A DNA stretch of 64,000 nt. Origin: Natrinema salaciae. GTDB lineage: Archaea > Halobacteriota > Halobacteria > Halobacteriales > Natrialbaceae. The notes below the pieces were generated by a model. The model saw only the letters and a program-made list of their open reading frames with translations. It did not search any database and had not been told where the DNA came from. The stretch covers positions 1 to 64,000 of the forward strand of contig NZ_FOFD01000008.1 of NCBI RefSeq assembly GCF_900110865.1, in the 5' to 3' direction. Made by a program: the position numbers and the translations under genes. Shown one piece after another: positions 1 to 64,000 of the stretch (the stretch's first letter is position 1; every line of letters starts with the position of its first letter).

Positions 1-1
1 C

Positions 2-616
2 GACTTCTTCGATGGGCCGGAGTCCGCGCCGTGGGAGTTCGAGCGGCCGACAGGCCGCCGTAACATGCTCCGGCAGCGGTACGAGGATCTCGCGACGGAC
101 ATCTATCGGGAGGCGCTGAAGGAGTCGACCACGGCCGTCTACGACATCCTCCGGGTGATCGCAGAACACGATGGAGCGAACTACGATACCCTCGTCGAGC
201 GGACGGGGCTCGCGAGATCGACGGTGCGGTACCACGTTCGCCGACTCGCCGAAACTGGCGTTGTCTCTCGCGAGGGCAACCCCGTGATGGTGTTCTTCGT
301 CTCCCGCGTCGTCCTCGAGCGAGCCCGCGAGATCCTCCGCGAAGTCCGCCCGGAGGATACGCCGGAAGACATGGACGAACGGGCTGACGGACGCCGTGAG
401 CGCCGTGAGGAACAGCAGGAGACCAACGACCGGCAGACGGACACGGACGACGAGGAACCCGACGAGAGCACGCACACCGAGACCGAGATCGGCTTCGAGT
501 ACCTCGAGCGACTGAGCGCGTCGATCCATGACCTTGCCTCGCTCCGCGATCGCGGGCGGATCGACGATCGCGATGTGAGAGTCCGCGTCGACGAGCTGCC
601 GCCACCGCTGCAGTAG
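2..616 (+). CDS. C-terminal part of a winged-helix protein, possible replication protein (5' truncated by window edge)
   Basis: The frame is open from base 2, before the first ATG at 65, and the upstream codons read like coding sequence, so the gene almost certainly starts left of the window. After an N-terminal stretch rich in charged residues there is a winged helix-turn-helix of about 60 residues (around positions 40-95 of the visible part), with a recognition-helix-like segment reading LARSTVRYHVRRL. A very acidic, glutamine-rich linker and a short C-terminal helix end in LPPPLQ. Large haloarchaeal virus and plasmid replication proteins often carry a C-terminal winged helix, so a Rep function is plausible but not shown. 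It lies upstream of a hairpin-rich intergenic region. It could equally be a regulator. Confidence 0.6.
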   Translation, partial: DFFDGPESAPWEFERPTGRRNMLRQRYEDLATDIYREALKESTTAVYDILRVIAEHDGANYDTLVERTGLARSTVRYHVRRLAETGVVSREGNPVMVFFVSRVVLERAREILREVRPEDTPEDMDERADGRRERREEQQETNDRQTDTDDEEPDESTHTETEIGFEYLERLSASIHDLASLRDRGRIDDRDVRVRVDELPPPLQ

Positions 617-903
617 GCCGTCGTCGGTCCGGTTTGCGTCGCCGAATAGCTGCAGCACGCGCGTTCTTTCCTTCGTTTCTTGGCTTCCTACCAGTGAGAA
701 TTACATTCCCGATCAGGACAGCCCCTTTTCGAACGGAATACCACTTACACCAAGGTGTTAACGACGACAGTCGGCGAGATTTGGGCCAGTTTCGCCGACT
801 CGAGGGGACAAGAGAACCGGCGAGGTAGCGCTGAATACGCGAAAATTTGGCCGTTTCAGCGGTTGGCGCGGGTATCGGGGTTGCCGGGTACCCCTACGGT
901 AGG

Positions 904-954
904 TGCCCCTAAGGGGGCAGGGTAATTGCGCGGCGCGCAGAGCGCGCGCCGCGC
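904..954. repeat. Two adjacent GC-rich inverted repeats in a 478-base intergenic region
   Basis: Bases 904-909 (TGCCCC) pair with 914-919 around a 4-base loop. Bases 928-938 pair perfectly with 944-954 (11-bp arms GCGCGGCGCGC, 5-base loop). They sit in the stretch 617-1094, where no gene was seen apart from the promoter of the 53-residue gene. The site could be a transcription terminator or part of a replication origin next to the possible Rep gene; the sequence alone does not decide. Confidence 0.55.
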
Positions 955-1061
955 TGGCGAAAAATTGAGCGGGGCGATATCAGACGTAATAGCGGTGCTA
1001 CCCTACTTGTAGGATTGAGGGGGACCTCGTTAACCGTGATTGTCGAATATGCCTACAAGGG

Positions 1062-1067
1062 TTTATC
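1062..1067 (+). promoter_or_regulatory. TATA box of the 53-residue gene
   Basis: TTTATC lies 28 to 33 bases before the ATG at 1095, the usual distance for a leaderless or nearly leaderless haloarchaeal transcript. This supports the chosen start. Confidence 0.5.
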
Positions 1068-1094
1068 AGTGAAGCCGCGGCCAACCATGTGCAG

Positions 1095-1256
1095 ATGCGA
1101 CACCCACAAGATGACCTACTGATCGTTTACGCACTATCACTCCTTGCTAGGGAGCATAAAGGAACCGAGAGAGAAGACCGAGCATTGAATCTCGCGGCCG
1201 AGATCGCAGATCAACACGGACTAGCAGTAAGTGATGCAATTCGTCAGCTCGAGTAG
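1095..1256 (+). CDS. 53-residue hypothetical protein
   Basis: A complete small frame beginning MRHPQDDLLIVYALSLLA and ending DAIRQLE. It is predicted to be nearly all helical, with a middle segment rich in acidic and basic residues (REHKGTEREDRALNLAA) and a helix-turn-helix-like second half. It has no membrane segment or cysteine. The TATA box at 1062 sits at the right distance for a leaderless start, and the codon pattern looks coding. Its place between the possible replication gene and the AT-rich cargo suggests a provirus gene, perhaps a small DNA-binding or copy-control protein, but the function is not recognised. Confidence 0.6.
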   Translation: MRHPQDDLLIVYALSLLAREHKGTEREDRALNLAAEIADQHGLAVSDAIRQLE

Positions 1257-1383
1257 AGAGTGTTCCCAAGGTGACAGCGCCAAAAATTACAGCGCCCCAC
1301 CCTGCCTCCGCACGCAGATCTCCAGTTGAAGCACACGAAACAAGGGTCTGGGCATCTACTCCTTCTCACATTTCGAAGCCATA

Positions 1384-1908
1384 TCATATGTTAATAGATA
1401 TTGATGCCCAAACTAATACTAGGAATACTGTCCAACGATGGCTACGTCCTTGAGCAGTAGTTTTGACCCACTGCTCTACGTCTTCTAACTCAAGAACACG
1501 TTCCACTTCAAAACGGTTTTGGAGGAGCTTATGGGTGTTTCCATTGACATCCACCACGAGTAGAGCAGTTTGGTCTGTACGGCTGGCTCCTCCGGGACCG
1601 AACCCAATACCTGAACTATTTGAATCATCACTAATTAGAGCTATTTCTACTAAGTCACGATCAACTGAAGTATTGGCTTGTATCGCTTTCTCAAGCTCTC
1701 GAAATCCTCGATCACCTGGATGAAGAACACCTGCTTGCATTTCATCATCTAAGTCGTCATCGTCTTCAGACAGAGATTTCAACTCTTCAATTCCCACTTC
1801 TGCTCTTTTCCGGTAAAACGAATGTCTTGGATATAAAATGGGAACCACCGCAATAACACCTGAAAGGACTATATTCACTATCTGAAGTATCTCCATCGGT
1901 ACGAGCAT
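1384..1908 (-). CDS. Hypothetical membrane protein, 174 residues, AT-rich accessory gene
   Basis: The N-terminal membrane segment (about residues 5-27, MEILQIVNIVLSGVIAVV) is followed by a soluble region of about 120 residues with an acidic patch (SLSEDDDDLDDEM), and then a hydrophobic C-terminal helix (WTVFLVLVWASISI). The soluble part contains a glycine-rich turn (SGIGFGPGGASR). An alternative start is the ATG at 1896. It lies 54 bases downstream of the 302-residue membrane gene on the same strand, so the two probably form one unit. Base composition is much lower in GC than the viral structural genes, which points to separate acquisition. No family was recognised. A role as provirus cargo, such as exclusion or defence, is only inference. 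Confidence 0.6.
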   Translation of the reverse strand: MLVPMEILQIVNIVLSGVIAVVPILYPRHSFYRKRAEVGIEELKSLSEDDDDLDDEMQAGVLHPGDRGFRELEKAIQANTSVDRDLVEIALISDDSNSSGIGFGPGGASRTDQTALLVVDVNGNTHKLLQNRFEVERVLELEDVEQWVKTTAQGRSHRWTVFLVLVWASISINI

Positions 1909-1962
1909 TTCTCCGTATCACATTTCTATGAGTCCGGCGACATTGAAAAAGTCTCTCCGTCG

Positions 1963-2871
1963 CTATGGTACATAGAAGAACAGCCAATAACTGATACTTC
2001 CATAAACACCCATTGTTGCAAGATGGTGTGTGTTTCCTTGGAGGAACCGACTGAGCGATTGAGACCCATATGCTAGATACCAGAACCCAATAAGGTGCCG
2101 AACGGCCATAATCGCGGCCAGTAACAATAGACCACCTACTATAGGGAATCCAGTAAACGACAATATCAAGCTCACCGTACTGTATCCCACAGCGAGTATA
2201 ATTCCGCTTCCGAAAAACATCCGAGCCATACTTGGGTGAGACCGTTCATCCTTGTCCATTTCCTTTACAAAATCATGAAGTGTGTTCCACTTCTCGATGT
2301 CCTTTTCAGGAATGACGCCTGGTTCCTTCAAAATAAAGTATGCGAGTTCAAAGTGAAAAGTTGCGAGTCTGGATAGTAACAGACCATGTAACGGATTATC
2401 GGTCTCTTCCTTTCCGTTCTGAACGGCCAATCCTTTCGTGAAAAACGCCGAACCCCACCAGATTCGATAGTCTCTAAAAATGAGTTCCTGTAACACTACG
2501 ATGAGCAAGACCATCACTATCAGTACGGAGGAAACCATGATGGTTCCTGTCGCCCAATCCCCGACTGCACTAAGAACTGTGGTGCTAATCTGAAGAACGC
2601 ATACGATTGTTAATAACTCAATCAGTCGTAGAGTACCGCTTAGGATTGTCTCTTCTTCGGCGAATTTTCCAATAACCCCCATTCTACGAACGAGAGTTAA
2701 AACAAGCAAAGAGAGAGCGAAGAGGGTAATTATCAAGGAGTGTTCTGTTTCTGAACTTATAGAAGTAAGAGTAGCTGTTGCGATTAAGGCTGTGAACGCT
2801 ATCTCGAAATCAACGGACTCCGGTTGCTCTTTCTCAAATATTAAATCGACTAATCGGTTAGAATCCGCCAT
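1963..2871 (-). CDS. Multi-pass membrane protein, 302 residues, AT-rich accessory gene
   Basis: About six to eight hydrophobic segments are visible: roughly residues 27-60 (two), 84-130 (two), then a soluble stretch of about 90 residues with PEKDIEKWNTLHDFVKEM, and two or three more helices from residue 220 to the end, which finishes in YWLFFYVP. The soluble insert between membrane blocks could be a sensor or enzymatic loop, but no catalytic motif was found. The start is the ATG at 2871; upstream bases 2872-3117 hold no gene. It heads a two-gene AT-rich unit with the 174-residue protein. The family is unknown to me. The position between provirus genes makes it likely cargo. Confidence 0.65.
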   Translation of the reverse strand: MADSNRLVDLIFEKEQPESVDFEIAFTALIATATLTSISSETEHSLIITLFALSLLVLTLVRRMGVIGKFAEEETILSGTLRLIELLTIVCVLQISTTVLSAVGDWATGTIMVSSVLIVMVLLIVVLQELIFRDYRIWWGSAFFTKGLAVQNGKEETDNPLHGLLLSRLATFHFELAYFILKEPGVIPEKDIEKWNTLHDFVKEMDKDERSHPSMARMFFGSGIILAVGYSTVSLILSFTGFPIVGGLLLLAAIMAVRHLIGFWYLAYGSQSLSRFLQGNTHHLATMGVYGSISYWLFFYVP

Positions 2872-3117
2872 CTCTCAGAACATTCTATTCGGACGATATG
2901 AATCCCCGCGTTTGTTCTGTATTGGCGCAACTCCGTATTGTCGCTATTCCAATCGTGGAGAGAACTTCCGACATTTACTGAGACAAATCACATCCAGAAT
3001 GATAGACACAAACGCTGTATTCAGCAAGTCGATCTCGACAGCCTTCAGAGAACCGAGTCTCACCCCGATATCTGTATTACCTGTACTCATTGATGCAGTG
3101 GGTTTCTGTTATCTTGA

Positions 3118-3501
3118 TTAGAAAATCGAGTCGATCGAAATCTTCGCCTGTTTGGTTCCGCGGTGATCGCCACCACCGTGCCACCGGAGTAACGGGAGAT
3201 CACTCAAGCGGACCATCTTATCGCGGAGAATCGTGCACCCGGAGCGCCCGTGCGGCCGGTAGACGACGAAGCAATACCAGCCGTCGCGACGCCGGAGTTT
3301 CTCGTGATACTCCCTGTAAACCTTCCAGTTACCGGGCTGACCGTCCGCGTGTTCGTGCATCGTGCTCTTGATCTCGACAGGTGTTCCATTCCCGAATCGC
3401 GCATCGTGCCAACTGGCTCGCTCGAGATCGAACCGACGTTTCTCAGCCATCCGTTTCTCGACGGCTGTCCCGAAATGGTTCGCCCGCTTCGAGCGGTTCA
3501 C
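3118..3501 (-). CDS. PD-(D/E)XK-like nuclease, provirus copy A
   Basis: 127 residues from a GTG start. The N-terminal helix has a conserved glutamate (NHFGTAVEKRMAE), then an aspartate in DARFGNGTPVEIKS, where VEIKS matches the E-x-K half of the PD-(D/E)XK nuclease core, as in archaeal Holliday-junction resolvase and Vsr/restriction folds. Basic residues are scattered through the C-terminal half. The TATA box at 3527-3534 places the transcript start near 3504, which favours GTG at 3501 over GTG at 3510 and implies a leaderless message. A close paralogue is at 13956-14348, including the promoter. It may resolve viral DNA or cut foreign DNA; which is unknown. Confidence 0.6.
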   Translation of the reverse strand: MNRSKRANHFGTAVEKRMAEKRRFDLERASWHDARFGNGTPVEIKSTMHEHADGQPGNWKVYREYHEKLRRRDGWYCFVVYRPHGRSGCTILRDKMVRLSDLPLLRWHGGGDHRGTKQAKISIDSIF

Positions 3502-3526
3502 GCGGACCACGCGCGTCGAGCGCTGT

Positions 3527-3534
3527 TATATATA
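3527..3534 (-). promoter_or_regulatory. TATA box of nuclease copy A
   Basis: TATATATA centred about 29 bases before the GTG at 3501. The paralogue at 13956 has a matching TATA (GTTATATCC, about 14372-14379) at the same distance, so the promoter was duplicated with the gene. Confidence 0.6.
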
Positions 3535-3565
3535 CTCCTCCGCTGGCCTCGAGCAGCGTGCCCAT

Positions 3566-3596
3566 CGCTCGCTTCGCTCCCGGTCGGGAGCGAGCG
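3566..3596. terminator. Nested hairpin downstream of the structural operon
   Basis: CGCTCCCG (3575-3582) pairs with CGGGAGCG (3585-3592) around two bases, and an outer CGCTCG/CGAGCG pair flanks it. It sits about 70 bases past the end of the NTPase gene and before the nuclease promoter, a sensible place for a stop of the leftward operon. There is no run of T on the minus strand, so termination is inferred from position and structure only. Confidence 0.4.
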
Positions 3597-3667
3597 CGGT
3601 GGGCTGTGGGCTGTACCTATCCTAAAGGGGGGTCGGTTACGCTTTACAGCTTTCCACCCCGACGCAG

Positions 3668-4843
3668 TCATGCAATCACCCGCTCGACGGTGTCAACCCA
3701 GTCGCGCTTTTCGCCTCCTTCGTCGATATCGTTCCACCAATTCGAGACGGTAGCGTGACTGTAGGGGACGAATTCGGCGGTTTCGCGCGCGGACATCCCC
3801 TGTTCTCGGCAGACTTCCATCGTCCAGGCGGCGACCCGTTTCACCTCGTCTTCGGCGATTGCCGGACCGTCGTCCTTGCTCGAGGGAGCGGACCAGGACC
3901 AGTCGGCCTCGTCGTTGGTGTGTGGCTCGAAGTCCGCGGGCGGAATGCCGGTGAACGGCCGCGGGTCCACATCTTGGAGCTTCCCGCCGGAGATCCGCTC
4001 GGCGACGATCGCCTTCCCCTTGTCGTTGCGATCGGGCTTTTTGATGATCGTTCCGACCCGCCAGAGCATCGGATGGATCGACGACTCGTCGTGACCGATA
4101 TAGATCAGCATCCCGTTGTACTTGCGGATCTTGAACACGAGCGGCCCCATCAGTTTCCGGACTTTCTGGCCGTCCTCGCCGGTTCCCGAGGCGTTCGTCG
4201 AGAACTCGTCACCGACGAACGCCTTCGGTCGCTGCGCGTTCTCGACCGGGTCGCCGTCCTGGCCAACCCACTCTTCGAGGAGGGGATAGTTAGGAATCCA
4301 GCCGTCCTCAACGTCACCGTTGTCGCGGACCCAGTCGTCGTTTCGCGGGAGGGTACGAATATTCGAGCCGACGAGGAGATCGCCGTCGACCCACCGATCG
4401 CGCAGTTGGAGGAGGAGGCACGCGAGGTTCGTTTTGCCAGCACCCATTTCTCCCAGCACGACGATCACTGGTGCGGGACCGGCGACGATCTCCTGCAGGC
4501 GGGTGATCGCCTTGATTCCGGAGAGATCGGCCTGTTGGCTCGGGTCGCCGATATAGTGTTTCAGCGTCAGCGTGTCCCCGTTCTCGAGGGCGTCACGGGC
4601 GGTGTGGCTCCCCTCGCCACGGAGGATGTCACGGTTCTTCTGGACGTCCATGTACGTCGCTGCTGCCTTTCCTTCCCAGCGGTCGGGATCGTGGTGGAGC
4701 GCGCGGACGGTCATCTGTCGGTCGATCTGTTCGTCGCGGACGAATCCCGAGTGTGGGAGCACTTCGTCGGGATCGCGTCCGAGGTTGTCGTCCTGGTACT
4801 CTCGAAAACCGCCGACCGTGTAGTTGTCCTGTTCGTCGCTCAT
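3668..4843 (-). CDS. P-loop NTPase of the viral structural operon (pleolipovirus VP8-like)
   Basis: 391 residues. A Walker A motif GEMGAGKTNLA lies near residue 130, followed by hydrophobic strands with acidic residues that fit Walker B (KAFVGDEFSTNAS). Residues after about 330 form a helix-turn-helix (MSARETAEFVPYSHATVSNWW). Pleolipoviruses conserve an NTPase gene at the end of the structural cluster, thought to act in assembly or genome handling; the additional HTH suggests DNA contact. The ATG overlaps the stop of the upstream gene by four bases (ATGA), so translation is probably coupled. It is the last gene before the hairpin at 3566. Confidence 0.75.
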   Translation of the reverse strand: MSDEQDNYTVGGFREYQDDNLGRDPDEVLPHSGFVRDEQIDRQMTVRALHHDPDRWEGKAAATYMDVQKNRDILRGEGSHTARDALENGDTLTLKHYIGDPSQQADLSGIKAITRLQEIVAGPAPVIVVLGEMGAGKTNLACLLLQLRDRWVDGDLLVGSNIRTLPRNDDWVRDNGDVEDGWIPNYPLLEEWVGQDGDPVENAQRPKAFVGDEFSTNASGTGEDGQKVRKLMGPLVFKIRKYNGMLIYIGHDESSIHPMLWRVGTIIKKPDRNDKGKAIVAERISGGKLQDVDPRPFTGIPPADFEPHTNDEADWSWSAPSSKDDGPAIAEDEVKRVAAWTMEVCREQGMSARETAEFVPYSHATVSNWWNDIDEGGEKRDWVDTVERVIA

Positions 4844-5646
4844 CGGGCAGTTCCTCCGTCGGTTGGCGCTGGCTGTTCTGGCGCTGATTCGTCCGCTGTT
4901 ACGGGTGTGCGCGGGCCGTGGTCCTCGGTGTAATCGTCGACGTACTGTGTGATGTCCTTGATCTCGTCGATGTCACTATCTTCGGCGTTTTGCTTGGCCG
5001 CATCGAAGCGTTCCTTCACGGCCGTGCGCGGATTCATCATCCCGCGTTCGTCGGCCTCTGCCTCCTCGTTGACCACGTCGCGCTGGATTTCGAGACCCAT
5101 CTTCGAGATCCTACCTCGGAGTCGATTGTACTCGAGAAAGGCGTCGACTAGGTCGCCGTGAACGTCCTCGAGCATGGCTTTGATCGTGATGAGTTTCGAG
5201 TCAGCGAGTTGGCTGAAGTAGCAGCCGCGGACGACGAGCTGGTCGGTGTCTTCGTGGTAGGTGAACTCGCGGACTTCGAAGGCATCACCGTCGTTGCAGT
5301 GATACGGCGAGGGACCTTCGACGGTCTTCTCTTTCCAGACTTCGGGTGCGACGTAGAGCTTTCGGCGGGTGTCGTCGACGCCGTTGATGTGGTATACGGT
5401 CTCCATTCGTCGGTTTCGGAGCTTCCGAGCGCCGGTGACGAAGATCGCGATCAGCGGCGGCCCCAGGAGGATCGCCGCTGCGAACCAACCGAAGACGATC
5501 GGCGGGATGCCGGGGACCGACGGCCGAATCCAGAGGATCGCGACGCCGACCGAGAACAGTACGGCGAAGACGAGAAGCTGTGCTTCGGCGACGACGTAGG
5601 TGACGCGGTCCTTCCAGTTCGCGAACGTGCCGCTTGTGTCGCTCAT
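4840..5646 (-). CDS. Viral membrane protein with two N-terminal helices, 268 residues
   Basis: Two membrane segments lie at about residues 18-42 and 47-70 (VAEAQLLVFAVLFSVGVAIL and a proline-rich second one). A soluble, acidic domain of about 200 residues follows, ending in a low-complexity tail (PEQPAPTDGGTAR). The start is the ATG at 5646, which overlaps the preceding stop by four bases; codons further upstream read as arginine-rich noise. Conserved proteins of this size and shape occur in the same place in pleolipovirus clusters, between the spike and the NTPase, with unknown function. The membrane topology and operon position are clear; the role is not. Confidence 0.65.
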   Translation of the reverse strand: MSDTSGTFANWKDRVTYVVAEAQLLVFAVLFSVGVAILWIRPSVPGIPPIVFGWFAAAILLGPPLIAIFVTGARKLRNRRMETVYHINGVDDTRRKLYVAPEVWKEKTVEGPSPYHCNDGDAFEVREFTYHEDTDQLVVRGCYFSQLADSKLITIKAMLEDVHGDLVDAFLEYNRLRGRISKMGLEIQRDVVNEEAEADERGMMNPRTAVKERFDAAKQNAEDSDIDEIKDITQYVDDYTEDHGPRTPVTADESAPEQPAPTDGGTAR

Positions 5647-6191
5647 GCCTCGACCACCCCGGTTTCTTCGGAGCGAACGACGTACCAAGCTCCGAGTGCT
5701 GCACAACTGACGGTCATGGCAACGCCGGAGAACAGCCCCGTTTCACCGCCGAAGTGACGGAACGGGTTCGACTCGGTCACGCCGGTCGAGACGATCGCGC
5801 CGGTGCCCTGCTCGAGGGACTTCCGTGTGGAGATCGCGACGGCGGCACCGTCGCGATCGGCGACGACGAAAGTGACCGTCTGGGTGCCCCGGTCGAGCTC
5901 ACGTTCGGCGTAGTTGAAGCTCGTCGTTCCCTCGTCGAAGGCCCCCGCCTCGGTGAGCGAGATCGTGGTCGGTTTGTCGGCCTCGATCTCGAGGGAGAAT
6001 CGGCCGGGTGCGTAACTCCAGTCGATAACTCTCGTCTGGTTGTCGATCGTCTGCACCGAGTCGTCCGGGGCCTGTGCGACCGTCTCGTTGGTGACGTTAC
6101 CGTCTTGCGCGGCGACTGGCCCAACGCCCATGCCCATGCCCATCGCGAGCGCCACTGCTGCAACCGTGGCAACAATGAAAAACCGGCGCAT
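5643..6191 (-). CDS. Viral secreted/anchored protein, 182 residues
   Basis: An N-terminal signal peptide (MRRFFIVATVAAVALAMGMG, cleaved near AAQDG) is followed by an extracellular beta-rich region with NVTNETV, a likely N-glycosylation site. A C-terminal hydrophobic helix (GLFSGVAMTVSCAALGAWYV) comes just before a short charged tail. The start at 6191 is two bases after the spike stop codon; longer upstream frames are arginine-rich and unlikely. This layout, signal plus C-terminal anchor, matches accessory envelope proteins of pleolipoviruses. The function is unknown; it may partner the spike. Confidence 0.6.
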   Translation of the reverse strand: MRRFFIVATVAAVALAMGMGMGVGPVAAQDGNVTNETVAQAPDDSVQTIDNQTRVIDWSYAPGRFSLEIEADKPTTISLTEAGAFDEGTTSFNYAERELDRGTQTVTFVVADRDGAAVAISTRKSLEQGTGAIVSTGVTESNPFRHFGGETGLFSGVAMTVSCAALGAWYVVRSEETGVVEA

Positions 6192-6193
6192 GG

Positions 6194-7903
6194 TCAGTTC
6201 CCCATCCCCGGAATAGCGTCCGTCACGATGCCGACGACGGCAAGCACGACGACACCGATGATACTGAGTCCGAGCCACTGACCGCCGCCCTCGAGTCCGA
6301 ATCCGTCGGGTAACAGCGGGCCAGGGCCGTTATTTCCGCTCTCCTCAATAACCACCTCGATCGTCTGTTCCCGAGCCTGTTTCTCACTCTCTCGATTCTC
6401 GCGGAAAATCTCCTGCGCATCTGAGGGATCCGTATCGCTAGTGACGACGTCCCGAGCTTCGAACGGAAGCACGTTGCCACCTCCGTTAGTTCCCTCAATC
6501 GTGAACGGCGTTGTCAAGTGAACGACCTCACCGACCATATTGCCGTCCGAGTCCTCGTACTCCAAAGCCATGTAGAAATCTCCGGGGTAGCTGTCAGGGA
6601 AGATCTGAGACCCGACAGGAAGCTCGTTGCCCTGAACCTCATCGGAGATCGACCATGCGAGCTTCCCGTCGACGGTCACCACACCGTCATCAGGCAGGTC
6701 CGTGGCGTTGTCAGTGCTGTTGTTATCGGTCGTGTTTCCGTCGGTCTCGTTGCCGCCGCCGTCGGGAGTCTCAACCTCCGACACGTCGAACGAAACACGG
6801 CCAGGCTCAACTGCCTCAGAGAGACCCAACGCTCGGAAGTACAGCGCCGCCTCTTGCCACGACTCAGCCTCAGCAACCACGTCCAACATCGCATCGGTAG
6901 ACAGCATCTCAGCCACAGACAGATCGCCCGCCGAGATACCGTCATAATGGGTATCGAGCAGGGCATCGATCTCGTTCATCACACCATTGTAGCCGTCCCC
7001 AATCTCAGCGAGCACGTCAGCGTACTCATCAGCGTTCGCGATCGGCTGCCGACCATCCACGTGATCAAGATCGTAGTCGTCGGCGTTGACACCGTCGTAA
7101 TCAGCAGGGTCAGGCTCCTCGATCCCGACGACGACGAAGTCGTACGACGAGCCCTCATAGTTGCTGGTGCCGGGAGTGTTGAACACGTTCCACTCGATTT
7201 CGTTATCGGTGGTCCCACCGGTCTGGTCCTTATACATGACGGGCACTGTTCTGCCGTCATGCAACTCCTCCTGCTGCTCCTGCAGGTCGCCATGGTTTTC
7301 GGGGTTGCTGTGGGTTTGACCGGTGTACGGGTTCCGGGTGTAGAGCACTCCAAGATCGATCGCAGACTGGATAATTCCCTCTGAGATGGAATTAACACGG
7401 GTCGCGATCGACTCCTGGGGCACAGCGAACCTTTCACCGATAGCATCCTCTGCAGCAACTCGAGCCTCCGAACGGCTCGCACCAGTTGCGACAGACTCGT
7501 ACATCGTCATAATAGCCGTCTCCCGGACGGCATCCTGCAGATTCCGAGCATCGCGTTTGAGCGATGCCAGCAGTTCGGGGTCGCTAACCTCGTAGATCTC
7601 TTGCGCCTCGTTGTAGATCCGTAAATGATCCTCAAACGCAAGCGGGTCTTGCACGCCCTCGATGTCCGACCCGTGGTAGCGACCTGCGATGTAGCTTGCA
7701 GCAGCCAGCGCAGCGACACCCACCAAAAGGTGAGGAAACGCAGCCGCGCGGCCGATCGGCGAGTAACGGGGGACGATTCGGTCAACGGCCACCGGGGCCG
7801 CGACCATCGTCCCGCCCGCAATCGCCGCGCGCTTGAACAGCCCGCGCCGAGTCATGCTCGAGCCGGCCGCGTCCAACTCGGTGGGCTGTGGGCTTTGGGT
7901 CAT
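6194..7903 (-). CDS. Large Tat-signal envelope protein, candidate spike (VP4-like)
   Basis: 569 residues. A twin-arginine signal appears as MTRRGLFKRAAIAGGTMVAA near residue 17. A long acidic ectodomain follows, with an asparagine/threonine-rich stretch around residue 385 (repeated NNST-type sequons). A charged helical segment (NRESEKQAREQTIEVVIEE) comes before a single C-terminal membrane helix (LGLSIIGVVVLAVVGIVTDA). Pleolipoviruses have one large C-terminally anchored spike that mediates attachment and fusion, and this is the only protein in the cluster with that build. Its ATG overlaps the stop of the 24-residue microprotein (TAATG). The codon use of parts of this gene is less GC-rich than its neighbours. 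Confidence 0.7.
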   Translation of the reverse strand: MTQSPQPTELDAAGSSMTRRGLFKRAAIAGGTMVAAPVAVDRIVPRYSPIGRAAAFPHLLVGVAALAAASYIAGRYHGSDIEGVQDPLAFEDHLRIYNEAQEIYEVSDPELLASLKRDARNLQDAVRETAIMTMYESVATGASRSEARVAAEDAIGERFAVPQESIATRVNSISEGIIQSAIDLGVLYTRNPYTGQTHSNPENHGDLQEQQEELHDGRTVPVMYKDQTGGTTDNEIEWNVFNTPGTSNYEGSSYDFVVVGIEEPDPADYDGVNADDYDLDHVDGRQPIANADEYADVLAEIGDGYNGVMNEIDALLDTHYDGISAGDLSVAEMLSTDAMLDVVAEAESWQEAALYFRALGLSEAVEPGRVSFDVSEVETPDGGGNETDGNTTDNNSTDNATDLPDDGVVTVDGKLAWSISDEVQGNELPVGSQIFPDSYPGDFYMALEYEDSDGNMVGEVVHLTTPFTIEGTNGGGNVLPFEARDVVTSDTDPSDAQEIFRENRESEKQAREQTIEVVIEESGNNGPGPLLPDGFGLEGGGQWLGLSIIGVVVLAVVGIVTDAIPGMGN

Positions 7904-7977
7904 TAGAGCACCCCCGCAGCGATCGCCGCGTCCCTGTACAACTCAGCGTCCATCCTGTCAGAAATTCCCAAATTCAT
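7903..7977 (-). CDS. 24-residue microprotein with a strong Shine-Dalgarno, coupled to the spike gene
   Basis: The frame reads MNLGISDRMDAELYRDAAIA and ends AGVL. A perfect GAGGTGA ribosome-binding sequence (7982-7988) sits four bases upstream, which is unusual in a haloarchaeon where many genes are leaderless. The stop TAA overlaps the spike start as TAATG. This could be a real small amphipathic protein or a leader peptide that delivers ribosomes to the spike gene. It has no known family. Confidence 0.5.
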   Translation of the reverse strand: MNLGISDRMDAELYRDAAIAAGVL

Positions 7978-7989
7978 GGTTTCACCTCG

Positions 7990-8520
7990 TTAGTCCCGCA
8001 TCGTGTACACAGCCGTCCCGATCACCGCGAGACCGATCACGCCGAGGCCGACGAGCATCCCGTTGCCTTCGAGCCCGCCGCCGCCGACCACGCCGCCGAG
8101 GAACCCAGAACTGTCTTCGATCGACGCGGTGTCGACCGTCGCGGGTCCGGTGACGGTCACTCGGTACTCGTTGCCCAGCTCTAGACCAGAGTCCGTTTGG
8201 TTGAACTCGGCCTCGGTCGTGTTGCCCGGATCGGACGGGATGACGCCCTCGAAGGCGATCGTGGCGTTCGCGGGGTCTGCCGCGTACTCGGTCTCGTTGT
8301 AGAACACGACCGCCGCGGAGGTATTCGCGGGGTCGGTGATCGATTCGTTCCAGTCAACCGAGACGGTGATCGGCTCGGTGTCGTTGGTGAGCTTAACCGT
8401 CTCGTTCGTGGTGTACTCGCCAGTCTGTGCGCCACCGATTCCTGCGAGTCCCGCGGTCACCACCGCGGCGAGCAGTAGCACAAAGCCGATTCGTTTCACC
8501 GTCGACGAGTGGTCGTTCAT
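7990..8520 (-). CDS. Secreted, C-terminally anchored viral protein, 176 residues
   Basis: The signal peptide spans about residues 9-30 (IGFVLLLAAVVTAGLAGIGG). An acidic, threonine-rich ectodomain of about 110 residues carries several N-x-T sequons (TTNETV, NESITD, NTSAAV). A glycine-rich hinge and one membrane helix (GMLVGLGVIGLAVIGTAVY) end in a short charged tail. The ATG at 8520 is preferred over an upstream GTG. It lies between the four-helix membrane protein and the spike in the structural operon. By architecture it is a second, smaller envelope protein, similar in build to the 182-residue protein at 5643; the function is unknown. Confidence 0.6.
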   Translation of the reverse strand: MNDHSSTVKRIGFVLLLAAVVTAGLAGIGGAQTGEYTTNETVKLTNDTEPITVSVDWNESITDPANTSAAVVFYNETEYAADPANATIAFEGVIPSDPGNTTEAEFNQTDSGLELGNEYRVTVTGPATVDTASIEDSSGFLGGVVGGGGLEGNGMLVGLGVIGLAVIGTAVYTMRD

Positions 8521-8532
8521 ATCCCGAACCAC

Positions 8533-9030
<498 letters not shown>

Positions 9031-9053
9031 AGGTAACGAGTTGCCCGCCGGAT

Positions 9054-9242
9054 ATGGCGATTCGAAAACTGCAGGAAGTCGGTGGCGGGTCGACTGGTGT
9101 GACCATCCCGAAAGACGATCTCGTCCTCGAGGAGGTACTCGACAAGGACGGGCAACTCGATGGGGACTATCATGCTCATGTCAACTACGAGGGCGAAGGA
9201 GAATGGACGCTGAAGCTCATCGAGTTTGATACCGACGAATGA
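9054..9242 (+). CDS. AbrB/SpoVT-like DNA-binding protein, 62 residues
   Basis: It begins MAIRKLQEVGGGSTGVTIPK, the swapped-hairpin AbrB pattern of a short strand, a glycine-rich turn and a V-T-I-P-K strand, then an acidic second half (EGEGEWTLKLIEFDTDE). Proteins of this family are small dimeric transcription regulators. It is divergent from the structural operon with only about 86 bases between the starts, so it is a good candidate regulator of virion gene expression. The leaderless start is supported by the TATA at 9022-9030. Confidence 0.6.
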   Translation: MAIRKLQEVGGGSTGVTIPKDDLVLEEVLDKDGQLDGDYHAHVNYEGEGEWTLKLIEFDTDE

Positions 9243-9273
9243 GAAAATCCACCGAAACCGGGTCTTTGAGACT

Positions 9274-9287
9274 GACCCCTTGGGGTC
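9274..9287. terminator. Perfect 14-bp palindrome after the AbrB-like gene
   Basis: GACCCCTTGGGGTC lies about 30 bases past the AbrB-like stop codon. It may be a terminator hairpin or an operator; the rest of 9288-9487 shows no convincing gene. Confidence 0.35.
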
Positions 9288-9487
9288 GCACTCAGATGTA
9301 TCGGGAGACCTCGATGTATGCACCCTGCCGTGGGCGATGGGCTCGTGAGGTGCATAGAATCGGGGCCGATCCGGCCAGTCTCCGCCGTGATCACGCTGGG
9401 CCCCCGACTCCCATTCATAAAGCATCGACCGGCCGCTCACCTGCGAGCGACGCGAATCGACCCCCAGTGCATACCCTCGCTTAAACC

Positions 9488-9748
9488 ATGACCAAACGCA
9501 CCAGCCTGAAGCTCACCGATGAACGCCAGCGAAAACTCGACCGCGCGAGCGCGATCGTCGCAGAAGACGAGTACGATGACCCACCGATGTCCGTCGTTAT
9601 CGATGCTGCACTTACGCATTTAGTAGAGAGTAAGCAGAACATCGACGATGCCCGTGGCGAATTCGATCCCGAGACGATCCAAGCGATCGCAAATACGTCA
9701 GTTATCGGACTTCATTATCGGACATCGATTGAAAGTAAGTGGCGATGA
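9488..9748 (+). CDS. Ribbon-helix-helix-like protein, 86 residues
   Basis: It starts MTKRTSLKLTDERQRKLDRA, typical of ribbon-helix-helix DNA-binding proteins (a basic beta strand, then two helices: KLTDERQRKLDRASAI and PPMSVVIDAALTHLVES). The C-terminal 30 residues are unlike the family and rich in serine. Many haloarchaeal viruses and plasmids carry such genes as regulators. It is convergent with the AT-rich 332-residue gene, with only 11 bases between the two stops. Confidence 0.6.
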   Translation: MTKRTSLKLTDERQRKLDRASAIVAEDEYDDPPMSVVIDAALTHLVESKQNIDDARGEFDPETIQAIANTSVIGLHYRTSIESKWR

Positions 9749-9759
9749 TAACAAGTCGA

Positions 9760-10758
9760 TCATTCACCACTCTCATCTAAATGAGTGTGGAGTATATCGA
9801 ATTTGTTCATTAGATCGTCTCTGGCACACGATAGTATATTCTTGATTTCAAACCTCAAATCTTGGTTATATTCAATAACATTCACTAATTCATTAATCTC
9901 GCTCTCATATTGAGGGTCGGATCTTAATTCAAGTAGAAATTCAGAATGTCTCTCAAATATATTTTCTGGGCTAATCTCGATTTCTCGTTGAGTATAAGAT
10001 CCCTCTGGATATTCTTCAGTATATATTTTAGGTTCTAAATCAGGTTCGGACTGTGTAGCTTTCAATATTAAATTTGATAGTTCTTGGGAGAAATCATCAA
10101 CAACCTTACCGGGGTTATCTGGATAGGCATCATTCCAATTTCGTCCACCAAAAGCTTGTTCTCGATCTATTTTCTCTCCTGCATCATCCAATTGAGATAT
10201 AAATTCATCCCTCTCTTCATCAGGTAGTTCGTTGTAAAATTTGTTCGGAATCTCTTCAGAAATGTCGCTAACAAGTGAACTCCTTTTTTGAGTATACTCT
10301 CTCCAATTTTCGTCATACGATTCCAGCTTCCCGTATATCTCTGTCTCTGCCTCTAATTCGATATCTACAATTATATGTTCTGGAACAGTTGATGAAACCG
10401 AACTTGGTGAAATTTCGGGTATTGGTGTGAATTCTCCATCTGTTTCGATAGTGTACCTATCCTGATCACGAAGCTCCTCGATTAAGCTATCGAATCCATC
10501 AATAATTAATACAATGACCGCATCACGTCGCTGTTGCTTTTTTGTCTCCTGAACCATATCTTTGGATGAGCTTACAGACAAATACGTTAGAGTCACTAAC
10601 ACTATGGTTGCAGTTGCAGTCACAAAACTTGTGAGAGCCGGGATAAAGTCAACAAGAGCTACGGTATTGTATGAAATATAAAGAAAATAAGCAGTAATAG
10701 ACCAGATAATGGATAGAATCAAAAAACAAAACCCCCACCCTATTTTCGCCGTGTCCAT
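9760..10758 (-). CDS. AT-rich membrane-anchored protein, 332 residues, provirus cargo
   Basis: Two N-terminal membrane helices (about residues 8-29 and 37-63) are followed by a short basic stretch (KKQQRRDAVIVLIID) and then a cytoplasmic domain of about 250 residues that is very rich in glutamate, serine and aspartate, with coiled-coil-like parts. No catalytic motif or family was recognised. The gene is markedly more AT-rich than the genes on both sides and sits between the repressor and the ribbon-helix-helix gene, a common place for viral morons. The two-helix-plus-cytoplasmic-domain design occurs in membrane-bound defence and exclusion proteins, but that link is inference from shape only. 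Confidence 0.65.
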   Translation of the reverse strand: MDTAKIGWGFCFLILSIIWSITAYFLYISYNTVALVDFIPALTSFVTATATIVLVTLTYLSVSSSKDMVQETKKQQRRDAVIVLIIDGFDSLIEELRDQDRYTIETDGEFTPIPEISPSSVSSTVPEHIIVDIELEAETEIYGKLESYDENWREYTQKRSSLVSDISEEIPNKFYNELPDEERDEFISQLDDAGEKIDREQAFGGRNWNDAYPDNPGKVVDDFSQELSNLILKATQSEPDLEPKIYTEEYPEGSYTQREIEISPENIFERHSEFLLELRSDPQYESEINELVNVIEYNQDLRFEIKNILSCARDDLMNKFDILHTHLDESGE

Positions 10759-10835
10759 ATGTCATAAACGAACTTCCGCCAGATAGTAATATGTATTCCC
10801 GACTTCTAATCACTAGTCGGTTTTCATCTCAAGAA

Positions 10836-11096
10836 CTAATCTTCAAGATTATTTGCACTAAACTCACCATCAAGGTACGCGCAACCTTGGTCAGTGATCC
10901 ACCAGACGTACGTTCGTCCCGCTTCCTTCGATCCGAGTAGGTTAGAGTCAGCAAGTGGATGTAATCGTTTCAGAATACCTGAGTTAGAGAATCCGAATTG
11001 ATCTGCTGTTTCTGCTGTGGTTACTACTGGGTCTGGAGACTTTGCTACGAACTCCAAAATCTGCTTATCATCCACGGTTTCCTCCCGGCCTGCCAT
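10836..11096 (-). CDS. Winged-helix repressor candidate of the provirus, 86 residues
   Basis: A compact winged-helix domain: VDDKQILEFVAKSPDPVVTT, then TAETADQFGFSNSGILKRLH as helix-turn-helix, then a wing strand pair (GRTYVWWITDQGCAYLDGEF). This is like haloarchaeal phage phiH1-type repressors and MarR-type regulators. It faces away from the integrase operon, and the intergenic region directly upstream holds short palindromes that look like its operators. It is the natural candidate for the lysogeny switch. The size is typical for single-domain viral repressors. Confidence 0.6.
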   Translation of the reverse strand: MAGREETVDDKQILEFVAKSPDPVVTTAETADQFGFSNSGILKRLHPLADSNLLGSKEAGRTYVWWITDQGCAYLDGEFSANNLED

Positions 11097-11150
11097 TGCC
11101 GATTTTGGCGTAACCCAGCCTCATATTATCATAGGGTTTATGGTCCCTAT

Positions 11151-11216
11151 TTGGAAATTGGTTCATATATGGAAATTAATTTCCACATAAGAACTAAGTG
11201 GTTTCCATATAGAAAC
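11151..11216. promoter_or_regulatory. Cluster of TGGAAAT/ATTTCCA operator-like repeats upstream of the repressor gene
   Basis: TTGGAAATTG occurs at 11151. TGGAAATTAATTTCCA at 11170-11185 is a perfect 16-bp palindrome. GTTTCCATATAGAAAC at 11201-11216 is a near-perfect one. They overlap the expected promoter of the winged-helix gene at 10836 and look like sites for autoregulation. The rest of 11097-11639 holds further repeats (described separately) but no convincing long gene. Confidence 0.6.
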
Positions 11217-11305
11217 TGATTCAGCGGAAGTCAGACGGACCCACCGGTACCCGGTCAGGTCCTCGAGAGAAATGCGGACCCGGTGTTTGGGCACCGGCCC
11301 GCCTG

Positions 11306-11330
11306 GCTTCCGTATCCAGACTACGGAAGC
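11306..11330. repeat. Inverted repeat with 9-bp arms in the integrase upstream region
   Basis: GCTTCCGTA (11306-11314) and TACGGAAGC (11322-11330) are separated by seven bases. A smaller CCGGTG/CACCGG pair lies just before it (11280-11297). They may be protein-binding sites for integrase or regulator, or RNA hairpins of an untranslated leader. Confidence 0.4.
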
Positions 11331-11417
11331 ATGCACTTGCACGACGCTACGGGGAATAAAGCCCCCGATCGACCGCATAGCGCGGCCCACGGCCCACAGC
11401 CCACGGCCGCCTCGAGT

Positions 11418-11439
11418 AGTTTCGGAATCAGTTTCGGAA
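11418..11439. promoter_or_regulatory. Tandem AGTTTCGGAA repeats before the integrase operon
   Basis: AGTTTCGGAA occurs at 11418-11427 and again at 11430-11439, a 12-base spacing close to one helical turn, with a related TTTTCGGAA at 11495-11503. They are likely binding sites for a regulator of the integrase operon. The motif resembles half of the TTTCCA palindromes near the repressor start. Confidence 0.4.
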
Positions 11440-11639
11440 ATAACCAAACCGGACATCAGTGCCCGCGAGAAGGGTTAATTCATGGATTCCTGAATTTTCG
11501 GAAAAACGGAAATTGCGCACCGACGACTAAGGCAGTTGGAAAGAGACAGTACGACCGACCGACGGACAGCAGCCGTGCGCGCCCCCGGTCCTACACAGTG
11601 GCGCGCACGGTGAGTCCGCGGTCCCACTACAGTGAGACC

Positions 11640-11717
11640 ATGCCCGAACTAGCACGCTACCACGGTAAGAGTACCGGCAGCTGTAACTGTACTAACACGC
11701 TCGAGGTGGTTCGATGA
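11640..11717 (+). CDS. 25-residue leader microprotein of the integrase operon
   Basis: It reads MPELARYHGKSTGSCNCTNT and then LEVVR, with a CxC pair. Its stop overlaps the ATG of the next gene (ATGA), giving the same coupling seen throughout the operon. Its last codons include GAGGTGG, which doubles as the ribosome-binding site for the next gene. It is either a true small protein or a translated leader. No homologue is known to me. Confidence 0.4.
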   Translation: MPELARYHGKSTGSCNCTNTLEVVR

Positions 11718-12049
11718 GCGACGAGTTCCTCGCCCTGGAGGCGCAACTCGAAGTTCTCGAGCGCCAGGCCGACGTGGCCGAACGGCAGACTGCGGCTCTC
11801 GAGGCGATCGCGACCGAGATGCGGTACCAGAACGCGGTCCTCGTCGAGATGGTCGCCTGCCTCGACGACCTCTCGGCTCGCGTCGACGAGCATCACATGC
11901 CGGACCACCAACCGCACGATCGGTCCGGCCCCGCGCTGCAGACGTGGATTCAGGACCGCCTTTTCGAGCGCGATCAGCTTGAGGACGAGCGCCCCGAGTT
12001 CTGCTGGGGCAACCCGGAGAACTGGGACGGTGGTGATCACGATGAGTGA
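11714..12049 (+). CDS. Coiled-coil protein upstream of the integrase, 111 residues
   Basis: The first 65 residues form a predicted coiled coil with heptad leucines and alanines (FLALEAQLEVLERQADVAER, then a second helix to DDLSARVDE). A histidine-rich turn (HHMPDHQPH) and an acidic tail ending NWDGGDHDE follow. It overlaps the integrase start by eight bases, so the two are translated together. It could be an accessory or oligomerisation factor for recombination; no family was recognised. Confidence 0.6.
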   Translation: MSDEFLALEAQLEVLERQADVAERQTAALEAIATEMRYQNAVLVEMVACLDDLSARVDEHHMPDHQPHDRSGPALQTWIQDRLFERDQLEDERPEFCWGNPENWDGGDHDE

Positions 12050-13127
12050 CGATCTCGAGCCGATCGCACCGCGCGAAGCGGTAGACATGTGGATCGATCG
12101 CCTCCAGTCCACGCGGGCCGACGAGACACTCAAGAGCTACCGCTACCGTCTGAAGCCGTTCCTCGAGTGGTGCGAGAAAGAAGGGATTGACAACCTGAAC
12201 GATTTGACGAGCCGTGATGTCTTCCGATTCGACTCGACTCGTCGAGCTGATGGACTGAAGGTATCGACCCTGAACAACCAGATCGGGACGCTCAAGCAGT
12301 TCATTCAGTTCTGCGAGCGGATTGACGCTGTGGAACAGGGACTACCCGTAAAGGTCGAAGTACCACCCGTCGAACTGGCCGATCGGGTCAACGACGAGCT
12401 GCTACCTGCTGAGCGCGCCGAGGCGATTCGAGAGAAACTCCACCGCTACGAGCGCGCGTCACGACGGCAAGCCATGTTCGAACTGCTGTGGCACACTGGC
12501 TGCCGACTCGGTGGGCTTCGCGCGCTCGACCTCGGGGATTGTTTCTTCGACGAGTCCGACCTCGAGCGACTTCGCCATCAGGACGACATTGATTCGGAGG
12601 CGCTCGAGGCGGTCGAACTGCCGTTCGTGTATTTCCGGCACCGAGAGACGACGCCACTGAAGAACAAGCGCGAGGGCGAGCGGCCAGTGGCGATCGACCA
12701 GGAGGTCGCGGACCGCATTCAGGATTACATCGACGTGAACCGAGTCGAGAGGGTCGATCCGGACGACCGTCGGCCGCTATTCACGACGGAAAAGGGAGAT
12801 CGCCCGCGAGTATCGAAGTCGAGTATCCGGCGGGAGATCTACATCATGACCCAGCCCTGTCAGTGGGGTGGTTGCCCGCACGGCCGTGATACGACGAACT
12901 GCGAAGCCCTGAAGCATGGGCGCGAGGCGCGATGTCCCTCGAGCCGATCGCCCCACCCGATTCGGACGGGATCGATCACGCACATGCGTGACGAGGGCTG
13001 GCCGCCGGAAGTCGTCGCGGAGAGAGTGAATGCAACCCCTGAGGTGATCAGGGAGCACTACGACCACCCCGACCCGATTCGGCGGATGCAGTCCCGTCGG
13101 GAATTTCTTACGGAGGATTCAGAATGA
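12042..13127 (+). CDS. int: SNJ2-type tyrosine integrase
   Basis: 361 residues. The N-terminal SAM-like core-binding domain (about 10-100) contains ETLKSYRYRLKPFLEWCE. In the catalytic domain, Arg155 (HTGCRLGGLRALD), the beta-hairpin lysine region (RETTPLKNKREGERPVAI), His305-x-x-Arg308 (HPIRTGS) and Tyr340 (IREHYDHPD) are all present, so the enzyme looks intact. A cysteine-rich insertion around 270-295 (CQWGGCPHGRDTTNCEALKH) may bind zinc. It catalyses site-specific insertion of the circular viral genome into the host. It sits in a tightly overlapping operon with a coiled-coil gene before and two small genes after, the layout described for the SNJ2 integrase, where the small proteins help recombination. 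Confidence 0.85.
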   Translation: MSDDLEPIAPREAVDMWIDRLQSTRADETLKSYRYRLKPFLEWCEKEGIDNLNDLTSRDVFRFDSTRRADGLKVSTLNNQIGTLKQFIQFCERIDAVEQGLPVKVEVPPVELADRVNDELLPAERAEAIREKLHRYERASRRQAMFELLWHTGCRLGGLRALDLGDCFFDESDLERLRHQDDIDSEALEAVELPFVYFRHRETTPLKNKREGERPVAIDQEVADRIQDYIDVNRVERVDPDDRRPLFTTEKGDRPRVSKSSIRREIYIMTQPCQWGGCPHGRDTTNCEALKHGREARCPSSRSPHPIRTGSITHMRDEGWPPEVVAERVNATPEVIREHYDHPDPIRRMQSRREFLTEDSE

Positions 13128-13309
13128 TTCGAACGGCTGATCGGATCTACGTGCGCAAAAAGCGAATCGATGACCTCGGCGGTCCCACTCGAAACTATCC
13201 AAGTGTTCAACTCCTAGCGTCTCAACCCCCTGAGACGGCCGAAAATCCAATTCTCGCTTTCGGTATATTTCCGGATAGTGTATATGTTTCTCAGGGGTGG
13301 TCCGCGTGA
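13124..13309 (+). CDS. Small protein downstream of integrase (SNJ2 ORF2-like position), 61 residues
   Basis: The start overlaps the integrase stop (ATGA) and its own stop overlaps the next gene (GTGA). It begins MIRTADRIYVRKKRIDDLGG. The segment from TRNYPSVQLLAS to AENPI is repeated, with conserved translation, in the degenerate copy at 14411, so selection on the protein is likely. In SNJ2 two small genes after the integrase raise integration efficiency; the same role is inferred here from position. The gene contains the hairpin CGTCTCA/TGAGACG (13218-13237). Confidence 0.55.
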   Translation: MIRTADRIYVRKKRIDDLGGPTRNYPSVQLLASQPPETAENPILAFGIFPDSVYVSQGWSA

Positions 13310-13494
13310 CGGTTGCGCCGTGGCCGTCAGTGGACTGCTCGACGTGCAAGCACTGCGGTGCTCACATCACTGACCGATTCCATCGAGTCTTCGGTGACGA
13401 CGACGATCTCACCCTCGAGCAGTCATGTTCGATGTCGAGACTGAAATCGGTGCCATCACTAATTAGCTCTGCTATGTATTCGAGATCCACATGA
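13306..13494 (+). CDS. Zinc-finger small protein (SNJ2 ORF3-like position), 62 residues, possibly decayed at the C-terminus
   Basis: From the GTG at 13306 it reads VTVAPWPSVDCSTCKHCGAH and continues ITDRFHRVFGDDDD, the start of a common haloarchaeal C-x2-C-G-x-H-[IV] zinc-finger family. In that family a second C-x2-C pair normally follows about 15 residues later, but here the tail turns into serine-rich sequence with one cysteine, so a frameshift near the aspartate run is possible. A GTG at 13297 is an alternative start. It is the last gene of the integrase operon. A truncated relative is at 14533-14565. Confidence 0.5.
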   Translation: MTVAPWPSVDCSTCKHCGAHITDRFHRVFGDDDDLTLEQSCSMSRLKSVPSLISSAMYSRST

Positions 13495-13586
13495 ATGAAA
13501 TCGCCGCTCGGTAAGACTGCAAACGTATCAGGCGATCCTGTAGAACAAGCCACATATTTATGTGGATAGGATACCCAATGATATCC

Positions 13587-13832
13587 ATGGCGTACAACCA
13601 GCAGAGCGTGTTCGGTGTTCCGTCAACGTGGGAGGAACTGAACGCCAATGCGATAGAGCTGCTCTTCACCGTGACGCTGCTTATCGGGGCGGCGTCTTTC
13701 GTTTTGATGGCCGGTGGAGACCCTGAAACGATGGCATTGGTCGCACTGACCGGGGTCACAGTCGTTCTTCTCGGGACGGCTCTGGTTCGATTCTCTGAGT
13801 ATCTTCGAACGACTGAGTCGTCCTCCTTCTGA
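13587..13832 (+). CDS. Small two-helix membrane protein, 81 residues
   Basis: It begins MAYNQQSVFGVPSTWEELN; two membrane helices follow (about 23-46, LLFTVTLLIGAASFVLMAG, and 52-70) with a short charged tail. The ATG at 13587 is preferred because CATATTTATG (13553-13562) lies about 30 bases ahead; an ATG at 13578 is also in frame. It sits between the integrase operon and the second nuclease copy, so it may belong to either provirus. The function is unknown. Confidence 0.55.
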   Translation: MAYNQQSVFGVPSTWEELNANAIELLFTVTLLIGAASFVLMAGGDPETMALVALTGVTVVLLGTALVRFSEYLRTTESSSF

Positions 13833-13955
13833 GGGGACAGGGACTCGAGCTACCACTGCAACGCGGCGGTAAGTCATTCTCCTGTACTGAACGCGGGTTT
13901 CACCTATACTTCGCGATTCAGTGGATCGTGGGTAAGATCCAGAACCCACACTCTA

Positions 13956-14348
13956 TTATCCGGCGTCGAAAATGGAGTCGATCGAGATCTTCGCCTGTTC
14001 GGTCCCGCGGTGATCGCCACCACCGTGCCACCGGGGTAGCGGGAGATCGCTCGAGCGGACCATCTTATCACGGAGGATCGTGCAACCGGAGCGCCCATGT
14101 GGTTGGTAGACGACGAAACAGTACCAGCCGTCGTGCCGCTGGAGTTTCTCGTGATACTCGCGGTAGACCTTCCAGTTGCCGGGCTGGCCGTCCGCGTGCT
14201 CGAGCATCGTGCTCTTGATCTCAACAGGTGTTCCGTTCCCGAATCTTGCGTCGCGCCAGCTCGCCCGCTCGAGATCGAACCGACACTTTTCGGCCATCCG
14301 TTTCTCGACGGCGGTCCCGAAGTGGTTCGCTCGCTTCGAGCGGTTCAC
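13956..14348 (-). CDS. PD-(D/E)XK-like nuclease, copy B
   Basis: 130 residues, strongly similar over its length to copy A at 3118, with the same NRSKRANHFGTAVEKRMAE start and EIKS core. Differences are scattered and mostly silent or conservative, so both copies have been under selection. GTG at 14348 is chosen, as in copy A, from the TATA at about 14372-14379. It lies outside the integrase end of the provirus and next to a degenerate copy of the post-integrase genes, so it is probably left from another related provirus. It may still be expressed. Confidence 0.6.
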   Translation of the reverse strand: MNRSKRANHFGTAVEKRMAEKCRFDLERASWRDARFGNGTPVEIKSTMLEHADGQPGNWKVYREYHEKLQRHDGWYCFVVYQPHGRSGCTILRDKMVRSSDLPLPRWHGGGDHRGTEQAKISIDSIFDAG

Positions 14349-14410
14349 GTGGCCCACGCGCCTCGCGTGCTGTTATATCCACCGCTGGCCTCGAGGCGCG
14401 CGCCCATCGA

Positions 14411-14565
14411 TCCTACTCGAAATTATCTAAGTGTTCAACTCTTAGCGTCTCAACACCCTGAGGCGGCCGAAAATCCAATCCCGGTTTTGGTATATTACCA
14501 CACGGTCGACAGGCTATTCGGCGGTGGTCGGTGTGACGGTCGCACCGTGGTCGCCGGTCGATTAG
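14411..14565 (+). pseudogene. Remnant of the two small post-integrase genes
   Basis: The sequence from 14411 parallels 13184-13285 closely: in one frame it reads TRNYLSVQLLAS then EAAENPI, against TRNYPSVQLLAS and ETAENPI in the intact 61-residue gene. Then 14533-14565 reads VTVAPWSPVD followed by TAG, against VTVAPWPSVD in the intact zinc-finger gene. No integrase precedes it; instead the promoter of nuclease copy B abuts it. It is a deletion remnant of a second integrase operon. Confidence 0.65.
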
Positions 14566-14675
14566 TCGGCCACCTCACTATCCGTACGCGCGACTGCGCC
14601 GTGGCTCCGCCGCTGGCGTCGTCGCGGCTGACCCAGATTCGGAACCGTCCCTCGGATGCCCTAAAGGTAAGGCCG

Positions 14676-14966
14676 ATGCGCGACGAGTTCGTCCCGGAAA
14701 GTCGGCTGTACGATGTCGAGCGTCGGACGCCCATCGTCCGTCCACCCAAACCGACCGACGAGGACGTTCGTCGTGCGCTCGAGAATCGAGAACAGGGGCG
14801 TTCGAGCCGACGGTGGGATCGACCGCGGTTCGAGCGTGACGACGCGGACGACACTCACTCGGAGGAGTACTCTTCTTCCCTGGCCACCGCTTCGGTGGCG
14901 ACGAATCCTGCCAGCTTCTTCTTTGGATGGTCGTGGAGCAGGTGTTCTTCGAGCTGTTCGCCGTAG
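14676..14966 (+). CDS. Doubtful ORF, charged protein, possibly a gene fragment
   Basis: A frame reading MRDEFVPESRLYDVERRTPI and PPKPTDEDVRRALENREQ has haloarchaeal composition for its first 60 residues. The last part runs antisense into the zinc-finger gene at 14855 and becomes serine-rich and unlikely. It could be a broken gene at the provirus boundary. No family was recognised. Confidence 0.2.
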   Translation: MRDEFVPESRLYDVERRTPIVRPPKPTDEDVRRALENREQGRSSRRWDRPRFERDDADDTHSEEYSSSLATASVATNPASFFFGWSWSRCSSSCSP

Positions 14967-15016
14967 CCGATTTCGTCGTGACACACAGGGCACTCGAAGG
15001 CGGTTTTCGTTGCCAT
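14855..15016 (-). CDS. C2H2-type zinc-finger small protein, 53 residues
   Basis: It begins MATKTAFECPVCHDEIGYGE, then EQLEEHLLHDHPKKKLAGF. The C-x2-C pair and the two histidines (HLLHDH) fit a C2H2 zinc knuckle. Haloarchaea have many such one-domain proteins, which act in regulation or protein contacts. The ATG at 15016 is preferred over upstream codons that lack coding character. It is the first likely chromosomal gene to the right of the provirus remnants. Its 3' end may overlap a doubtful opposite frame. Confidence 0.65.
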   Translation of the reverse strand: MATKTAFECPVCHDEIGYGEQLEEHLLHDHPKKKLAGFVATEAVAREEEYSSE

Positions 15017-15283
15017 GGAGTGGTCAGAACTCTCGCAGGCAAAAAGCAATAGCTGGCAGTTTCACGCTCGAACGATCGAATTCGATCGGCAGTTCGGGCA
15101 ACGGCGTACGTCCTGACGTCGGTTCGGGGTTGCACGCGAACGGAGGCAGCATCCCGCCGTGGGAGATGAGGTCGCGGGGTGTGGAGAATCAGCGCTGCCC
15201 CGACCGGCCCAAGCGTGGTCTCCACGGGAGGCCGGCCGCGTTCAGACGGGATCGACCGGTCGTTCTCCCGCGAGCGGGATCGG

Positions 15284-15487
15284 TCAGTTCGCGTCGGCGA
15301 GTTGCTCGAGCGTACCGACCACTCTGTAGAGCAGATACGTCACGGACAGTCCGACGCCGGTCTAGACCCACGAGAGCACGACCCCTCCGTCGTTCAGTTG
15401 GCCGCTGGCAACGAATCCGATACTCGTGAAGACGACCAGTATCCCGGCGACGACCTCTCTGCTCTCGAACTGCTGATCGGAGGGCAT
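15284..15487 (-). pseudogene. Small two-helix membrane protein gene interrupted by an in-frame TAG
   Basis: The frame starts MPSDQQFESREVVAGILVVF and continues to VVLSWV, then TAG at 15362-15364, then TGVGLSVTYLLYRVVGTLEQ and a stop at 15284. Both halves are plausible membrane helices of one 67-codon gene, so the TAG appears to be a recent nonsense change or a base-call error. The surrounding bases 15017-15283 contain no gene. No readthrough signal is known in haloarchaea. Confidence 0.5.
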
Positions 15488-15588
15488 GCGCCCTATTACT
15501 CAATCATCCGTCATTATCGTTTCGAAAATTTCGGCGGCCGCCGTGAATCGTCGAGTCCGTGGTCCCGAATCACGGCGTCCCGGTGCGA

Positions 15589-16563
15589 TCAGTACTGGTT
15601 TCGTTCCGTCTCGTATCCTCGCTCGAGCGTCGTGACGGCGTTGGTCGCGGCGGCCGCTTCGGTGGTTCCGAACCCGAGCGCGACCTGCCACCCGGCGGCG
15701 TCCGCGGTTCCGATGTAGTTGCCGAACGCGACGTCGATCGGGCCGTCGTTGGACTCGTTGCTGTCGAGCCAGCCGTCGCCGTTTCGGTCGCGCCAGTCCG
15801 GGTGGTCGTTCTCGTCCTCGCCGTAGACGTCCTCCCAGGCGCTCTTTTCGGTGCCGTCGGTGCGGCCGATGCGCCGTCCGTCGAAGGTCCGCTGGTCGCC
15901 CGCGCAGTGGCCGACGGCGACGTGCCACTGGCCGTCACGGGCGACGACGAGGTCGTATCCGTCGCGATCGGTGACCCAGGCCTCGTTGTCGCCGTCGCCG
16001 AGCACCGGATTCCACAGCGTGTAGATCGTCCGCTCGTTGTCGCCGAACGCCGTCTCGTAATCGTCACCGTAGATGTCCTCGTCGGGCCAGAAAAAGGAGA
16101 TCTCGGTGTCGATCAGGACCGCCGGCCGATCGCGGACGACCAGCGCGCGCTGTTCCACGTCCCCGACGTAGTACGTGCCGCCGTAGAGCGATCGGCCGCC
16201 GAACGCGTCGATCTGGGCCCACCCGTCGATCACGACCTCGGGGCTGTCGGTCGCGCGCTCGACGGTGACGTTCCGCCCGTCGTCTCGCAGGTTCGCCGTG
16301 TTCTGTTCGCCGTCGTCCCAGACGAACGTGTGCAGGTCGGCGATCCGGAGCGACTCGTCGATGGCACCGATGTTCTCCAGAACCCCGCCCGTCGTGTCGC
16401 GGTGATCGTGTTGACGCGCCGTCACCCGTCCGCCGTACGGGCCCGTCGCCGTAACGGAGCCCGAATCCGCCGAGACAGTGTTCGCGCCCGCGACGACCCC
16501 GGCACCGAGGACTCCGCTGACGCTCGCTCTCAGCATCGACCGTCGAGTGAATCTCCGTGTCAT
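15589..16563 (-). CDS. Secreted glucodextranase N-domain-like protein without catalytic domain
   Basis: 324 residues. Tat signal RRFTRRSMLRASVSGVLGAG, mature from about residue 32. The rest reads like the N-terminal beta-sandwich domain found in front of GH15 glucoamylases/glucodextranases: FFWPDEDIYGDDYETAFGDN, a tryptophan-rich VAFGNYIGTADAAGWQVALG end, and an aspartate-rich loop (DWRDRNGDGWLDSNESNDGP) that may bind calcium. The (alpha/alpha)6 catalytic domain that should follow is absent. It may bind starch-like glycans at the cell surface, or be a truncated enzyme. The start at 16563 follows the twin-arginine motif. Confidence 0.55.
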   Translation of the reverse strand: MTRRFTRRSMLRASVSGVLGAGVVAGANTVSADSGSVTATGPYGGRVTARQHDHRDTTGGVLENIGAIDESLRIADLHTFVWDDGEQNTANLRDDGRNVTVERATDSPEVVIDGWAQIDAFGGRSLYGGTYYVGDVEQRALVVRDRPAVLIDTEISFFWPDEDIYGDDYETAFGDNERTIYTLWNPVLGDGDNEAWVTDRDGYDLVVARDGQWHVAVGHCAGDQRTFDGRRIGRTDGTEKSAWEDVYGEDENDHPDWRDRNGDGWLDSNESNDGPIDVAFGNYIGTADAAGWQVALGFGTTEAAAATNAVTTLERGYETERNQY

Positions 16564-16844
16564 CACGTAACCCAAGCCCGCCCAGAATAATAAAATATTT
16601 GATGTTTTTGCAATGAATGTTTGTTATGGTAATTGTTTATGGAGAACGTGTCGCGACCTGTCAGCGACGCCGATTCTCGAGTCGCTCCTCGGCTGTGAGC
16701 GCCGCGATTGCTGCGTTACTGCGCCCTGTCGTTACCGGGAGCATCGTTAGGATCATTTGAGAAATTCTATGAGGTGTTCTCTACCCCATCGACAATTAAA
16801 AATTCGTTCTAACACACATCATATTAGGACCTAAATATGAGATT

Positions 16845-16871
16845 ATTTATAAATAAAGAAGTATTTATATG
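16845..16871 (+). promoter_or_regulatory. AT-rich promoter of the sulfatase-superfamily gene
   Basis: Two TATA-like runs, ATTTATAAAT (about 16846) and TATTTATATG (16862-16871), precede the ATG at 16908. The second gives a short leader. The intergenic stretch 16564-16907 is far more AT-rich than the chromosome average and holds no gene; this supports foreign origin of the next gene. Confidence 0.5.
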
Positions 16872-16907
16872 CAATTTTCCTTCTAACTACGACTCACATA
16901 AGTACTT

Positions 16908-18365
16908 ATGAACTCGAACATTCTTCTGATAATCCTCGATAGTACCAGAGCGAGAAACACGAGTCTTCACGGGCACGACAACAGAACGACGCCATTTCTG
17001 GAGGAATTTGCGGAGTCTGCGACGGTGTACGAGCAAGCACGGGCACCGAGTATCCATAGCATCGCCAGTCACGTCAGTATATTCACTGGACACCACGTCG
17101 AAGAGCACCGATTGACCGAGCACGAATCGAATATCGATCCGAGCCACACGATCTGGGACTCCCTTTCGACGGAGTACGGGCATCGAACCGGTCTATTCAC
17201 CCCGAACACGGTACTGACACACGCATCAAATCTGGCAGACTGCTTCGAAACGGTCGACGCAGCGTCCGTCACGGGAGACAAATCCACCTCGAGTGACCGA
17301 CTGTTTACGGACGCATTCGACCCAGTCGACCGAGCAACCAGGGAGGGTATAGCGGGGAACCTCCGGCGTTGTGTCGAAGACGATTTCCCCGTTCGTTCCT
17401 TCGCGAACTGCGTCAATCGATTGTACCAGGATTACAAGGAAGGCGACGATTTCGATCGCCAGATCGAGCCCGCGTTCGGGTATGCAGATTCCTTTCTCGA
17501 GTGGAGCAGCGACTGCGACGGCCCGTGGGCCGCGTGTTTGAACTTCTTCGATTCGCACTATCCCTACTATCCGCTGGAAGAGTACGACAGATGGGGCGGT
17601 GACCGACTGCGCGAGCTACACGACAGCCTGTCCGGTGCGATCGCGCCGGAATTTCTCAGCGATCGTCCGTGGGGTGAACTGCGTGCCCTCGAGGCGCTGT
17701 ACGACGGCGGAATCCTCCAGGCCGATCAGGCCGTGAAGTACATCGTCGAGGCGCTCGAGGAGCGAGGCGACCTCGACGACACCCTCGTCGTCGTCACCAG
17801 CGATCACGGCGAGGGGTTCGGTGAGCGGAGCCTCGTCGAACCGGGCGTTCGGATGGCCGATCACAGCTGGGGGATCCACGAGGTGCTCACTCACGTTCCG
17901 CTCGTCGTCAAGTATCCCGGGCAGCAGACGGCACGGCGCTACTCCGACGTGGTCAGCCTCACCGAATTCCCCGAGGCGGTTACAGCATCGATGAACGAGA
18001 ACTGGATCGGCGATCCCTTCGTTACTGACGAGCCCGTGGTCGCCTCGACGTACCGTCTCCTCGAACGGCAGGCGGAGAAGCACGCCGACTGCGAGAATAT
18101 CGATGCGCACCTCGGTCCGTGGCGAGCCGTCTACGAGCAGGGAACGGCGGACGTCGTGACGAAGTTCGTTCGGCGACAGGACTCGACGGCGACGATAGAG
18201 ATCGAGACCGCGCAAGCGAGTACCCTGGTAGCGGCGGACGACGGCGGTCGGGTCCAAGAGGTCTTCGATACGTTCGAACCCGTTTCCCTAACCGACGACG
18301 AAGCGGTCGGGCAGGCCTCGGCGGCGGTGGAAGAGCGACTCGCCGACCTCGGGTATATGCGCTAG
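16908..18365 (+). CDS. Sulfatase/alkaline-phosphatase-superfamily protein
   Basis: 485 residues. The N-terminal strand with metal ligand reads NILLIILDSTRARN. The nucleophile region is APSIHSIASHVSIFTGHHVE, where a serine stands at the usual Cys/Ser/Thr position and S-H replaces the S-R of true sulfatases. Late metal ligands are in VVVTSDHGEGFGERS. This pattern suits the superfamily branch that includes phospho- and sulfotransferases rather than a formylglycine sulfatase. Haloarchaea use such enzymes on surface glycans. The 5' part is AT-rich, the 3' part is GC-rich. No neighbouring maturase was seen. Confidence 0.7.
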   Translation: MNSNILLIILDSTRARNTSLHGHDNRTTPFLEEFAESATVYEQARAPSIHSIASHVSIFTGHHVEEHRLTEHESNIDPSHTIWDSLSTEYGHRTGLFTPNTVLTHASNLADCFETVDAASVTGDKSTSSDRLFTDAFDPVDRATREGIAGNLRRCVEDDFPVRSFANCVNRLYQDYKEGDDFDRQIEPAFGYADSFLEWSSDCDGPWAACLNFFDSHYPYYPLEEYDRWGGDRLRELHDSLSGAIAPEFLSDRPWGELRALEALYDGGILQADQAVKYIVEALEERGDLDDTLVVVTSDHGEGFGERSLVEPGVRMADHSWGIHEVLTHVPLVVKYPGQQTARRYSDVVSLTEFPEAVTASMNENWIGDPFVTDEPVVASTYRLLERQAEKHADCENIDAHLGPWRAVYEQGTADVVTKFVRRQDSTATIEIETAQASTLVAADDGGRVQEVFDTFEPVSLTDDEAVGQASAAVEERLADLGYMR

Positions 18366-18516
18366 CGTTCGGTCCCGACCTCGAGCGTCCCCATGGAACG
18401 GGGACGGGGAGCCAACGGCCGGACGCTACCGGACGTGCTGGTCGGCGCGGGTGCGCCGCGACACGGGAGTCCCGTGTCCCGTCCGAGGACTGTTTTCGGG
18501 ACGGTCCCGAGCCGGC

Positions 18517-18648
18517 TCAGAAGACGACGTCCCAGACGTGCTCGCAACGGTCGCACTCGAAGGTGATGCGCAGCCCGTGCTCGGTGATCCTGCGGTCGAT
18601 CACCGCACAGGGGGCGGACAAACACGCCGGGCACGGAGTGTCGTCCAT
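18517..18648 (-). CDS. Zinc-ribbon microprotein, 43 residues
   Basis: It begins MDDTPCPACLSAPCAVIDRR and ends FECDRCEHVWDVVF. Two C-x2-C pairs about 23 residues apart make a rubredoxin-like zinc ribbon. Haloarchaea have hundreds of such small zinc proteins. It lies in the gap 18366-18772, which otherwise shows no gene. The partner and role are unknown. Confidence 0.65.
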   Translation of the reverse strand: MDDTPCPACLSAPCAVIDRRITEHGLRITFECDRCEHVWDVVF

Positions 18649-18772
18649 CTACTAGAGAGCGGGTCCGAGGGTGATAAGGTGCACTCGACAGCCGACTGTC
18701 GCGATCGCTCACCGCCGGGTTCGGCGGCGAGCCGAGCGCTCGAGCGGCCGGCGAGGACGCGAGGCCGCGGCG

Positions 18773-19015
18773 CTAGTCGCGCTCGAGGGTGCCGGGGACG
18801 ACGGGGCAGCCGCAGGGGGAGGCGGTCCCCTCGCCGGGGCCGATCGCGGAGACGACCCAGACGGTGCGGCCGCACCGCGGACAGTCGGGGAGCGCGGACT
18901 CGAGGCAGTCCATCGGCCCGTCGGCGAGGTCGTCGGGGTCGCCGCGCTCGCCGCGCTCGGCCGCGGAGTCGCGGCTCCCGCTCGAGGCCCGCGACGCGTC
19001 GCCGTCGTTACTCAT
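18773..19015 (-). CDS. Zinc-ribbon protein with acidic N-terminus, 80 residues
   Basis: The first 35 residues are low-complexity serine, aspartate and glycine. Then CLESALPDCPRCGRTVWVVS and a second cysteine cluster SPCGCPVVPG follow, which could hold one zinc. The start is the ATG at 19015. It points the same way as the 43-residue zinc-ribbon gene, separated by about 125 bases. The function is unknown; a nucleic-acid or protein contact role is typical of the type. Confidence 0.5.
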   Translation of the reverse strand: MSNDGDASRASSGSRDSAAERGERGDPDDLADGPMDCLESALPDCPRCGRTVWVVSAIGPGEGTASPCGCPVVPGTLERD

Positions 19016-19100
19016 CGTGGCCTCCGGCGGGGGCTCGAGCGACGCCGATGGTCGGAGCCGCGGCTGGTGATTCGAGTTGATTCCACTGTCGTGCGGGACG

Positions 19101-19260
19101 TTTATATTTGGGTAGGATGTACGCGAACATGGCTTTCGTTCCCTTCTCGGGATTGGAAGCCAAGTCTCGGGTGGTTCCAGCACCCGGGGCGTTTCAACGC
19201 GCGCCCCCTCGCAACCGGTCGGAGACCGACTTCCGATTGCAGCATTCTCACGAATTACCT
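19101..19260 (+). ncRNA. Possible structured RNA (promoter plus four successive stem-loops)
   Basis: A TATA box TTTATATTT (19101-19109) is followed by a GC-rich block with consecutive potential hairpins: TTGG/CCAA (about 19154-19164), CGGGTG/CACCCG (19168-19173 with 19181-19186), GGGGCG/CGCCCC (19186-19191 with 19202-19207), and GCAA-CGGTC/GACCG-TTGC (19211-19240). The second and third share a base and may be alternatives. No reading frame is convincing in 19016-19408. It resembles none of the RNA families I can recall (not tRNA, SRP or RNase P RNA), so it is a candidate only. Confidence 0.3.
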
Positions 19261-19408
19261 TATATCTAATGCTAACAGCCGATAAGATATCCGTCGCTGG
19301 CTGTAAACTGTCGAATCCAGAACCCGACAACTAACGTGTGATGTCGATTGGCTCGGAGAGAAACGACTCACCCTCCACTGTCCGCCAAAATCAGAGAGAA
19401 TGCGGCAG

Positions 19409-19867
19409 TTATGCCGTCGTAGCTTCGCCGATCTCCACGCGGGCATCTGCTCTGTCGATCGTCGAACCGGACCCCGTCGGCACGCTGCCCTGATACGCGT
19501 AGACCGTGTACGTAACTCCCGACTGAAGGTTACCACTCGTGGAGAAATCCTCGCTGGCACCGGTGTTGGAGAGCGACGAACTCTTGGCGTCGATTTCGCC
19601 GGTGCCTGTATTCACGAACGCGACTCCGTCGACCTGATCGCCACCACCGGTCAGTTCGACGGTTATCGTCGAACTCTCGTCGCCTTCGACGTCAGCGCTC
19701 GCACTCAGCGTGTTACCGCCGATCGACATGTCCAGTACGAACGCCGCAATGACGGCCGCGAGAATCACGGTGATCGCGACCATCAAAATCACACCGATGA
19801 CGGGTGACACTGCGCGCTCTTCTTCCGCCCCAATCAACTTCTGCCGAATCGATTTGCCATCTAGCAT
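19409..19867 (-). CDS. Archaeal type IV pilin (PilA-like) 1
   Basis: 152 residues. The class III signal peptide has leader [19 protein letters not shown], then the hydrophobic pilin helix [20 protein letters not shown], with processing by the prepilin peptidase expected just before VSPV. The mature part is short, rich in glycine, threonine and serine, and ends with an acidic domain. Such pilins build adhesion pili in haloarchaea. An upstream in-frame ATG at 19876 is possible. It has a long untranslated leader of about 110 bases from the promoter at 20008. A damaged sister gene lies directly upstream. Confidence 0.8.
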
Positions 19868-20007
19868 TGGTCTCACACACCGGCCGTTCGCGGTGAGAAA
19901 TTCTCGAGCGGTCGTGTACCCCCCACCGAAGAGAGACAGTAGACCCGCTCGTCGGATCTGCTTTCTCGCCGTCGTTGCCTGATGCTATCAGCACAAGTCC
20001 GATGCCA

Positions 20008-20074
20008 GTACATATAGGTAAAACATAGTGTATTTTAGATGTTCAACGGAAGATTCAGACTCGAGAATCAGCGG
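20008..20074 (-). promoter_or_regulatory. Promoter and upstream element of pilin 1
   Basis: On the minus strand TTTTACCTATATGTAC (20008-20023) forms BRE/TATA. CCGCTGATTCTC (20063-20074) lies 40 bases upstream. The same two elements with the same spacing precede pilin 2, so the upstream box is probably an activator site. The rest of 19868-20258 shows no gene. Confidence 0.5.
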
Positions 20075-20258
20075 CTGCTATCCCCCGTCCAACAGGTGCT
20101 TGAAGCATGCCGTCTTCCGATTAGCGACGAAATGTGGGTATTGGTTGGACGATTTCGAATCCGAGACTCATCCACAGGAGAGTAGATTGACTCTATCTAT
20201 CCTTCTGCGCTTTTTCGCTAAAAATAGAAATGCGATCCGAAATCCGTCAGAGAGTTAT

Positions 20259-20762
20259 TTACGTGAGCGTGAACTCTCCGACCTTCACTGATGCGTCAGC
20301 AGCGTCTAACGAGTCACCGCCACTGAGGTCAGTGTCAACGGCCCAAACCTCGTAATCGGTGTCCGTGAACTGACCGGCACCACTAAGGAAATCATCGTTG
20401 TCATTACTGCCAGTAACTGAGTGGACGGTGTAGGATGCTCCCGTGTTTGCCTCCTCAGTTGTGCCAGTTGGAGTACCACCGTCAGCATTTGCAACCGAAC
20501 CAGATCCTGCTTCCACAAGCACGAGGTAGTCCGCGTTTCCACCGTCATTAACAGACAGCTCTACAGTGTCGGTTCCACTGGCAGAAACGTCGACCGACGC
20601 CTGCACGGTGTCGCCGCCCGGCGTCATGTCCAGCACGAACGCCGCGATGACGGCCGCGAGGATGACCGTGATGGCGACCATCAGAATGACGCCGATAACT
20701 GGTGAAACTGCGCGCTCCTATTCGCTTCCGATCAACTACGATCTGTATTGCTTCAAGTCCAT
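20259..20762 (-). pseudogene. Archaeal type IV pilin 2 with two in-frame TAG codons in the leader
   Basis: The reading frame starts MDLKQYRS, then TAG, LIGSE, TAG, and [18 protein letters not shown], then about 140 uninterrupted codons of pilin-like sequence ending KVGEFTLT. Aligned to pilin 1, the stops replace a lysine and a glutamate of the conserved K-L-I-G-x-E-E-E-R leader. The body is intact and has acidic, Thr/Gly-rich composition. Either the gene was silenced recently, or the stops are base errors, or translation restarts inside; an internal start would lack a proper leader. Confidence 0.65.
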
Positions 20763-20928
20763 GTTTACCACAGCACCGGACTGAACGGTCGGAAGGGATG
20801 CGAGGTGAGCCGGACCGCGCGCCGCGATCCGAAATCACTGCTCGCGCGTTGGGGATTGGGGGAATTACTGCCAACCCGACGCGCTTCCCGCCGTCCGTTG
20901 GTGCTTGTCTTTTCGACCTGACCGCACC

Positions 20929-20995
20929 CATATATAGGTAAAGGTTCGTGAGTTTCTTCTGAACTGATAAGGTTTTCAGAACTGAGAATCAGCGG
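20929..20995 (-). promoter_or_regulatory. Promoter and upstream element of pilin 2
   Basis: CTTTACCTATATATG (20929-20943) and CCGCTGATTCTC (20984-20995) repeat the pair found before pilin 1, with 40 to 41 bases between them. The promoter is therefore conserved even though the coding leader carries stops. Confidence 0.5.
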
Positions 20996-21471
20996 ATGCT
21001 ATATGTCCTACAGCACCCACTTGAAGCCCCGCCCGCTTGCGGTTTGCCGTCTGCACGGGATACGTGTTACCCAATTGATCTCTTCGGCGGAATCCGTCGA
21101 TGAACGGAGTGAACCGATACCCGACGCGCGCGACCTCGCGCGGTCCTCCCGCTGACGTGATCTCCCGCGGCGTGACCCCCCACCGAGTGCGACCTGCACC
21201 GGTCCCCGACGCGTCCCGCGTGAAGCGTGAGCCGCCCCGTCCCGCTCGCGTGTGGCTCGAGTCAGCCCGTCCCGCGATCCCGTCGACGGCCGACCCGCCC
21301 CACGATCCCGTCGACGCTCTCCGTAACTCGAGCAGTCGCCACCGCTCGACGCGCCCGCAGCGCTGTCTCGGTTCGGGTTCGGACCGGTGGCTGCAATCGG
21401 AGTGACTCGAGCGGAGGAAGGCACGTGTGAAGTGCGGAGAGAACGGAGCAAAGCGATCGAGACTCGACCGC
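20996..21471. other. Intergenic region without a recognised gene
   Basis: High-GC sequence between pilin 2 and the large pilin-like gene. Several open frames are arginine/serine-rich and look like antisense noise. CGATCCCGTCGAC occurs twice (around 21275 and 21303). Nothing else stands out. Confidence 0.4.
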
Positions 21472-22905
21472 TCACTTGTTCTGGATATCGATCTCGTGGT
21501 TGACGACGTTGAGGTAGGTGATCTGCGGGGCAGGTTCGTATCCCGACGGGATCACTTCGACCTCGTCGCTGTCGACTTCGACACTGTCGACGTTGTTCAG
21601 GTTGCTGTCGATGTTGACCGACTCCGCGATGATCGACCCGGTGAAATCCGGACTGCCCTGGAAGTCGACTTCCCCGCCCGCGGCGTACAACAGGCCGGTG
21701 AACGAGGGATTGCCGGGTGCGAAGAGCACGTCCGTGTCCGACGAGCCGTAGACCTGGATCGTCGTCTCGTCGCCGTTGCCGCCGCAGTCCGGCCCGATCG
21801 TCCCGCCGTTGTCCATGTTGATGTCACCGGTGACGTACACGCGGAGCGTGTTGTCGTCGCCGCAGTCGGAGACGGTGATCCCGTCGTCGTTGTCGTGCGT
21901 GTCGATGCTGCCGTTCACGACGAGCATCGCGTCCCCGTCCGAGAGATCGAACGAGAGCTGCTCGTTCTCGATCCCGTCCGTGTAGTACTTCCCGTCGTCC
22001 AACTCCTCGGTCGGGTCGGCCTGCACGTCCTCGACCTTGTCGAACTCCGCGCTGTCCGTATCGTCCAGGATGGCCTGGATCGTCCCGTCGAGCGACTGGA
22101 ACTCGTTGGCCGCGACGTCGTCGAAGGGGTTGTGCTGATCCTTCCCCGTAATGCTGTCCTCGCCGTTCGGCAGGCTCACGCCGTCGGAGAACGCGTTATC
22201 CAGTTCGTCGTACCCGAGCCGAACGGTGACCGATCCGTCCGTTCCCTCGAAACAGCCCTCTTCGATGGACGAGTAGCCGGCCTGCTCCTCGAAGTACGTC
22301 TCCCACCCTCTGCAGTACTCGCTCTCGATCTCGACGTAGACCCGGTAGTTCTGCACGTGCGTGACGGCGTTTTCGGTCGCGGTCTCGTGGGTGACGAGCA
22401 GGTCGCCCGAGGAGAGGTCCTTCCCATCGGTCATCGTGGCCACCGGCAGCGTGAGCGTGTTCGTCTCGTGATCGTAGTTAAACGGCGGCTGCGAGACGAC
22501 CTGTGTCTTCGTCCCCGTTTCGCGGAACACCGCACCCGCCTCGTACGCGACCGTCGTTCCGTCCTCGCTCGTGTATTCGATCGTACCGATCGTACCGTTC
22601 CCGACCGATTCGATCTCGCTCGCGTTTTCGACGGTGATGTTGTAGCTCCCCGTCGCCTCCCGCGCGATCGCGCCGCGCTCGCCGGCGTCGAGGGTCGTCG
22701 ATTTCGGCGCGTCGGTGCTCGTTCGCGCCGACGAAATCGTCTTACTCAGCTCGACGAACGACTGCTGGACCCGCTGTTCCTCGATCTCCTGTTGACCGCT
22801 GTCCATCATCTCGTCCCCCACCACGAGTAGGCTGACCGACGCGGCGGCGACCACCCCGATCAGTAATATGAGCCCAAGTACCGGACTCACTCCCCGTTCC
22901 TTCAT
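21472..22905 (-). CDS. Large pilin-like surface protein (haloarchaeal DUF7289 type)
   Basis: 477 residues. A short charged leader MKERG precedes VSPVLGLILLIGVVAAASVS, the archaeal pilin/archaellin-type N-terminal helix. A coiled-coil-like stretch (QQEIEEQRVQQSFVELSKTI) follows, then a large acidic ectodomain with many N-x-S/T sites. The C-terminal third contains glycine-rich beta-helix-like sequence (VFGSSDT-type turns, then FTGLLYAAGGEVDFQG) and ends VNHEIDIQNK. The family is found across haloarchaea as a membrane-tethered surface protein of unknown role. It lies next to two small pilins, so a shared pilus or adhesion function is plausible. Confidence 0.65.
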   Translation of the reverse strand: MKERGVSPVLGLILLIGVVAAASVSLLVVGDEMMDSGQQEIEEQRVQQSFVELSKTISSARTSTDAPKSTTLDAGERGAIAREATGSYNITVENASEIESVGNGTIGTIEYTSEDGTTVAYEAGAVFRETGTKTQVVSQPPFNYDHETNTLTLPVATMTDGKDLSSGDLLVTHETATENAVTHVQNYRVYVEIESEYCRGWETYFEEQAGYSSIEEGCFEGTDGSVTVRLGYDELDNAFSDGVSLPNGEDSITGKDQHNPFDDVAANEFQSLDGTIQAILDDTDSAEFDKVEDVQADPTEELDDGKYYTDGIENEQLSFDLSDGDAMLVVNGSIDTHDNDDGITVSDCGDDNTLRVYVTGDINMDNGGTIGPDCGGNGDETTIQVYGSSDTDVLFAPGNPSFTGLLYAAGGEVDFQGSPDFTGSIIAESVNIDSNLNNVDSVEVDSDEVEVIPSGYEPAPQITYLNVVNHEIDIQNK

Positions 22906-23547
22906 AGTATCCTAGCCCGCGCTATGCTGTAATAAAACACACTCATCTATCCTGATATTTATTCCAAAAATTAACGCAGCACCTGTTAGATGCCCGTCTT
23001 TTCCGCCGCGAACGGCTGCGGAGTGCGGCGGCCGATGGAACGCGTGTCGAGAGCGACGACCGAATCGGTCCGGGAGTAACCGTGAGCGTTCCGTCTCCGT
23101 CGGTGGCTCGGCGGTCCACCATCGTCTCGTCGCCGTACGGAACGTGACAGCGCATCGTCCGACCGCGACCCCGCCGTTCGAAGCGGTGCCAGTGCTGCCG
23201 ACGAGCGAACCGAGAGCGATCGGAAAAACCCCGTGCGAGCGGGAGCCGCGATCCGTAGCCGCTTCCGCGCCGTGTCGTGGTCCGATCGGTGGGTGAACCG
23301 CCTCTGACAGCCCACTGGGGCGTACCGAACCCGGTAGACCGGCCAACCGTGGGCTGTTCACTAGTACCCAAAACGTGTATAAACCTATTGTGGATTTTCG
23401 AACGCCGTCGACCGGTCGCCCCCAGTCGATTTCGGACGAGCGGCCGGATCGTTTACCGTTTCGTTAATCCGAATTGTCTGACGCACGTCTTTCACACGGC
23501 AGTAAAGTATCGAGGGAGTTATTTAGCGGGTCGTGGGCGGCTAATCT
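22906..23547. other. Intergenic region with promoters only
   Basis: The first 70 bases are AT-rich and hold the promoter of the leftward gene (a TATA-like AATAAATAT on the minus strand near 22955). Bases 22990-23360 are GC-rich with only arginine-rich frames. TTATTTAG (23519-23526), about 25 bases before 23548, serves the HalOD1 gene. No gene was seen. Confidence 0.45.
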
Positions 23548-23808
23548 ATGTCGAACTCGGTTCCGATTAGTATCGAAGTTGTACGGGGGGTGGCGGCACA
23601 CGAGGGCGTCGATCCGCTCGATCTCGAGCCGCCGTTGCACGAGGTCGTGGATACGGACGCGCTCGAGGCGCTGGTTCGGTCGACCCGCGACTCGGGCGTG
23701 ACGGTCGAGTTCACGTACTGTGGTGCGCGAGTTCGCATCGACGAGTCGGGGGCGGTCGAGGTGACGCCACCGTCGTCGGACTCGGAGGGGTCGGCCGCGG
23801 TCGAGTGA
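23548..23808 (+). CDS. HalOD1 output-domain protein, 86 residues
   Basis: A single HalOD1 domain: VPISIEVVRGVAAHEGVDPL, then PPLHEVVDTDALEALVRSTR, then two strands (VEFTYCGARVRID) and an acidic tail. HalOD1 is a small haloarchaea-specific domain often at the end of signalling proteins or alone, thought to be an output module in regulation. The leaderless start fits the TATA at 23519. It is transcribed toward the helicase gene, with about 300 bases (23809-24109) of GC-rich intergenic DNA between that shows no gene. Confidence 0.75.
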   Translation: MSNSVPISIEVVRGVAAHEGVDPLDLEPPLHEVVDTDALEALVRSTRDSGVTVEFTYCGARVRIDESGAVEVTPPSSDSEGSAAVE

Positions 23809-24109
23809 GCCGCAGTGCTCGAGTCGGCCCGAGCCGTCGGCCGGCGTCCCGGTCGCGGATCGCCGCATCCGGAGCCGACGGTCCGCGCGCCGCGGAGATC
23901 GTCCCGGGCGGCCGCGAAAACCGCGGTCCCGGTGCGGTATCGCCAGCCCAGCGGTCGGCCGACCGCGAGCGGAGCGAGGCGGAATCGGCCGGTCGCCGGT
24001 CCGCTCCGCGAACTCCCGCCCGCCGGCGCGTAGCGCGGGACGGACCGTCGCGTTCACTTTCACCCCGCTGTCCAAACCCTCTTACGCGCCGGCGGCCGAG
24101 ACGACGGTA

Positions 24110-27001
24110 ATGGACGGGAACGAGCGCCTCGAGTTGCCGGTCGCCGACGACGACCTCCCCTTCGATCCGGACGCGGTCACGATCGCGGACGGCGACGCGT
24201 TCGCCCTCCTCGAGCCGGCGGTCCAGGAGTGGTGGCTCGAGGAGTTCGGCGAGTTCGTTCCCGAGAACGGGGGCTTTTTCACGCCGCCACAGCGGGGTGC
24301 GATCCCGAAGATCCACGACGGAACGAACACGCTGATCTGCGCGCCGACGGGGAGCGGCAAGACTCAGGCCAGCTTCTGTGCGATCATCGACGAACTCTAC
24401 CGGCGCGATCGCGGATCGGCGGCCGTCGACGAGGCGGCCGAATCGGGATCGGCGTCGGAACCGGAACCGAACTCCGCGGGCGGCCTCGAGAACTCGGTCT
24501 ACTGTCTCTACGTCTCGCCGCTGAAGTCCCTCGCCAACGACATTCACCGCAACCTCGAGGTGCCCCTCGAGGGGATCGAGTCGATCGTCGACGAGCGGCC
24601 GGACGAGGAGATGGGCGAGATCCGCCACGCCATCCGCCACGGCGACACGGCCTCGAGCGACCGGCAGAAGATGCTCGAGGAGACGCCCCACATCCTGAAC
24701 ACGACGCCCGAGACCCTCGCGATACTCCTCAACTCGCCCAAGTTCCGCGAGAAGCTCCGTACCGTCGAGTACGTCATCGTCGACGAGATCCACTCGCTGG
24801 CGGCGGGCAAGCGGGGCACCCACCTCGCGGTCAGCCTCGAGCGACTCGAGGCGATGGCCGAGGGCGATATCACCCGAATCGGCTGTTCGGCGACGATCGA
24901 GCCCCTCTCTCGCGTCGCGGAGTTTCTGGTCGGCTGCGAGACGCCGCGGGTCCCGAGCGACGCGGACGGTGACGAGCGCGAGCCGCGAGACGGCGCGGCG
25001 TCCGGCGGCGAGCCCCGCGACTACGAGATCGTCGACGCCCGCTTCGCTCGCGAGTTCGACGTTCGGCTCGAGTGTCCGACCGACGACCTGATCAACACGC
25101 CCCGCGGGGTCGTTCAGGACCGGTTCTATCGGATGCTCCACGAGCACGTCCAGCGCCACACGAACACGCTGGTGTTCACCAACACGCGCTCGGGCGCGGA
25201 GCGAGTCCTCCACAACCTCCGGGAACGGTTCGACGCCTACGACGAGGACAACTCGGGCTGCCACCACGGGAGTCTCTCGAAGGACGTCCGGCAGGACATC
25301 GAGGGTCGCCTGAAAGACGGCGATCTCGACGTCGTCACGTCCTCGACCAGTCTCGAACTCGGGATCGACATGCCCCACGTCGACCTCGTCGTCCAGGTCG
25401 GCTCGCCAAAGTCCGTCGCGGCCCTGCTCCAGCGGATCGGCCGCGCGGGCCACCGCGTCGGGCAGACCGTGACCGGCCGCGTGATCGCGCTGGATCGGGA
25501 CGAACTCCTCGAGTGTGCGGTCATGCTCAAGAAAGCGCAGGATGGGTTCGTCGACTCGGTCTCGATTCCCGAGAACGCACAGGACGTCGCCGCCCAGCAC
25601 GTCTACGGGATGGCGATCGCCGAGATCCGCCCCGAGGCCGAACTGAAGGCGATCCTCCGGCGGGCCTACCCCTACCGAAACTACGGCGAGGACGAGTACG
25701 AGTCGCTCATGCGGTATCTCACGGCCGAGTACGCCGGCCTGGAGGAGAAGAACGTCTACGCGAAGGTCTGGCGCGACGAGAACGACCCGCCCGACGGGCA
25801 GCACCACCACGAGGCGTTCCCGGTCGGCGAACCCCTGATCGGCAAGCGCGGGCGGCTCGCGCGGGTCATCTACATGACCAACATCGGGACGATCCCCGAC
25901 TCGTTCACCTGCGACGTCAAGACCCGCGCGAGCGACGACTGGGTCGGTCAGCTCGACGAGTCCTACCTCGACACGCTCGAGAAGGGGGACGTCTTCGTCC
26001 TCGGCGGCGACCACTTCGAGTACCGCTACCGGCGCGGCTCGAAGGTCTACGTCGACCGCACGAGCGCGCGCCCGACGGTCCCGTCGTGGTACTCGGAGCG
26101 GCTCCCGCTCTCGTACGATCTCGGGTGCGAGATCCTCGCGTTCCAGGGCCAACTCCTCGAGCGCTACGCGGCCGGCGGGCCGCCGCGGGTCCGCGCGTGG
26201 CTCCGCGAGTTCCCGCTGGACGACGACAGCGTCCGGGCCATCGCTCGCCTGTTCGACCACCAGTGTCGGTACGCCGGCGCGGCGAGCGTGAGCACGACCG
26301 ATCGGCTCGCGATCGAGGTCGTCCGGGACCGCGAGGAGTACGAGCGACACTACTACGTCCACTCGGCGTACGGCCGCAAGGTCAACGACGGCCTCTCGCG
26401 GCTGCTCGCCTACCGCTGCGCGCAGGAGGCGACGGCGAACGTCCGCGTCGCCGTCGCGGACAACGGCTTCGTCCTCTCGATGCCGCTGAACCGGAAAGTC
26501 GACATCGAGGGGATCGTCGCCGACCTCGAGGCCGATCAGGTCCGCGGGGACCTCCGGGCGGCCCTCTCGGGTACCGACCTGCTCCAGCGCTACTTCCGGA
26601 TCAACGCGACCCGGTCGCTGATGATCCTCAAGCGGTACAAGGGCTACGAGAAGTCCGCGAGCGAACAGCAGGTCTCGAGCGAAATGCTGCTGGGCTTCGC
26701 CGAGGAACTCGACGAGTTCGCCGTGATCGAGGAGACCTACCGCGAGATCCTCGAGGACAAGTTGAACGTGGCCGAGATCGAGGGCATCGTCGACGCGATC
26801 GACGCCGGCGACCTCGCCGTCTCCCGGCGGCTCCTCGACTCGCCGACGCCGCGGGCGTTCGGGCTCGCCACGCTGTCGGCCAGCGACGTCGTGCTGGCCG
26901 AAGACGAGAGCGCCGCGCTGCAGTCGTTCCACGAGCGCGTCCTCGACGAGATCGGCGAGGAATCGCTGGCGGGGCTGACGGCGGGATCGGAGGACGAATA
27001 G
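24110..27001 (+). CDS. lhr: Lhr-type ATP-dependent helicase
   Basis: 963 residues. N-terminal RecA domain with Walker A APTGSGKTQ (78-86), DEIH box at 225-228, motif III SATIEP. Second RecA domain with LVFTNTRSGAERV, the SSTSLELGIDMPHVDLVVQ helicase segment and QRIGRAGHR arginine finger. The C-terminal third includes the winged-helix and Lhr-specific core. Lhr proteins are superfamily 2 3'-5' DNA/RNA-DNA helicases in archaeal DNA repair. The length fits the family. A 1,100-codon antisense frame across the gene is a codon-usage shadow. There is no operon partner on the same strand nearby. Confidence 0.85.
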   Translation: MDGNERLELPVADDDLPFDPDAVTIADGDAFALLEPAVQEWWLEEFGEFVPENGGFFTPPQRGAIPKIHDGTNTLICAPTGSGKTQASFCAIIDELYRRDRGSAAVDEAAESGSASEPEPNSAGGLENSVYCLYVSPLKSLANDIHRNLEVPLEGIESIVDERPDEEMGEIRHAIRHGDTASSDRQKMLEETPHILNTTPETLAILLNSPKFREKLRTVEYVIVDEIHSLAAGKRGTHLAVSLERLEAMAEGDITRIGCSATIEPLSRVAEFLVGCETPRVPSDADGDEREPRDGAASGGEPRDYEIVDARFAREFDVRLECPTDDLINTPRGVVQDRFYRMLHEHVQRHTNTLVFTNTRSGAERVLHNLRERFDAYDEDNSGCHHGSLSKDVRQDIEGRLKDGDLDVVTSSTSLELGIDMPHVDLVVQVGSPKSVAALLQRIGRAGHRVGQTVTGRVIALDRDELLECAVMLKKAQDGFVDSVSIPENAQDVAAQHVYGMAIAEIRPEAELKAILRRAYPYRNYGEDEYESLMRYLTAEYAGLEEKNVYAKVWRDENDPPDGQHHHEAFPVGEPLIGKRGRLARVIYMTNIGTIPDSFTCDVKTRASDDWVGQLDESYLDTLEKGDVFVLGGDHFEYRYRRGSKVYVDRTSARPTVPSWYSERLPLSYDLGCEILAFQGQLLERYAAGGPPRVRAWLREFPLDDDSVRAIARLFDHQCRYAGAASVSTTDRLAIEVVRDREEYERHYYVHSAYGRKVNDGLSRLLAYRCAQEATANVRVAVADNGFVLSMPLNRKVDIEGIVADLEADQVRGDLRAALSGTDLLQRYFRINATRSLMILKRYKGYEKSASEQQVSSEMLLGFAEELDEFAVIEETYREILEDKLNVAEIEGIVDAIDAGDLAVSRRLLDSPTPRAFGLATLSASDVVLAEDESAALQSFHERVLDEIGEESLAGLTAGSEDE

Positions 27002-27248
27002 CAGCGCCCCAGGCGGGTTTCGGTCCGATGAGAGACGGCCGCCCGGCACCGTTGCTATTCTATCAGCATCGATAGTTAACATCGGTAGCCCTCTCCCAAA
27101 CTGACTTTGTGTTGGAAACTGAAATGGTGGTGTGTCACCGATGAATATACGTGAACATCCCCCACGGAACGGACGCGATCGACAGCACCACTCCGCCGTC
27201 GACTCGATCGGTCGGACACCGACAGTCGCGACGATCGGGGGGGTCTGA

Positions 27249-28103
27249 ATGGTCGATCACGAGACCTGGAGCGAGCGCCAGTCGGCGACGACGGTAGCGG
27301 TCGACGGCCACGACCTCGAGGTCGCCTATCACGAGGACGGTCCCGGCGACAGCGACGAGCCGCCGGTCGTCTTCGTCCACGGTATCCCGACCTGGTCGTT
27401 CCTCTGGCGGGGCGTCGTGCCGACGATCGCCGAGGACCGGCGCACCATCGCGCCAGACATGGTCGGCTACGGCAACTCCGCGATGCACGACGGCTTCGAC
27501 CGCTCGATTCGCGCGCAGGAAGCGATGCTCGAGGCGCTGCTCGACGATCTCGACGTCGACCGCGTCGCGCTCGTGGCCCACGACATCGGCGGCGGCGTCG
27601 CGCTGCGCTTCGCCGCGCACAACCCCGAGATGGTCGAGCGCCTCGTCCTGTCGAACGCGGTCTGTTACGACTCCTGGCCGGTCGAGTTCGTCTCGAACCT
27701 CGGGCTGCCGAAAACCGCCGCCCTCGAGCGCGACGACCTCGAGGAGCGACTCGACGCGGCGTTCGTCGAGGGTGCCTACGGCGAGGCCGACCCCGCGTTC
27801 GTCGCGGGAATGAAAGCGCCGTGGCTGACCGACGAGGGACACGTCTCGCTGGTCCGCGACGCCGTCGCGACGAACACGAACCACACGACCGAGATCGACT
27901 ACGGGGCGATCTCCGCCGAGACGCTGCTGCTGTGGGGCGAAGACGACGTCATGCAGCCGTACGAGTACGCCGAGCGACTGGCCGACGAGCTCTCGAGCGC
28001 CGAGCTCGCGCCGCTGTCGGAGGCCTACCACTGGGTTCCGGAGGATCGATCGGACGCCTACGCCGACCGGCTCCGGGAGTTCCTCGCCGGAACGGAAACA
28101 TAA
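27249..28103 (+). CDS. Alpha/beta hydrolase of the haloalkane dehalogenase type
   Basis: 284 residues. The oxyanion loop HGIPTWSFLWRG is close to HGxPTWSF of haloalkane dehalogenases. The nucleophile elbow is VAHDIGGGVAL, with aspartate rather than serine, again as in dehalogenases and epoxide hydrolases. A late histidine (EAYHWVPEDR) completes the triad. It probably hydrolyses an ester, epoxide or halogenated compound; the substrate is unknown. It is followed after about 30 bases by an AsnC-like regulator and faces an acyl-CoA operon, so a lipid-related role is likely. The upstream 27002-27248 shows no gene. Confidence 0.7.
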   Translation: MVDHETWSERQSATTVAVDGHDLEVAYHEDGPGDSDEPPVVFVHGIPTWSFLWRGVVPTIAEDRRTIAPDMVGYGNSAMHDGFDRSIRAQEAMLEALLDDLDVDRVALVAHDIGGGVALRFAAHNPEMVERLVLSNAVCYDSWPVEFVSNLGLPKTAALERDDLEERLDAAFVEGAYGEADPAFVAGMKAPWLTDEGHVSLVRDAVATNTNHTTEIDYGAISAETLLLWGEDDVMQPYEYAERLADELSSAELAPLSEAYHWVPEDRSDAYADRLREFLAGTET

Positions 28104-28133
28104 AATCATGGCCGTGACGACATTCACGATAGT

Positions 28134-28658
28134 ATGAGCGGTGACCCACCGAACTGGGAGTTCAAGGACCGCGACATCGCGATCCTCAGCGAGCTCTCGA
28201 ACGACCCGCAGCTGTCCTCGCGGGAACTCACACAGGTCCTCGAGCGAGAGTACGGGATCGACGTCTCCCACGTGACCGTCAGCGAGTCGATCCGCCGGAT
28301 GCGCGACGAGGGCGTCTTCCGCGAGGCGATTATCCCCAACGAGGAGTACTACATCTTCGCGCTGTTCGAGTTCAAGTTCAATCCCGAGCACTTCGCCGAC
28401 CGCTGGCGCGACGCGATGGAGTACATCAAGGCGGACAAACACACCCTGTTCTTCTTCCTCTCCGACGGGGAGTACCAGTGGAAAACGGTGATGATGTTTC
28501 GCGACCGCCAGGAGATCTCCAAGTGGATCCACGACTGCTACCGGGACCACGGGAAGGTCCTCATGAACATCCGGAACTCGGCGGTCCACAACGTCCTCAA
28601 GTTCCAGACCGATCCGCAGATCTTCGGCGACCTCGACGACGAACGCAACGAGCGGTAA
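28134..28658 (+). CDS. Winged-helix AsnC/Lrp-like transcription regulator
   Basis: 174 residues. The N-terminal winged helix has DIAILSELSNDPQLSSRELT and VSHVTVSESIRRMRDEGVF, the typical AsnC recognition helix. The remaining 110 residues form an alpha/beta domain with IIPNEEYYIFALFEFKF, unlike classic RAM domains but plausible for ligand binding. It lies between the hydrolase gene and the convergent acyl-CoA operon and is a good candidate regulator of that cluster. Confidence 0.7.
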   Translation: MSGDPPNWEFKDRDIAILSELSNDPQLSSRELTQVLEREYGIDVSHVTVSESIRRMRDEGVFREAIIPNEEYYIFALFEFKFNPEHFADRWRDAMEYIKADKHTLFFFLSDGEYQWKTVMMFRDRQEISKWIHDCYRDHGKVLMNIRNSAVHNVLKFQTDPQIFGDLDDERNER

Positions 28659-28677
28659 CCGCTCGCTGCGGCACGTT

Positions 28678-29121
28678 CTACGTGACGAGCGTCAGCATCT
28701 CACAGGAGAGCGCGGTCTCGTCCTCGTCGGTCACGAGCCGCGTCTCGTAGCGGACGACCCCGTTCCCGACGGGGTGGTCTTTCGGCTCTTTCGCGACCAG
28801 CTTCGACTCCGCGTGAACCGACGTTCCCATCGTGACCGGCGTCGTGAACCGAAGCGAGTCGACGCCGTAGAACGCGACCACGTCCGGCCGCTCGTGGCGG
28901 TACTGCCAGAGCAGCCCCGACGCGATCGCGAAGAGCAGGGCACCGTGGGCGATCGGCTCGCCGAAATCAGTCTCGGCCGTGTGTTCCTCGCTCAGGTGGA
29001 GCGGGTTGAAGTCGCCGCTGACCCCCGCGAAGTTTCGCACGTCCGCCTCGGTGACCGTCCGCGAGTGGGTGACCACTTCGTGGCCGACCTCGAGGTCGTC
29101 GAACGCCAGCGACACGGTCAC
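28678..29121 (-). CDS. MaoC-like (R)-specific enoyl-CoA hydratase
   Basis: 147 residues with a hotdog fold. The hydratase motif is FAGVSGDFNPLHLSEEHTAE, where Asp, Asn and His fit the catalytic D-x4-H and oxyanion loop of the MaoC family. It continues GEPIAHGALLFAIASGLL. It adds water to trans-enoyl-CoA in fatty acid or polyhydroxyalkanoate metabolism. It is the last gene of a four-base overlapping operon with the thioesterase and the fused dehydrogenase/hydratase. Confidence 0.8.
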   Translation of the reverse strand: MTVSLAFDDLEVGHEVVTHSRTVTEADVRNFAGVSGDFNPLHLSEEHTAETDFGEPIAHGALLFAIASGLLWQYRHERPDVVAFYGVDSLRFTTPVTMGTSVHAESKLVAKEPKDHPVGNGVVRYETRLVTDEDETALSCEMLTLVT

Positions 29122-29573
29122 TCACCCCCGATGCCGTCGCGGAACAGTCGGTAGGTGGTGCGACCCACGGCGGCCTCGCCGTCGGCACCCTCGACGGAGA
29201 CCTCGGTGACGCCAGTCGAGCCGCCCGCTCGGAGCACCTCGGCTTCGGCTCGCAGATCGCCGGTCGCCGGTCGCAGATAGGAGACGTTGAGGTCGGTCGT
29301 CGTCAGGAACGCATCGGCGGGGTTCTCGAACGTCGTCCGCAGGGCGAACGCGCTCGAGGTATCGATCAGCGTCGCGACGATACCGCCGTGGACCGGATCG
29401 TGTCCGTCGTTGCCGACCGGGTTCTCGAAGTCCTCGTCCTGTTCGATGACGAGGACCGCGCGCCCGTCCTCGAGGCATTCGACCTCGATGTCGAGCCACG
29501 ACAGGTAGCCGTGGCGCTGGACGAACGACTCCCACTCCGGCCATCCCGACGCGTCCACCGGCCCCTCGGTCAT
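29118..29573 (-). CDS. Hotdog-fold (PaaI-type) acyl-CoA thioesterase
   Basis: 151 residues. The signature is NPVGNDGHDPVHGGIVATLI followed by DTSSAFALRTTF, where the H-G-G-x-x-x-x-x-x-D region matches PaaI/YdiI thioesterases. It hydrolyses acyl- or aryl-CoA. The start at 29573 is one base after the upstream stop, and its stop overlaps the MaoC start by four bases, so all three genes are one operon. Confidence 0.8.
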   Translation of the reverse strand: MTEGPVDASGWPEWESFVQRHGYLSWLDIEVECLEDGRAVLVIEQDEDFENPVGNDGHDPVHGGIVATLIDTSSAFALRTTFENPADAFLTTTDLNVSYLRPATGDLRAEAEVLRAGGSTGVTEVSVEGADGEAAVGRTTYRLFRDGIGGE

Positions 29574-29574
29574 C

Positions 29575-31527
29575 TCACTCGCCCTCGAACTCGGGCTCGC
29601 GGTCCTCGGCGAACGCGGCGGTGCCTTCCAGCACGTCGTCGGTGCTCGACAGGAGGCCGAAGCCCTGGCTCTCCATGGCGAGTGCGGCTTCCATGCTCGC
29701 ATCCTCGCCCTCGTTCATGACCTTCTTGGCGACCTTGAGGCCGATCGGCGGCCCCGAACGCAGGTCGTCGACGAACTCGTCGACCGTCTCGTCGAACTCG
29801 TCGCGATCGACCGAGCGGTTGATCAGGCCCCACTCCTCGGCGCGGTCGGCGTCGATGTGGTTGCCGCGGAAGACCAGTTCCTTCGCGCGGGTCTCGCCGA
29901 GGATGCGAGTGAGTCGCTGCGTGCCGCCGCCGCCGGGGATCAGGCCGAGGTTGATCTCGGGCGCGCCGAAGGCGGAGCGCTCGGTCGCGACCCGCAGGTC
30001 ACAGGCCAGCGCGAGTTCCAGGCCGCCGCCGAGACAGAAGCCGTCGATCTTCGCGAGGACCGGTCGCGGGAAGTCGTTGACCGTCTCGAAGCCCGGCGTG
30101 ACGTCCATCAGGTCGGCCGGGTCCGCGTCGGCGAATCCGGAGATGTCCGCACCCGCGCTGAACGCGCGGTCGCCCGACCCCTCGATCGTCGCGACCCGAA
30201 CCTCGTCGGTGTCGATCGAGGAGAACAGGTCGTCGATCTCCGCGAGCAGGTCCTCCGAGAGCGCGTTCATCCGGGACGGCCGGTCGAGTTCGACCTGCAG
30301 GACGCCGTCCTCGAGGTCGTAGTTCAGGTCGTGATAGGGACCGAGGCTGTCGTCGTCGTAGTCGTAGAAGCCAGCGCCGGCGTCCTCGCCGGTCTTCCCC
30401 TCCTCGACGAGCTGTTCGAGGTACGGGTGCGGTTCGAACCGGTCGGCACCGGTTTCCTCGTACAGGGTCTCGAGCTTCTCGAGGACGGTGTCAAGGCCGA
30501 TCTTGTCGGCGCGTCGGCAGATGCCCTCGGGGAAGCCCAGACCGAGCTGGACGCCAGTGTCGACTTCCTCGGGTTTGGCGACGTCTTCGCCGACGAGGAA
30601 GGCGGCGCGGTTGATCATGCGGGCCTCGACGCGGAGCCAGTCGAAGTCGCCCGCGTCCTCGGGTTCGTAGTCCGCGCCGTCGCCGTCTTCGTAGTCGTAG
30701 AAGCCTTTGCCGGTCTTCTGGCCGAGATCGCCGGCTTCGACCTTCTCTTCCGTGATCGGCGGGATGGGGCTGTCACCCTCCTTGCGGACGTGGTAGCCGA
30801 CGTCGATGCCGGTGAGATCACCGAGTTCGAACGGCCCCATCGGGTAGCCCCGCTCGTGGGCCATGGTGGCGTCAGCCTCGCGGATCGTCGCCTCGTCGTT
30901 CGAAACCATGAACGCTGGTTCGCCGCCGAAGGGACCCACGATCGTGTTGACGACGAAGCCGCGGACGTCCTTGCGGACGTAGATCGGCGTCTTGCCGATC
31001 GACTCGACCCACTCGTAGCCGGCCTCGGCCGCCTCGTCGCTGGTATCCTCGCCGTAGATGACCTCGACGAGGTCCATCTTCACTGGCGGATTGAAGAAGT
31101 GGAGGCCGAGCACGCGCTCGGGCGTGTCGACCGCTTCCGCGATGTCGGTGATCGGCAGACTCGAGGTGTTGGTCGCCAGCAACGTGTCGCCGCTGGTGTA
31201 CTCCTCGAGGTCGCCGAAGATCTCGTGTTTCAACTCGAGGTCCTCGGGCGCGGCCTCGATCACGAGGTCGGCGTCGACGACGGCCTCCTCGAGATCGGTC
31301 GTCGTCTCGATCCGCGAGAGGACCTCGTCGGCCGACTCGTCGATCATCTCCTTCTCCTCGAGTTTCTGGAGGCTCCACTCGATCGACTCGTAGCCGTCGT
31401 CGACGAACTCGTCTTTGATGTCGCGCATCGTGACGTCGTAGCCGGCCATGGCCGTTACTTCCGTAATTCCGTGTCCCATGTTCCCCGCGCCGAGAACGGC
31501 AACGCGGTCAATGCTTTCGAGTGACAT
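29575..31527 (-). CDS. Fused 3-hydroxyacyl-CoA dehydrogenase / enoyl-CoA hydratase
   Basis: 650 residues. The N-terminal half (1-380) has the NAD motif VAVLGAGNMGHGITEVTA, the catalytic region HFFNPPVKMDLVEVI and two 3HCDH C-terminal domains. The C-terminal half is a crotonase: SRMNALSEDLLAEIDDLFSS, oxyanion SAGADISGF and GGGLELALACD, and NLGLIPGGGGTQRLTRI. It carries out two beta-oxidation steps in one chain, with the dehydrogenase domain first, the reverse of bacterial FadB and common in haloarchaea and some other archaea. It is first in its operon. The 31528-31827 gap holds its AT-rich promoter and no gene. Confidence 0.85.
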   Translation of the reverse strand: MSLESIDRVAVLGAGNMGHGITEVTAMAGYDVTMRDIKDEFVDDGYESIEWSLQKLEEKEMIDESADEVLSRIETTTDLEEAVVDADLVIEAAPEDLELKHEIFGDLEEYTSGDTLLATNTSSLPITDIAEAVDTPERVLGLHFFNPPVKMDLVEVIYGEDTSDEAAEAGYEWVESIGKTPIYVRKDVRGFVVNTIVGPFGGEPAFMVSNDEATIREADATMAHERGYPMGPFELGDLTGIDVGYHVRKEGDSPIPPITEEKVEAGDLGQKTGKGFYDYEDGDGADYEPEDAGDFDWLRVEARMINRAAFLVGEDVAKPEEVDTGVQLGLGFPEGICRRADKIGLDTVLEKLETLYEETGADRFEPHPYLEQLVEEGKTGEDAGAGFYDYDDDSLGPYHDLNYDLEDGVLQVELDRPSRMNALSEDLLAEIDDLFSSIDTDEVRVATIEGSGDRAFSAGADISGFADADPADLMDVTPGFETVNDFPRPVLAKIDGFCLGGGLELALACDLRVATERSAFGAPEINLGLIPGGGGTQRLTRILGETRAKELVFRGNHIDADRAEEWGLINRSVDRDEFDETVDEFVDDLRSGPPIGLKVAKKVMNEGEDASMEAALAMESQGFGLLSSTDDVLEGTAAFAEDREPEFEGE

Positions 31528-31827
31528 GGTCGTGGCATCGGCGGGAAATGTCTTAATTCCACCGACACCGGCTTTCCATTGTTAAGAGTTGATCCGAGTC
31601 GATAACAACCGTACGTCTTTGCCTGCCCCCGAGGAACCTCTGTAATGTGACTTCGCGTTTTCGACGCTCGCCGTTGCCGTCCGCCGTTTCGGTCGAGACG
31701 ACCCGCCGATCGCCCGAGTCGCTGAACCGAGCGGTTCCGGATTTCCAGCGTGTCGCCTCGGACGCCGTCAACGCCCGTGCAACAGCGAAATTAGGCGCTA
31801 CGCACCCCTGTGATCAGCGTGGGCCGA

Positions 31828-32889
31828 TTACAGCGGCTCGTCGCCCTCGATGATCCGCTTCGCCCGCGCGGCCAGCGCCGGGACGCGGTCTTCCATCTTC
31901 GGATACATCGGGTCGTCGCTGTTCCCCTCGAGGTAGCGCCGGAAGAACATCTCGCCGAGGCCGGCGAGTTTGTAGACGGCGAGCGCGCGGTAGAACCGCT
32001 CGTGTTCGAACGCGTAGCCGGTCCGGTCCTCCCAGCGATCGACCAGTTCGCGGCGGGTCGGGTACCCCTCCCGTTCCATGAATCTGGTGACCAGTTCGGG
32101 GATCTCCGGATCGGGGTCTTTCGCGTCCCGCCAGTACGACAGCATCCAGCCCAGGTCGGCCCGCGGGTCGCCGAGCGTGGCCATCTCCCAGTCGAAGACG
32201 CCGACGAGCTCCGGCGGCGTTCCGGGGCCGAACATGACGTTGTCCAGCTTGTAGTCTCCGTGGACGAGCGTGTGGGGATGTTCCTCGGGGACGTTGTCCC
32301 GGAGCCAGTCGCCGACCTCGTGGAGGTCCGGTATCTCGCGTTCGTCCTCGGTGACCTCGAACGCCCACGAGAGCTGTTTCCCCCAGCGGTCGACCTGCCG
32401 CTGCGTGTAGCCCGCGGGGCGGCCGAACTCGCCGAGCCCGATCGCCTCGTACTCGAGATCGTGGATCTTCGCCAGATTGTCGACGAGCTCCTCGCCGATC
32501 CGCCGCCGGTGTTCGGGTTCGGCGAACCGCTCCGGCTCGCGCTCCCGGAGCACGTCGCCCTCGAGTTGCTCCATCACGTAGAAGTCGCTACCGATGACGT
32601 CGTGGTCCTCGCAGGCGAGAACCGGGGTCGGGACCGGGACGTCGGTGTCCGCCACCGCGTTCGTCACGCGGTACTCGCGGATGACGTCGTGGGCCGTGTC
32701 GGCGGTCTCGCCCGGCGGCGGTCGCCGGATGACGAGCTCGCGGTCCCCCCAGGTGACGAACAGCGTCTCGTTGGAGTGGCCCTCCTGGTGGCGAGCGATG
32801 TCGTAGTCGTCGACGTCGCCGAGGTGTTCCGTCAGGTACGCGACCAGGGCGTCCTCGTCGACGAGACGCTCGTAGTAGTTCTCGCTCAT
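31828..32889 (-). CDS. APH-family phosphotransferase (ACAD10/11-like kinase)
   Basis: 353 residues. A kinase-like fold with LVHGDYKLDNVMFG as catalytic loop (Asp) and VFDWEMATLGDPRADLG as the metal-binding motif. The sequence resembles the aminoglycoside-phosphotransferase domain of ACAD10/11, which phosphorylates 4-hydroxyacyl-CoAs before beta-oxidation. Its place between acyl-CoA genes supports such a role rather than drug resistance. It is transcribed alone, with its own promoter region (32890-33160, no gene seen). Confidence 0.75.
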   Translation of the reverse strand: MSENYYERLVDEDALVAYLTEHLGDVDDYDIARHQEGHSNETLFVTWGDRELVIRRPPPGETADTAHDVIREYRVTNAVADTDVPVPTPVLACEDHDVIGSDFYVMEQLEGDVLREREPERFAEPEHRRRIGEELVDNLAKIHDLEYEAIGLGEFGRPAGYTQRQVDRWGKQLSWAFEVTEDEREIPDLHEVGDWLRDNVPEEHPHTLVHGDYKLDNVMFGPGTPPELVGVFDWEMATLGDPRADLGWMLSYWRDAKDPDPEIPELVTRFMEREGYPTRRELVDRWEDRTGYAFEHERFYRALAVYKLAGLGEMFFRRYLEGNSDDPMYPKMEDRVPALAARAKRIIEGDEPL

Positions 32890-33160
32890 GGGAATCGATA
32901 GGTGCTACTCCCGGTCGCGCGGGCCGATACGAACTCGTCTCTCCCGTTTCGCTTCTCGATAGGCATTGTCGTGTGCGCATATCTCTCCCCTTAACGAAAA
33001 TAGTTACGCCACGAACTATCTTTTACAATGTTTGTGAGTTGCAAGTTACCGAACTGCACGCTCGCGTCGGAAACGAGCCCATCTGCGTCGGCGCGGACGG
33101 GCGGAGTCGGTCCCGCGAGCGGCCGAAGCGGGGCGTCCGTCGGGGAGACGCGCCTCGAGA

Positions 33161-33874
33161 TCACTCCTCGTCGACGATGTCGAGGATCTCCCCGGGAGCG
33201 TCGATTCGATAGGCCACTGCGGGGCCGTCGTCGGCACCGAATGCGACTCCGTGCAGACCCGCGTCGTCCGCCCCCTTCACGTCGTGATCGTAGCGGTCAC
33301 CGATCATCAGCGACCGCCCGGGGTCGACGCCCGCCTTCTCGAGGGCCGTCTCGAACATGGCCGGATCGGGCTTCGTCCGACCGACTTCCTCGGAGGTGGT
33401 GATCGAGTCGAACTGTTCGCGGACGCCGAACCGCTCGAGCATCGTCCGCCCCTCGGCGTCGTCGACGTCGCTGATGACGCCGACGTGGAGGTCGCGATCG
33501 GCGAGGCGGTCGATCGTTTCGACGACTCCCGGGACCGGTTCGATCGACGATCGGACGACCTCGTCGAACCGGGGTTGCCACTCGTCTCGCGGGATCTCTT
33601 CGCCGACGATGGCCTCGACCCCGCGGTGATAGCCGTCACGCGCGGACCGAAACTCGGTGCCGTCGCGCTCGCGGAAGTAGTCTCCGACCGTCGTTCGCCA
33701 GGTGTCGATCGCCTCCTCGACCGTCGCGTCGACCCCGTGGCGCTCGCAGAGGTCCGCGACGAACTCGCCGTGCGCGCTCTGGACCGAGTCGAGCGCGAGG
33801 ATGACGCCGCCGATGTCCCAGAAGACGGCCTCCCACTCGTCGGTACTGCCGGGGGCCGCGTCGCTCCCGTTCAC
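33161..33874 (-). CDS. HAD-superfamily hydrolase
   Basis: 237 residues from a GTG start that overlaps the stop of the preceding dehydrogenase by four bases. Motif I FWDIGGVIL (the first Asp is present; the second is replaced by Gly-Gly, a known variant in this branch), motif II VISDVDDA, Lys in EVGRTKPDPAMF and motif IV MIGDRYDHDVKGA. It probably is a small-molecule phosphatase or 2-haloacid dehalogenase type. Operon linkage with the alpha-hydroxyacid dehydrogenase suggests a role in organic acid metabolism. Confidence 0.75.
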   Translation of the reverse strand: MNGSDAAPGSTDEWEAVFWDIGGVILALDSVQSAHGEFVADLCERHGVDATVEEAIDTWRTTVGDYFRERDGTEFRSARDGYHRGVEAIVGEEIPRDEWQPRFDEVVRSSIEPVPGVVETIDRLADRDLHVGVISDVDDAEGRTMLERFGVREQFDSITTSEEVGRTKPDPAMFETALEKAGVDPGRSLMIGDRYDHDVKGADDAGLHGVAFGADDGPAVAYRIDAPGEILDIVDEE

Positions 33875-35076
33875 CTGTCGGCCCTCCGGACCGTCGACCG
33901 GTCGATCTCGTCGAGGCTCGCACACCCGGACAGCCCGACCGTCAGGTCGAGATCGGCGAGCAGGTTCTCGAGGACGGCCCGAACGCCGTCCTCGCCGCCG
34001 ATACCGAGGCCGAACGCGTAGGGGCGACCCAGCAGGACCGCGTCGGCACCGAGCGCGACCGCCCGGACGACGTCGCTCCCGCGGCGGATGCCGCTGTCGA
34101 AGAGGACGGGGACCTCCCGGTCGGCGGCGGTCGTCTCGTCGACCGCGTCGACGACGTCCGGCAGCGCGTCCAGCGCCGGAATCGCGCCGTCGACCTGCCG
34201 GCCGCCGTGATTCGAGACGACCAGTCCGTCGACGCCGCGCTCGACCGCCTCGCGGGCGTCGTCGGGGTGGAGCACGCCTTTGACGACGATCGGGAGATCG
34301 GTCCGGGCCTCGAGCCACTCGAGGTCGTCCCAGGTCAGCGACGCGTCGCCGAAACACTCCTGCCAGGAGGCGATCGCGGTCTCCAGGTTCTCCCACGGGT
34401 CGGCCCCGTCGAGCCGATCGCGGAAGGCGGGATCATCGAAGTAGTTCGTCAGGCCCTGCGCCTCGAGGAAGGGCAGATAGCCGAGTTCGATGTCGCGTTC
34501 CCGCCACCCCATCTTGGGGGTGTCGAGCGTGACGACGACGGCCTCGTAGCCCGCGTCCTCGGCTCGCTCGAGGAAGCTGGCGGCGACCGACCGGTCGGCG
34601 CTCCAGTAGAGCTGGAACCAGCCGGGGTTCGCGCCGAGTTCGTCCGCCACTTCCTCGAGCGAGTACGAGGAGACGGAGCTACAGATCATCGGGACGGAGC
34701 ATTCGCCGGCCGCGCGGGCGACGGCCAGTTCGGCCTCCTCGTGGAGGATCGACTGGACGCCGACGGGCGCGAGCAGGACGGGCGATGGGTACTCGTGGCC
34801 GAAGAGGTCGACCGACAGATCGCGCTCGGAGACGTCCCGCATCATCCGGGGGACGATCTGCCACTCGTCGAAGGCGAGGTCGTTCGCGTCGACCGTCGAC
34901 TCCGAGCCCGCGCCGCCCGCGACGTAGGCGAACGCCTCCTCGCTGAGTTCGTCGCGGGCGCGGTTCACGAGGTCCTCGTAGGAGACGGGAAACTCGGGTG
35001 GCTCGTCCTCGAGCATGCCGCTGAGATAGACCTCGGCCTGTCGATCCGGTCCGTAGTCGGGCGTATCTGCTGTCAT
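33871..35076 (-). CDS. lldD: FMN-dependent alpha-hydroxyacid dehydrogenase (lactate oxidase family)
   Basis: 401 residues from the ATG at 35076. The family signatures are all there: LLAPVGVQSIL, GWFQLYWSAD, VVVTLDTPKMGWRERD, PIVVKGVLHPDDA and the catalytic VSNHGGRQVDGAIPALD with His and Arg, then FDSGIRRGSDVVRA. It oxidises L-lactate or another alpha-hydroxy acid using FMN. It heads a two-gene unit with the HAD hydrolase. The divergent promoter region 35077-35260 is shared with the SDR gene; AT-rich CTTTATTAACAG at about 35170 may be the TATA. Confidence 0.8.
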   Translation of the reverse strand: MTADTPDYGPDRQAEVYLSGMLEDEPPEFPVSYEDLVNRARDELSEEAFAYVAGGAGSESTVDANDLAFDEWQIVPRMMRDVSERDLSVDLFGHEYPSPVLLAPVGVQSILHEEAELAVARAAGECSVPMICSSVSSYSLEEVADELGANPGWFQLYWSADRSVAASFLERAEDAGYEAVVVTLDTPKMGWRERDIELGYLPFLEAQGLTNYFDDPAFRDRLDGADPWENLETAIASWQECFGDASLTWDDLEWLEARTDLPIVVKGVLHPDDAREAVERGVDGLVVSNHGGRQVDGAIPALDALPDVVDAVDETTAADREVPVLFDSGIRRGSDVVRAVALGADAVLLGRPYAFGLGIGGEDGVRAVLENLLADLDLTVGLSGCASLDEIDRSTVRRADR

Positions 35077-35260
35077 GGTTGGTGTGCGGTGACGGCGGAT
35101 CCGCTGCCGTCGGCTGACTGTCTGTGGCAGGGATTGCCACTCACTTAACGGTACGGTATTCACACCCATCTTTATTAACAGTTGCTACGAATATAGGCCT
35201 GGATCTAACAATGGTAATGAATCAGCGTTCGGTTGCAGGAACCGCGACGAGTGATCGCGT

Positions 35261-36037
35261 ATGAGTACCGACCAGTTCAGCGTCGACGGCGACGTCGCCA
35301 TCATCACGGGGTCCTCGAGCGGGATCGGGAAGTCGATCGCGGAGCGGTTCGCCGACGACGGCGTCGACGTCGTCGTCTGCTCGCGCGAACAGGCGAACGT
35401 CGATCCGGTCGCGGCGGCGATCAACGAGAGCGACAGCCCCGGGCGGGCGCTGGCGGTCGAGTGCGACGTCACCGACCGCGAGGCCGTCGAGGCGCTCGTC
35501 GAGGCGACCGTCGAGGAGTTCGGCGGGCTCGACGTCCTGGTCAACAACGCCGGCGCGTCGTTCATGGCCGACTTCGACGACATCTCGCCGAACGGCTGGA
35601 AGACGATCGTCGACATCAACATCAACGGCACCTATCACTGCACGCACGCCGCCGCAGAGCATCTCAAAGACGGCGGCGGCTCGGTCGTCAATCTCGCCAG
35701 CGTGGCCGGGCAGCGCGGCTCGCCGCTGATGAGTCCCTACGGGGCGGCCAAAGCCGCGGTGATCAACCTGACGACGACGCTCTCCTACGAGTGGGCCCAC
35801 GACGACGTCCGGGTCAACTGCATCGCGCCGGGCTTCGTCGCCACGCCGGGCGTCGAGAGCCAGATGGGCGTCTCCGCCGACAATATCGAGCGCGACGACG
35901 TCGCCCGCCGGATCGGAACCGTCGAGGAGATCGCCGACGTCACACAGTTCCTCGCCAGCCCCGCGTCCTCGTACCTCGTCGGCGAGACGATCACGGCGCA
36001 GGGTGTCCCGCAGATCGACGAAGAACACGAGGTCTGA
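35261..36037 (+). CDS. Short-chain dehydrogenase/reductase
   Basis: 258 residues. N-terminal Rossmann motif ITGSSSGIGKSIAERFAD, NNAG, Ser in NLASVAGQRGS and active-site PYGAAKAAVINL (Tyr-x-x-x-Lys). The full length fits a classical SDR of the FabG/BphB type. It probably reduces a 3-oxoacyl or alcohol/ketone substrate with NAD(P)H. It is divergent from the lactate dehydrogenase gene and upstream of the LLM oxidoreductase; the two might be cotranscribed (about 145 bases between). Confidence 0.8.
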   Translation: MSTDQFSVDGDVAIITGSSSGIGKSIAERFADDGVDVVVCSREQANVDPVAAAINESDSPGRALAVECDVTDREAVEALVEATVEEFGGLDVLVNNAGASFMADFDDISPNGWKTIVDININGTYHCTHAAAEHLKDGGGSVVNLASVAGQRGSPLMSPYGAAKAAVINLTTTLSYEWAHDDVRVNCIAPGFVATPGVESQMGVSADNIERDDVARRIGTVEEIADVTQFLASPASSYLVGETITAQGVPQIDEEHEV

Positions 36038-36182
36038 TCGACCGTGGCCGGGCGGCGGACGCGATCGTGCAACGCCCTCAACGAAGGCGGCTTCGGTATC
36101 GCCGTCGCTCGAGCCCGGGGATAAACGATACGCAGTCCGCCGCCGGTTCCCATACACCCAAAAGGGCGGGTTTCGTCTGTGT

Positions 36183-37190
36183 ATGACGATGACTGACAGA
36201 GACGTTCACCTGCCGGTCGCCGCACAGCCGACGATCGACGCGATCGTCGACTACGCACAGACCGCCGAGGACGGCGGCTACGACTGCGCGTGGCTCCCCG
36301 AGACCTGGGGTCGCGACGGCGTCACCGTCCTCTCGGCGATGGCCGAACGGACCGAGACGATCGACGTCGGCTCGAGCATTCTCAACACCTACTCGCGAAC
36401 GCCGGCCGTGCTGGGGCAGACGGCGGCGACGCTGCAGGAGCTTTCCGAGGGCCGGTTCCGGCTGGGGCTCGGCCCGAGCGGCCCCGTCGTGATCGAGAAC
36501 TGGCACGGCGTCGAGTTCGGCAACCCGCTCAGACGCACCCGCGAAACGGTCGAGATCGTCCGCCAGGTGCTCTCGGGGGAGACCGTCGACTACGACGGCA
36601 CGGACTTCGACCTCTCGGGCTTTCGCCTGCGCTGTGACCCGCCGGAGACGATGCCGCCGATCGAGGTCACCGGGATGGGTCCCAAAGCCGTCGAACTGGC
36701 AGGCCGCTTCGCCGACGGCTGGCACGGCATCATGCTCACCCCCGACGGGATGGAAGAGCGCATTGGGGACATCGAGCGCGGTGCCGACCTCGGCGACCGC
36801 GACCCGTCGGACGTGCAGGTCACCGCCGGCGTCACCTGCTGTGCGCTCGAGGACCCCGACGAGGCCCGCGCACTCACCCGCCAGCACATCGGCTTCTACA
36901 TCGGCGGCATGGGCACGTTCTACCGCGACGCCCTCGAGCGACAGGGGTACGACGAGGCCACGGAGATCTACGACGCCTGGCAGGACGGCGACCGCGAGCG
37001 GGCTCTCGAACTGGTCGACGACGCCATCCTCGACGATCTCTGTGCCGTCGGCGATCCCGAGACGGCCCGCGAACAACTCGAGCGCTACGAGGCGGTCGAC
37101 GGCCTCGACGCCATCGCGGTCAGCTTCCCGCGCGGTGCCGACGAGGAGCAGGTTCGGCAGACGATGGAAGCGGTCGCGCCCGACGCCTGA
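36183..37190 (+). CDS. F420-dependent LLM-class oxidoreductase
   Basis: 335 residues. A luciferase-like monooxygenase (TIM barrel) with DCAWLPETWGRDG, IDVGSSILNTYSRTPAVLGQ, RFRLGLGPSGPVVIENWHG and a Gly-rich IGGMGTF insertion, similar to 5,10-methylene-H4MPT reductase-like F420 enzymes. It transfers hydride from reduced F420 to an unknown substrate. The ATG at 36183 is chosen; a TATA-like GATAAACG at about 36118 precedes it. The SDR gene just upstream may act in the same pathway. Confidence 0.75.
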   Translation: MTMTDRDVHLPVAAQPTIDAIVDYAQTAEDGGYDCAWLPETWGRDGVTVLSAMAERTETIDVGSSILNTYSRTPAVLGQTAATLQELSEGRFRLGLGPSGPVVIENWHGVEFGNPLRRTRETVEIVRQVLSGETVDYDGTDFDLSGFRLRCDPPETMPPIEVTGMGPKAVELAGRFADGWHGIMLTPDGMEERIGDIERGADLGDRDPSDVQVTAGVTCCALEDPDEARALTRQHIGFYIGGMGTFYRDALERQGYDEATEIYDAWQDGDRERALELVDDAILDDLCAVGDPETAREQLERYEAVDGLDAIAVSFPRGADEEQVRQTMEAVAPDA

Positions 37191-37248
37191 ACGGATTCCG
37201 GAACGGGGCTTTGGGAGTGGTCTCCCGCGTGCAGTCGCTACGGGATCG

Positions 37249-38043
37249 CTATCGAGTTCGGACGAAGGAGTCGACCGCTGCCGATACTACTGCCGGTGCT
37301 TCGGCGGGGCCGCCGTGGCTCACGCCGTCGAACTCGACGAGGCGACTGTGCGGGAGCACGTCGTGGATGGCGCGGGCACTCTCGCGGAGAAAGTCGGGGC
37401 CGTCGGTGCCGGTCAATACGAGTACAGGGGCGGCAACGTCGAGACTGTCCGGTAGTCGATACTGCTCGACGGCGCGGTTCATCCGAACGACCGCTTCGGC
37501 GAGTTCTACACACGCCGGCCAGACCGGCCACGCTTCCAACCACGCCTCGAGGTCGTCGATTCCGTCTGGGTGGAGGACCTGCTCGATATAGCGTTTTACC
37601 GCCTCGCGCCGTTCACCTGCCTCGATGAGCGACTGCATCCGGTCCGCGAGGTCGGCGTCCGCTCGATAGTCGTCGGGAAGGATCGCCGGTTCGTACGCGA
37701 CGACCGCCTCTGTCGGGACGTTCGTCGCAGCCTCGATCGCGGTAAGTGCGCCGTAGGAGTGACCGAACAGGATCGGTTCGCCATCGACGGCGTCGACGAG
37801 CGTTTGCACGTATTCGACTTCGCGATCCAGTACGTCGTCGGCGCTGATCTCGACTCGATCGTCGAGGCACGTTCCGAATCCCGGTCGTTGCGGGATGATC
37901 GTGGTGTATTCGTCCAGGTGTGGCACGACTGGAGTCCAGTACTCTCCGGGAGCCATGCCTCCGTGCAGGAGGATCAGCGGCGGGCCGTCGCCGTGGCGTT
38001 CGTACGGTACCTCGATGCCGCCTCGGGACTGTGTCGTCTGCAT
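37249..38043 (-). CDS. Alpha/beta hydrolase
   Basis: 264 residues. Oxyanion loop LILLHGGMAPGEYWTPVVPH, nucleophile elbow LFGHSYGALTAIEA (Ser), acid region LVLTGTDGPDFL and base histidine VSHGGPAEAP. The substrate is unknown. It is convergent with the LLM gene. The TATA-like GCCTATATAAAAG on the minus strand at about 38098 drives it. It marks the left edge of the AT-rich, damaged region 38.1-40.4 kb. Confidence 0.75.
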   Translation of the reverse strand: MQTTQSRGGIEVPYERHGDGPPLILLHGGMAPGEYWTPVVPHLDEYTTIIPQRPGFGTCLDDRVEISADDVLDREVEYVQTLVDAVDGEPILFGHSYGALTAIEAATNVPTEAVVAYEPAILPDDYRADADLADRMQSLIEAGERREAVKRYIEQVLHPDGIDDLEAWLEAWPVWPACVELAEAVVRMNRAVEQYRLPDSLDVAAPVLVLTGTDGPDFLRESARAIHDVLPHSRLVEFDGVSHGGPAEAPAVVSAAVDSFVRTR

Positions 38044-38212
38044 GTATTGCCGTGGTCGAGGTGGACTGGGCTAAGCAGTTCTCTCAGCGATGGGGTCTTT
38101 TATATAGGCAAGGGAGATACGGACGCCCAGAAGTCGAGACCGGCCGTTTCAATGCATGTGAATATTGTAGCGTAGTTCATAGATCGTCGACCTAGAGAAA
38201 ATCACCGACTGT

Positions 38213-38506
38213 ATGGTCGTCTTCTCCGCCGGGTCCAAAGTGATCCTCTCCGACGACCAACACGACTCGATTCTCTTCTCGAACGTCGCGACGATGCCCG
38301 TGACGAGCTCGTCACGACGTCAGACAGCGACTGAGCACTCCTCTCCCAGAAGCAGATCTCCTATGTCTGCAACCGAACAGCCCTCGGCATCGGAACTCTT
38401 CTCGGGTTCTGGCACATCTGGCACCAGAACTGGTGGTACCTTCCTGATCTTCGGCGTTCCGTTCCCCGTCTACTTCTGGCTCCTCCACATCACTGACGCC
38501 CCGTAG
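38213..38506 (+). pseudogene. Frameshifted small membrane protein gene
   Basis: One frame reads LSQKQISYVCNRTALGIGTL and LLGFWHIWHQNWWYL, then loses sense, while the next frame continues FLIFGVPFPVYFWLLHITDA to a TAG at 38504-38506. Joined, they make a plausible two-helix membrane protein. The upstream frame LERRDDARDELVTTSDSD ends in a stop, so the gene is broken more than once. The gap 38044-38557 holds nothing else. The original function is unknown. Confidence 0.35.
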
Positions 38507-38557
38507 ATTGCGATACCTAATCAGCAGTCAAATCGCAATATAAATTTGTTCGACTAC

Positions 38558-38836
38558 TTACTCGTCATACGATTCTGCAAGGGTTTTCCCCATCCGATAC
38601 TTTTTCCAGAGAAGATCGTTACAAATAATAATGGTGAATCCGAGGCCAACGGATAGGACTGATTCTTTGAATAACTCGTGTCCTGGTAGAAACTCTGCTA
38701 CTATGAGTATAGGAAGCATTATTATTGCAATCCAAAAAGTCTGATACTCTGTTGGAGGGATACCAAGTACGTGCCGGATATACAATCCTGGTATCGCTAT
38801 ACTGGAGGCCAACAAGAGGTATATGACGTATTTCAT
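38558..38836 (-). CDS. Three-helix membrane protein next to the halocin-like gene
   Basis: 92 residues: MKYVIYLLLASSIAIPGLYI, then FWIAIIMLPILIVAEFLP, then a third helix VLSVGLGFTIIICNDLL and a basic tail (KKYRMGKTLAES). It lies 49 bases downstream of the halocin-like gene on the same strand, with the same low GC. Small membrane proteins beside bacteriocin genes often confer immunity or help export; that is the inferred role here. No family was recognised. Confidence 0.55.
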   Translation of the reverse strand: MKYVIYLLLASSIAIPGLYIRHVLGIPPTEYQTFWIAIIMLPILIVAEFLPGHELFKESVLSVGLGFTIIICNDLLWKKYRMGKTLAESYDE

Positions 38837-38885
38837 AGTGTTTTAAATAAATTGTTTGTATTTGAAAGCTCCTATTCAGTCAACC

Positions 38886-39911
38886 TCAGGTCGTGCAATT
38901 GGGAACAGGAATCGCTGTCGGGACTCCAGCATCTGATGGCCCACCAGTGGGACAGAAGAAGTAGACATCGGTGGGATTACAGACACCATCTATATCACTG
39001 ATCGCTGCGTCAAGAATCGCAACAAGAGCACATGCGCCCTCAATTGCAGCTGGGATAGCAAAGGAAATCGCACCAGCACCACCAGTGGCAATCGTTAGTC
39101 CGGTAGCACCGATAACGGCAGCAGCAGCAATGTAAGCACAAGCTTTGCCCGTATCGATTGTTACGCAGTGGGTGAAGCCGTTGTTTTCCATCGTCTGATT
39201 GAGCCCCGCAGGTGGCTCATTACCATCGACCGGACTAAGGACCTCACCTATACCATATATGTCTTCACCGAGGTCGACTGCGTCCTCGACCTTGTCGTTG
39301 TTCTTGACGAACTCTGCAGTCTCCTCCCACATGCCCGTCGCGCCGTCGACGATACTCTCCCCAGCATCGATGATCGTATCGATCGGGTCGTCCGGGATCG
39401 GATCGATCGGAAGCCAATCTCCGAACGGCATCGGGCCCTGGGAACTGGGGTCGTGGGAGGTCGTATACCCAGGCTTCGTCTCGACGATCTGGCTGTCCGT
39501 ATACACGTGACCAGCGTATACCCCGTGCTTGTTCACGACGGCTTTCAGCTTGATCTCGTTCGTATTGGCGGGCTGGAACGCCTTCAGCTCGACCGACGCG
39601 TTCGGCCTTCCGGGATTCTGTGTCGGAACGATCATCCCCGTGCCACCGACACCAGTCGGTGTCTCTTTCCTAGCAACCTGGAAGACGGATACCTGATCGA
39701 ACTGGGGCTGGAATCCCGCTTTAGTGAGCACTTCCGAAATCTTCTGATACTGCTGGGAGGACTTGACTGTCCCTACGAAATCGTGGGTGTTCTTTCGAGC
39801 GAGTGAGCCCTGAGCAAAGGCCACTGATCCGAGACCGACACTAGCAGCAGAACGGAGGAACCTCCGCTTCGTTGATTCGATATTGGATGTATTCGAGGTC
39901 TTTTTCATCAT
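38886..39911 (-). CDS. Halocin C8-like precursor: Tat signal, N-terminal domain and Cys-rich hydrophobic C-terminal peptide
   Basis: 341 residues from the ATG at 39911, chosen because a TATA (CTATTTATGG, 39941-39950, minus strand) lies 30 bases ahead; the longer start at 39944 would fall inside the promoter. The Tat motif KRRFLRSAASVGLGSVAFAQ is at about residues 15-34. A middle domain of about 210 residues is soluble. The last 98 residues contain six cysteines (249, 258, 294, 311, 320, 339) around a long hydrophobic glycine/alanine core (AYIAAAAVIGATGLTIATGG). Known: halocin C8 is made as a Tat-exported precursor with an N-terminal immunity domain and a Cys-rich, hydrophobic C-terminal peptide. 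The architecture matches; sequence identity is not obvious. Confidence 0.5.
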   Translation of the reverse strand: MMKKTSNTSNIESTKRRFLRSAASVGLGSVAFAQGSLARKNTHDFVGTVKSSQQYQKISEVLTKAGFQPQFDQVSVFQVARKETPTGVGGTGMIVPTQNPGRPNASVELKAFQPANTNEIKLKAVVNKHGVYAGHVYTDSQIVETKPGYTTSHDPSSQGPMPFGDWLPIDPIPDDPIDTIIDAGESIVDGATGMWEETAEFVKNNDKVEDAVDLGEDIYGIGEVLSPVDGNEPPAGLNQTMENNGFTHCVTIDTGKACAYIAAAAVIGATGLTIATGGAGAISFAIPAAIEGACALVAILDAAISDIDGVCNPTDVYFFCPTGGPSDAGVPTAIPVPNCTT

Positions 39912-39940
39912 TTCGATCCATTCAAGAAAGAATGTGATGG

Positions 39941-39950
39941 CCATAAATAG
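39941..39950 (-). promoter_or_regulatory. TATA box of the halocin-like gene
   Basis: CTATTTATGG gives a leaderless message with the ATG at 39911. The surrounding 39912-40423 is AT-rich and shows no other gene; arginine/serine-rich frames there are not convincing. Confidence 0.6.
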
Positions 39951-40423
39951 TTACGAAAACTAATTGTTTATGACTGTTACCGGAAGACATTTTTGAAATA
40001 TCCGCCAAATTTAAATTGTCTTTCATTAATAATACCAACTACCCTCTGGCAGAAGAACTAGCTACTCCGACGTGATCGATTCGAATTTCTCGTCAGTTGG
40101 ATGAGCGTCGATCTTCTCTTCATCGTAGAACGAAAGATGCTCGGGCCCACCCTTCCCATCGTAGCGAACAAACGCTCTACACTTTTTCCTGCCTGCAGAA
40201 GATCAGTGAAGTGACTACCCGAAAGTTCTCTTACAACCAAATCACGACTACCGTGGATAGAGGCGATCCATCGTCCGTGCCGGTCTCGAGGACACTGGCA
40301 GCTGAGTCTATCTTATTTCGTCGATGATGGGATCATCTAGATCGCATGTCAACTCCCGTATACAGGGTGATATGACGGACGTTTTTTCGACACGACCATT
40401 TGCACTGCGGGAAACGATGCAGT

Positions 40424-41110
40424 ATGGGACTCCTCGCAGCGTTCGACATCCACTGCGATGCGCTTCCACTCGTCGGGGTTGCGAGGGCAGCGCCCGAGGC
40501 GACGATCCTCCTCGAGTTGCAGTTCAATCACGGTGACCGGCCGCTGTTCATGATCACTGTGACGGGCGGTTCACAGACGGCGGTTGAAGCGGCGTTGACC
40601 GACGCGGTCGACGTCGAAGAGTGGGCGTTGATCGGGGAAGCCGACTCCACGCGACGGTATCAGGCGGTACCGGCGCTCAGTTTAGCGGAACAGCTCGGCG
40701 ATTACATCGACGACCTCGCCGGACTCGAAGCGCTCGCCACCGTCGACGCCGCCATCGAACGGATCGAGGTGAACAGGGACGGATGGCGGCAGTCGGGATG
40801 GTTCGCCGATCGAGCGGCGTTCACCGAATTCTCGACGTTCTGGCAACGGAACGCCGGATTTCGATTGCGCCGCCTCACTCGCGATGGCGCGTCCGAACCG
40901 CCCGGCGACGGCCTCTCCGATCGCCAACGCGAGGCGCTCAGGACGGCCTACGAGATGGGCTACTTCGACATTCCGCGGCGGACGTCCCTGAACGCGATCG
41001 CGGCGGAGTTGGACATCTCGGCGTCCTCGGTGTCGGAGCGACTTCGCCGCGCTCACCTGCAACTCATCGAGGAAACGGTCGCGACGACGTGGCCGCCCCT
41101 TCCCGACTAA
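40424..41110 (+). CDS. HTH-10 (bacterio-opsin activator type) regulator
   Basis: 228 residues. It begins MGLLAAFDIHCDALPLVGVA, the usual BAT-type start. The C-terminal HTH-10 domain reads QREALRTAYEMGYFDIPRRT and then LDISASSVSERLRRAHLQLI. Haloarchaea have many such one-component regulators. Upstream in-frame codons to 40400 are possible but do not fit the family. A paralogue is at 55883. The targets are unknown; its nearest downstream neighbour is the HypE-like gene on the same strand. Confidence 0.75.
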   Translation: MGLLAAFDIHCDALPLVGVARAAPEATILLELQFNHGDRPLFMITVTGGSQTAVEAALTDAVDVEEWALIGEADSTRRYQAVPALSLAEQLGDYIDDLAGLEALATVDAAIERIEVNRDGWRQSGWFADRAAFTEFSTFWQRNAGFRLRRLTRDGASEPPGDGLSDRQREALRTAYEMGYFDIPRRTSLNAIAAELDISASSVSERLRRAHLQLIEETVATTWPPLPD

Positions 41111-41214
41111 TGGACGACTATCGGTGCGAGCACCGCAGACAGTCTCTCGCGCTTTTCCCCTCGAGCGACGCGTTCTCCGACAGCTACAAACCGCGCTTCG
41201 TCCCAGTTCGTGGT

Positions 41215-42234
41215 ATGCCCGGCAAGGTGAGCCCGGACGACCTGCTCACGCACGTCTTCGAGCGGACGGGAGCGGCCGAGACGGACGAGACGGTGATACA
41301 GGGTCCCGCTGACGGCGAGGACGCCGCTGCGATCGACTGGCCCGACGGTGACGGGACGCTCGTGGTCAGTTCCGACCCGATCTCGCTGGCCGCGTCGCAG
41401 GTCGGGACGCTCGGCGTGTACGTCGCCTCCAACGACGTGGCCGTCTCGGGAGCGGACCCGCGCTGGCTGACGGCCGTCGTCTTACTCCCCGGCGACGACG
41501 GGGCCGGCGGCGACGCCGCCGACACGCTGCTCGAGGAGATCTCTCACGACCTCGACGCCGCCGCACGCGAGATCGGGGCGTCGATCGTCGGCGGCCACTC
41601 GGAGTACGTCGACCAGCTCGAGCGGCCGCTGCTCTCGCTGACGGCGATGGGCGCGACCGACCGGTTCGTTCCGACCGGCGGGGCCGAGCCCGGCGACGCC
41701 GTGCTCCTCACGAAGGCCGCGGGGGTCGAGGGATCGGCCATCCTCGCGGCCGACTTCGGCGACGAACTCGCGGTCGGTGCGGCGACCCGCGAGCGCGCCG
41801 AGGGGTTTCTCGACGAAATCAGCGTCGTTCCCGAGGCTCGGATCGTCCGCGAGCACGCGACGGCGATGCACGACCCCACGGAGGGCGGGGTCGCGGCCGG
41901 CCTGCTCGAGGTCGCACGCGCGTCGACCGTCCGACTCGAGGTGGACCGCGACGCCGTGCCGGTCCGCGAGGAGACGCGAGCGCTGTGCGACGCGGCGGGC
42001 GTCGATCCGCTGCGAATCTTCGGCTCCGGGGCGCTGCTGGCGACCGTCCCCGGCGACGCGGTCGACGACTGTCTCGCGGCGCTCGCGGACGCGGGACTCG
42101 AGGCCGCGTCGATCGGTACCGTTCGGGACCTCGGCGGCGGCGAGCCCGAACTCCGCCTCGACGGGGAGTCGATCACCGAGCCGATCGAGGACGACCTCTA
42201 TCCGCTCTGGGAGCGGGCGGACAGCGAGGGCTGA
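41215..42234 (+). CDS. AIR-synthase-related protein (HypE/SelD superfamily)
   Basis: 339 residues. The N-terminal part has VQGPADGEDAA-like ATP-binding strands (IQGPADGEDAAAIDWPDGD), then VASNDVAVSGADPRWLTAVV, ASIVGGHSEYV and LLTKAAGVEGSAILA; the C-terminal domain has MHDPTEGGVAAGLLEVA. These are typical of the PurM/HypE ATP-binding superfamily. A haloarchaeal branch of unknown substrate is likely, since no hydrogenase genes are nearby. The start is the ATG at 41215. Confidence 0.7.
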   Translation: MPGKVSPDDLLTHVFERTGAAETDETVIQGPADGEDAAAIDWPDGDGTLVVSSDPISLAASQVGTLGVYVASNDVAVSGADPRWLTAVVLLPGDDGAGGDAADTLLEEISHDLDAAAREIGASIVGGHSEYVDQLERPLLSLTAMGATDRFVPTGGAEPGDAVLLTKAAGVEGSAILAADFGDELAVGAATRERAEGFLDEISVVPEARIVREHATAMHDPTEGGVAAGLLEVARASTVRLEVDRDAVPVREETRALCDAAGVDPLRIFGSGALLATVPGDAVDDCLAALADAGLEAASIGTVRDLGGGEPELRLDGESITEPIEDDLYPLWERADSEG

Positions 42235-42318
42235 TCCGGATCGGCGTCCGACCGGGAGGGGTCTCGTCTGTGCGAATTCGTGGCACGGACTTATTGACCG
42301 GGACGTGCTCCTAGCGTC

Positions 42319-42516
42319 ATGGCGACAATCGCGTACGAGAGCCCCGATGGAACCGCGTCGGAGAAAATCGCTGCCGAGAACATCACCGACTCGGGAAAGG
42401 TCCAGGGCGTCCGGCTTCGACTCGAGGACGGGAGTTTCATTCACGTGCCGTACACCCGGCTCTACTGGATTCGGATGAGCGAGGACGAGGGGCGAGTGGA
42501 CTACTCGTCGGCGTAG
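42319..42516 (+). CDS. Small conserved-type haloarchaeal protein, 65 residues
   Basis: It begins MATIAYESPDGTASEKIAAE and has a beta-rich middle (VQGVRLRLEDGSFIHVPYTR). The composition and clean start suggest a real gene; no catalytic motif or metal site is visible. It is convergent with the alcohol dehydrogenase gene (28 bases apart). The function is unknown. Confidence 0.6.
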   Translation: MATIAYESPDGTASEKIAAENITDSGKVQGVRLRLEDGSFIHVPYTRLYWIRMSEDEGRVDYSSA

Positions 42517-42544
42517 TCGGTCTCGGGCCCCAGATCGGCCGCGT

Positions 42545-43714
42545 TCAGGGCGTCATCACCACTTTGATGCAGTCGTCCTCCTTGTTGTTGAACGTCTCGT
42601 ACATCTCCGGGCCGTCCTCGAGCGACACCTGATGGGTGATGACGAACGACGGGTCGATCTCGCCGTCCTCGATCGTCTCCAGCAGCGGGTTGAGGTAGCG
42701 CTGGACGTGTGTCTGGCCGGTCTTGATCGTCAGCGCCTTGTTCATCACCGACCCGAACGGGAGGTTGTCCGATCGCCCGATGTAGACGCCGGGGACCGAG
42801 AGCGTGCCGCCCTTTCGGCAGCACGTGATCGCCTGCCGGAGTACGTGCGGCCGGTCGTCCTCGAGTCGCGCCTCCTGTTTCGCCTTTTCGGCGACGCCGG
42901 TGACGCCCGTGCCGTGTGCCTCCGTCCCGACCGCGTCGATACACCGATCCGGGCCGCGGTTCCCGGTCATCGCCATCAACCGGTCGTAGACGTCGTCCTC
43001 CTCGAAGTGGATGGTTTCCGCGTTTCCGTGGCGTCGCGCCATCTCCAGCCGTTCGGGGATTCGGTCGATGGCGATCACGCGGTCTGCCCCGAGCATCCAC
43101 GCGCTCTGGATGGCGAACTGTCCGACCGGACCACAGCCCCAGACGGCGACCGTGTCGGTCTCCTCGATATCGGCGTTTTCGGCGGCCATGTATCCCGTCG
43201 GGAAGATATCCGAGAGGAAGAGAACCTGCTCGTCGGGCAGGTCGGAATCGATCGCGATCGGCCCGACGTCGGCGTAGGGGACTCGCAGGTACTCCGCCTG
43301 CCCGCCGGCGTAGCCGCCCAGCATGTGCGAAAATCCTAACAGGCCGGCCGGCGAGTGCCCCATCACCTCGCTGGCGATCTCGGCGTTCGGATTCGAGTTG
43401 TCACAGAGCGAGTAGAGCTCGTTTTCGCAGAACCAGCACGAGCCACAGCTGACCGTGAAGGGGACGACGACGCGGTCGCCGACCTCGAGGGTCTCGACGT
43501 CGCTTCCCACCTCGATCACCTCGCCCATCGGCTCGTGGCCGAGCACGTCGCCCTCTCGCATCCCGGGCATGTAGCCGTTGTAGAGGTGAAGGTCGGAGCC
43601 GCAGATGGCGGTCGCCGTGACCTCGATTATCGCGTCGGTCGGATTGATGATCTCCGGCTCGGGAACGTCGTCGACACGGACGTCTTTCTCGCCGTGCCAG
43701 GTGAGCGCTCTCAT
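42545..43714 (-). CDS. Zinc-dependent alcohol dehydrogenase, formaldehyde-dehydrogenase-like
   Basis: 389 residues. Catalytic zinc ligands in [13 protein letters not shown] and [14 protein letters not shown]; structural zinc site [18 protein letters not shown]-binding [19 protein letters not shown]. The C-terminal extension is like glutathione-independent formaldehyde dehydrogenases of archaea. It oxidises alcohols or aldehydes with NAD. It is transcribed alone. Confidence 0.8.
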
Positions 43715-43775
43715 CGGTTCCTCCGTCGGCTATCGATTCGTCTCGGGGTGGTGAACGACCCTTCGGTGCTCTCGC

Positions 43776-43976
43776 TCATTGCAAAATCCAGTAGTAACGC
43801 ACGCTCAAGCCCGCACTAAACGTGGGCCCTGCGTCTGCAACGCTACATGCCGTCGCCGCTACATGTCGAGGAACGCTATCCGACTGATCAATGTAACTCG
43901 CGTACGCGACCGCCGAGTTCGCGACGAAGACGACGGGCGCAGTGACCGTCATCGAGACGGCGGTGCGATCGCACAC
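43776..43976 (-). CDS. Doubtful small membrane-like ORF, 66 residues
   Basis: It reads SMTVTAPVVFVANSAVAYAS in its first part and ends GLSVRYYWILQ. The weakly hydrophobic stretch could be one membrane helix. It lies in the 43715-44038 gap, which shows nothing else. Coding is uncertain; it may be a decayed gene. Confidence 0.25.
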   Translation of the reverse strand: MCDRTAVSMTVTAPVVFVANSAVAYASYIDQSDSVPRHVAATACSVADAGPTFSAGLSVRYYWILQ

Positions 43977-44038
43977 TCGAGAGCCGGTTTCCGCGTCCCC
44001 TCGTCGGGACTAGGAAAACCCTGCAGGGACTACGGGAG

Positions 44039-44968
44039 TTACCGCCAGACCGTCGCTGAAGCGAGGAGGTAACCGTTCCCGTCGCCGTCGTGGTAGATGA
44101 CGAAGAGTCGGGACCCTTCCGGGACGTCGTCGATGACGGCCGTCTCATCTGTCGTAACGGATTCGACAGCAAACGGGTCCGAGATCGATCTCCCGTCGAG
44201 GTGGATGGCGATGCGGTCGCCCTCGAGCGAGTCGCCGCCGGTGTGAGTGAGTTCGACGGTCGGGTCGGTCTCGGTGCCGTACTCGAAGGTGAACGAGACG
44301 TCCGGGACCCCCTCTCGTTCGGTGCGTCGGCCGCGGGAAATCCCGACTATCGTCGGCTCGCTTTCGGGGTCTTCGTACGTCTCGCGGTCCGTATCGGTAA
44401 CGACGACGTTGTTCGTTTCGCGTTCCGGCGTGACCGCGAAGTGAGACACGTCGTCGTGCAGTTCGTCGAACGTGATTCGACGCTCGCCCGTCGACTCGCG
44501 GTTTTCGAAGGTGAGTGCGTTCCAGTCGGCGTACTCGACGAACGGGTCGTTCGCGAAGACGTGGTACGTGAAGACGCCGTCGTCGAATTCCGGCGCGATG
44601 AAGGCCGTCATCACGTCGGTAGAGAGATCACGCCTCACCTGTAGCGTATCGGTCGACGCAAAGGTGCCGTCGGACAGCGCGAAAAGGGAGAACTCGGTTT
44701 CCGGATCGGAGTACGTGATCCGTCTCCGATTCTCGTCGACCGTCGCGCCGTCGTCGATGAACGCGAGATAGTTCACCCCGGCGCCGTCCGCGACTGCGTC
44801 GGCCAGCGGATCCGCGTCTTTGTCGTCCGATTCGGCGTCGTTCGGTCCGTCGTCGTCCGGTTCGGCGTCGTCGTCTGATCCGAAGAACGCACCGGTACAG
44901 CCGGCGAGCGCACCCGAAAGGGCACACCCGGTCGCGGCGACCGTTCGTCGTCTCGTCCGGTCGATCAT
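44039..44968 (-). CDS. Secreted lipoprotein of unknown function
   Basis: 309 residues. Tat-type lipoprotein signal: RTRRRTVAATGCALSGALAG ending in a lipobox with Cys, then GCTGAFFGSDDDAEPDDDGP, a long acidic linker. The mature domain is beta-rich (VNYLAFIDDGATVDENRRRI, HVFANDPFVEYADWNALTF) and ends LLASATVWR. It is probably lipid-anchored on the cell surface. No enzyme motif was found. The ATG at 44968 gives the correct signal. Confidence 0.65.
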   Translation of the reverse strand: MIDRTRRRTVAATGCALSGALAGCTGAFFGSDDDAEPDDDGPNDAESDDKDADPLADAVADGAGVNYLAFIDDGATVDENRRRITYSDPETEFSLFALSDGTFASTDTLQVRRDLSTDVMTAFIAPEFDDGVFTYHVFANDPFVEYADWNALTFENRESTGERRITFDELHDDVSHFAVTPERETNNVVVTDTDRETYEDPESEPTIVGISRGRRTEREGVPDVSFTFEYGTETDPTVELTHTGGDSLEGDRIAIHLDGRSISDPFAVESVTTDETAVIDDVPEGSRLFVIYHDGDGNGYLLASATVWR

Positions 44969-45035
44969 CTCATGGAGATCACAAGAAGATCGTAAAATTA
45001 GTTCCGGAAACTCCCTGACCGAACGCCCGGTCGCG

Positions 45036-47753
45036 CTACGCACTCGCCCACTCGAGCATCCGCTCGTAGACTGGATCGGACGCGAGCGCCGTCGAGTCAC
45101 CGACCAGCACCAGCGCGCGCTTGGGTCGGGTCAGCGCGACGTTGATCCGGCGGTAGTCCTCGAAGATCGGTCCCTCGAGCGAGCCGGTGGCGGTGAAGGA
45201 GACGACGATGACCTCCTGGCTCGAGCCCTGGAAGCGGTCGACGGTGTCGACGGCGACGTCGTCGGGGACGTGGTTCGAGATCTCCGACACCTGGGCCCGG
45301 AAGGGAGCGATGACGCCGATGTCGGTGCGGTCGAGCCCGGCGGCCTCGTAGGACTCGATCAGCTCCGCGATCCGCGCGGCCTCGTCGCTGTCGGTGTACC
45401 GACTCGGGTCGCCGTCGACGTCGACGAACGAGACCGGGTCCCGCAGCGACTCGGGGAGCGCGTCGCGGGAGACGCCCTCGAGATCGTCCAGATCGCGGGC
45501 CGCAACCGCGGGCGTCGCCGGCCGGAGCCGCCCGTCGTAGAACTCGTTCGACGCGAAGACCTGGATACGCTGGTTCATCCGGTACTGCCGGTCGAGCATC
45601 ACGCCGGCCTCGGGGTGACAGTCGACGAGCCGCTCGAACAGCGACTCGGTGAGGTCGTTCTCCGCCCGAACGACCGGCGGGAGCTGCTCGTGGTCGCCCA
45701 CGAGGACGAATCGCTCGGCCAGGTTGATCGCCGCACAGGTTCCGGGTTCGGTCAGCTGTGCGGCTTCGTCGACCAGCGCCGCGTCGAACGACTGCTCTTT
45801 CATCACCCGCGAGCCGCAGGTTGACGTCGTCGCCGCCACTACCTGCGCGTTCTGCAGTTCGGCGACGCGGTCCTCGGGATCGCCCGCTCGCTCGAGCCGG
45901 TACGGTTCCATGTCGTCGCGGATGCCGCTCTCGGAGCCGACGCGGACGACCCGGTCGGTATCGACGACGCCGTCCAACTGCTCGAGCAGGGCCTCGAGCG
46001 CGTTGTCCACGGCGCGGTTAGTAAAGGCCGACAGCAGGACGCGCTCGCCGCGCTCGACCATCGCGCGGATAGCTCGAGCGATGGTGTAGGTCTTCCCGGT
46101 CCCCGGCGGGCCGTGGATCAGTGCGCAGTCCCGCGCGCCGACGGCTTTCGTCACGGCCTCGTTCTGGCGGTCGTTGTTGTCGATGAACGTCTCGTCGATC
46201 TCCTCGAACTCGGGGTCCGCACGCCCGAACAGGATGTCCTTCCGCCGTTCGTCGCCTTTCAGGAGCGCGTCGTGCATCGCGACGAGCAAGCGGTCGGTCG
46301 TCAGTTCGGAGGGGTAGACGTCGAGCCGGGTGACCTCGACCGGCTCGTCCGCCGTCAGGACGACCTCGTCGTCGAGCCGCTCGATCATCGCGAGCTCCGA
46401 CTCGCCGCGAACCGGATGGCCGTCGCTCGCCAGCACCAGATCCCCCTCGCGAAGCTTCGACGTCGCACCGCCGGTCCGACGGGCGTGCAGTTCCCAGCGA
46501 CCGCCCTCGAGCGGCCGTTTCTCGACGAATTCGAGGTCGATCAGCGCGCGGTCGTCGTCGGCCCGCTCCGCGGCCGTCTGTTCCCAGAGCTTGGCGTACT
46601 CGCGGTGAACCTCCCGGCGCTCCTCCTCGATCGCCCGGTAGAATCGGTCGAAGTACTCGAGTTCCTCGTCCGGTAACGACTGGCCGATCTGGCCGGCCTT
46701 CGACTCCTGATCCAGCCGGCCGGAGACGACCATGCAGGTGTCCTGCTCGAAGCAGTACTCGCACTTCGCGTCGGCCTCGTAGCCGGTCGGGATATCGCCC
46801 GCCATCTCGGTCGCCGCGATCTCGTTGCGCAAGCGGACGACGTACTTCAGGAGCCCCTCGCCCATCGTGAACTCCTTCGCGGGGGTGAGATCGCCGGTCT
46901 CCTCGTTGCGGTCCAGCGCCGAGTTCTTCGTGTAGAGGAGGGTGCCGATATCGACGTCGCCGCCGTGTTCCTCGAGCAGAAGGGCGTAACAGGCGGCCTG
47001 CACTTTGTCCTTGAACCGCGGCTCCTTTTTCAGGTTCTTCCCCGTCTTGAGCTCGACCGGCGCGCCTCGGCGAACGGCGTCGGCCCGGCCGCGGATGCCG
47101 AACGTCTCGCTGATGAGGAGCTGTTCCGACCGCCAGCTGTCGTCCTCGGTCAATCGACCCTGCTCGAGCCAGCCTTCGATCGCCGTCGCGTTCTCCCGGA
47201 TCTCCTCGGTGACGGCCTCGGGCGTCTCGCCGAGCAGGCCGAGCTGGAGGCCCCGTTCCTCGACCCGGGCCTCGATCGATTCCTCGAGGTCGCGGCCGCG
47301 CAGCAGGTCGCCGAAGACCTCGTGGACGAGGGTCCCCTTCACGACGGGGTAGTTCAGCGGTACCCCGGAGAGCTTGTTCAGGTAGTAGAGTCGGGGACAC
47401 TCGACCCAGTTCCGGATCGACGTCACGCTCACGAGGAAGGAGGGCTCGACAACGACGTAGGACTCCCCCGTCGTCGCGTACTGCGTCTCACCCCGATACT
47501 CCTCTTCTTTCGCGTTCGTCACGAGCAGTTCCATCCCCGGCTCGAGGAGCGCCGCGGATTCGGTCCACTTGTTCCAGAGGGTCACCGTCGTCGTCTCGCG
47601 GCCGTCCGCGACGGCCACCGTCCCGCCGTCGCCTCGAGCGGTCGACGCGTCGTCGGCCGGCCGAAGCGGCACTTCCGCGAGCTCGCTCTCGCCGTAGCTC
47701 GTCGACACCGACCGCACCTCGACCTCGCCCGCGACGGTTCCGCGTACGTGCAC
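45036..47753 (-). CDS. Dna2-like helicase with Cas4-type nuclease domain
   Basis: 905 residues from the GTG at 47753 (a TTG at 47778 is an alternative). The N-terminal beta-rich part is followed by a Cas4/RecB-type nuclease: ECPRLYYLNKLSGVP, KGTLVHEVFGDLLRG, RGRADAVRRGAPVELKTGKN and a C-terminal CEYCFEQDTC that fits an Fe-S cluster. The C-terminal half is a superfamily 1 helicase: Walker A LIHGPPGTGKTYTIARAI, DEAAQLTEP, DRQYRMNQR, and VALTRPKRALVLVGD. The DNA end-processing and Okazaki-fragment repair type is well known in archaea. It is a long single gene. Confidence 0.8.
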   Translation of the reverse strand: MHVRGTVAGEVEVRSVSTSYGESELAEVPLRPADDASTARGDGGTVAVADGRETTTVTLWNKWTESAALLEPGMELLVTNAKEEEYRGETQYATTGESYVVVEPSFLVSVTSIRNWVECPRLYYLNKLSGVPLNYPVVKGTLVHEVFGDLLRGRDLEESIEARVEERGLQLGLLGETPEAVTEEIRENATAIEGWLEQGRLTEDDSWRSEQLLISETFGIRGRADAVRRGAPVELKTGKNLKKEPRFKDKVQAACYALLLEEHGGDVDIGTLLYTKNSALDRNEETGDLTPAKEFTMGEGLLKYVVRLRNEIAATEMAGDIPTGYEADAKCEYCFEQDTCMVVSGRLDQESKAGQIGQSLPDEELEYFDRFYRAIEEERREVHREYAKLWEQTAAERADDDRALIDLEFVEKRPLEGGRWELHARRTGGATSKLREGDLVLASDGHPVRGESELAMIERLDDEVVLTADEPVEVTRLDVYPSELTTDRLLVAMHDALLKGDERRKDILFGRADPEFEEIDETFIDNNDRQNEAVTKAVGARDCALIHGPPGTGKTYTIARAIRAMVERGERVLLSAFTNRAVDNALEALLEQLDGVVDTDRVVRVGSESGIRDDMEPYRLERAGDPEDRVAELQNAQVVAATTSTCGSRVMKEQSFDAALVDEAAQLTEPGTCAAINLAERFVLVGDHEQLPPVVRAENDLTESLFERLVDCHPEAGVMLDRQYRMNQRIQVFASNEFYDGRLRPATPAVAARDLDDLEGVSRDALPESLRDPVSFVDVDGDPSRYTDSDEAARIAELIESYEAAGLDRTDIGVIAPFRAQVSEISNHVPDDVAVDTVDRFQGSSQEVIVVSFTATGSLEGPIFEDYRRINVALTRPKRALVLVGDSTALASDPVYERMLEWASA

Positions 47754-47960
47754 AGCTACCGTCAACGGCCGAGCGATCAAAAACGCTATCGGTCGAGGCG
47801 GCGCGTCCGTTGGCCGGTCGTCCGGGCCGGCCCACTCGGTCTACAGGCTGCCGTTAGCGACGGTAAACGATTGTTACGGACGGTTGCACCCGATTCGAGC
47901 CGCTGCCCCGGTTGGAACGGACGCGGCGCTTTTGAGAGCGCGAGGCGTACGCTCGATACT

Positions 47961-48539
47961 ATGAGTGACCCAAACGGCCACGATCGTCGCACGAGCGACG
48001 ACTCCGAGCCCGGCGCGGACGCCGGGTTCGGGGCGAACGAGGGGCCGACTAACCGGCGGGAATCGGCGTCGGCCGACATCGACTCCGGGACCGGCGTCGG
48101 CGACGGGGCGCACTCCGGCGACCGCGATCCCCGCGACGAGTCGACCCAGATCGCGAACGAGGAGCGCCGCCGCAAGACGTCGGTCGTCAGCCTGCTCGTC
48201 GCCGCCTTCGGTGCGTGGCTCGCCCTCTCGGTACTCGTCTTCGAGACCGCGGCGGCGCCGCTGTGGAACAACGTCCTCGTCGGACTCGTCGTCTTCGCCG
48301 CCGCCGGCTACAACTACTACCGGCTGACGAACGACGTGCCGCTCAGCACCGGTATCGCGTCCCTGGTCGCCGTCCTCGGAATCTGGTTGATCGTCTCGGC
48401 CGCCCTCCTCGAGATGGTCGGCAGCCTCTTCTGGAGCACGCTCGCCACCGGGCTCTTGATCGCCGGACTGGCGGGATACAACGCTTACGAGGCCCGCGAG
48501 GCCCGGACCGTCGCGACCGAACCGGGACCGCGCGCCTAG
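47961..48539 (+). CDS. Four-helix membrane protein, SPW-repeat type
   Basis: 192 residues. About 75 disordered acidic residues at the N-terminus (MSDPNGHDRRTSDDSEPGAD), then four membrane helices in two similar pairs: VVSLLVAAFGAWLALSVLVF, LVGLVVFAAAGYNYYRL and the second pair VAVLGIWLIVSAALLEM, ATGLLIAGLAGYNAYEA. This two-times repeated unit is the SPW-repeat membrane family. The role is unknown. Its stop overlaps the convergent gene's stop by four bases. Confidence 0.65.
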   Translation: MSDPNGHDRRTSDDSEPGADAGFGANEGPTNRRESASADIDSGTGVGDGAHSGDRDPRDESTQIANEERRRKTSVVSLLVAAFGAWLALSVLVFETAAAPLWNNVLVGLVVFAAAGYNYYRLTNDVPLSTGIASLVAVLGIWLIVSAALLEMVGSLFWSTLATGLLIAGLAGYNAYEAREARTVATEPGPRA

Positions 48540-48790
48540 ACCCGTTCGGGGCCGTACTCGGCCTCGAGCCGGTGGACGCGGTGTTCGGCCGCGTGATGGC
48601 CCATCGCGACGACCGAAAAGCCGACCATGATGACGGCGAAGGTGATCGAGACGGCCGGCGAGACGCCGTTGACGTAACTATTGCATACCTGGCCGAGCGC
48701 CAGCGCGAGTGGTGCGAGCGTGAGAAGCGAACTCTTGACGGGCGTCGCGCGAAACAGTTCGACGAACGAGAGTGAGTGACGACCGGACAT
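48536..48790 (-). CDS. Small membrane protein, 84 residues
   Basis: MSGRHSLSFVELFRATPVKS is followed by two membrane helices (LLTLAPLALALGQVCNSYVN and VSITFAVIMVGFSVVAMGHH) and a C-terminal HAAEHRVHRLEAEYGPE tail. It is convergent with the SPW-repeat gene. The function is unknown. The start at 48790 is supported by the clean signal-anchor. Confidence 0.55.
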   Translation of the reverse strand: MSGRHSLSFVELFRATPVKSSLLTLAPLALALGQVCNSYVNGVSPAVSITFAVIMVGFSVVAMGHHAAEHRVHRLEAEYGPERV

Positions 48791-48945
48791 GGGGAAACCG
48801 ACGGTTACCGTCACTGTGGGTGGAGCCATCGTATTCCTTTTGGTTCACGCGCGGCGAATCGGCCGGTACACAGGCCGACAGTCGTCTCGCGGCGTCTTTC
48901 GGTGCAACCGATACGTTCATTCTGCCAGCGGCCCAACCGCCCCCT

Positions 48946-49497
48946 ATGCGGATTCGCGAGTGGCAGGACGTACTCGAGGACGTCACGGAGCGGGACGCCG
49001 ACCCGGAGGACTGGCGCGCAGTCGCCGGTGACCGCGCCGGCGGCGTCGGGGAAGACATGTATCTCGCGCATCCCCGGGCCGGCGTCTTCTTCCTGAAAAC
49101 GTACGCGAAGAACCCCTTCGAAGTGCGGGGCGTCGGCACGCAGGTCGCCCGCAACCTCGACGACGAGATCGGTTCGTTCATGCCCGAACGGGACTCGGGC
49201 GGCCGATTCGCGGTCCAGTCGCCGCCCGACGACGAGGAGCAGGCCGAGACGGTCGGAAAGCGACTCGAGACCGTTCTCGAGACCCACGCGGACGCGCCGA
49301 CCCGCCCCCAGGACCTCTTCGACGACGTCATGGAGGCCCTCGAGAGCCCCGCGTTCGGGCCCATGGAGTACGACCAGTACGACCGACCCGACGAACTCGA
49401 GGACCTCTCCGAGCGGTTCGAGGAGGCTGACGAACTGCTGAACGCGGAACTCGAGGACCTGATCGAAACCGACGAGGTCGACCGCGGGTTCATGTGA
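48946..49497 (+). CDS. Haloarchaeal conserved protein, DUF5820-like, 183 residues
   Basis: It starts MRIREWQDVLEDVTERDADP, then a mixed alpha/beta core (AGDRAGGVGEDMYLAHPRAG, VFFLKTYAKNPFEVRGVGTQ) and an acidic helical end (LLNAELEDLIETDEVDRGFM). It is widely conserved in haloarchaea by my memory of the family, with no known function. The start is the ATG at 48946. Confidence 0.6.
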   Translation: MRIREWQDVLEDVTERDADPEDWRAVAGDRAGGVGEDMYLAHPRAGVFFLKTYAKNPFEVRGVGTQVARNLDDEIGSFMPERDSGGRFAVQSPPDDEEQAETVGKRLETVLETHADAPTRPQDLFDDVMEALESPAFGPMEYDQYDRPDELEDLSERFEEADELLNAELEDLIETDEVDRGFM

Positions 49498-49546
49498 GCA
49501 AGCGAGCGGTCGTAATTCAACGCGAAGCGGACAGCACGAAGGCCGT

Positions 49547-49951
49547 TCAGTACGGATCGTATTCTGCGACGGATAGCACGGACTGTACGTCGTCTTTCCA
49601 GAAGTGTTTCTCCGCGGTGGCAAACGTCGCCCCGTGTTCACGGGCGACTGCTGCGATGAGTGCGTCCGGGTGATCCGCCGGAACGCCTCGACTCAGCAGT
49701 TCGCTCTGCAACGATGCGGCTTCGTTCGCAGTCTGTTCGGTCACCTCGAGGACGTCCATCGACGCCGTGACAGCCTGCCGAATCGTCTCAGTCGAACCGT
49801 CGATATAGCCGTGAACTGCCCCCATGTGCGCCTCGTACAGAACGATGGCCGGTACTGCCCACGCCTCGTGTTCGTACTGTTGCAGAAACCGACGAGCGTC
49901 GTCGGTTCCATCGAGGTAGTCGCTGAGAAGGTTGTTGTCGAGTACGAGCAT
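49547..49951 (-). CDS. VapC-like PIN-domain toxin
   Basis: 134 residues. PIN motifs: Asp in MLVLDNNLLSDYLDG, Glu in VLYEAHMGAVHGY, the Asp of ADHPDALIAAVAREHG and ATFATAEKHFWKDD as the last acid region. These make the Mg-dependent RNase active site of VapC. The gene starts right after the antitoxin stop codon (TAGATG). It probably cuts tRNA or another RNA when the antitoxin is degraded. Confidence 0.8.
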   Translation of the reverse strand: MLVLDNNLLSDYLDGTDDARRFLQQYEHEAWAVPAIVLYEAHMGAVHGYIDGSTETIRQAVTASMDVLEVTEQTANEAASLQSELLSRGVPADHPDALIAAVAREHGATFATAEKHFWKDDVQSVLSVAEYDPY

Positions 49952-50179
49952 CTACTCCAATTCCTCTAGTCGCTCCGTCGCTCCCGATCGCAGCTCCTCG
50001 CGTATTCGATTCATCCCCGTCCGTGTCTCCCTGTCAGTATCCGAGAGCGCTCCGAATCCGATCCATTCGTCGTGCTCCGTGAGTCGCATGATTACGTCTT
50101 CGTAACTCTCACCCTCGCGTTTGTGCAGGTCTAACCGATCTTTCGCTTCGTCGGAAACGCGAATCGACGTATCGCCCAT
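49952..50179 (-). CDS. VapB-like antitoxin, ribbon-helix-helix type
   Basis: 75 residues. It begins MGDTSIRVSDEAKDRLDLHK, a ribbon-helix-helix DNA-binding fold, then a helix EGESYEDVIMRLTEHDEWIG and an acidic C-terminus (GATERLEELE) that would cover the toxin. A palindromic operator overlaps its start codon, so repression by the TA complex is likely. Confidence 0.75.
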   Translation of the reverse strand: MGDTSIRVSDEAKDRLDLHKREGESYEDVIMRLTEHDEWIGFGALSDTDRETRTGMNRIREELRSGATERLEELE

Positions 50180-50204
50180 GCATACGCATATGCATGCGTA
50201 TGCA
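50179..50204. promoter_or_regulatory. Operator palindrome of the VapBC pair
   Basis: TGCATACGCAT (50179-50189) and ATGCGTATGCA (50194-50204) form a perfect 11-bp inverted repeat with a 4-base spacer. It starts within the antitoxin ATG (50177-50179) and covers the expected leader. This is a typical site for autoregulation by a ribbon-helix-helix antitoxin. Confidence 0.65.
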
Positions 50205-50298
50205 AAACGATTTTCGGTCGAAATCTTTCGCAGTCACTTGCGTCGTCCCTGCGTCTGCGTCCGGTGATTCTTTGAACGCGGGCTTCGAGCGTAGAGCC

Positions 50299-50700
50299 AT
50301 GTCACCGAGCGCGAGCGCCGACTCCGTCGTCCGCGACTACTACGACGCACTCCGCGACGGGGACCCCCTCACACCCTACTTTCTCGAGGCCGAGTCGACC
50401 GTCAAGTTCGGTCTCAGCGAGTCCCTGTTCGGGGCCGACGACGTCGCCGCGGCCCTCGAGGAACAGACCGAAACGACCGCGGACTGGGCCGTCGAGAGCC
50501 GTCGCCTCGTCGTCGACGAACGAGACGCGTTCGCGACGTTCGCCGACGACGTCGCGATGGCCTGGACGAACGTGGACGGCGGCGAGCGATACCGGTTCGA
50601 CAGCCGCTGGAGCGGCACGCTGGTCGAACGCGAGTCGAACGAGGGGGCGAGCGACTGGCGGTTCGCCGTGATGCACGTCAGTGCCCCGCACGAGCTATGA
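50299..50700 (+). CDS. SnoaL/NTF2-like protein, 133 residues
   Basis: It begins MSPSASADSVVRDYYDALRD, the first helix of an NTF2-like fold, then FLEAESTVKFGLSESLFG, and a strand-rich end (WRFAVMHVSAPHEL). Typical of the haloarchaeal DUF3225/SnoaL-like group of small proteins, which bind small molecules or act as dimers. The substrate is unknown. It overlaps the next gene by four bases. Confidence 0.65.
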   Translation: MSPSASADSVVRDYYDALRDGDPLTPYFLEAESTVKFGLSESLFGADDVAAALEEQTETTADWAVESRRLVVDERDAFATFADDVAMAWTNVDGGERYRFDSRWSGTLVERESNEGASDWRFAVMHVSAPHEL

Positions 50701-50915
50701 GCCGCGGACCGGCCCGCGGCCCGTCGCGCTCGAGGCGGGAGACGGACGCGGCCGATCGGCTCAAAGCCGCGTTCGTCCTGCTGGTCGGGCTGTCGGGCGG
50801 GCTGATCGCGGTCCAGAGCGACGCCTCGCTACCGGTGATCGTCGCGGCGATCGTCGGCGGTGCCGTCGCCGGTGGCGCGTTACTCTGGTATTTGATCCGG
50901 ATAACGACCGATTGA
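50697..50915 (+). CDS. Small membrane protein, 72 residues
   Basis: An arginine-rich N-terminus (MSRGPARGPSRSRRETDAAD) is followed by two hydrophobic helices (AAFVLLVGLSGGLIAVQ and VIVAAIVGGAVAGGALLWYL). It is coupled to the SnoaL-like gene by an ATGA overlap. The function is unknown. Confidence 0.6.
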   Translation: MSRGPARGPSRSRRETDAADRLKAAFVLLVGLSGGLIAVQSDASLPVIVAAIVGGAVAGGALLWYLIRITTD

Positions 50916-51005
50916 GTCCCGTCGGCTGTATGGATTCCCCAGGTTCTCGGGTTCCGTCGCCAATCGATCCGTCGAGCGGGCGACGGTTCTCGAGAAACGA
51001 CCGAC

Positions 51006-51962
51006 CTAGCGATCGACGCGCTGGACCCATCGCCCCGGCGCGTCGAGTTCGTCGTGCGTGGGGAGGTTCTCCGGTCCCTCCCAGACCAGACTCGCCGTCT
51101 CGAGGTCGCGGACGGCGACGACGTGTTCGAAGAAGTTCTTGCCGCGCTCGTACTGGCGCTCCTTGAGGCCGAGTCCGAGCAGGCGACGGAACAGCGTCTG
51201 GAGCGGTCCCCGACCCTGTCGCCGCTCGTCGAGCTTGCGGCGCAGGTCCTCGTACTCGTCGTCGAAGGCGTGGTCCATCAGGAGTTCGGCGTACCCCTCG
51301 ACGACGGTCATCGCCGCGTCGAGATCGCGGAACGCCTCCCGATCGAACGATCCCTTCGAGAGCGTCGCGATCCCCTCCTCCATGCGGGTCTCGAGGTGCT
51401 CCGAGAGCCAGGGCGCGGCCCCGAACTCGGCGGCGTGGGTCACCTCGTGGAAGGCGATCCAGCGGCGGAACCGATCGGCGTCGACGTCGAGTTTCGCCGC
51501 GGCCTCGAGGATGTTCGGCCGGACGAAGTACAGCGCGTGGTCGTCGGCCGGGGCGTCGGCCAGCAACAGCGGGTCGTACTGTCCGAGGACGTTCCGCCCG
51601 AGAAACGAGAGGAGGACGGTCATCGTCCCCGTGTTGATCGTCCGGGCGACGCCGGGGAACGCCCCGGTGTGGGTCTCGAGCGTACTCATGACGCGCTCGA
51701 AGGTGGCGACGTTGGCGTCGATCCAGTGGTGGCGGTTCTGGATCTCGACGGTCTCGGGGACGTCGAACTCGGTCCCCGAAACGGTTCGCACGGCCGCCCG
51801 AGCGTCCCGGACGTCGCGAGCGTAGGCGTCGCGCTCGCCGGACTCGAGCTCGAGCGACCCGGGATCGGTCGCCGCCTTGGCGGCGTCGGCGGCCGACCGC
51901 CAGTCGATCGCATCGTCACCGGACGCCCCGGCAACGGCCCGGGCGCTACGATAGAGGTTCAC
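51006..51962 (-). CDS. Zinc metalloprotease-like protein (DUF2342/F420-associated type)
   Basis: 318 residues from the GTG at 51962; an upstream TTG reading is less likely. Zinc-binding HEVTHAAEFGAAPWLSEH gives HExxH, with a later Glu in VVEGYAELLMDHAFDDEYED. Family members occur in archaea and actinobacteria near F420 genes and are called zinc-dependent metalloproteases of unknown substrate. The C-terminal part is basic (RKLDERRQGRGPLQTLFRRL) and ends in VRDLETASLVWEGPENLP. There is no operon partner. Confidence 0.7.
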   Translation of the reverse strand: MNLYRSARAVAGASGDDAIDWRSAADAAKAATDPGSLELESGERDAYARDVRDARAAVRTVSGTEFDVPETVEIQNRHHWIDANVATFERVMSTLETHTGAFPGVARTINTGTMTVLLSFLGRNVLGQYDPLLLADAPADDHALYFVRPNILEAAAKLDVDADRFRRWIAFHEVTHAAEFGAAPWLSEHLETRMEEGIATLSKGSFDREAFRDLDAAMTVVEGYAELLMDHAFDDEYEDLRRKLDERRQGRGPLQTLFRRLLGLGLKERQYERGKNFFEHVVAVRDLETASLVWEGPENLPTHDELDAPGRWVQRVDR

Positions 51963-52046
51963 GAACGTCGGTAGGGGGGGCAGGCGCAAAAGCGTTCGGC
52001 CCGGTGGCGGTCGGTGCGATGGCGGTCGCCGATCGCCAGCCGGCGA

Positions 52047-52355
52047 TCAGTTGACGATGACGTCGGGCTCTTCCTCGGTCTCGAACCTGGACTCCTCGTC
52101 CTCGCCCCGGAACTTCTTTGCGGCGGCGGCGATGCCGACGAGAACGACGAGCGCGACCAGCGCACCGACGGCGCTTTTCCCCTTGCCGCCCGATTCGTCG
52201 TCGGCCGCGCCCGCTTCGCGCTCGGCGTCCTGTTCCTGTTCCCGTTCCGTCGTCGATTCGGGACTGCCGATCGGCAGCGCGTTGCCGATGGAGCCGAGCC
52301 CGAACTGCGGCTCGTCGATGTGCAACTCTACGAGGGTGAATTTCTTGTCTCCCAT
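52047..52355 (-). CDS. Membrane-anchored acidic protein, 102 residues
   Basis: It begins MGDKKFTLVELHIDEPQFGL, then a low-complexity acidic-glutamine stretch, then a single C-terminal membrane helix (SAVGALVALVVLVGIAAAAK) and a basic-acidic tail (KKFRGEDEESRFETEEEPDV). It is of the small type found in haloarchaea with no known function. The ATG at 52355 is chosen. Confidence 0.55.
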   Translation of the reverse strand: MGDKKFTLVELHIDEPQFGLGSIGNALPIGSPESTTEREQEQDAEREAGAADDESGGKGKSAVGALVALVVLVGIAAAAKKFRGEDEESRFETEEEPDVIVN

Positions 52356-52652
52356 GAGCGGACGCTCAACGAGTGTACACTTAGCCGTTTGGTTAGGTCT
52401 ACGTCAGCGAGGTGTGTCCGGAACCGCGCGTCGTCGGCCGGTTTCGTTCGTCCCCGTGACCGCGGAACCGAGGGCGACCTCGCCGATTCGGCCGCGTTCG
52501 TTCGCGGCCCGACCGCTGAACGACGGGTCACTGCCTCGAGCGACGGTTTTGCTGTAATCGCGCCGATCCCGGCCCGAGTCCGAGAAACGGGGCGTCTCCC
52601 GCGGCGGGTGGCACGACCGACGTGTGTGCAGGCGACACATATCACCCGATAG

Positions 52653-52676
52653 GCGGAGGTACGAGGCTACCTCCGC
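52653..52676. repeat. Hairpin before the lsm promoter
   Basis: GCGGAGGTA (52653-52661) pairs with TACCTCCGC (52668-52676) around CGAGGC. It lies about 65 bases before the lsm start, in 52356-52740, which shows no gene. A TATA-like GATTAAG follows at about 52709. It may end transcription from upstream or bind a regulator. Confidence 0.4.
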
Positions 52677-52740
52677 TGAAACCGGCCGTGACGGAACCGG
52701 GACCGGTACGATTAAGTGTCCATCACCTGCGGTGTTGCGT

Positions 52741-52968
52741 ATGAGTGGACGACCGCTGGACGTCCTCGAGGCGTCGCTCGGCGAACGCGTCACGGTACGG
52801 CTCAAGAGTGGCGACGAGTACGTCGGCGAACTCGCCGGCTACGATCAACATATGAATCTGGTGCTCGAGGACGTGACGATTCCCGTAGAGGGCGGGCTCG
52901 ACGACGAAGCGCCGGTCGAAGACACAACCATTATACGCGGCGACAACGTCGTTTCGATCACTCCATGA
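52741..52968 (+). CDS. lsm: Archaeal Sm-like protein (Lsm)
   Basis: 75 residues: [20 protein letters not shown], Sm1 motif around [30 protein letters not shown], and Sm2 [10 protein letters not shown]. It forms a heptameric ring that binds U-rich RNA and sRNAs (an Hfq relative). It is encoded just before the ribosomal protein L37e gene, with an ATGA overlap, an arrangement conserved in haloarchaea and other archaea. Confidence 0.95.
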
Positions 52969-53141
52969 CTGGTGCAGGAACCCCGAGCCAAGGAAAGAAG
53001 AACAAGACGACCCACACCAAGTGTCGTCGCTGCGGAGAGAAATCCTATCATACGAAGAAGAAAGAGTGCTCGTCGTGTGGCTTCGGCAAGTCCGCCAAAC
53101 GCCGCGACTACGAGTGGCAGTCGAAATCCGGCGACAACTGA
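52965..53141 (+). CDS. rpl37e: Ribosomal protein L37e
   Basis: 58 residues: [40 protein letters not shown], then basic [12 protein letters not shown]. The C-x2-C ... C-x2-C zinc ribbon is complete. It binds 23S rRNA in the large subunit. Its coupled start overlaps the lsm stop. Confidence 0.95.
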
Positions 53142-53320
53142 TCTCTTCGGTCTCCTGTTCGATTCTGTCGTTCGATACGTTTCGACCGTAGCGACTCGGC
53201 TCCCGCTCGAGCATCGTTCCGACGCCGCGACCGGTCCGACCGTCCGACCGATCCGGTGTCCCGCTCCCGGAGTCGGCCGCCGATGAACAGCCCTTAGTTC
53301 GACGCCGCGAAGGGTCGCGT

Positions 53321-54511
53321 ATGGAAACCACAGACGCGTTCGCCGGCCTCGAGTGTGTCGCCTGCGGGGCCACCGTCGACACCGCCGAGTCGCATCGGTG
53401 TCCGGACTGCGGCGGGTCGCTCGAGCCGACCTACGAGTACGACGCGATCGATCTCGATCGCGAGACGCTCGCCGCCCGCCCGTTCGACTCCCAGTGGCGC
53501 TACGCCGAACTGCTACCGTTCACCCGCGAGTCGGCGGTGACGACGGGCGAAGGGGCGACGCCGCTGGTCGACTGTCCCGATCTGGCGGCCGAACTCGGCG
53601 TCGAGCGCGTACTGATCAAAGACGAGGGCCGGAACCCGACGGGTTCGAGCACGGACCGCGGCGCGTCGGTGGCCGTGACCGCGGCCGCCCAGCACGGCGC
53701 GACCGACGTCGCGCTCCCCTCGACCGGGAACGGCGGACAGGCCGTCGCGGCCTACGCGGCGCGCGCGGGGCTGGAATCGCACGCGTATCTCCCGTCCCGC
53801 TCCGGCTTCACGACCAAGGCGATGGTCAACGTCCACGGTGGCGACATGAACGTCGTCGGCGGTCGGTTCGACGACGCCGCCGGGGCCTTCGAGGAGGGGC
53901 TCGCCGAACACGACGACTGGTACTCCCTCGCCGCGTTCGCCACGCCCTACCGTCACGAGGGCGCGAAGACGGTGTTCTACGAACTCGCCGAACAGCTCGA
54001 GTGGACCGTCCCCGACGCGATCTGTTACCCGACCGGGGCGGGAACGGGCATCGTCGGGCTCGCCAAGGCCGCACGGGAGTTCCGGGAACTCGGTCTGACC
54101 GACGACCTGCCGGCACTCTACGCCGCGCAGGCGTCGGGCTGTGCGCCGATCGTCGAGGCTGCCGACGACGGTCGCGACGAACACGAGCCGATCGACCACC
54201 CCGACACGATCTGTGGCGAACTCGAGATTCCGGACCCCGCGGCGAGTCCGCGGGTTCTCGACGCGATCCGCGAGACCGACGGGGGTGCGGTCGCGACCGA
54301 CGATCCAGACATCCTCGAGTCCGCCGTCCGCGTCGCGCAGGCCGAAGGGCTCGAGATGATTCCGAGCGCCGCGGCGGCCGCGAGCGGCGCGTGGGAACTC
54401 GCCGAACGAGGAACGTTCGACGGCGACGAGACGATCGTCATCGTCAACACCGGCTCCGGGAACAAGGAGGCGGACGTGTTGCGCAGCCACCTGATGGGGC
54501 AAGGCGTTTGA
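53321..54511 (+). CDS. Threonine-synthase-like PLP-fold protein lacking the PLP lysine
   Basis: 396 residues. The N-terminal zinc ribbon is ECVACGATVDTAESHRCPDC. The fold type II core has GEGATPLVDCPDLAAELG, PSTGNGGQAVAAYAARAG (phosphate-binding loop) and YPTGAGTGIVGLAKAAREF. At the site where threonine synthases have the PLP lysine (G-S-F-K-D-R-G) this protein reads NPTGSSTDRGASVAV, so the lysine is a threonine. Catalysis by a normal threonine synthase is therefore unlikely. It may be a regulatory or degenerate paralogue; haloarchaea often have several ThrC-like genes. The reading is clear, the consequence is inferred. Confidence 0.75.
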   Translation: METTDAFAGLECVACGATVDTAESHRCPDCGGSLEPTYEYDAIDLDRETLAARPFDSQWRYAELLPFTRESAVTTGEGATPLVDCPDLAAELGVERVLIKDEGRNPTGSSTDRGASVAVTAAAQHGATDVALPSTGNGGQAVAAYAARAGLESHAYLPSRSGFTTKAMVNVHGGDMNVVGGRFDDAAGAFEEGLAEHDDWYSLAAFATPYRHEGAKTVFYELAEQLEWTVPDAICYPTGAGTGIVGLAKAAREFRELGLTDDLPALYAAQASGCAPIVEAADDGRDEHEPIDHPDTICGELEIPDPAASPRVLDAIRETDGGAVATDDPDILESAVRVAQAEGLEMIPSAAAAASGAWELAERGTFDGDETIVIVNTGSGNKEADVLRSHLMGQGV

Positions 54512-54666
54512 TCCGGTCCCGCGCCACGCGCGATCCCGCGCAGTAGCGGGTGGTATCGCCCGAGTCAGCCGATCTAACCGATAGCAGCGGTTGGGCCGCC
54601 GGAAATGGCCGAACTCTTTCACCGACAAAGTCTTGACTGCAAGACGAGTAGACAGAACGAGTACCA

Positions 54667-54840
54667 ATGTGTGAACATTCACCAGAGTGTTCGAACGGGG
54701 TCACGTGCCAGCTCGTCCTCGAGAACGGGGACACCGGCCTCGAGACCGCCGAATACTACTGCAAGGCACACCTCGTGCTGCGGATCTGGGAAGTCGAGAA
54801 CGACAGCTCGATGCGGGCTGTCAGCGCCGAGCAGCTGTAA
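54667..54840 (+). CDS. Small cysteine-rich protein, 57 residues
   Basis: It reads MCEHSPECSNGVTCQLVLEN then TGLETAEYYCKAHLVLRIWE. Four cysteines and two histidines (C-E-H, C, C, C-K-A-H) suggest a bound zinc or a redox site. The ATG at 54667 follows a leader with no clear TATA; the gene has typical haloarchaeal composition. The partner and role are unknown. The stretch 54841-55068 holds no gene. Confidence 0.6.
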   Translation: MCEHSPECSNGVTCQLVLENGDTGLETAEYYCKAHLVLRIWEVENDSSMRAVSAEQL

Positions 54841-55068
54841 CCCGGGCCGCGATCACCGAACACCCGACCCCCGCTCGAGATGCCGAGACCCGCTACGTGA
54901 CACTCGATCGCTCGCGATCGGGGCCGGATCGACGCCGGCTCGTCCCGGCCCGCTGCGCTGGGCTGCGAGACGGCCGGCAGATCGGGTCCAAGAGCCGACT
55001 CGAGCGCGTGCACCTCGAGACGGGGCCGTTCCGTAGCGCTTTTGCTGGTTGTCGGGAAACGACGCGGT

Positions 55069-55770
55069 ATGCCTACCCCCTGGGAGGACTGGAACCATAT
55101 TCTCAAGATCGACCCGGACAAGGAGTTACCCGAGGGAGTGACCTACGGCGATCTCTGTGCGACCGGTACCGACGCGATCGAAGTCGGCGGCACCATGGGA
55201 ATCACGGCGGAGAACATGAGCGCCGTCATCGACGCCTGCGCCGAACACGACGTCTCGCTCTATCAGGAGCCGTCCAACCCCGAGGTCGTCCTCGAGGACG
55301 ACGCGCTCGACGGCTACCTCATTCCGACGGTGTTCAACGCCGGCTCGCCGTTCTGGATCACCGAAGCACACAAGGAGTGGGTCCGACTCGAGGGCGATCT
55401 CGACTGGGAGCGGACGACGACCGAGGCCTACATCGTCATGAACCCCGAGGCCGACGTGGCGATGCTGACGGAGGCCGACTGCGATCTCGGTGCCGACGAC
55501 GTCGCGGCCTACGCGACGGTCGCCGAGCACATGTTCGGACAGGAGATCGTCTACGTCGAGTACTCCGGGACCCTCGGCGACGAGTCCGTCGTCGAAGCCG
55601 CCGCCGAGGCCACCGACGAGTCGACGCTGTTCTACGGCGGCGGCATTCACGACTACGACTCCGCGTACTCGATGGCCCGGCACGCCGACGTCGTCGTCGT
55701 CGGCGACCTCGCACACGACGAAGGGATCGAGGCGGTTCGGGAGACCGTCGAAGCGGCCAACGACGCCTGA
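55069..55770 (+). CDS. Geranylgeranylglyceryl phosphate synthase
   Basis: 233 residues. It begins [20 protein letters not shown], and has [85 protein letters not shown] and [20 protein letters not shown], with a Gly-rich phosphate-binding end. Enzymes of this TIM-barrel family join geranylgeranyl diphosphate to glycerol-1-phosphate, the first step of archaeal ether-lipid synthesis. The length is typical for haloarchaea. The neighbour 55883 is a regulator on the same strand. Confidence 0.85.
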
Positions 55771-55882
55771 CGCGAGACGCGCGATTCGCTCCCGGTCGGA
55801 CGCCGTAATTTCGACCCGCTTCCGATCGGATATTGTGACACTGGCCTTAACTGTTTTGTCGCTCCGTATTGCACGACGGGGC

Positions 55883-56536
55883 ATGAGCCTCCTCGCCGCC
55901 TTCGAGGCGTCCTCGCCGGCGCTGGTCCTCGGGCCGACCCTCGAGGCCCTGCCGTCGGTCGACATCGAACTCGAGCGTCAGTACGCACTGGACCCCGACC
56001 ACCCGGTCGCGTTCTGTCTGATCGGGTGTCGCGACCGCGAGCAACTCGATCGGGCGTTGACCGACGACGCGACGGTCGCGTCGTTCGACCGAATCGGCGG
56101 TAGTGACGAACGGGAACTGTACCGGATCCGCAGAAGCGACACGGACGTCGTGGACGCCTACCGCCGATGGGTCGCCGCTGGCGGCGAGTTGCTCGACTGC
56201 CGCGGATCGGACGGCCGCTGGGCGGTCGAGATGCGCTTTCCCGACCGTGAGTCGTTCGGCCGGTACCACGACTTCCTCGCGAGCGAGGGCGTCACGCTCG
56301 AGTTGCGGCGACTCGCAACGGACGACCGTCGGCGTCGCGATCTCGAACAGGAGCCCGCAGTGACCGACGCCCAGCGGACGGCGCTCGCGTTGGCCTACGA
56401 GCACGGCTTCTTCGACGTCCCCCGGCGGGCGGGCCTGTCCGAGATCGCCGATCGGCTCGACATCTCGACGCAGGCAGTCAGCGAACGGCTACGGCGGGGA
56501 CAGGCACAGCTGATCGAAGCGCAACTGGTCGAGTGA
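55883..56536 (+). CDS. HTH-10 (bacterio-opsin activator type) regulator, paralogue
   Basis: 217 residues. It begins MSLLAAFEASSPALVLGPTL and ends with QRTALALAYEHGFFDVPRRA and LDISTQAVSERLRRGQAQLI, the HTH-10 domain. It is closely like the regulator at 40424 in length and layout. It may act on the nearby lipid gene, but this is inferred from position only. The ATG at 55883 follows a likely TATA region. Confidence 0.75.
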   Translation: MSLLAAFEASSPALVLGPTLEALPSVDIELERQYALDPDHPVAFCLIGCRDREQLDRALTDDATVASFDRIGGSDERELYRIRRSDTDVVDAYRRWVAAGGELLDCRGSDGRWAVEMRFPDRESFGRYHDFLASEGVTLELRRLATDDRRRRDLEQEPAVTDAQRTALALAYEHGFFDVPRRAGLSEIADRLDISTQAVSERLRRGQAQLIEAQLVE

Positions 56537-56574
56537 TCGGGGCCAGCGGGGAGCCGACCGTCACCCGTCACCTG

Positions 56575-57375
56575 TCACTCGACGACGAGGTCCCGCAGCC
56601 GCGGCAGGGCGTCCGTCACGTCCTCGCGGGAGACGATGTCGGCGACGTCGTCGCACGGCGTCGATTCGAGATTCACGATTCCGACGGTCCCGCCGGTCGA
56701 GGCGGCGAGTCGCGGGAGCGAGGCCGCGGGTTCGACGACCAGCGAGGTGCCGATCGCGAGGAAGACGTCGCTCTCGCGGGCGAGCGACCGGGCGCGCTGG
56801 ATGACGGCACCGGGAAGCCGCTCGCCGAAGAGGACGACGTCGGGCTTGAACACGCCGCCGCAGTCGCAGGTCGGCGGCAGTTCGCCCGCGGCCGCCCGCT
56901 CGACGATCGGATCGCCGTCCCGGCGCGTTCCGCAGTCGGTACAGCGAACCCGCTGGGAGTTGCCGTGGAGTTCGAGGACGGTCGTCTCGGGAACGGTGCC
57001 GCCGTCCGCGTTGCCCTCGGCCGCCCCGTCGCCGACCGCCGCCGCGGCCTCGCCGTGTAATCCGTCCGTGTTCTGTGTGAGTATCGCCTCGAGGTCGCCG
57101 TCCCGTCCCATCGCGGCCAGCGCCTCGTGGGCCGCGTTCGGGTCGTACTCCTCGTCGAACAGCAGCCGCTGGAGCTCGACGCGGTCCCGCCAAAATCCTT
57201 CGGGATCGCGCTGGAATCGGCCGTAGGCGAACTGTCCCTCGTCGAACTCGTCCCAGACGCCGTCGTCGCCGCGGAACGTCGGCACGCCCGAGGGAGCCGA
57301 GATCCCAGCGCCGGTGAAGGCGACGACGGTGTCCCCGCGCCGGACGGCCGCGGCGAGTCGCTCGAGGTCGTCCAT
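56575..57375 (-). CDS. Sir2-type NAD-dependent deacylase
   Basis: 266 residues. Sir2 signatures: [47 protein letters not shown] (catalytic His and zinc Cys), [16 protein letters not shown] and [18 protein letters not shown]. Four cysteines form the zinc site. It removes acyl groups from lysines, often on chromatin proteins or metabolic enzymes in archaea. The ATG at 57375 is used; upstream codons do not match. Confidence 0.85.
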
Positions 57376-57461
57376 ACGAGTGCCCTCGTGCCGGATCGGC
57401 AAAACGATTCGTCTCGACGCGAACGACTGCGTTTAAGTCCCACCTGCCGCAATCGGATGGT

Positions 57462-58766
57462 ATGCAGGACAGAACCTACACTGCCGACGCCGAGCCCGGC
57501 GACGACGTGACGGTCGCCGGCTGGGTCCACGAGATCCGCGACCTGGGGGGCATTGCGTTCCTGATTCTCCGGGACACCACGGGCAAGATCCAGATCAAGT
57601 TCGAGAAAGACGAGATGGACGACGAGCTGGTCGAGACGGGACTCGACGTCTCTCGCGAGAGCGTCGTCGAAGTTTCCGGCGCGGTCGAGGAGGAGCCGCG
57701 CGCACCGACCGGCGTCGAGGTCACGCCCGAATCGCTCGAGGTCGTCGCGCCCGCCGACCCCGAACTGCCGCTGGACCCCTCCGGCAAGGTCGACGCCGAC
57801 CTCTCGACGCGACTCGACAACCGCACCCTCGACCTGCGCAAGGACGAGGTGCAGGCCATCTTCGAGATCCGCTCGGAGATCCTGCGGGCGGTCCGCGAGC
57901 AGTTCCGCGAGTTCCGCTGTACGGAGATCAACACGCCGAAGATCGTCGCGACCGGCACCGAGGGCGGCACCGAACTCTTCCCGATCACCTACTTCGGCGA
58001 GGAGGCCTTCATGAACCAGTCACCCCAGCTGTTCAAGCAGCTGATCGCCGGCTCGAACGTCGAGCGCGTCTTCGAGATCGGGCCGATCTTCCGCGCCGAG
58101 GAGCACAACACGCCGCGGCACCTCAACGAGGCCACCTCGATCGACTTCGAGGGCGCGTTCTGCGATCACACCGACGCCATGGACGTCGTCGAGGGCGTCG
58201 TCCGCGCCGCCTACGAGGCCGTCGCGGAGAACTGTCGCGAGGAACTCGAGGCGCTCGACCTCGAAGCGGAGTTCGACGTGCCCGACGAGGCGTTCCCGCG
58301 AATCAGCTACGAGGACGCCATCGAGCGCATCAACGCGACGGGCGAACTCGACGAGCAACTCGTCTGGGGCGACGACCTCTCGACGGAGGCCGAGAAGGCG
58401 CTCGGCGACGACGTTGGCGGCCACTACTTCATCACTGACTGGCCAAGCGAGATCAAGCCGTTCTACATCAAGGACCACGACGACGACCCCGAACTCTCGA
58501 CCGGCTTCGACCTGATGCATCCGCGCATGGAACTGGTCTCGGGTGGCCAGCGCGAACACCGCCACGAGAAGCTCATCGAGGGCTTCGAACAGCAGGGACT
58601 CGATCCCGACCAGTTCGAGTACTACACCAAGATGTTCAAGTACGGCATGCCGCCCCACGCCGGCTTCGGACTCGGCGGCGAGCGCCTGATCATGACGCTC
58701 CTCGACCTGGACAACATTCGAGAAGCGGTTCTCTTCCCGCGAGATCGCCAGCGACTGAGCCCGTAG
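57462..58766 (+). CDS. aspS: Aspartyl-tRNA synthetase
   Basis: 434 residues. The N-terminal OB-fold anticodon domain has [20 protein letters not shown]. Class II motifs: motif 1 region [20 protein letters not shown]; motif 2 [20 protein letters not shown]; motif 3 [20 protein letters not shown]; and [20 protein letters not shown]. It charges tRNA-Asp (and perhaps tRNA-Asn in organisms with GatCAB; the sequence does not settle which). The length is typical for archaeal AspRS. Confidence 0.95.
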
Positions 58767-59025
58767 GGCGAAGTCTCTGGGCGCAAGCGAGTGAAACGAG
58801 TTTCGCGTGGTCGTCGGCGTTTGTCGCCGTAGATCGCAGACGGTGAGAGCGAGACGATCGAACGGCGTCTCGTGAGGCCGACAGCGTCCGTCGCCGGACG
58901 GCGGCGGCGCGACCCGTTATCGCGGTGGGTCGGCGAGTCGGGCTCGCCGTCTCGGCGACGTCGGTGCTACTCGTCCGGACAGCGGTGCGACCGTCTTCGA
59001 GCGGTTCGGACGGGTCGCAGCGCTA

Positions 59026-59865
59026 TCAGGTACCGTCGCAGGAACCGCTACCGATCGCGTCGGCGAGGTCGGAACCGACCGCGTCGTCACCGAGGTACGA
59101 CAGGTGGCTGCCGACGCTGGCCGTTACGTCGACGTCGGTGTAGTTCGCGGCGGGATCACAGCCCGCGCCCTCGGTCCCGAGAGCGGTGTCGCCGAAGCCG
59201 CCGTAGGCCGAGCCGACCGTCGAATCGTTCTCGGAGTGGTAGTTTCGAACCTCACACGCCTTGCTGAGGCCGGGGTTCCACGGGTCGCCACAGACCTCCG
59301 ATCCGTCGGCGGCGGCTCCCAGTGGTGCGACCGTTTCGATCTCGTAGCCCGAGCCCAGTTTCGTTGCGGTCCACAGGACGCAGCGACCGCCGAGGGAGTG
59401 TCCCACGAGCCGGACGTTGTTCCCGCCGGAATCGTAGAACTCCTCGAGGAGGCCGGCGACGACCTCGCCGACGTCTTCGGTGTCGGCCTCCGCGCCGAGG
59501 AAATTGAAGTTGGTCGCGGGCCACTCGATCGCGACTGTCTCGTCCGGCGAGTAGCCGCCCGACTCCAGCGAACCCAGCACGTCGGCGGCCTGGCTCGAGA
59601 CGGTGGTGTCGCCGAACCAGCCGTGGATGAAGACGAGCAGTTCGTCCGCCACCGGCAGGCTGTCGTCGGCGCTCCAGCCGAAGAGGCCGTCGTCGACCGA
59701 GATAACCTCGGGACCGCCCCACTGTCCGGCTACCGACCCGGACGCGGCTGCCAGGCCAGTCCCGCCGACGATGGCGGTCCCGGTGGCCCTCAGGAGGGTG
59801 CGGCGGTCGATCGTGTGCGATTCGTCCGTGACCGGGCCTCGACCGGTCGAGTCGTCATCTGCCAT
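59026..59865 (-). CDS. Tat-exported lipase-like alpha/beta hydrolase
   Basis: 279 residues. Tat signal IDRRTLLRATGTAIVGGTGL at about 19-40, then an acidic mature protein. HGWFGDTTVSSQAADVLGSL is the oxyanion side; the nucleophile elbow is VRLVGHSLGGRCVLWTATKL; a late acidic-His set NYTDVDVTASVGSHLSYLGD may complete the triad. It acts outside the cell on esters or lipids. It has several cysteines (SEVCGDPWNPGLSKACEVRN) that may form disulfides. It is convergent with aspS, with 58767-59025 holding no gene. Confidence 0.75.
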   Translation of the reverse strand: MADDDSTGRGPVTDESHTIDRRTLLRATGTAIVGGTGLAAASGSVAGQWGGPEVISVDDGLFGWSADDSLPVADELLVFIHGWFGDTTVSSQAADVLGSLESGGYSPDETVAIEWPATNFNFLGAEADTEDVGEVVAGLLEEFYDSGGNNVRLVGHSLGGRCVLWTATKLGSGYEIETVAPLGAAADGSEVCGDPWNPGLSKACEVRNYHSENDSTVGSAYGGFGDTALGTEGAGCDPAANYTDVDVTASVGSHLSYLGDDAVGSDLADAIGSGSCDGT

Positions 59866-60078
59866 GATGCATGTTATTGATGCACGTATCGGTGAGTGAC
59901 TGTTTTTCTTCCATACAGAGCAGCGTTAAATCCCGTCGGGTGTTGCGGACCCGACATCGGCCGAGGGTGAGTCGACTGTGCCGCTTCCCGGCACGGATCG
60001 GACGACCGATCGACGAGCGACGGGCGCGTCGCGCGGAACCTTCAAGGTTATATCGCTCGGGCCGAAAGCGGGGGCGTA

Positions 60079-60906
60079 ATGCGCGAGGAGGCGACGGCGT
60101 TCGTCCCCGGACATGTTACGGGCTTTTTCAGCGCCCACCCGGACGAGGACCCGACGAAAGCCGGCTCACGGGGTGCGGGACTGACGCTCACTGACGGTGT
60201 CGAAGTAACGGTCGAGCCCGCGACGGAGTCGTCCGTCGTCCTCGACGGGACGGAAATCGAGGTCGATCCGGTGACGACCGTCCTCGAGACGCTCGACGCG
60301 ACCGCTCGAGTCGAAGCCGACGCCGAACTCCCGATCGGTGCCGGGTTCGGCGTCTCGGGAGCGATGGCGCTGGGGACGGCGCTCGCGGCGAACCGGGTGT
60401 TCGAGCGCAAGCTCTCGACGAACGAACTCGTGACGATCGCACACGGTGCCGAAGTGCAGGCGGGGACCGGGCTCGGCGACGTCGTCGCGCAGGCACACGG
60501 CGGCGTCCCGATCCGCCTCGAGCCGGGTGGGCCGCAGGACAACAAGCTCGACGCGATTCCGGCGCGGGCGCGCGTCGAGTACGTCTCGTTCGGGGAACTC
60601 TCGACGGCCGACGTGCTGTCGGGAGACACGGAGCGGCTGACGGCCGCCGGAAAGGAAGCGCTCTCCCGCGTCGTCGAGGAGCCGACGCTCCTGTCGTTCA
60701 TGTACGCCTCGCGGTTGTTCGCTCGCGACGCGGAACTCCTCACGGAACGGGTCACGGAGACGATCGCCGACGTCTCCGAGGCCGGCGGACAGGCGTCGAT
60801 GGCCATGCTCGGCGAGACGGTCTTCGCCCTCGGGACTGGACTGTCCGATGCGGGGTACGACCCGTCCGTCTGCGCGACGCATCCGGCCGGTGCCGTGCTG
60901 CGGTGA
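60079..60906 (+). CDS. Pantoate kinase (archaeal CoA synthesis)
   Basis: 275 residues. GHMP-kinase fold: MREEATAFVPGHVTGFFSAH, ATP loop DAELPIGAGFGVSGAMALGT, VQAGTGLGDVVAQAHGGVPI and C-terminal TGLSDAGYDPSVCATHPAGA. Archaeal pantoate kinase (COG1829) with phosphopantothenate synthetase replaces bacterial PanK in CoA synthesis. The length and motifs fit. The ATG at 60079 comes after a high-GC leader. Confidence 0.85.
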   Translation: MREEATAFVPGHVTGFFSAHPDEDPTKAGSRGAGLTLTDGVEVTVEPATESSVVLDGTEIEVDPVTTVLETLDATARVEADAELPIGAGFGVSGAMALGTALAANRVFERKLSTNELVTIAHGAEVQAGTGLGDVVAQAHGGVPIRLEPGGPQDNKLDAIPARARVEYVSFGELSTADVLSGDTERLTAAGKEALSRVVEEPTLLSFMYASRLFARDAELLTERVTETIADVSEAGGQASMAMLGETVFALGTGLSDAGYDPSVCATHPAGAVLR

Positions 60907-61584
60907 CGCCGTAACGGAGGGCCGGTGCCGGCTCCGCCGGCCCGAGTCGACCGTGCGCGTTCCGGCCGTCGATACCGGCCGGTGGAACCGAACTTATACG
61001 TTGGTTGACAATCCGCCGGTCACCCGCGGTAGCTACTATGACTGCCGCCTACTCCGAACCGCGTTGACGCGGACAAACCGGTCGGCGTAGCCGATTACCC
61101 ACGAGCACGCCATCGCGACCTGCCGCTGAACGTTCCACCCGGACGACGAAAACCGCGTGCCGATCGGTTCGGCGGAGTCGGGCGGAACGTTCGTTGCGTA
61201 TCGATTCGCCGGGTCGGCGATCCACACCCGGTTCGACACCGCACCGGGTCGTCGATAGTTATGTATTCGCCGTCTGGTCAGCTCGTATAGCTCTCGGTCG
61301 CTGGAACCGCGAGCGATCTCCGTCTGACAATTGTGTTCACTGTTTTCCAGGCGGATTCATCGGCGGGGATCGATCACCGTGATCAACGTTCCGCAAGCGA
61401 GCCGTCTCGAGCCGCCCGGAAGCGCCGGTTTTCCCCCGATCGAAACGCGATTCCGACGGTGTCGAGCAGCGTTCGTCGTTCGTTCCGGGTGCCCCCACTG
61501 TCACCGATTCGAACATGACAGACATCGTGCTGGTAGCCGGAACTTTATTATGATTCGTTCAAGTTATCCGGTCAAGTTTGACAA
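60907..61584. other. Intergenic region with a promoter for the DUF1508-repeat gene
   Basis: No gene is convincing in this stretch. A minus frame at 61036-61239 (VWIADPANRYATNVPPDSAE) is open for about 66 codons but has no promoter or clear start. TTTATTA (61544-61550) lies about 38 bases before the ATG at 61585 and is the likely TATA for the next gene. Confidence 0.45.
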
Positions 61585-64000
61585 TGGCTTCACTCACTGA
61601 CATTCACCAAAACCTGTTTCAACTGTACGAACATTACGTCGGTGAACCCGACTCGAGCAAGGACGTCTACGGCTACTGGCTGTTCATCGTCGGCTACGTC
61701 ATCGGGGCCGCGGGCGTGGCGACGTTCGTGATCGGATACGCGGGCGAAGGGGACAACTACGCGCTCATCAGGATGTCCGGCGTGACGGCGGCGGCGGGAC
61801 TCGCGTTCTGTCTGTTCGGAATCGTCCTCATGTTGCCGGTCCGGCGGCGGGGGATTCAGGCGAGCGTGGTCGGACTCCTCATCGCGCTCGGGGGCGTCGG
61901 CTTTTTCGGGTGGGCGTATCCGTACAACTGGCGCGAACTCGGCGTCGACTACAGCGTGCAGGTCATCTCGGTCTACGCGTTCGGGGTCGGGATCATCGCG
62001 GGCGTAACCGCGCTCGTGCCCGTGCTGACGGGACAGCGGGGAATGTTCGTCGAGGAGGAAGGGAAGACCGATGACCCGCCGATTCTCACGGGCGACGCGA
62101 TGGAGAGCGCCCAATTCGCCGTCTTCCGCGACGAGAACGGCGATTGGAAGTGGCACGTCCTCCACCTCGAGGCGCTGGCCCAGAGCAACGAGAGCGCCGT
62201 GACGCGGCCCGACGCGACGGAGGGAATCGAGCGGGTCAAGTCCCAGATCAGCTCCGCGGGGCTGATGGAGCTGACGACCTCGGCGTTCCGGCTCTACGAG
62301 GACCGTGACGGGACCTGGCAGTGGACGCTCGCGCGCGACGACGGCTCCATCGTCGGCACCTGTGCCGGCGAGTTCGACCGTCGCGACGGCGCGGAGGAGT
62401 CCGTGAGTTTCCTGAAGGACCGCGGTCCGGACGCCGACGTCATCGAGATCGAGGGGGCCGCGTTCACCTACGCCGAGAAGCGCGACCAGTGGCACTGGAC
62501 GCTCGTCGACGACGACCGGACGCCGCTCGCCTCGAGCGAGACGGGACACGCGACACAGGAACGCGCCGAGGAGGCGGCCCGAACCTTCGCCGAACGGTTC
62601 GATCGGGCGCGAGTGCTCGACATCGACCACATCGGCGTGGAACTCTGCGAACGGGCCGACGGCTGGACCTGGCGGTTCGTCGACGCGACCGACGAGGTCG
62701 TCGCTACCAGTACCCACGAGTTCGGTTCTCGGCGCGCCGCCGAGGAAGCCGCCGAATCGCTGCTGCCCGAACTCGAGTCGGCGTCGGTCACCGTTTCCGG
62801 CGAACCGACCTACGAACTCTACGAGTCGGGCGAGGAGTGGCGGTACCGCCTCGTCGACGAAACCGGACACGTCGTCGCGCGCGGCCCGGAGGGAACCGCC
62901 GAGCACAGCGGCTCCGAGCGGTGGGCCGAACAGTTCAGCGAGAACGCCGTCGAGGCCGACGTCGTCGAGATCGAGGCCGCGGAGTACGAGGTCTACCCGG
63001 CGGACGACGCGAGCGCCGGAAGCTCCGCGTCCACGGCGGACAGCGAGTTCGCAGAGGCGATCGACGAACCCGAGCCGGCGGCCGACGGCGGGACGACGGT
63101 CGACGATGCGGCGGCCGACGAGGGGAACCCGTGGCACTGGCGGCTCGTGACGGACGACCGCGATATCATCGCGGCGAGCACCGAACCCCACGGCGACGCC
63201 GACTCGGCGACGGAAGCGATCGAGCGCGTCCGACAGCAGGCCAGCGAGGCCGACCTCATCGAGTTCGAAAACGCGGCGTTCCAGGTGTACGAGGCCGACT
63301 CCGGCGAGTGGCGCTGGCGGCTCATCGACGAAGACGGCAACGTCCTCGCCGACAGCGGCGAGGAACACACCTCCCGCGGCGAGGCGGCGGAAGCGATGAT
63401 GACGCTGAAAGAGCAGGCCCCCGACGCCGAACTGCTCGAGATCGAGACCGCGGCGTTCGAACTGTTCGTCAACGAGGACAACGAGTGGGGCTGGCGGCTC
63501 ATCGACAAGGGCGGGAAGCTCGTCGCCGAAGACCCGACCACGCATCCGACCCGCGATGCGGCTCGCGAGGCGATGAACCGACTGCTCGAGCACCTCGACT
63601 CCGACGTGCGGACGATGGATCGGGCGATCTTCCAGACGTACGCGACGGAGGACTGGCACTGGCGGTTCGTCTTGCCGCCGGGCGAGACCGTCGCCGTCGG
63701 CGACGAAGCCCATCCGACTCGCGACGAACTGGTCGACAGCCTCGACGACGTGCGCGACGCCGCTGCGACAGCACAACAGTTCACGATCGGTAACGTGTCC
63801 GTTCAACTCTACGGCAACGGCGAGAGTCACTTCCGACTGCTCGACCGCGACCGCGAGGAGATCGCCGATTCGAACGTCTCCTACGCCGACCACGACGCGG
63901 CGAAGGCCGGCGTCGAGGACCTCCAGCGACACGTAGCCGACGCGCCGATCTTCGCGATCGAGGAGGCCGCGATCAGACTCGACGGCGACGACGAGTGGAC
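61585..64000 (+). CDS. Membrane protein with tandem DUF1508-like repeats (3' end beyond the window)
   Basis: At least 805 residues, running off the edge. The N-terminal cytoplasmic helix MASLTDIHQNLFQLYEHYVG is followed by four membrane helices (about 31-55, 65-84, 90-110 and 118-145). From about residue 173 the protein consists of at least ten repeats of about 57 residues, each starting with an aromatic strand such as FRLYEDRDGTWQWTLARDDG, followed by a small-residue turn and an acidic helix. Bacterial and archaeal DUF1508 (HVO_2922-type) proteins have one or two such units; this has many. Its function is unknown; a scaffold or sensing role is inferred from the repeats. Serine/alanine-rich linkers occur near residues 475-505. 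Confidence 0.75.

Follow-up and report, generated by a model that had tools for sequence, protein, structure and literature searches.

A locus in the genome of Natrinema salaciae probably encodes an antimicrobial precursor of the halocin C8 type carrying a new class of cargo, together with a membrane protein that would confer immunity. The reading that, in our view, best fits the sequence is that of a variant of the halocin C8 kind lying outside the halocin C8 peptide family. Sequences are available for few antimicrobial peptides of archaea, among which halocin C8 is the best described (PMC11509114). The locus is found in a stretch of 64,000 nucleotides of contig NZ_FOFD01000008.1 (hereafter the window), and its features are collected in Table 1.

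Table 1. Features of the precursor locus and its immediate surroundings in the window
Feature	Position	Strand	Basis
Precursor gene, 341 aa	38886..39911	-	Open reading frame with Tat-type signal; related genes in other genomes
Candidate TATA box of precursor gene (CTATTTATGG)	39941..39950	-	Inferred from sequence and distance to start codon
Residues 1-34, Tat-type signal with TKRRFLR and a hydrophobic segment	39810..39911	-	Read from sequence; relatives have a KR-type motif
Residues 35-137, HalI-like N-domain with two helices followed by strands	39501..39809	-	Profile similarity to N-domains of halocin C8 precursors; predicted topology the same
Residues 138-243, acidic linker, predicted amphipathic helices	39183..39500	-	AlphaFold, low confidence; motif hint
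Residues 244-341, Cys-rich hydrophobic C-terminal peptide	38889..39182	-	Cys pattern conserved in fused and split relatives
92-aa membrane protein (P0002), putative immunity protein	38558..38836	-	Adjacent in relatives, retained where precursor lost
Frameshifted remnant (gene end) of convergent gene, beyond membrane gene	about 38392..38506	+	DNA and protein similarity to L006

The product of the precursor gene begins with MMKKTSNTSNIESTKRRFLRSA. An alternative start of the frame, at 39944, falls within CTATTTATGG. As this resembles a TATA box of the archaeal kind some 30 bases upstream of 39911, the start at 39911 is the likelier of the two. All the cysteines of the protein (at 249, 258, 294, 311, 320, and 339) are in its last 98 residues, for which a preliminary description of this DNA had given six; the chance of finding at least six there is 3e-4 (binomial, local cysteine frequency 0.94%). 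This part is hydrophobic (GRAVY 0.83), with a mass of 9.4 kDa and a pI of 4.05. The membrane ORF begins 49 bases after the precursor stop, and the low GC noted for this island was reproduced (0.55 for the precursor and 0.41 for the membrane gene vs. 0.63 for the whole window). Two more low-GC stretches (GC 0.40–0.50) are located at 1001–3000 and 9001–11000 of the window. Neither protein reached the curated cut-off in Pfam or NCBIfam or had a meaningful match in PHROGs, and the precursor had none in the PDB, with no solved or viral structural relatives found. A match of the C-terminal part to an unrelated structural domain, the finding that according to the preliminary description would speak against a halocin, was searched for and none was seen. 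A sub-threshold match of the precursor to PilA (E 0.067) was judged to be due to chance, arising from the Gly/Ala-rich stretch. A contig search with the precursor protein alone as query gave no match.

The proposed Tat signal needs one qualification. A Tat-type motif is present (T-K-R-R-F-L-R, a loose fit to a Tat signal), with S-K-R-K-F-L-R and T-K-R-D-V-L-R as its counterparts in the closest fused relatives. It is the KR form rather than the strict RR form, the strict twin arginine being absent from two of the three fused relatives, and we count these KR signals against our main reading. In the AlphaFold model the linker has helices at 176–204 and 208–217, both of low confidence, and the C-terminal domain yields no confident model.

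Proteins with the halocin C8 domain (TIGR04449, halocin_C8_dom) were found in 53 of the 392 genomes of the order; the window's own genome had no match to this family, and the precursor itself had no match in NCBIfam. The members typically have a Tat signal, an N-domain, and a Cys-rich end, so the layout that had been called halocin C8-like is indeed the one typical of this family. Besides, a small membrane ORF lies directly downstream in 18 of 29 C8-type loci, vs. 2 of 29 divergent control loci and 2 of the 64 ORFs in the window. In genome searches, a profile of the window family reached the C8-type precursor G001:C36 when the signal was included (E 2.8e-7) and the C8-type precursor G127 when it was left out (E 9.5e-4). 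Profile-profile comparison of the N-domain with that of halocin C8, without signals, gave an E of 9.7e-5 and a score of 35.1, vs. a maximum of 12.9 among 147 column-shuffled profiles and 10.8 with the profile reversed. AlphaFold models both N-domains with good confidence as two helices of about 12 residues followed by about five strands in the same order, predicted to be antiparallel in the window protein. Sequence profiles and models thus support remote homology of the N-domain (residues 35–137) to HalI, the corresponding domain of halocin C8 precursors; a profile comparison of the middle domain with HalI had been suggested in the preliminary description. The remoteness of the link is a further point that we count against our main reading. 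PMC11509114 presents HalI as the immunity part of halocin C8, and the title of a paper cited there states that the N-terminal helix-loop-helix of HalI is essential for immunity. By analogy, this helix-loop-helix may correspond to the two helices predicted in the N-domain.

Comparison of the C-terminal domains gave no HMM or profile-profile match between the window family and halocin C8, nor between the split class described below and halocin C8, and membership of the C-terminal domain in the halocin C8 family was rejected because of the lack of TIGR04449 and profile-profile matches. The domain matched no known antimicrobial peptide either. Judged by its sequence, residues 244–341 form another class with a conserved Cys pattern of its own, as the preliminary description had suspected, with four core cysteines and an optional third pair; the halocin C8 domain has 69 positions and about ten cysteines, whereas the window class has four or six, spaced otherwise. 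In other words, the precursor is like ProC8 (HalI plus HalC8) in its putative Tat-type signal, its N-domain, which is related and has a like predicted topology, and its Cys-rich hydrophobic C-terminal peptide, and it shares the small downstream membrane ORF with many TIGR04449 members, but it differs in the KR-type signal motif, in having relatives with split genes, and in a peptide that is non-homologous by the tests run. Another likeness, by description, is to the precursors of HmHapP (HFX_0892) and halocin H4 of Haloferax mediterranei, secreted proteins from which an antagonistic fragment is freed by proteolysis; HapP, however, frees an N-terminal helical fragment, and the accessible text of PMC12893001 describes no Cys-rich C-terminal peptide for either of them.

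Five of the genomes examined (L004, L046, L047, L049, and L050) encode the two domains in separate but coupled genes, of which ORF1 has the Tat signal and the N-domain and ORF2 the Cys-rich domain without a signal. The stop of ORF1 overlaps or almost touches the start of ORF2, and a GGAGGT ribosome-binding sequence is found within the end of ORF1 in four of the five. By sequence identity, L050 belongs to Natronobiforma cellulositropha, L049 to Halobacteria archaeon HArc-gm2, and L047 to Halarchaeum nitratireducens. Both domains are homologous between fused and split forms, with E 3.9e-7 for the N-domains (score 45.9 vs. at most 21.9 in column shuffles) and E 7.2e-7 for the C-domains (44.5 vs. 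at most 19.7). The Cys-rich ORF of L004 taken alone gave a weak match (E 0.02), yet its cysteine spacing is identical to that of the window. The four core cysteines (C258, C294, C311, and C339 in the window precursor) are invariant across nine aligned sequences, with a spacing of 35-16-27 in the window and L004, 37-15-26 in L002, and 39-14-25 in L003; the extra pair (C249/C320) is either complete, as in the window, L005, and L084, or missing altogether, as in L002, L003, and L004. The gene boundary of the split loci falls at the position where a cut near residue 240 would free the peptide of the fused form.

Like the window, the split relatives from N. cellulositropha (L070), HArc-gm2 (L071), and H. 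nitratireducens (L072) have an N-domain and a Cys-rich domain, both homologous, and at the split loci L046, L050, and L071 a small membrane ORF also follows downstream. Unlike the window, they consist of two translationally coupled genes, the second without a signal (a feature that we count against our main reading), their Cys-rich domain has an insert and extra cysteines, and an acidic tail follows the Cys core instead of preceding it. We take this permutation of the acidic tail as a hint only, since the shared motif scored above all 81 background proteins in just two of four fused proteins. A literature search found no published description of the split-gene relatives. At a further split locus (L081, 1372–2192) ORF2 is without the Cys-rich core, while its start, the acidic tail, and the downstream membrane ORF are kept, which is an internal deletion in the cargo.

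Relatives of the fused precursor were found in 4 of the order's 392 genomes, one of them that of the window. The latter harbors a second, N-terminally truncated copy (L005), with 57% identity in the precursor and 63% in the membrane gene; other relatives come from the same genus (L002), the same family (L003), and another family (L004), and at all four loci a small multi-helix ORF follows. L084 is fused as well but more distantly related; its Cys-rich end gives an alignment with E 5.3e-6 (score 35.9, vs. at most 19.4 in 200 shuffles). The window and the second copy have ca. 1.16 kb of DNA in common at 69% identity, the remnant of the convergent gene included. The broken gene reported near the locus is thus a frameshifted gene end that recurs beside the second cassette copy. 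Transposase genes adjoin the related loci L002 and L004, and these, together with the low GC and the presence in so few genomes, fit the transfer that had been suggested; acquisition of the cassette by transfer is plausible.

The membrane gene is intact at ten loci, at only two of which (the window and L002) the precursor is also intact, adjoining it in both; at the other eight (L005, L092, L093, L095, L096, L099, L100, and L101) the precursor is either missing or present in a truncated or degenerate form. L102, an eleventh locus, has a broken membrane gene, and at L090 a precursor remnant is followed by an open frame that, by eye, is like the other type of membrane gene found at L003. Next to a gene that we take, from reading its protein sequence, to be hisG, L002 (1–1424) has the intact cassette and L101 (1486–2721) only the membrane gene. 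Pairwise dN/dS values are mostly 0.19–0.35, with 0.5–0.7 among L099–L101, which supports selection in the orphans without proving it, because their common ancestors may still have had precursors. Intact membrane genes at eight loci where the precursor is broken or gone make an orphan-immunity pattern, and immunity genes kept without the weapon are known from bacteriocins, e.g., in E. coli (PMC12546727). By this analogy the 92-aa protein is best read as a putative immunity protein. Of the two roles offered for it in the preliminary description, immunity therefore has indirect support from retention where the precursor was lost, and an aid to export is less likely.

If so, the precursor would fold before leaving the cytoplasm, its hydrophobic, disulfide-rich C-terminal peptide being covered by the HalI-like N-domain (helix-loop-helix and beta sheet), and Tat would export the folded unit. 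A protease outside the cell would then cut near residue 240 and free a peptide of ca. 9 kDa with two or three disulfides, of which two are expected among C258, C294, C311, and C339 and the third between C249 and C320. This peptide would act on the membranes of related haloarchaea, while the N-domain, as HalI is reported to do, and the 92-aa membrane protein would protect the producer. ProC8 is reported to be exported by Tat and to mature afterwards outside into HalI and the peptide (PMC11509114). At the split loci, the signal-less peptide of ORF2 might travel out as a passenger on the ORF1 product, which has the N-domain and the Tat signal, co-export of signal-less partners by Tat being a known mechanism (PMC4273604).

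There are other explanations to be considered. The system could be antimicrobial with the membrane protein acting in export or maturation and immunity coming from the N-domain alone, as for HalI. We consider this unlikely, since such a factor should vanish with its substrate, yet eight loci that lack an intact precursor still have an intact gene for the membrane protein. Alternatively, the precursor might be a Tat-exported, disulfide-rich protein of the cell surface or inserted in the membrane, with a housekeeping or adhesive function and the small membrane protein as its partner. The hydrophobicity of the C-terminal domain and its lack of resemblance to known antimicrobials would suit such a protein; nonetheless it seems quite unlikely to us, because it does not agree with the patchy distribution, the frequent decay of the precursor where the membrane gene stays, the split genes, and an N-domain that is homologous to that of halocin C8 precursors.

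The same precursor layout and the related N-domain might also be taken to mean that the C-terminal domain is a divergent halocin C8 peptide, which, given that neither TIGR04449 nor profile-profile comparison with C8 C-terminal domains gave a match and that cysteine number and spacing differ, is very improbable. We find it scarcely credible that the cassette is cargo of a virus or mobile element with a role in the life cycle of the latter; the low-GC island and the transposase genes next to L002 and L004 would be in keeping with that origin, but there was no meaningful PHROGs match, no IMG/VR or plasmid relative, and no viral fold match at E ≤0.001.

Some other precursor-like genes were detected. 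A third one in the same genome (L106, G000:C2:436500-437381, minus strand; ca. 293 aa) has an RR-type Tat signal, 11 cysteines, and a different Cys-rich end, and adjoins ABC transporter genes; its Cys-rich end resembles that of L088 (E 4.3e-5), and L088 has its class of Cys-rich end in common with L048 (E 2.7e-7). L085 (973–1965) and L087 (1267–2241) contain related-looking precursors with 15 cysteines, next to which no small membrane ORF was seen, and possibly represent a further cargo class. L051 (1168–1833) encodes 221 aa with an RR-type Tat signal and a short, dense Cys cluster at the end, and is weakly matched by the full precursor profile. The N-domain homology of the classes of L106, L048, L088, L085, and L087 consists of weak matches, partly via the signal region. 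One carrier with several unrelated cargoes is plausible in view of the Cys-rich ends of L106, L048/L088, and L085/L087, which differ from that of the window precursor. It is possible, and we propose it tentatively, that haloarchaea have a polymorphic weapon system made of a Tat-exported carrier of the HalI type, interchangeable and unrelated Cys-rich cargoes (halocin C8, the window class, the L048/L088 class, and the 15-Cys class), and small membrane immunity proteins that non-producers keep as orphans, the cargo being either fused or encoded by a separate gene whose signal-less product would be the passenger of the carrier.

A HalI-like domain joined to a different class of peptide separates the carrier and immunity part from the cargo, and gives a search handle for further peptide classes. 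The split-gene forms turn the joint exit of HalI and its peptide into something that could be tested directly with two components, and the orphan membrane genes provide a concrete candidate for an immunity gene.
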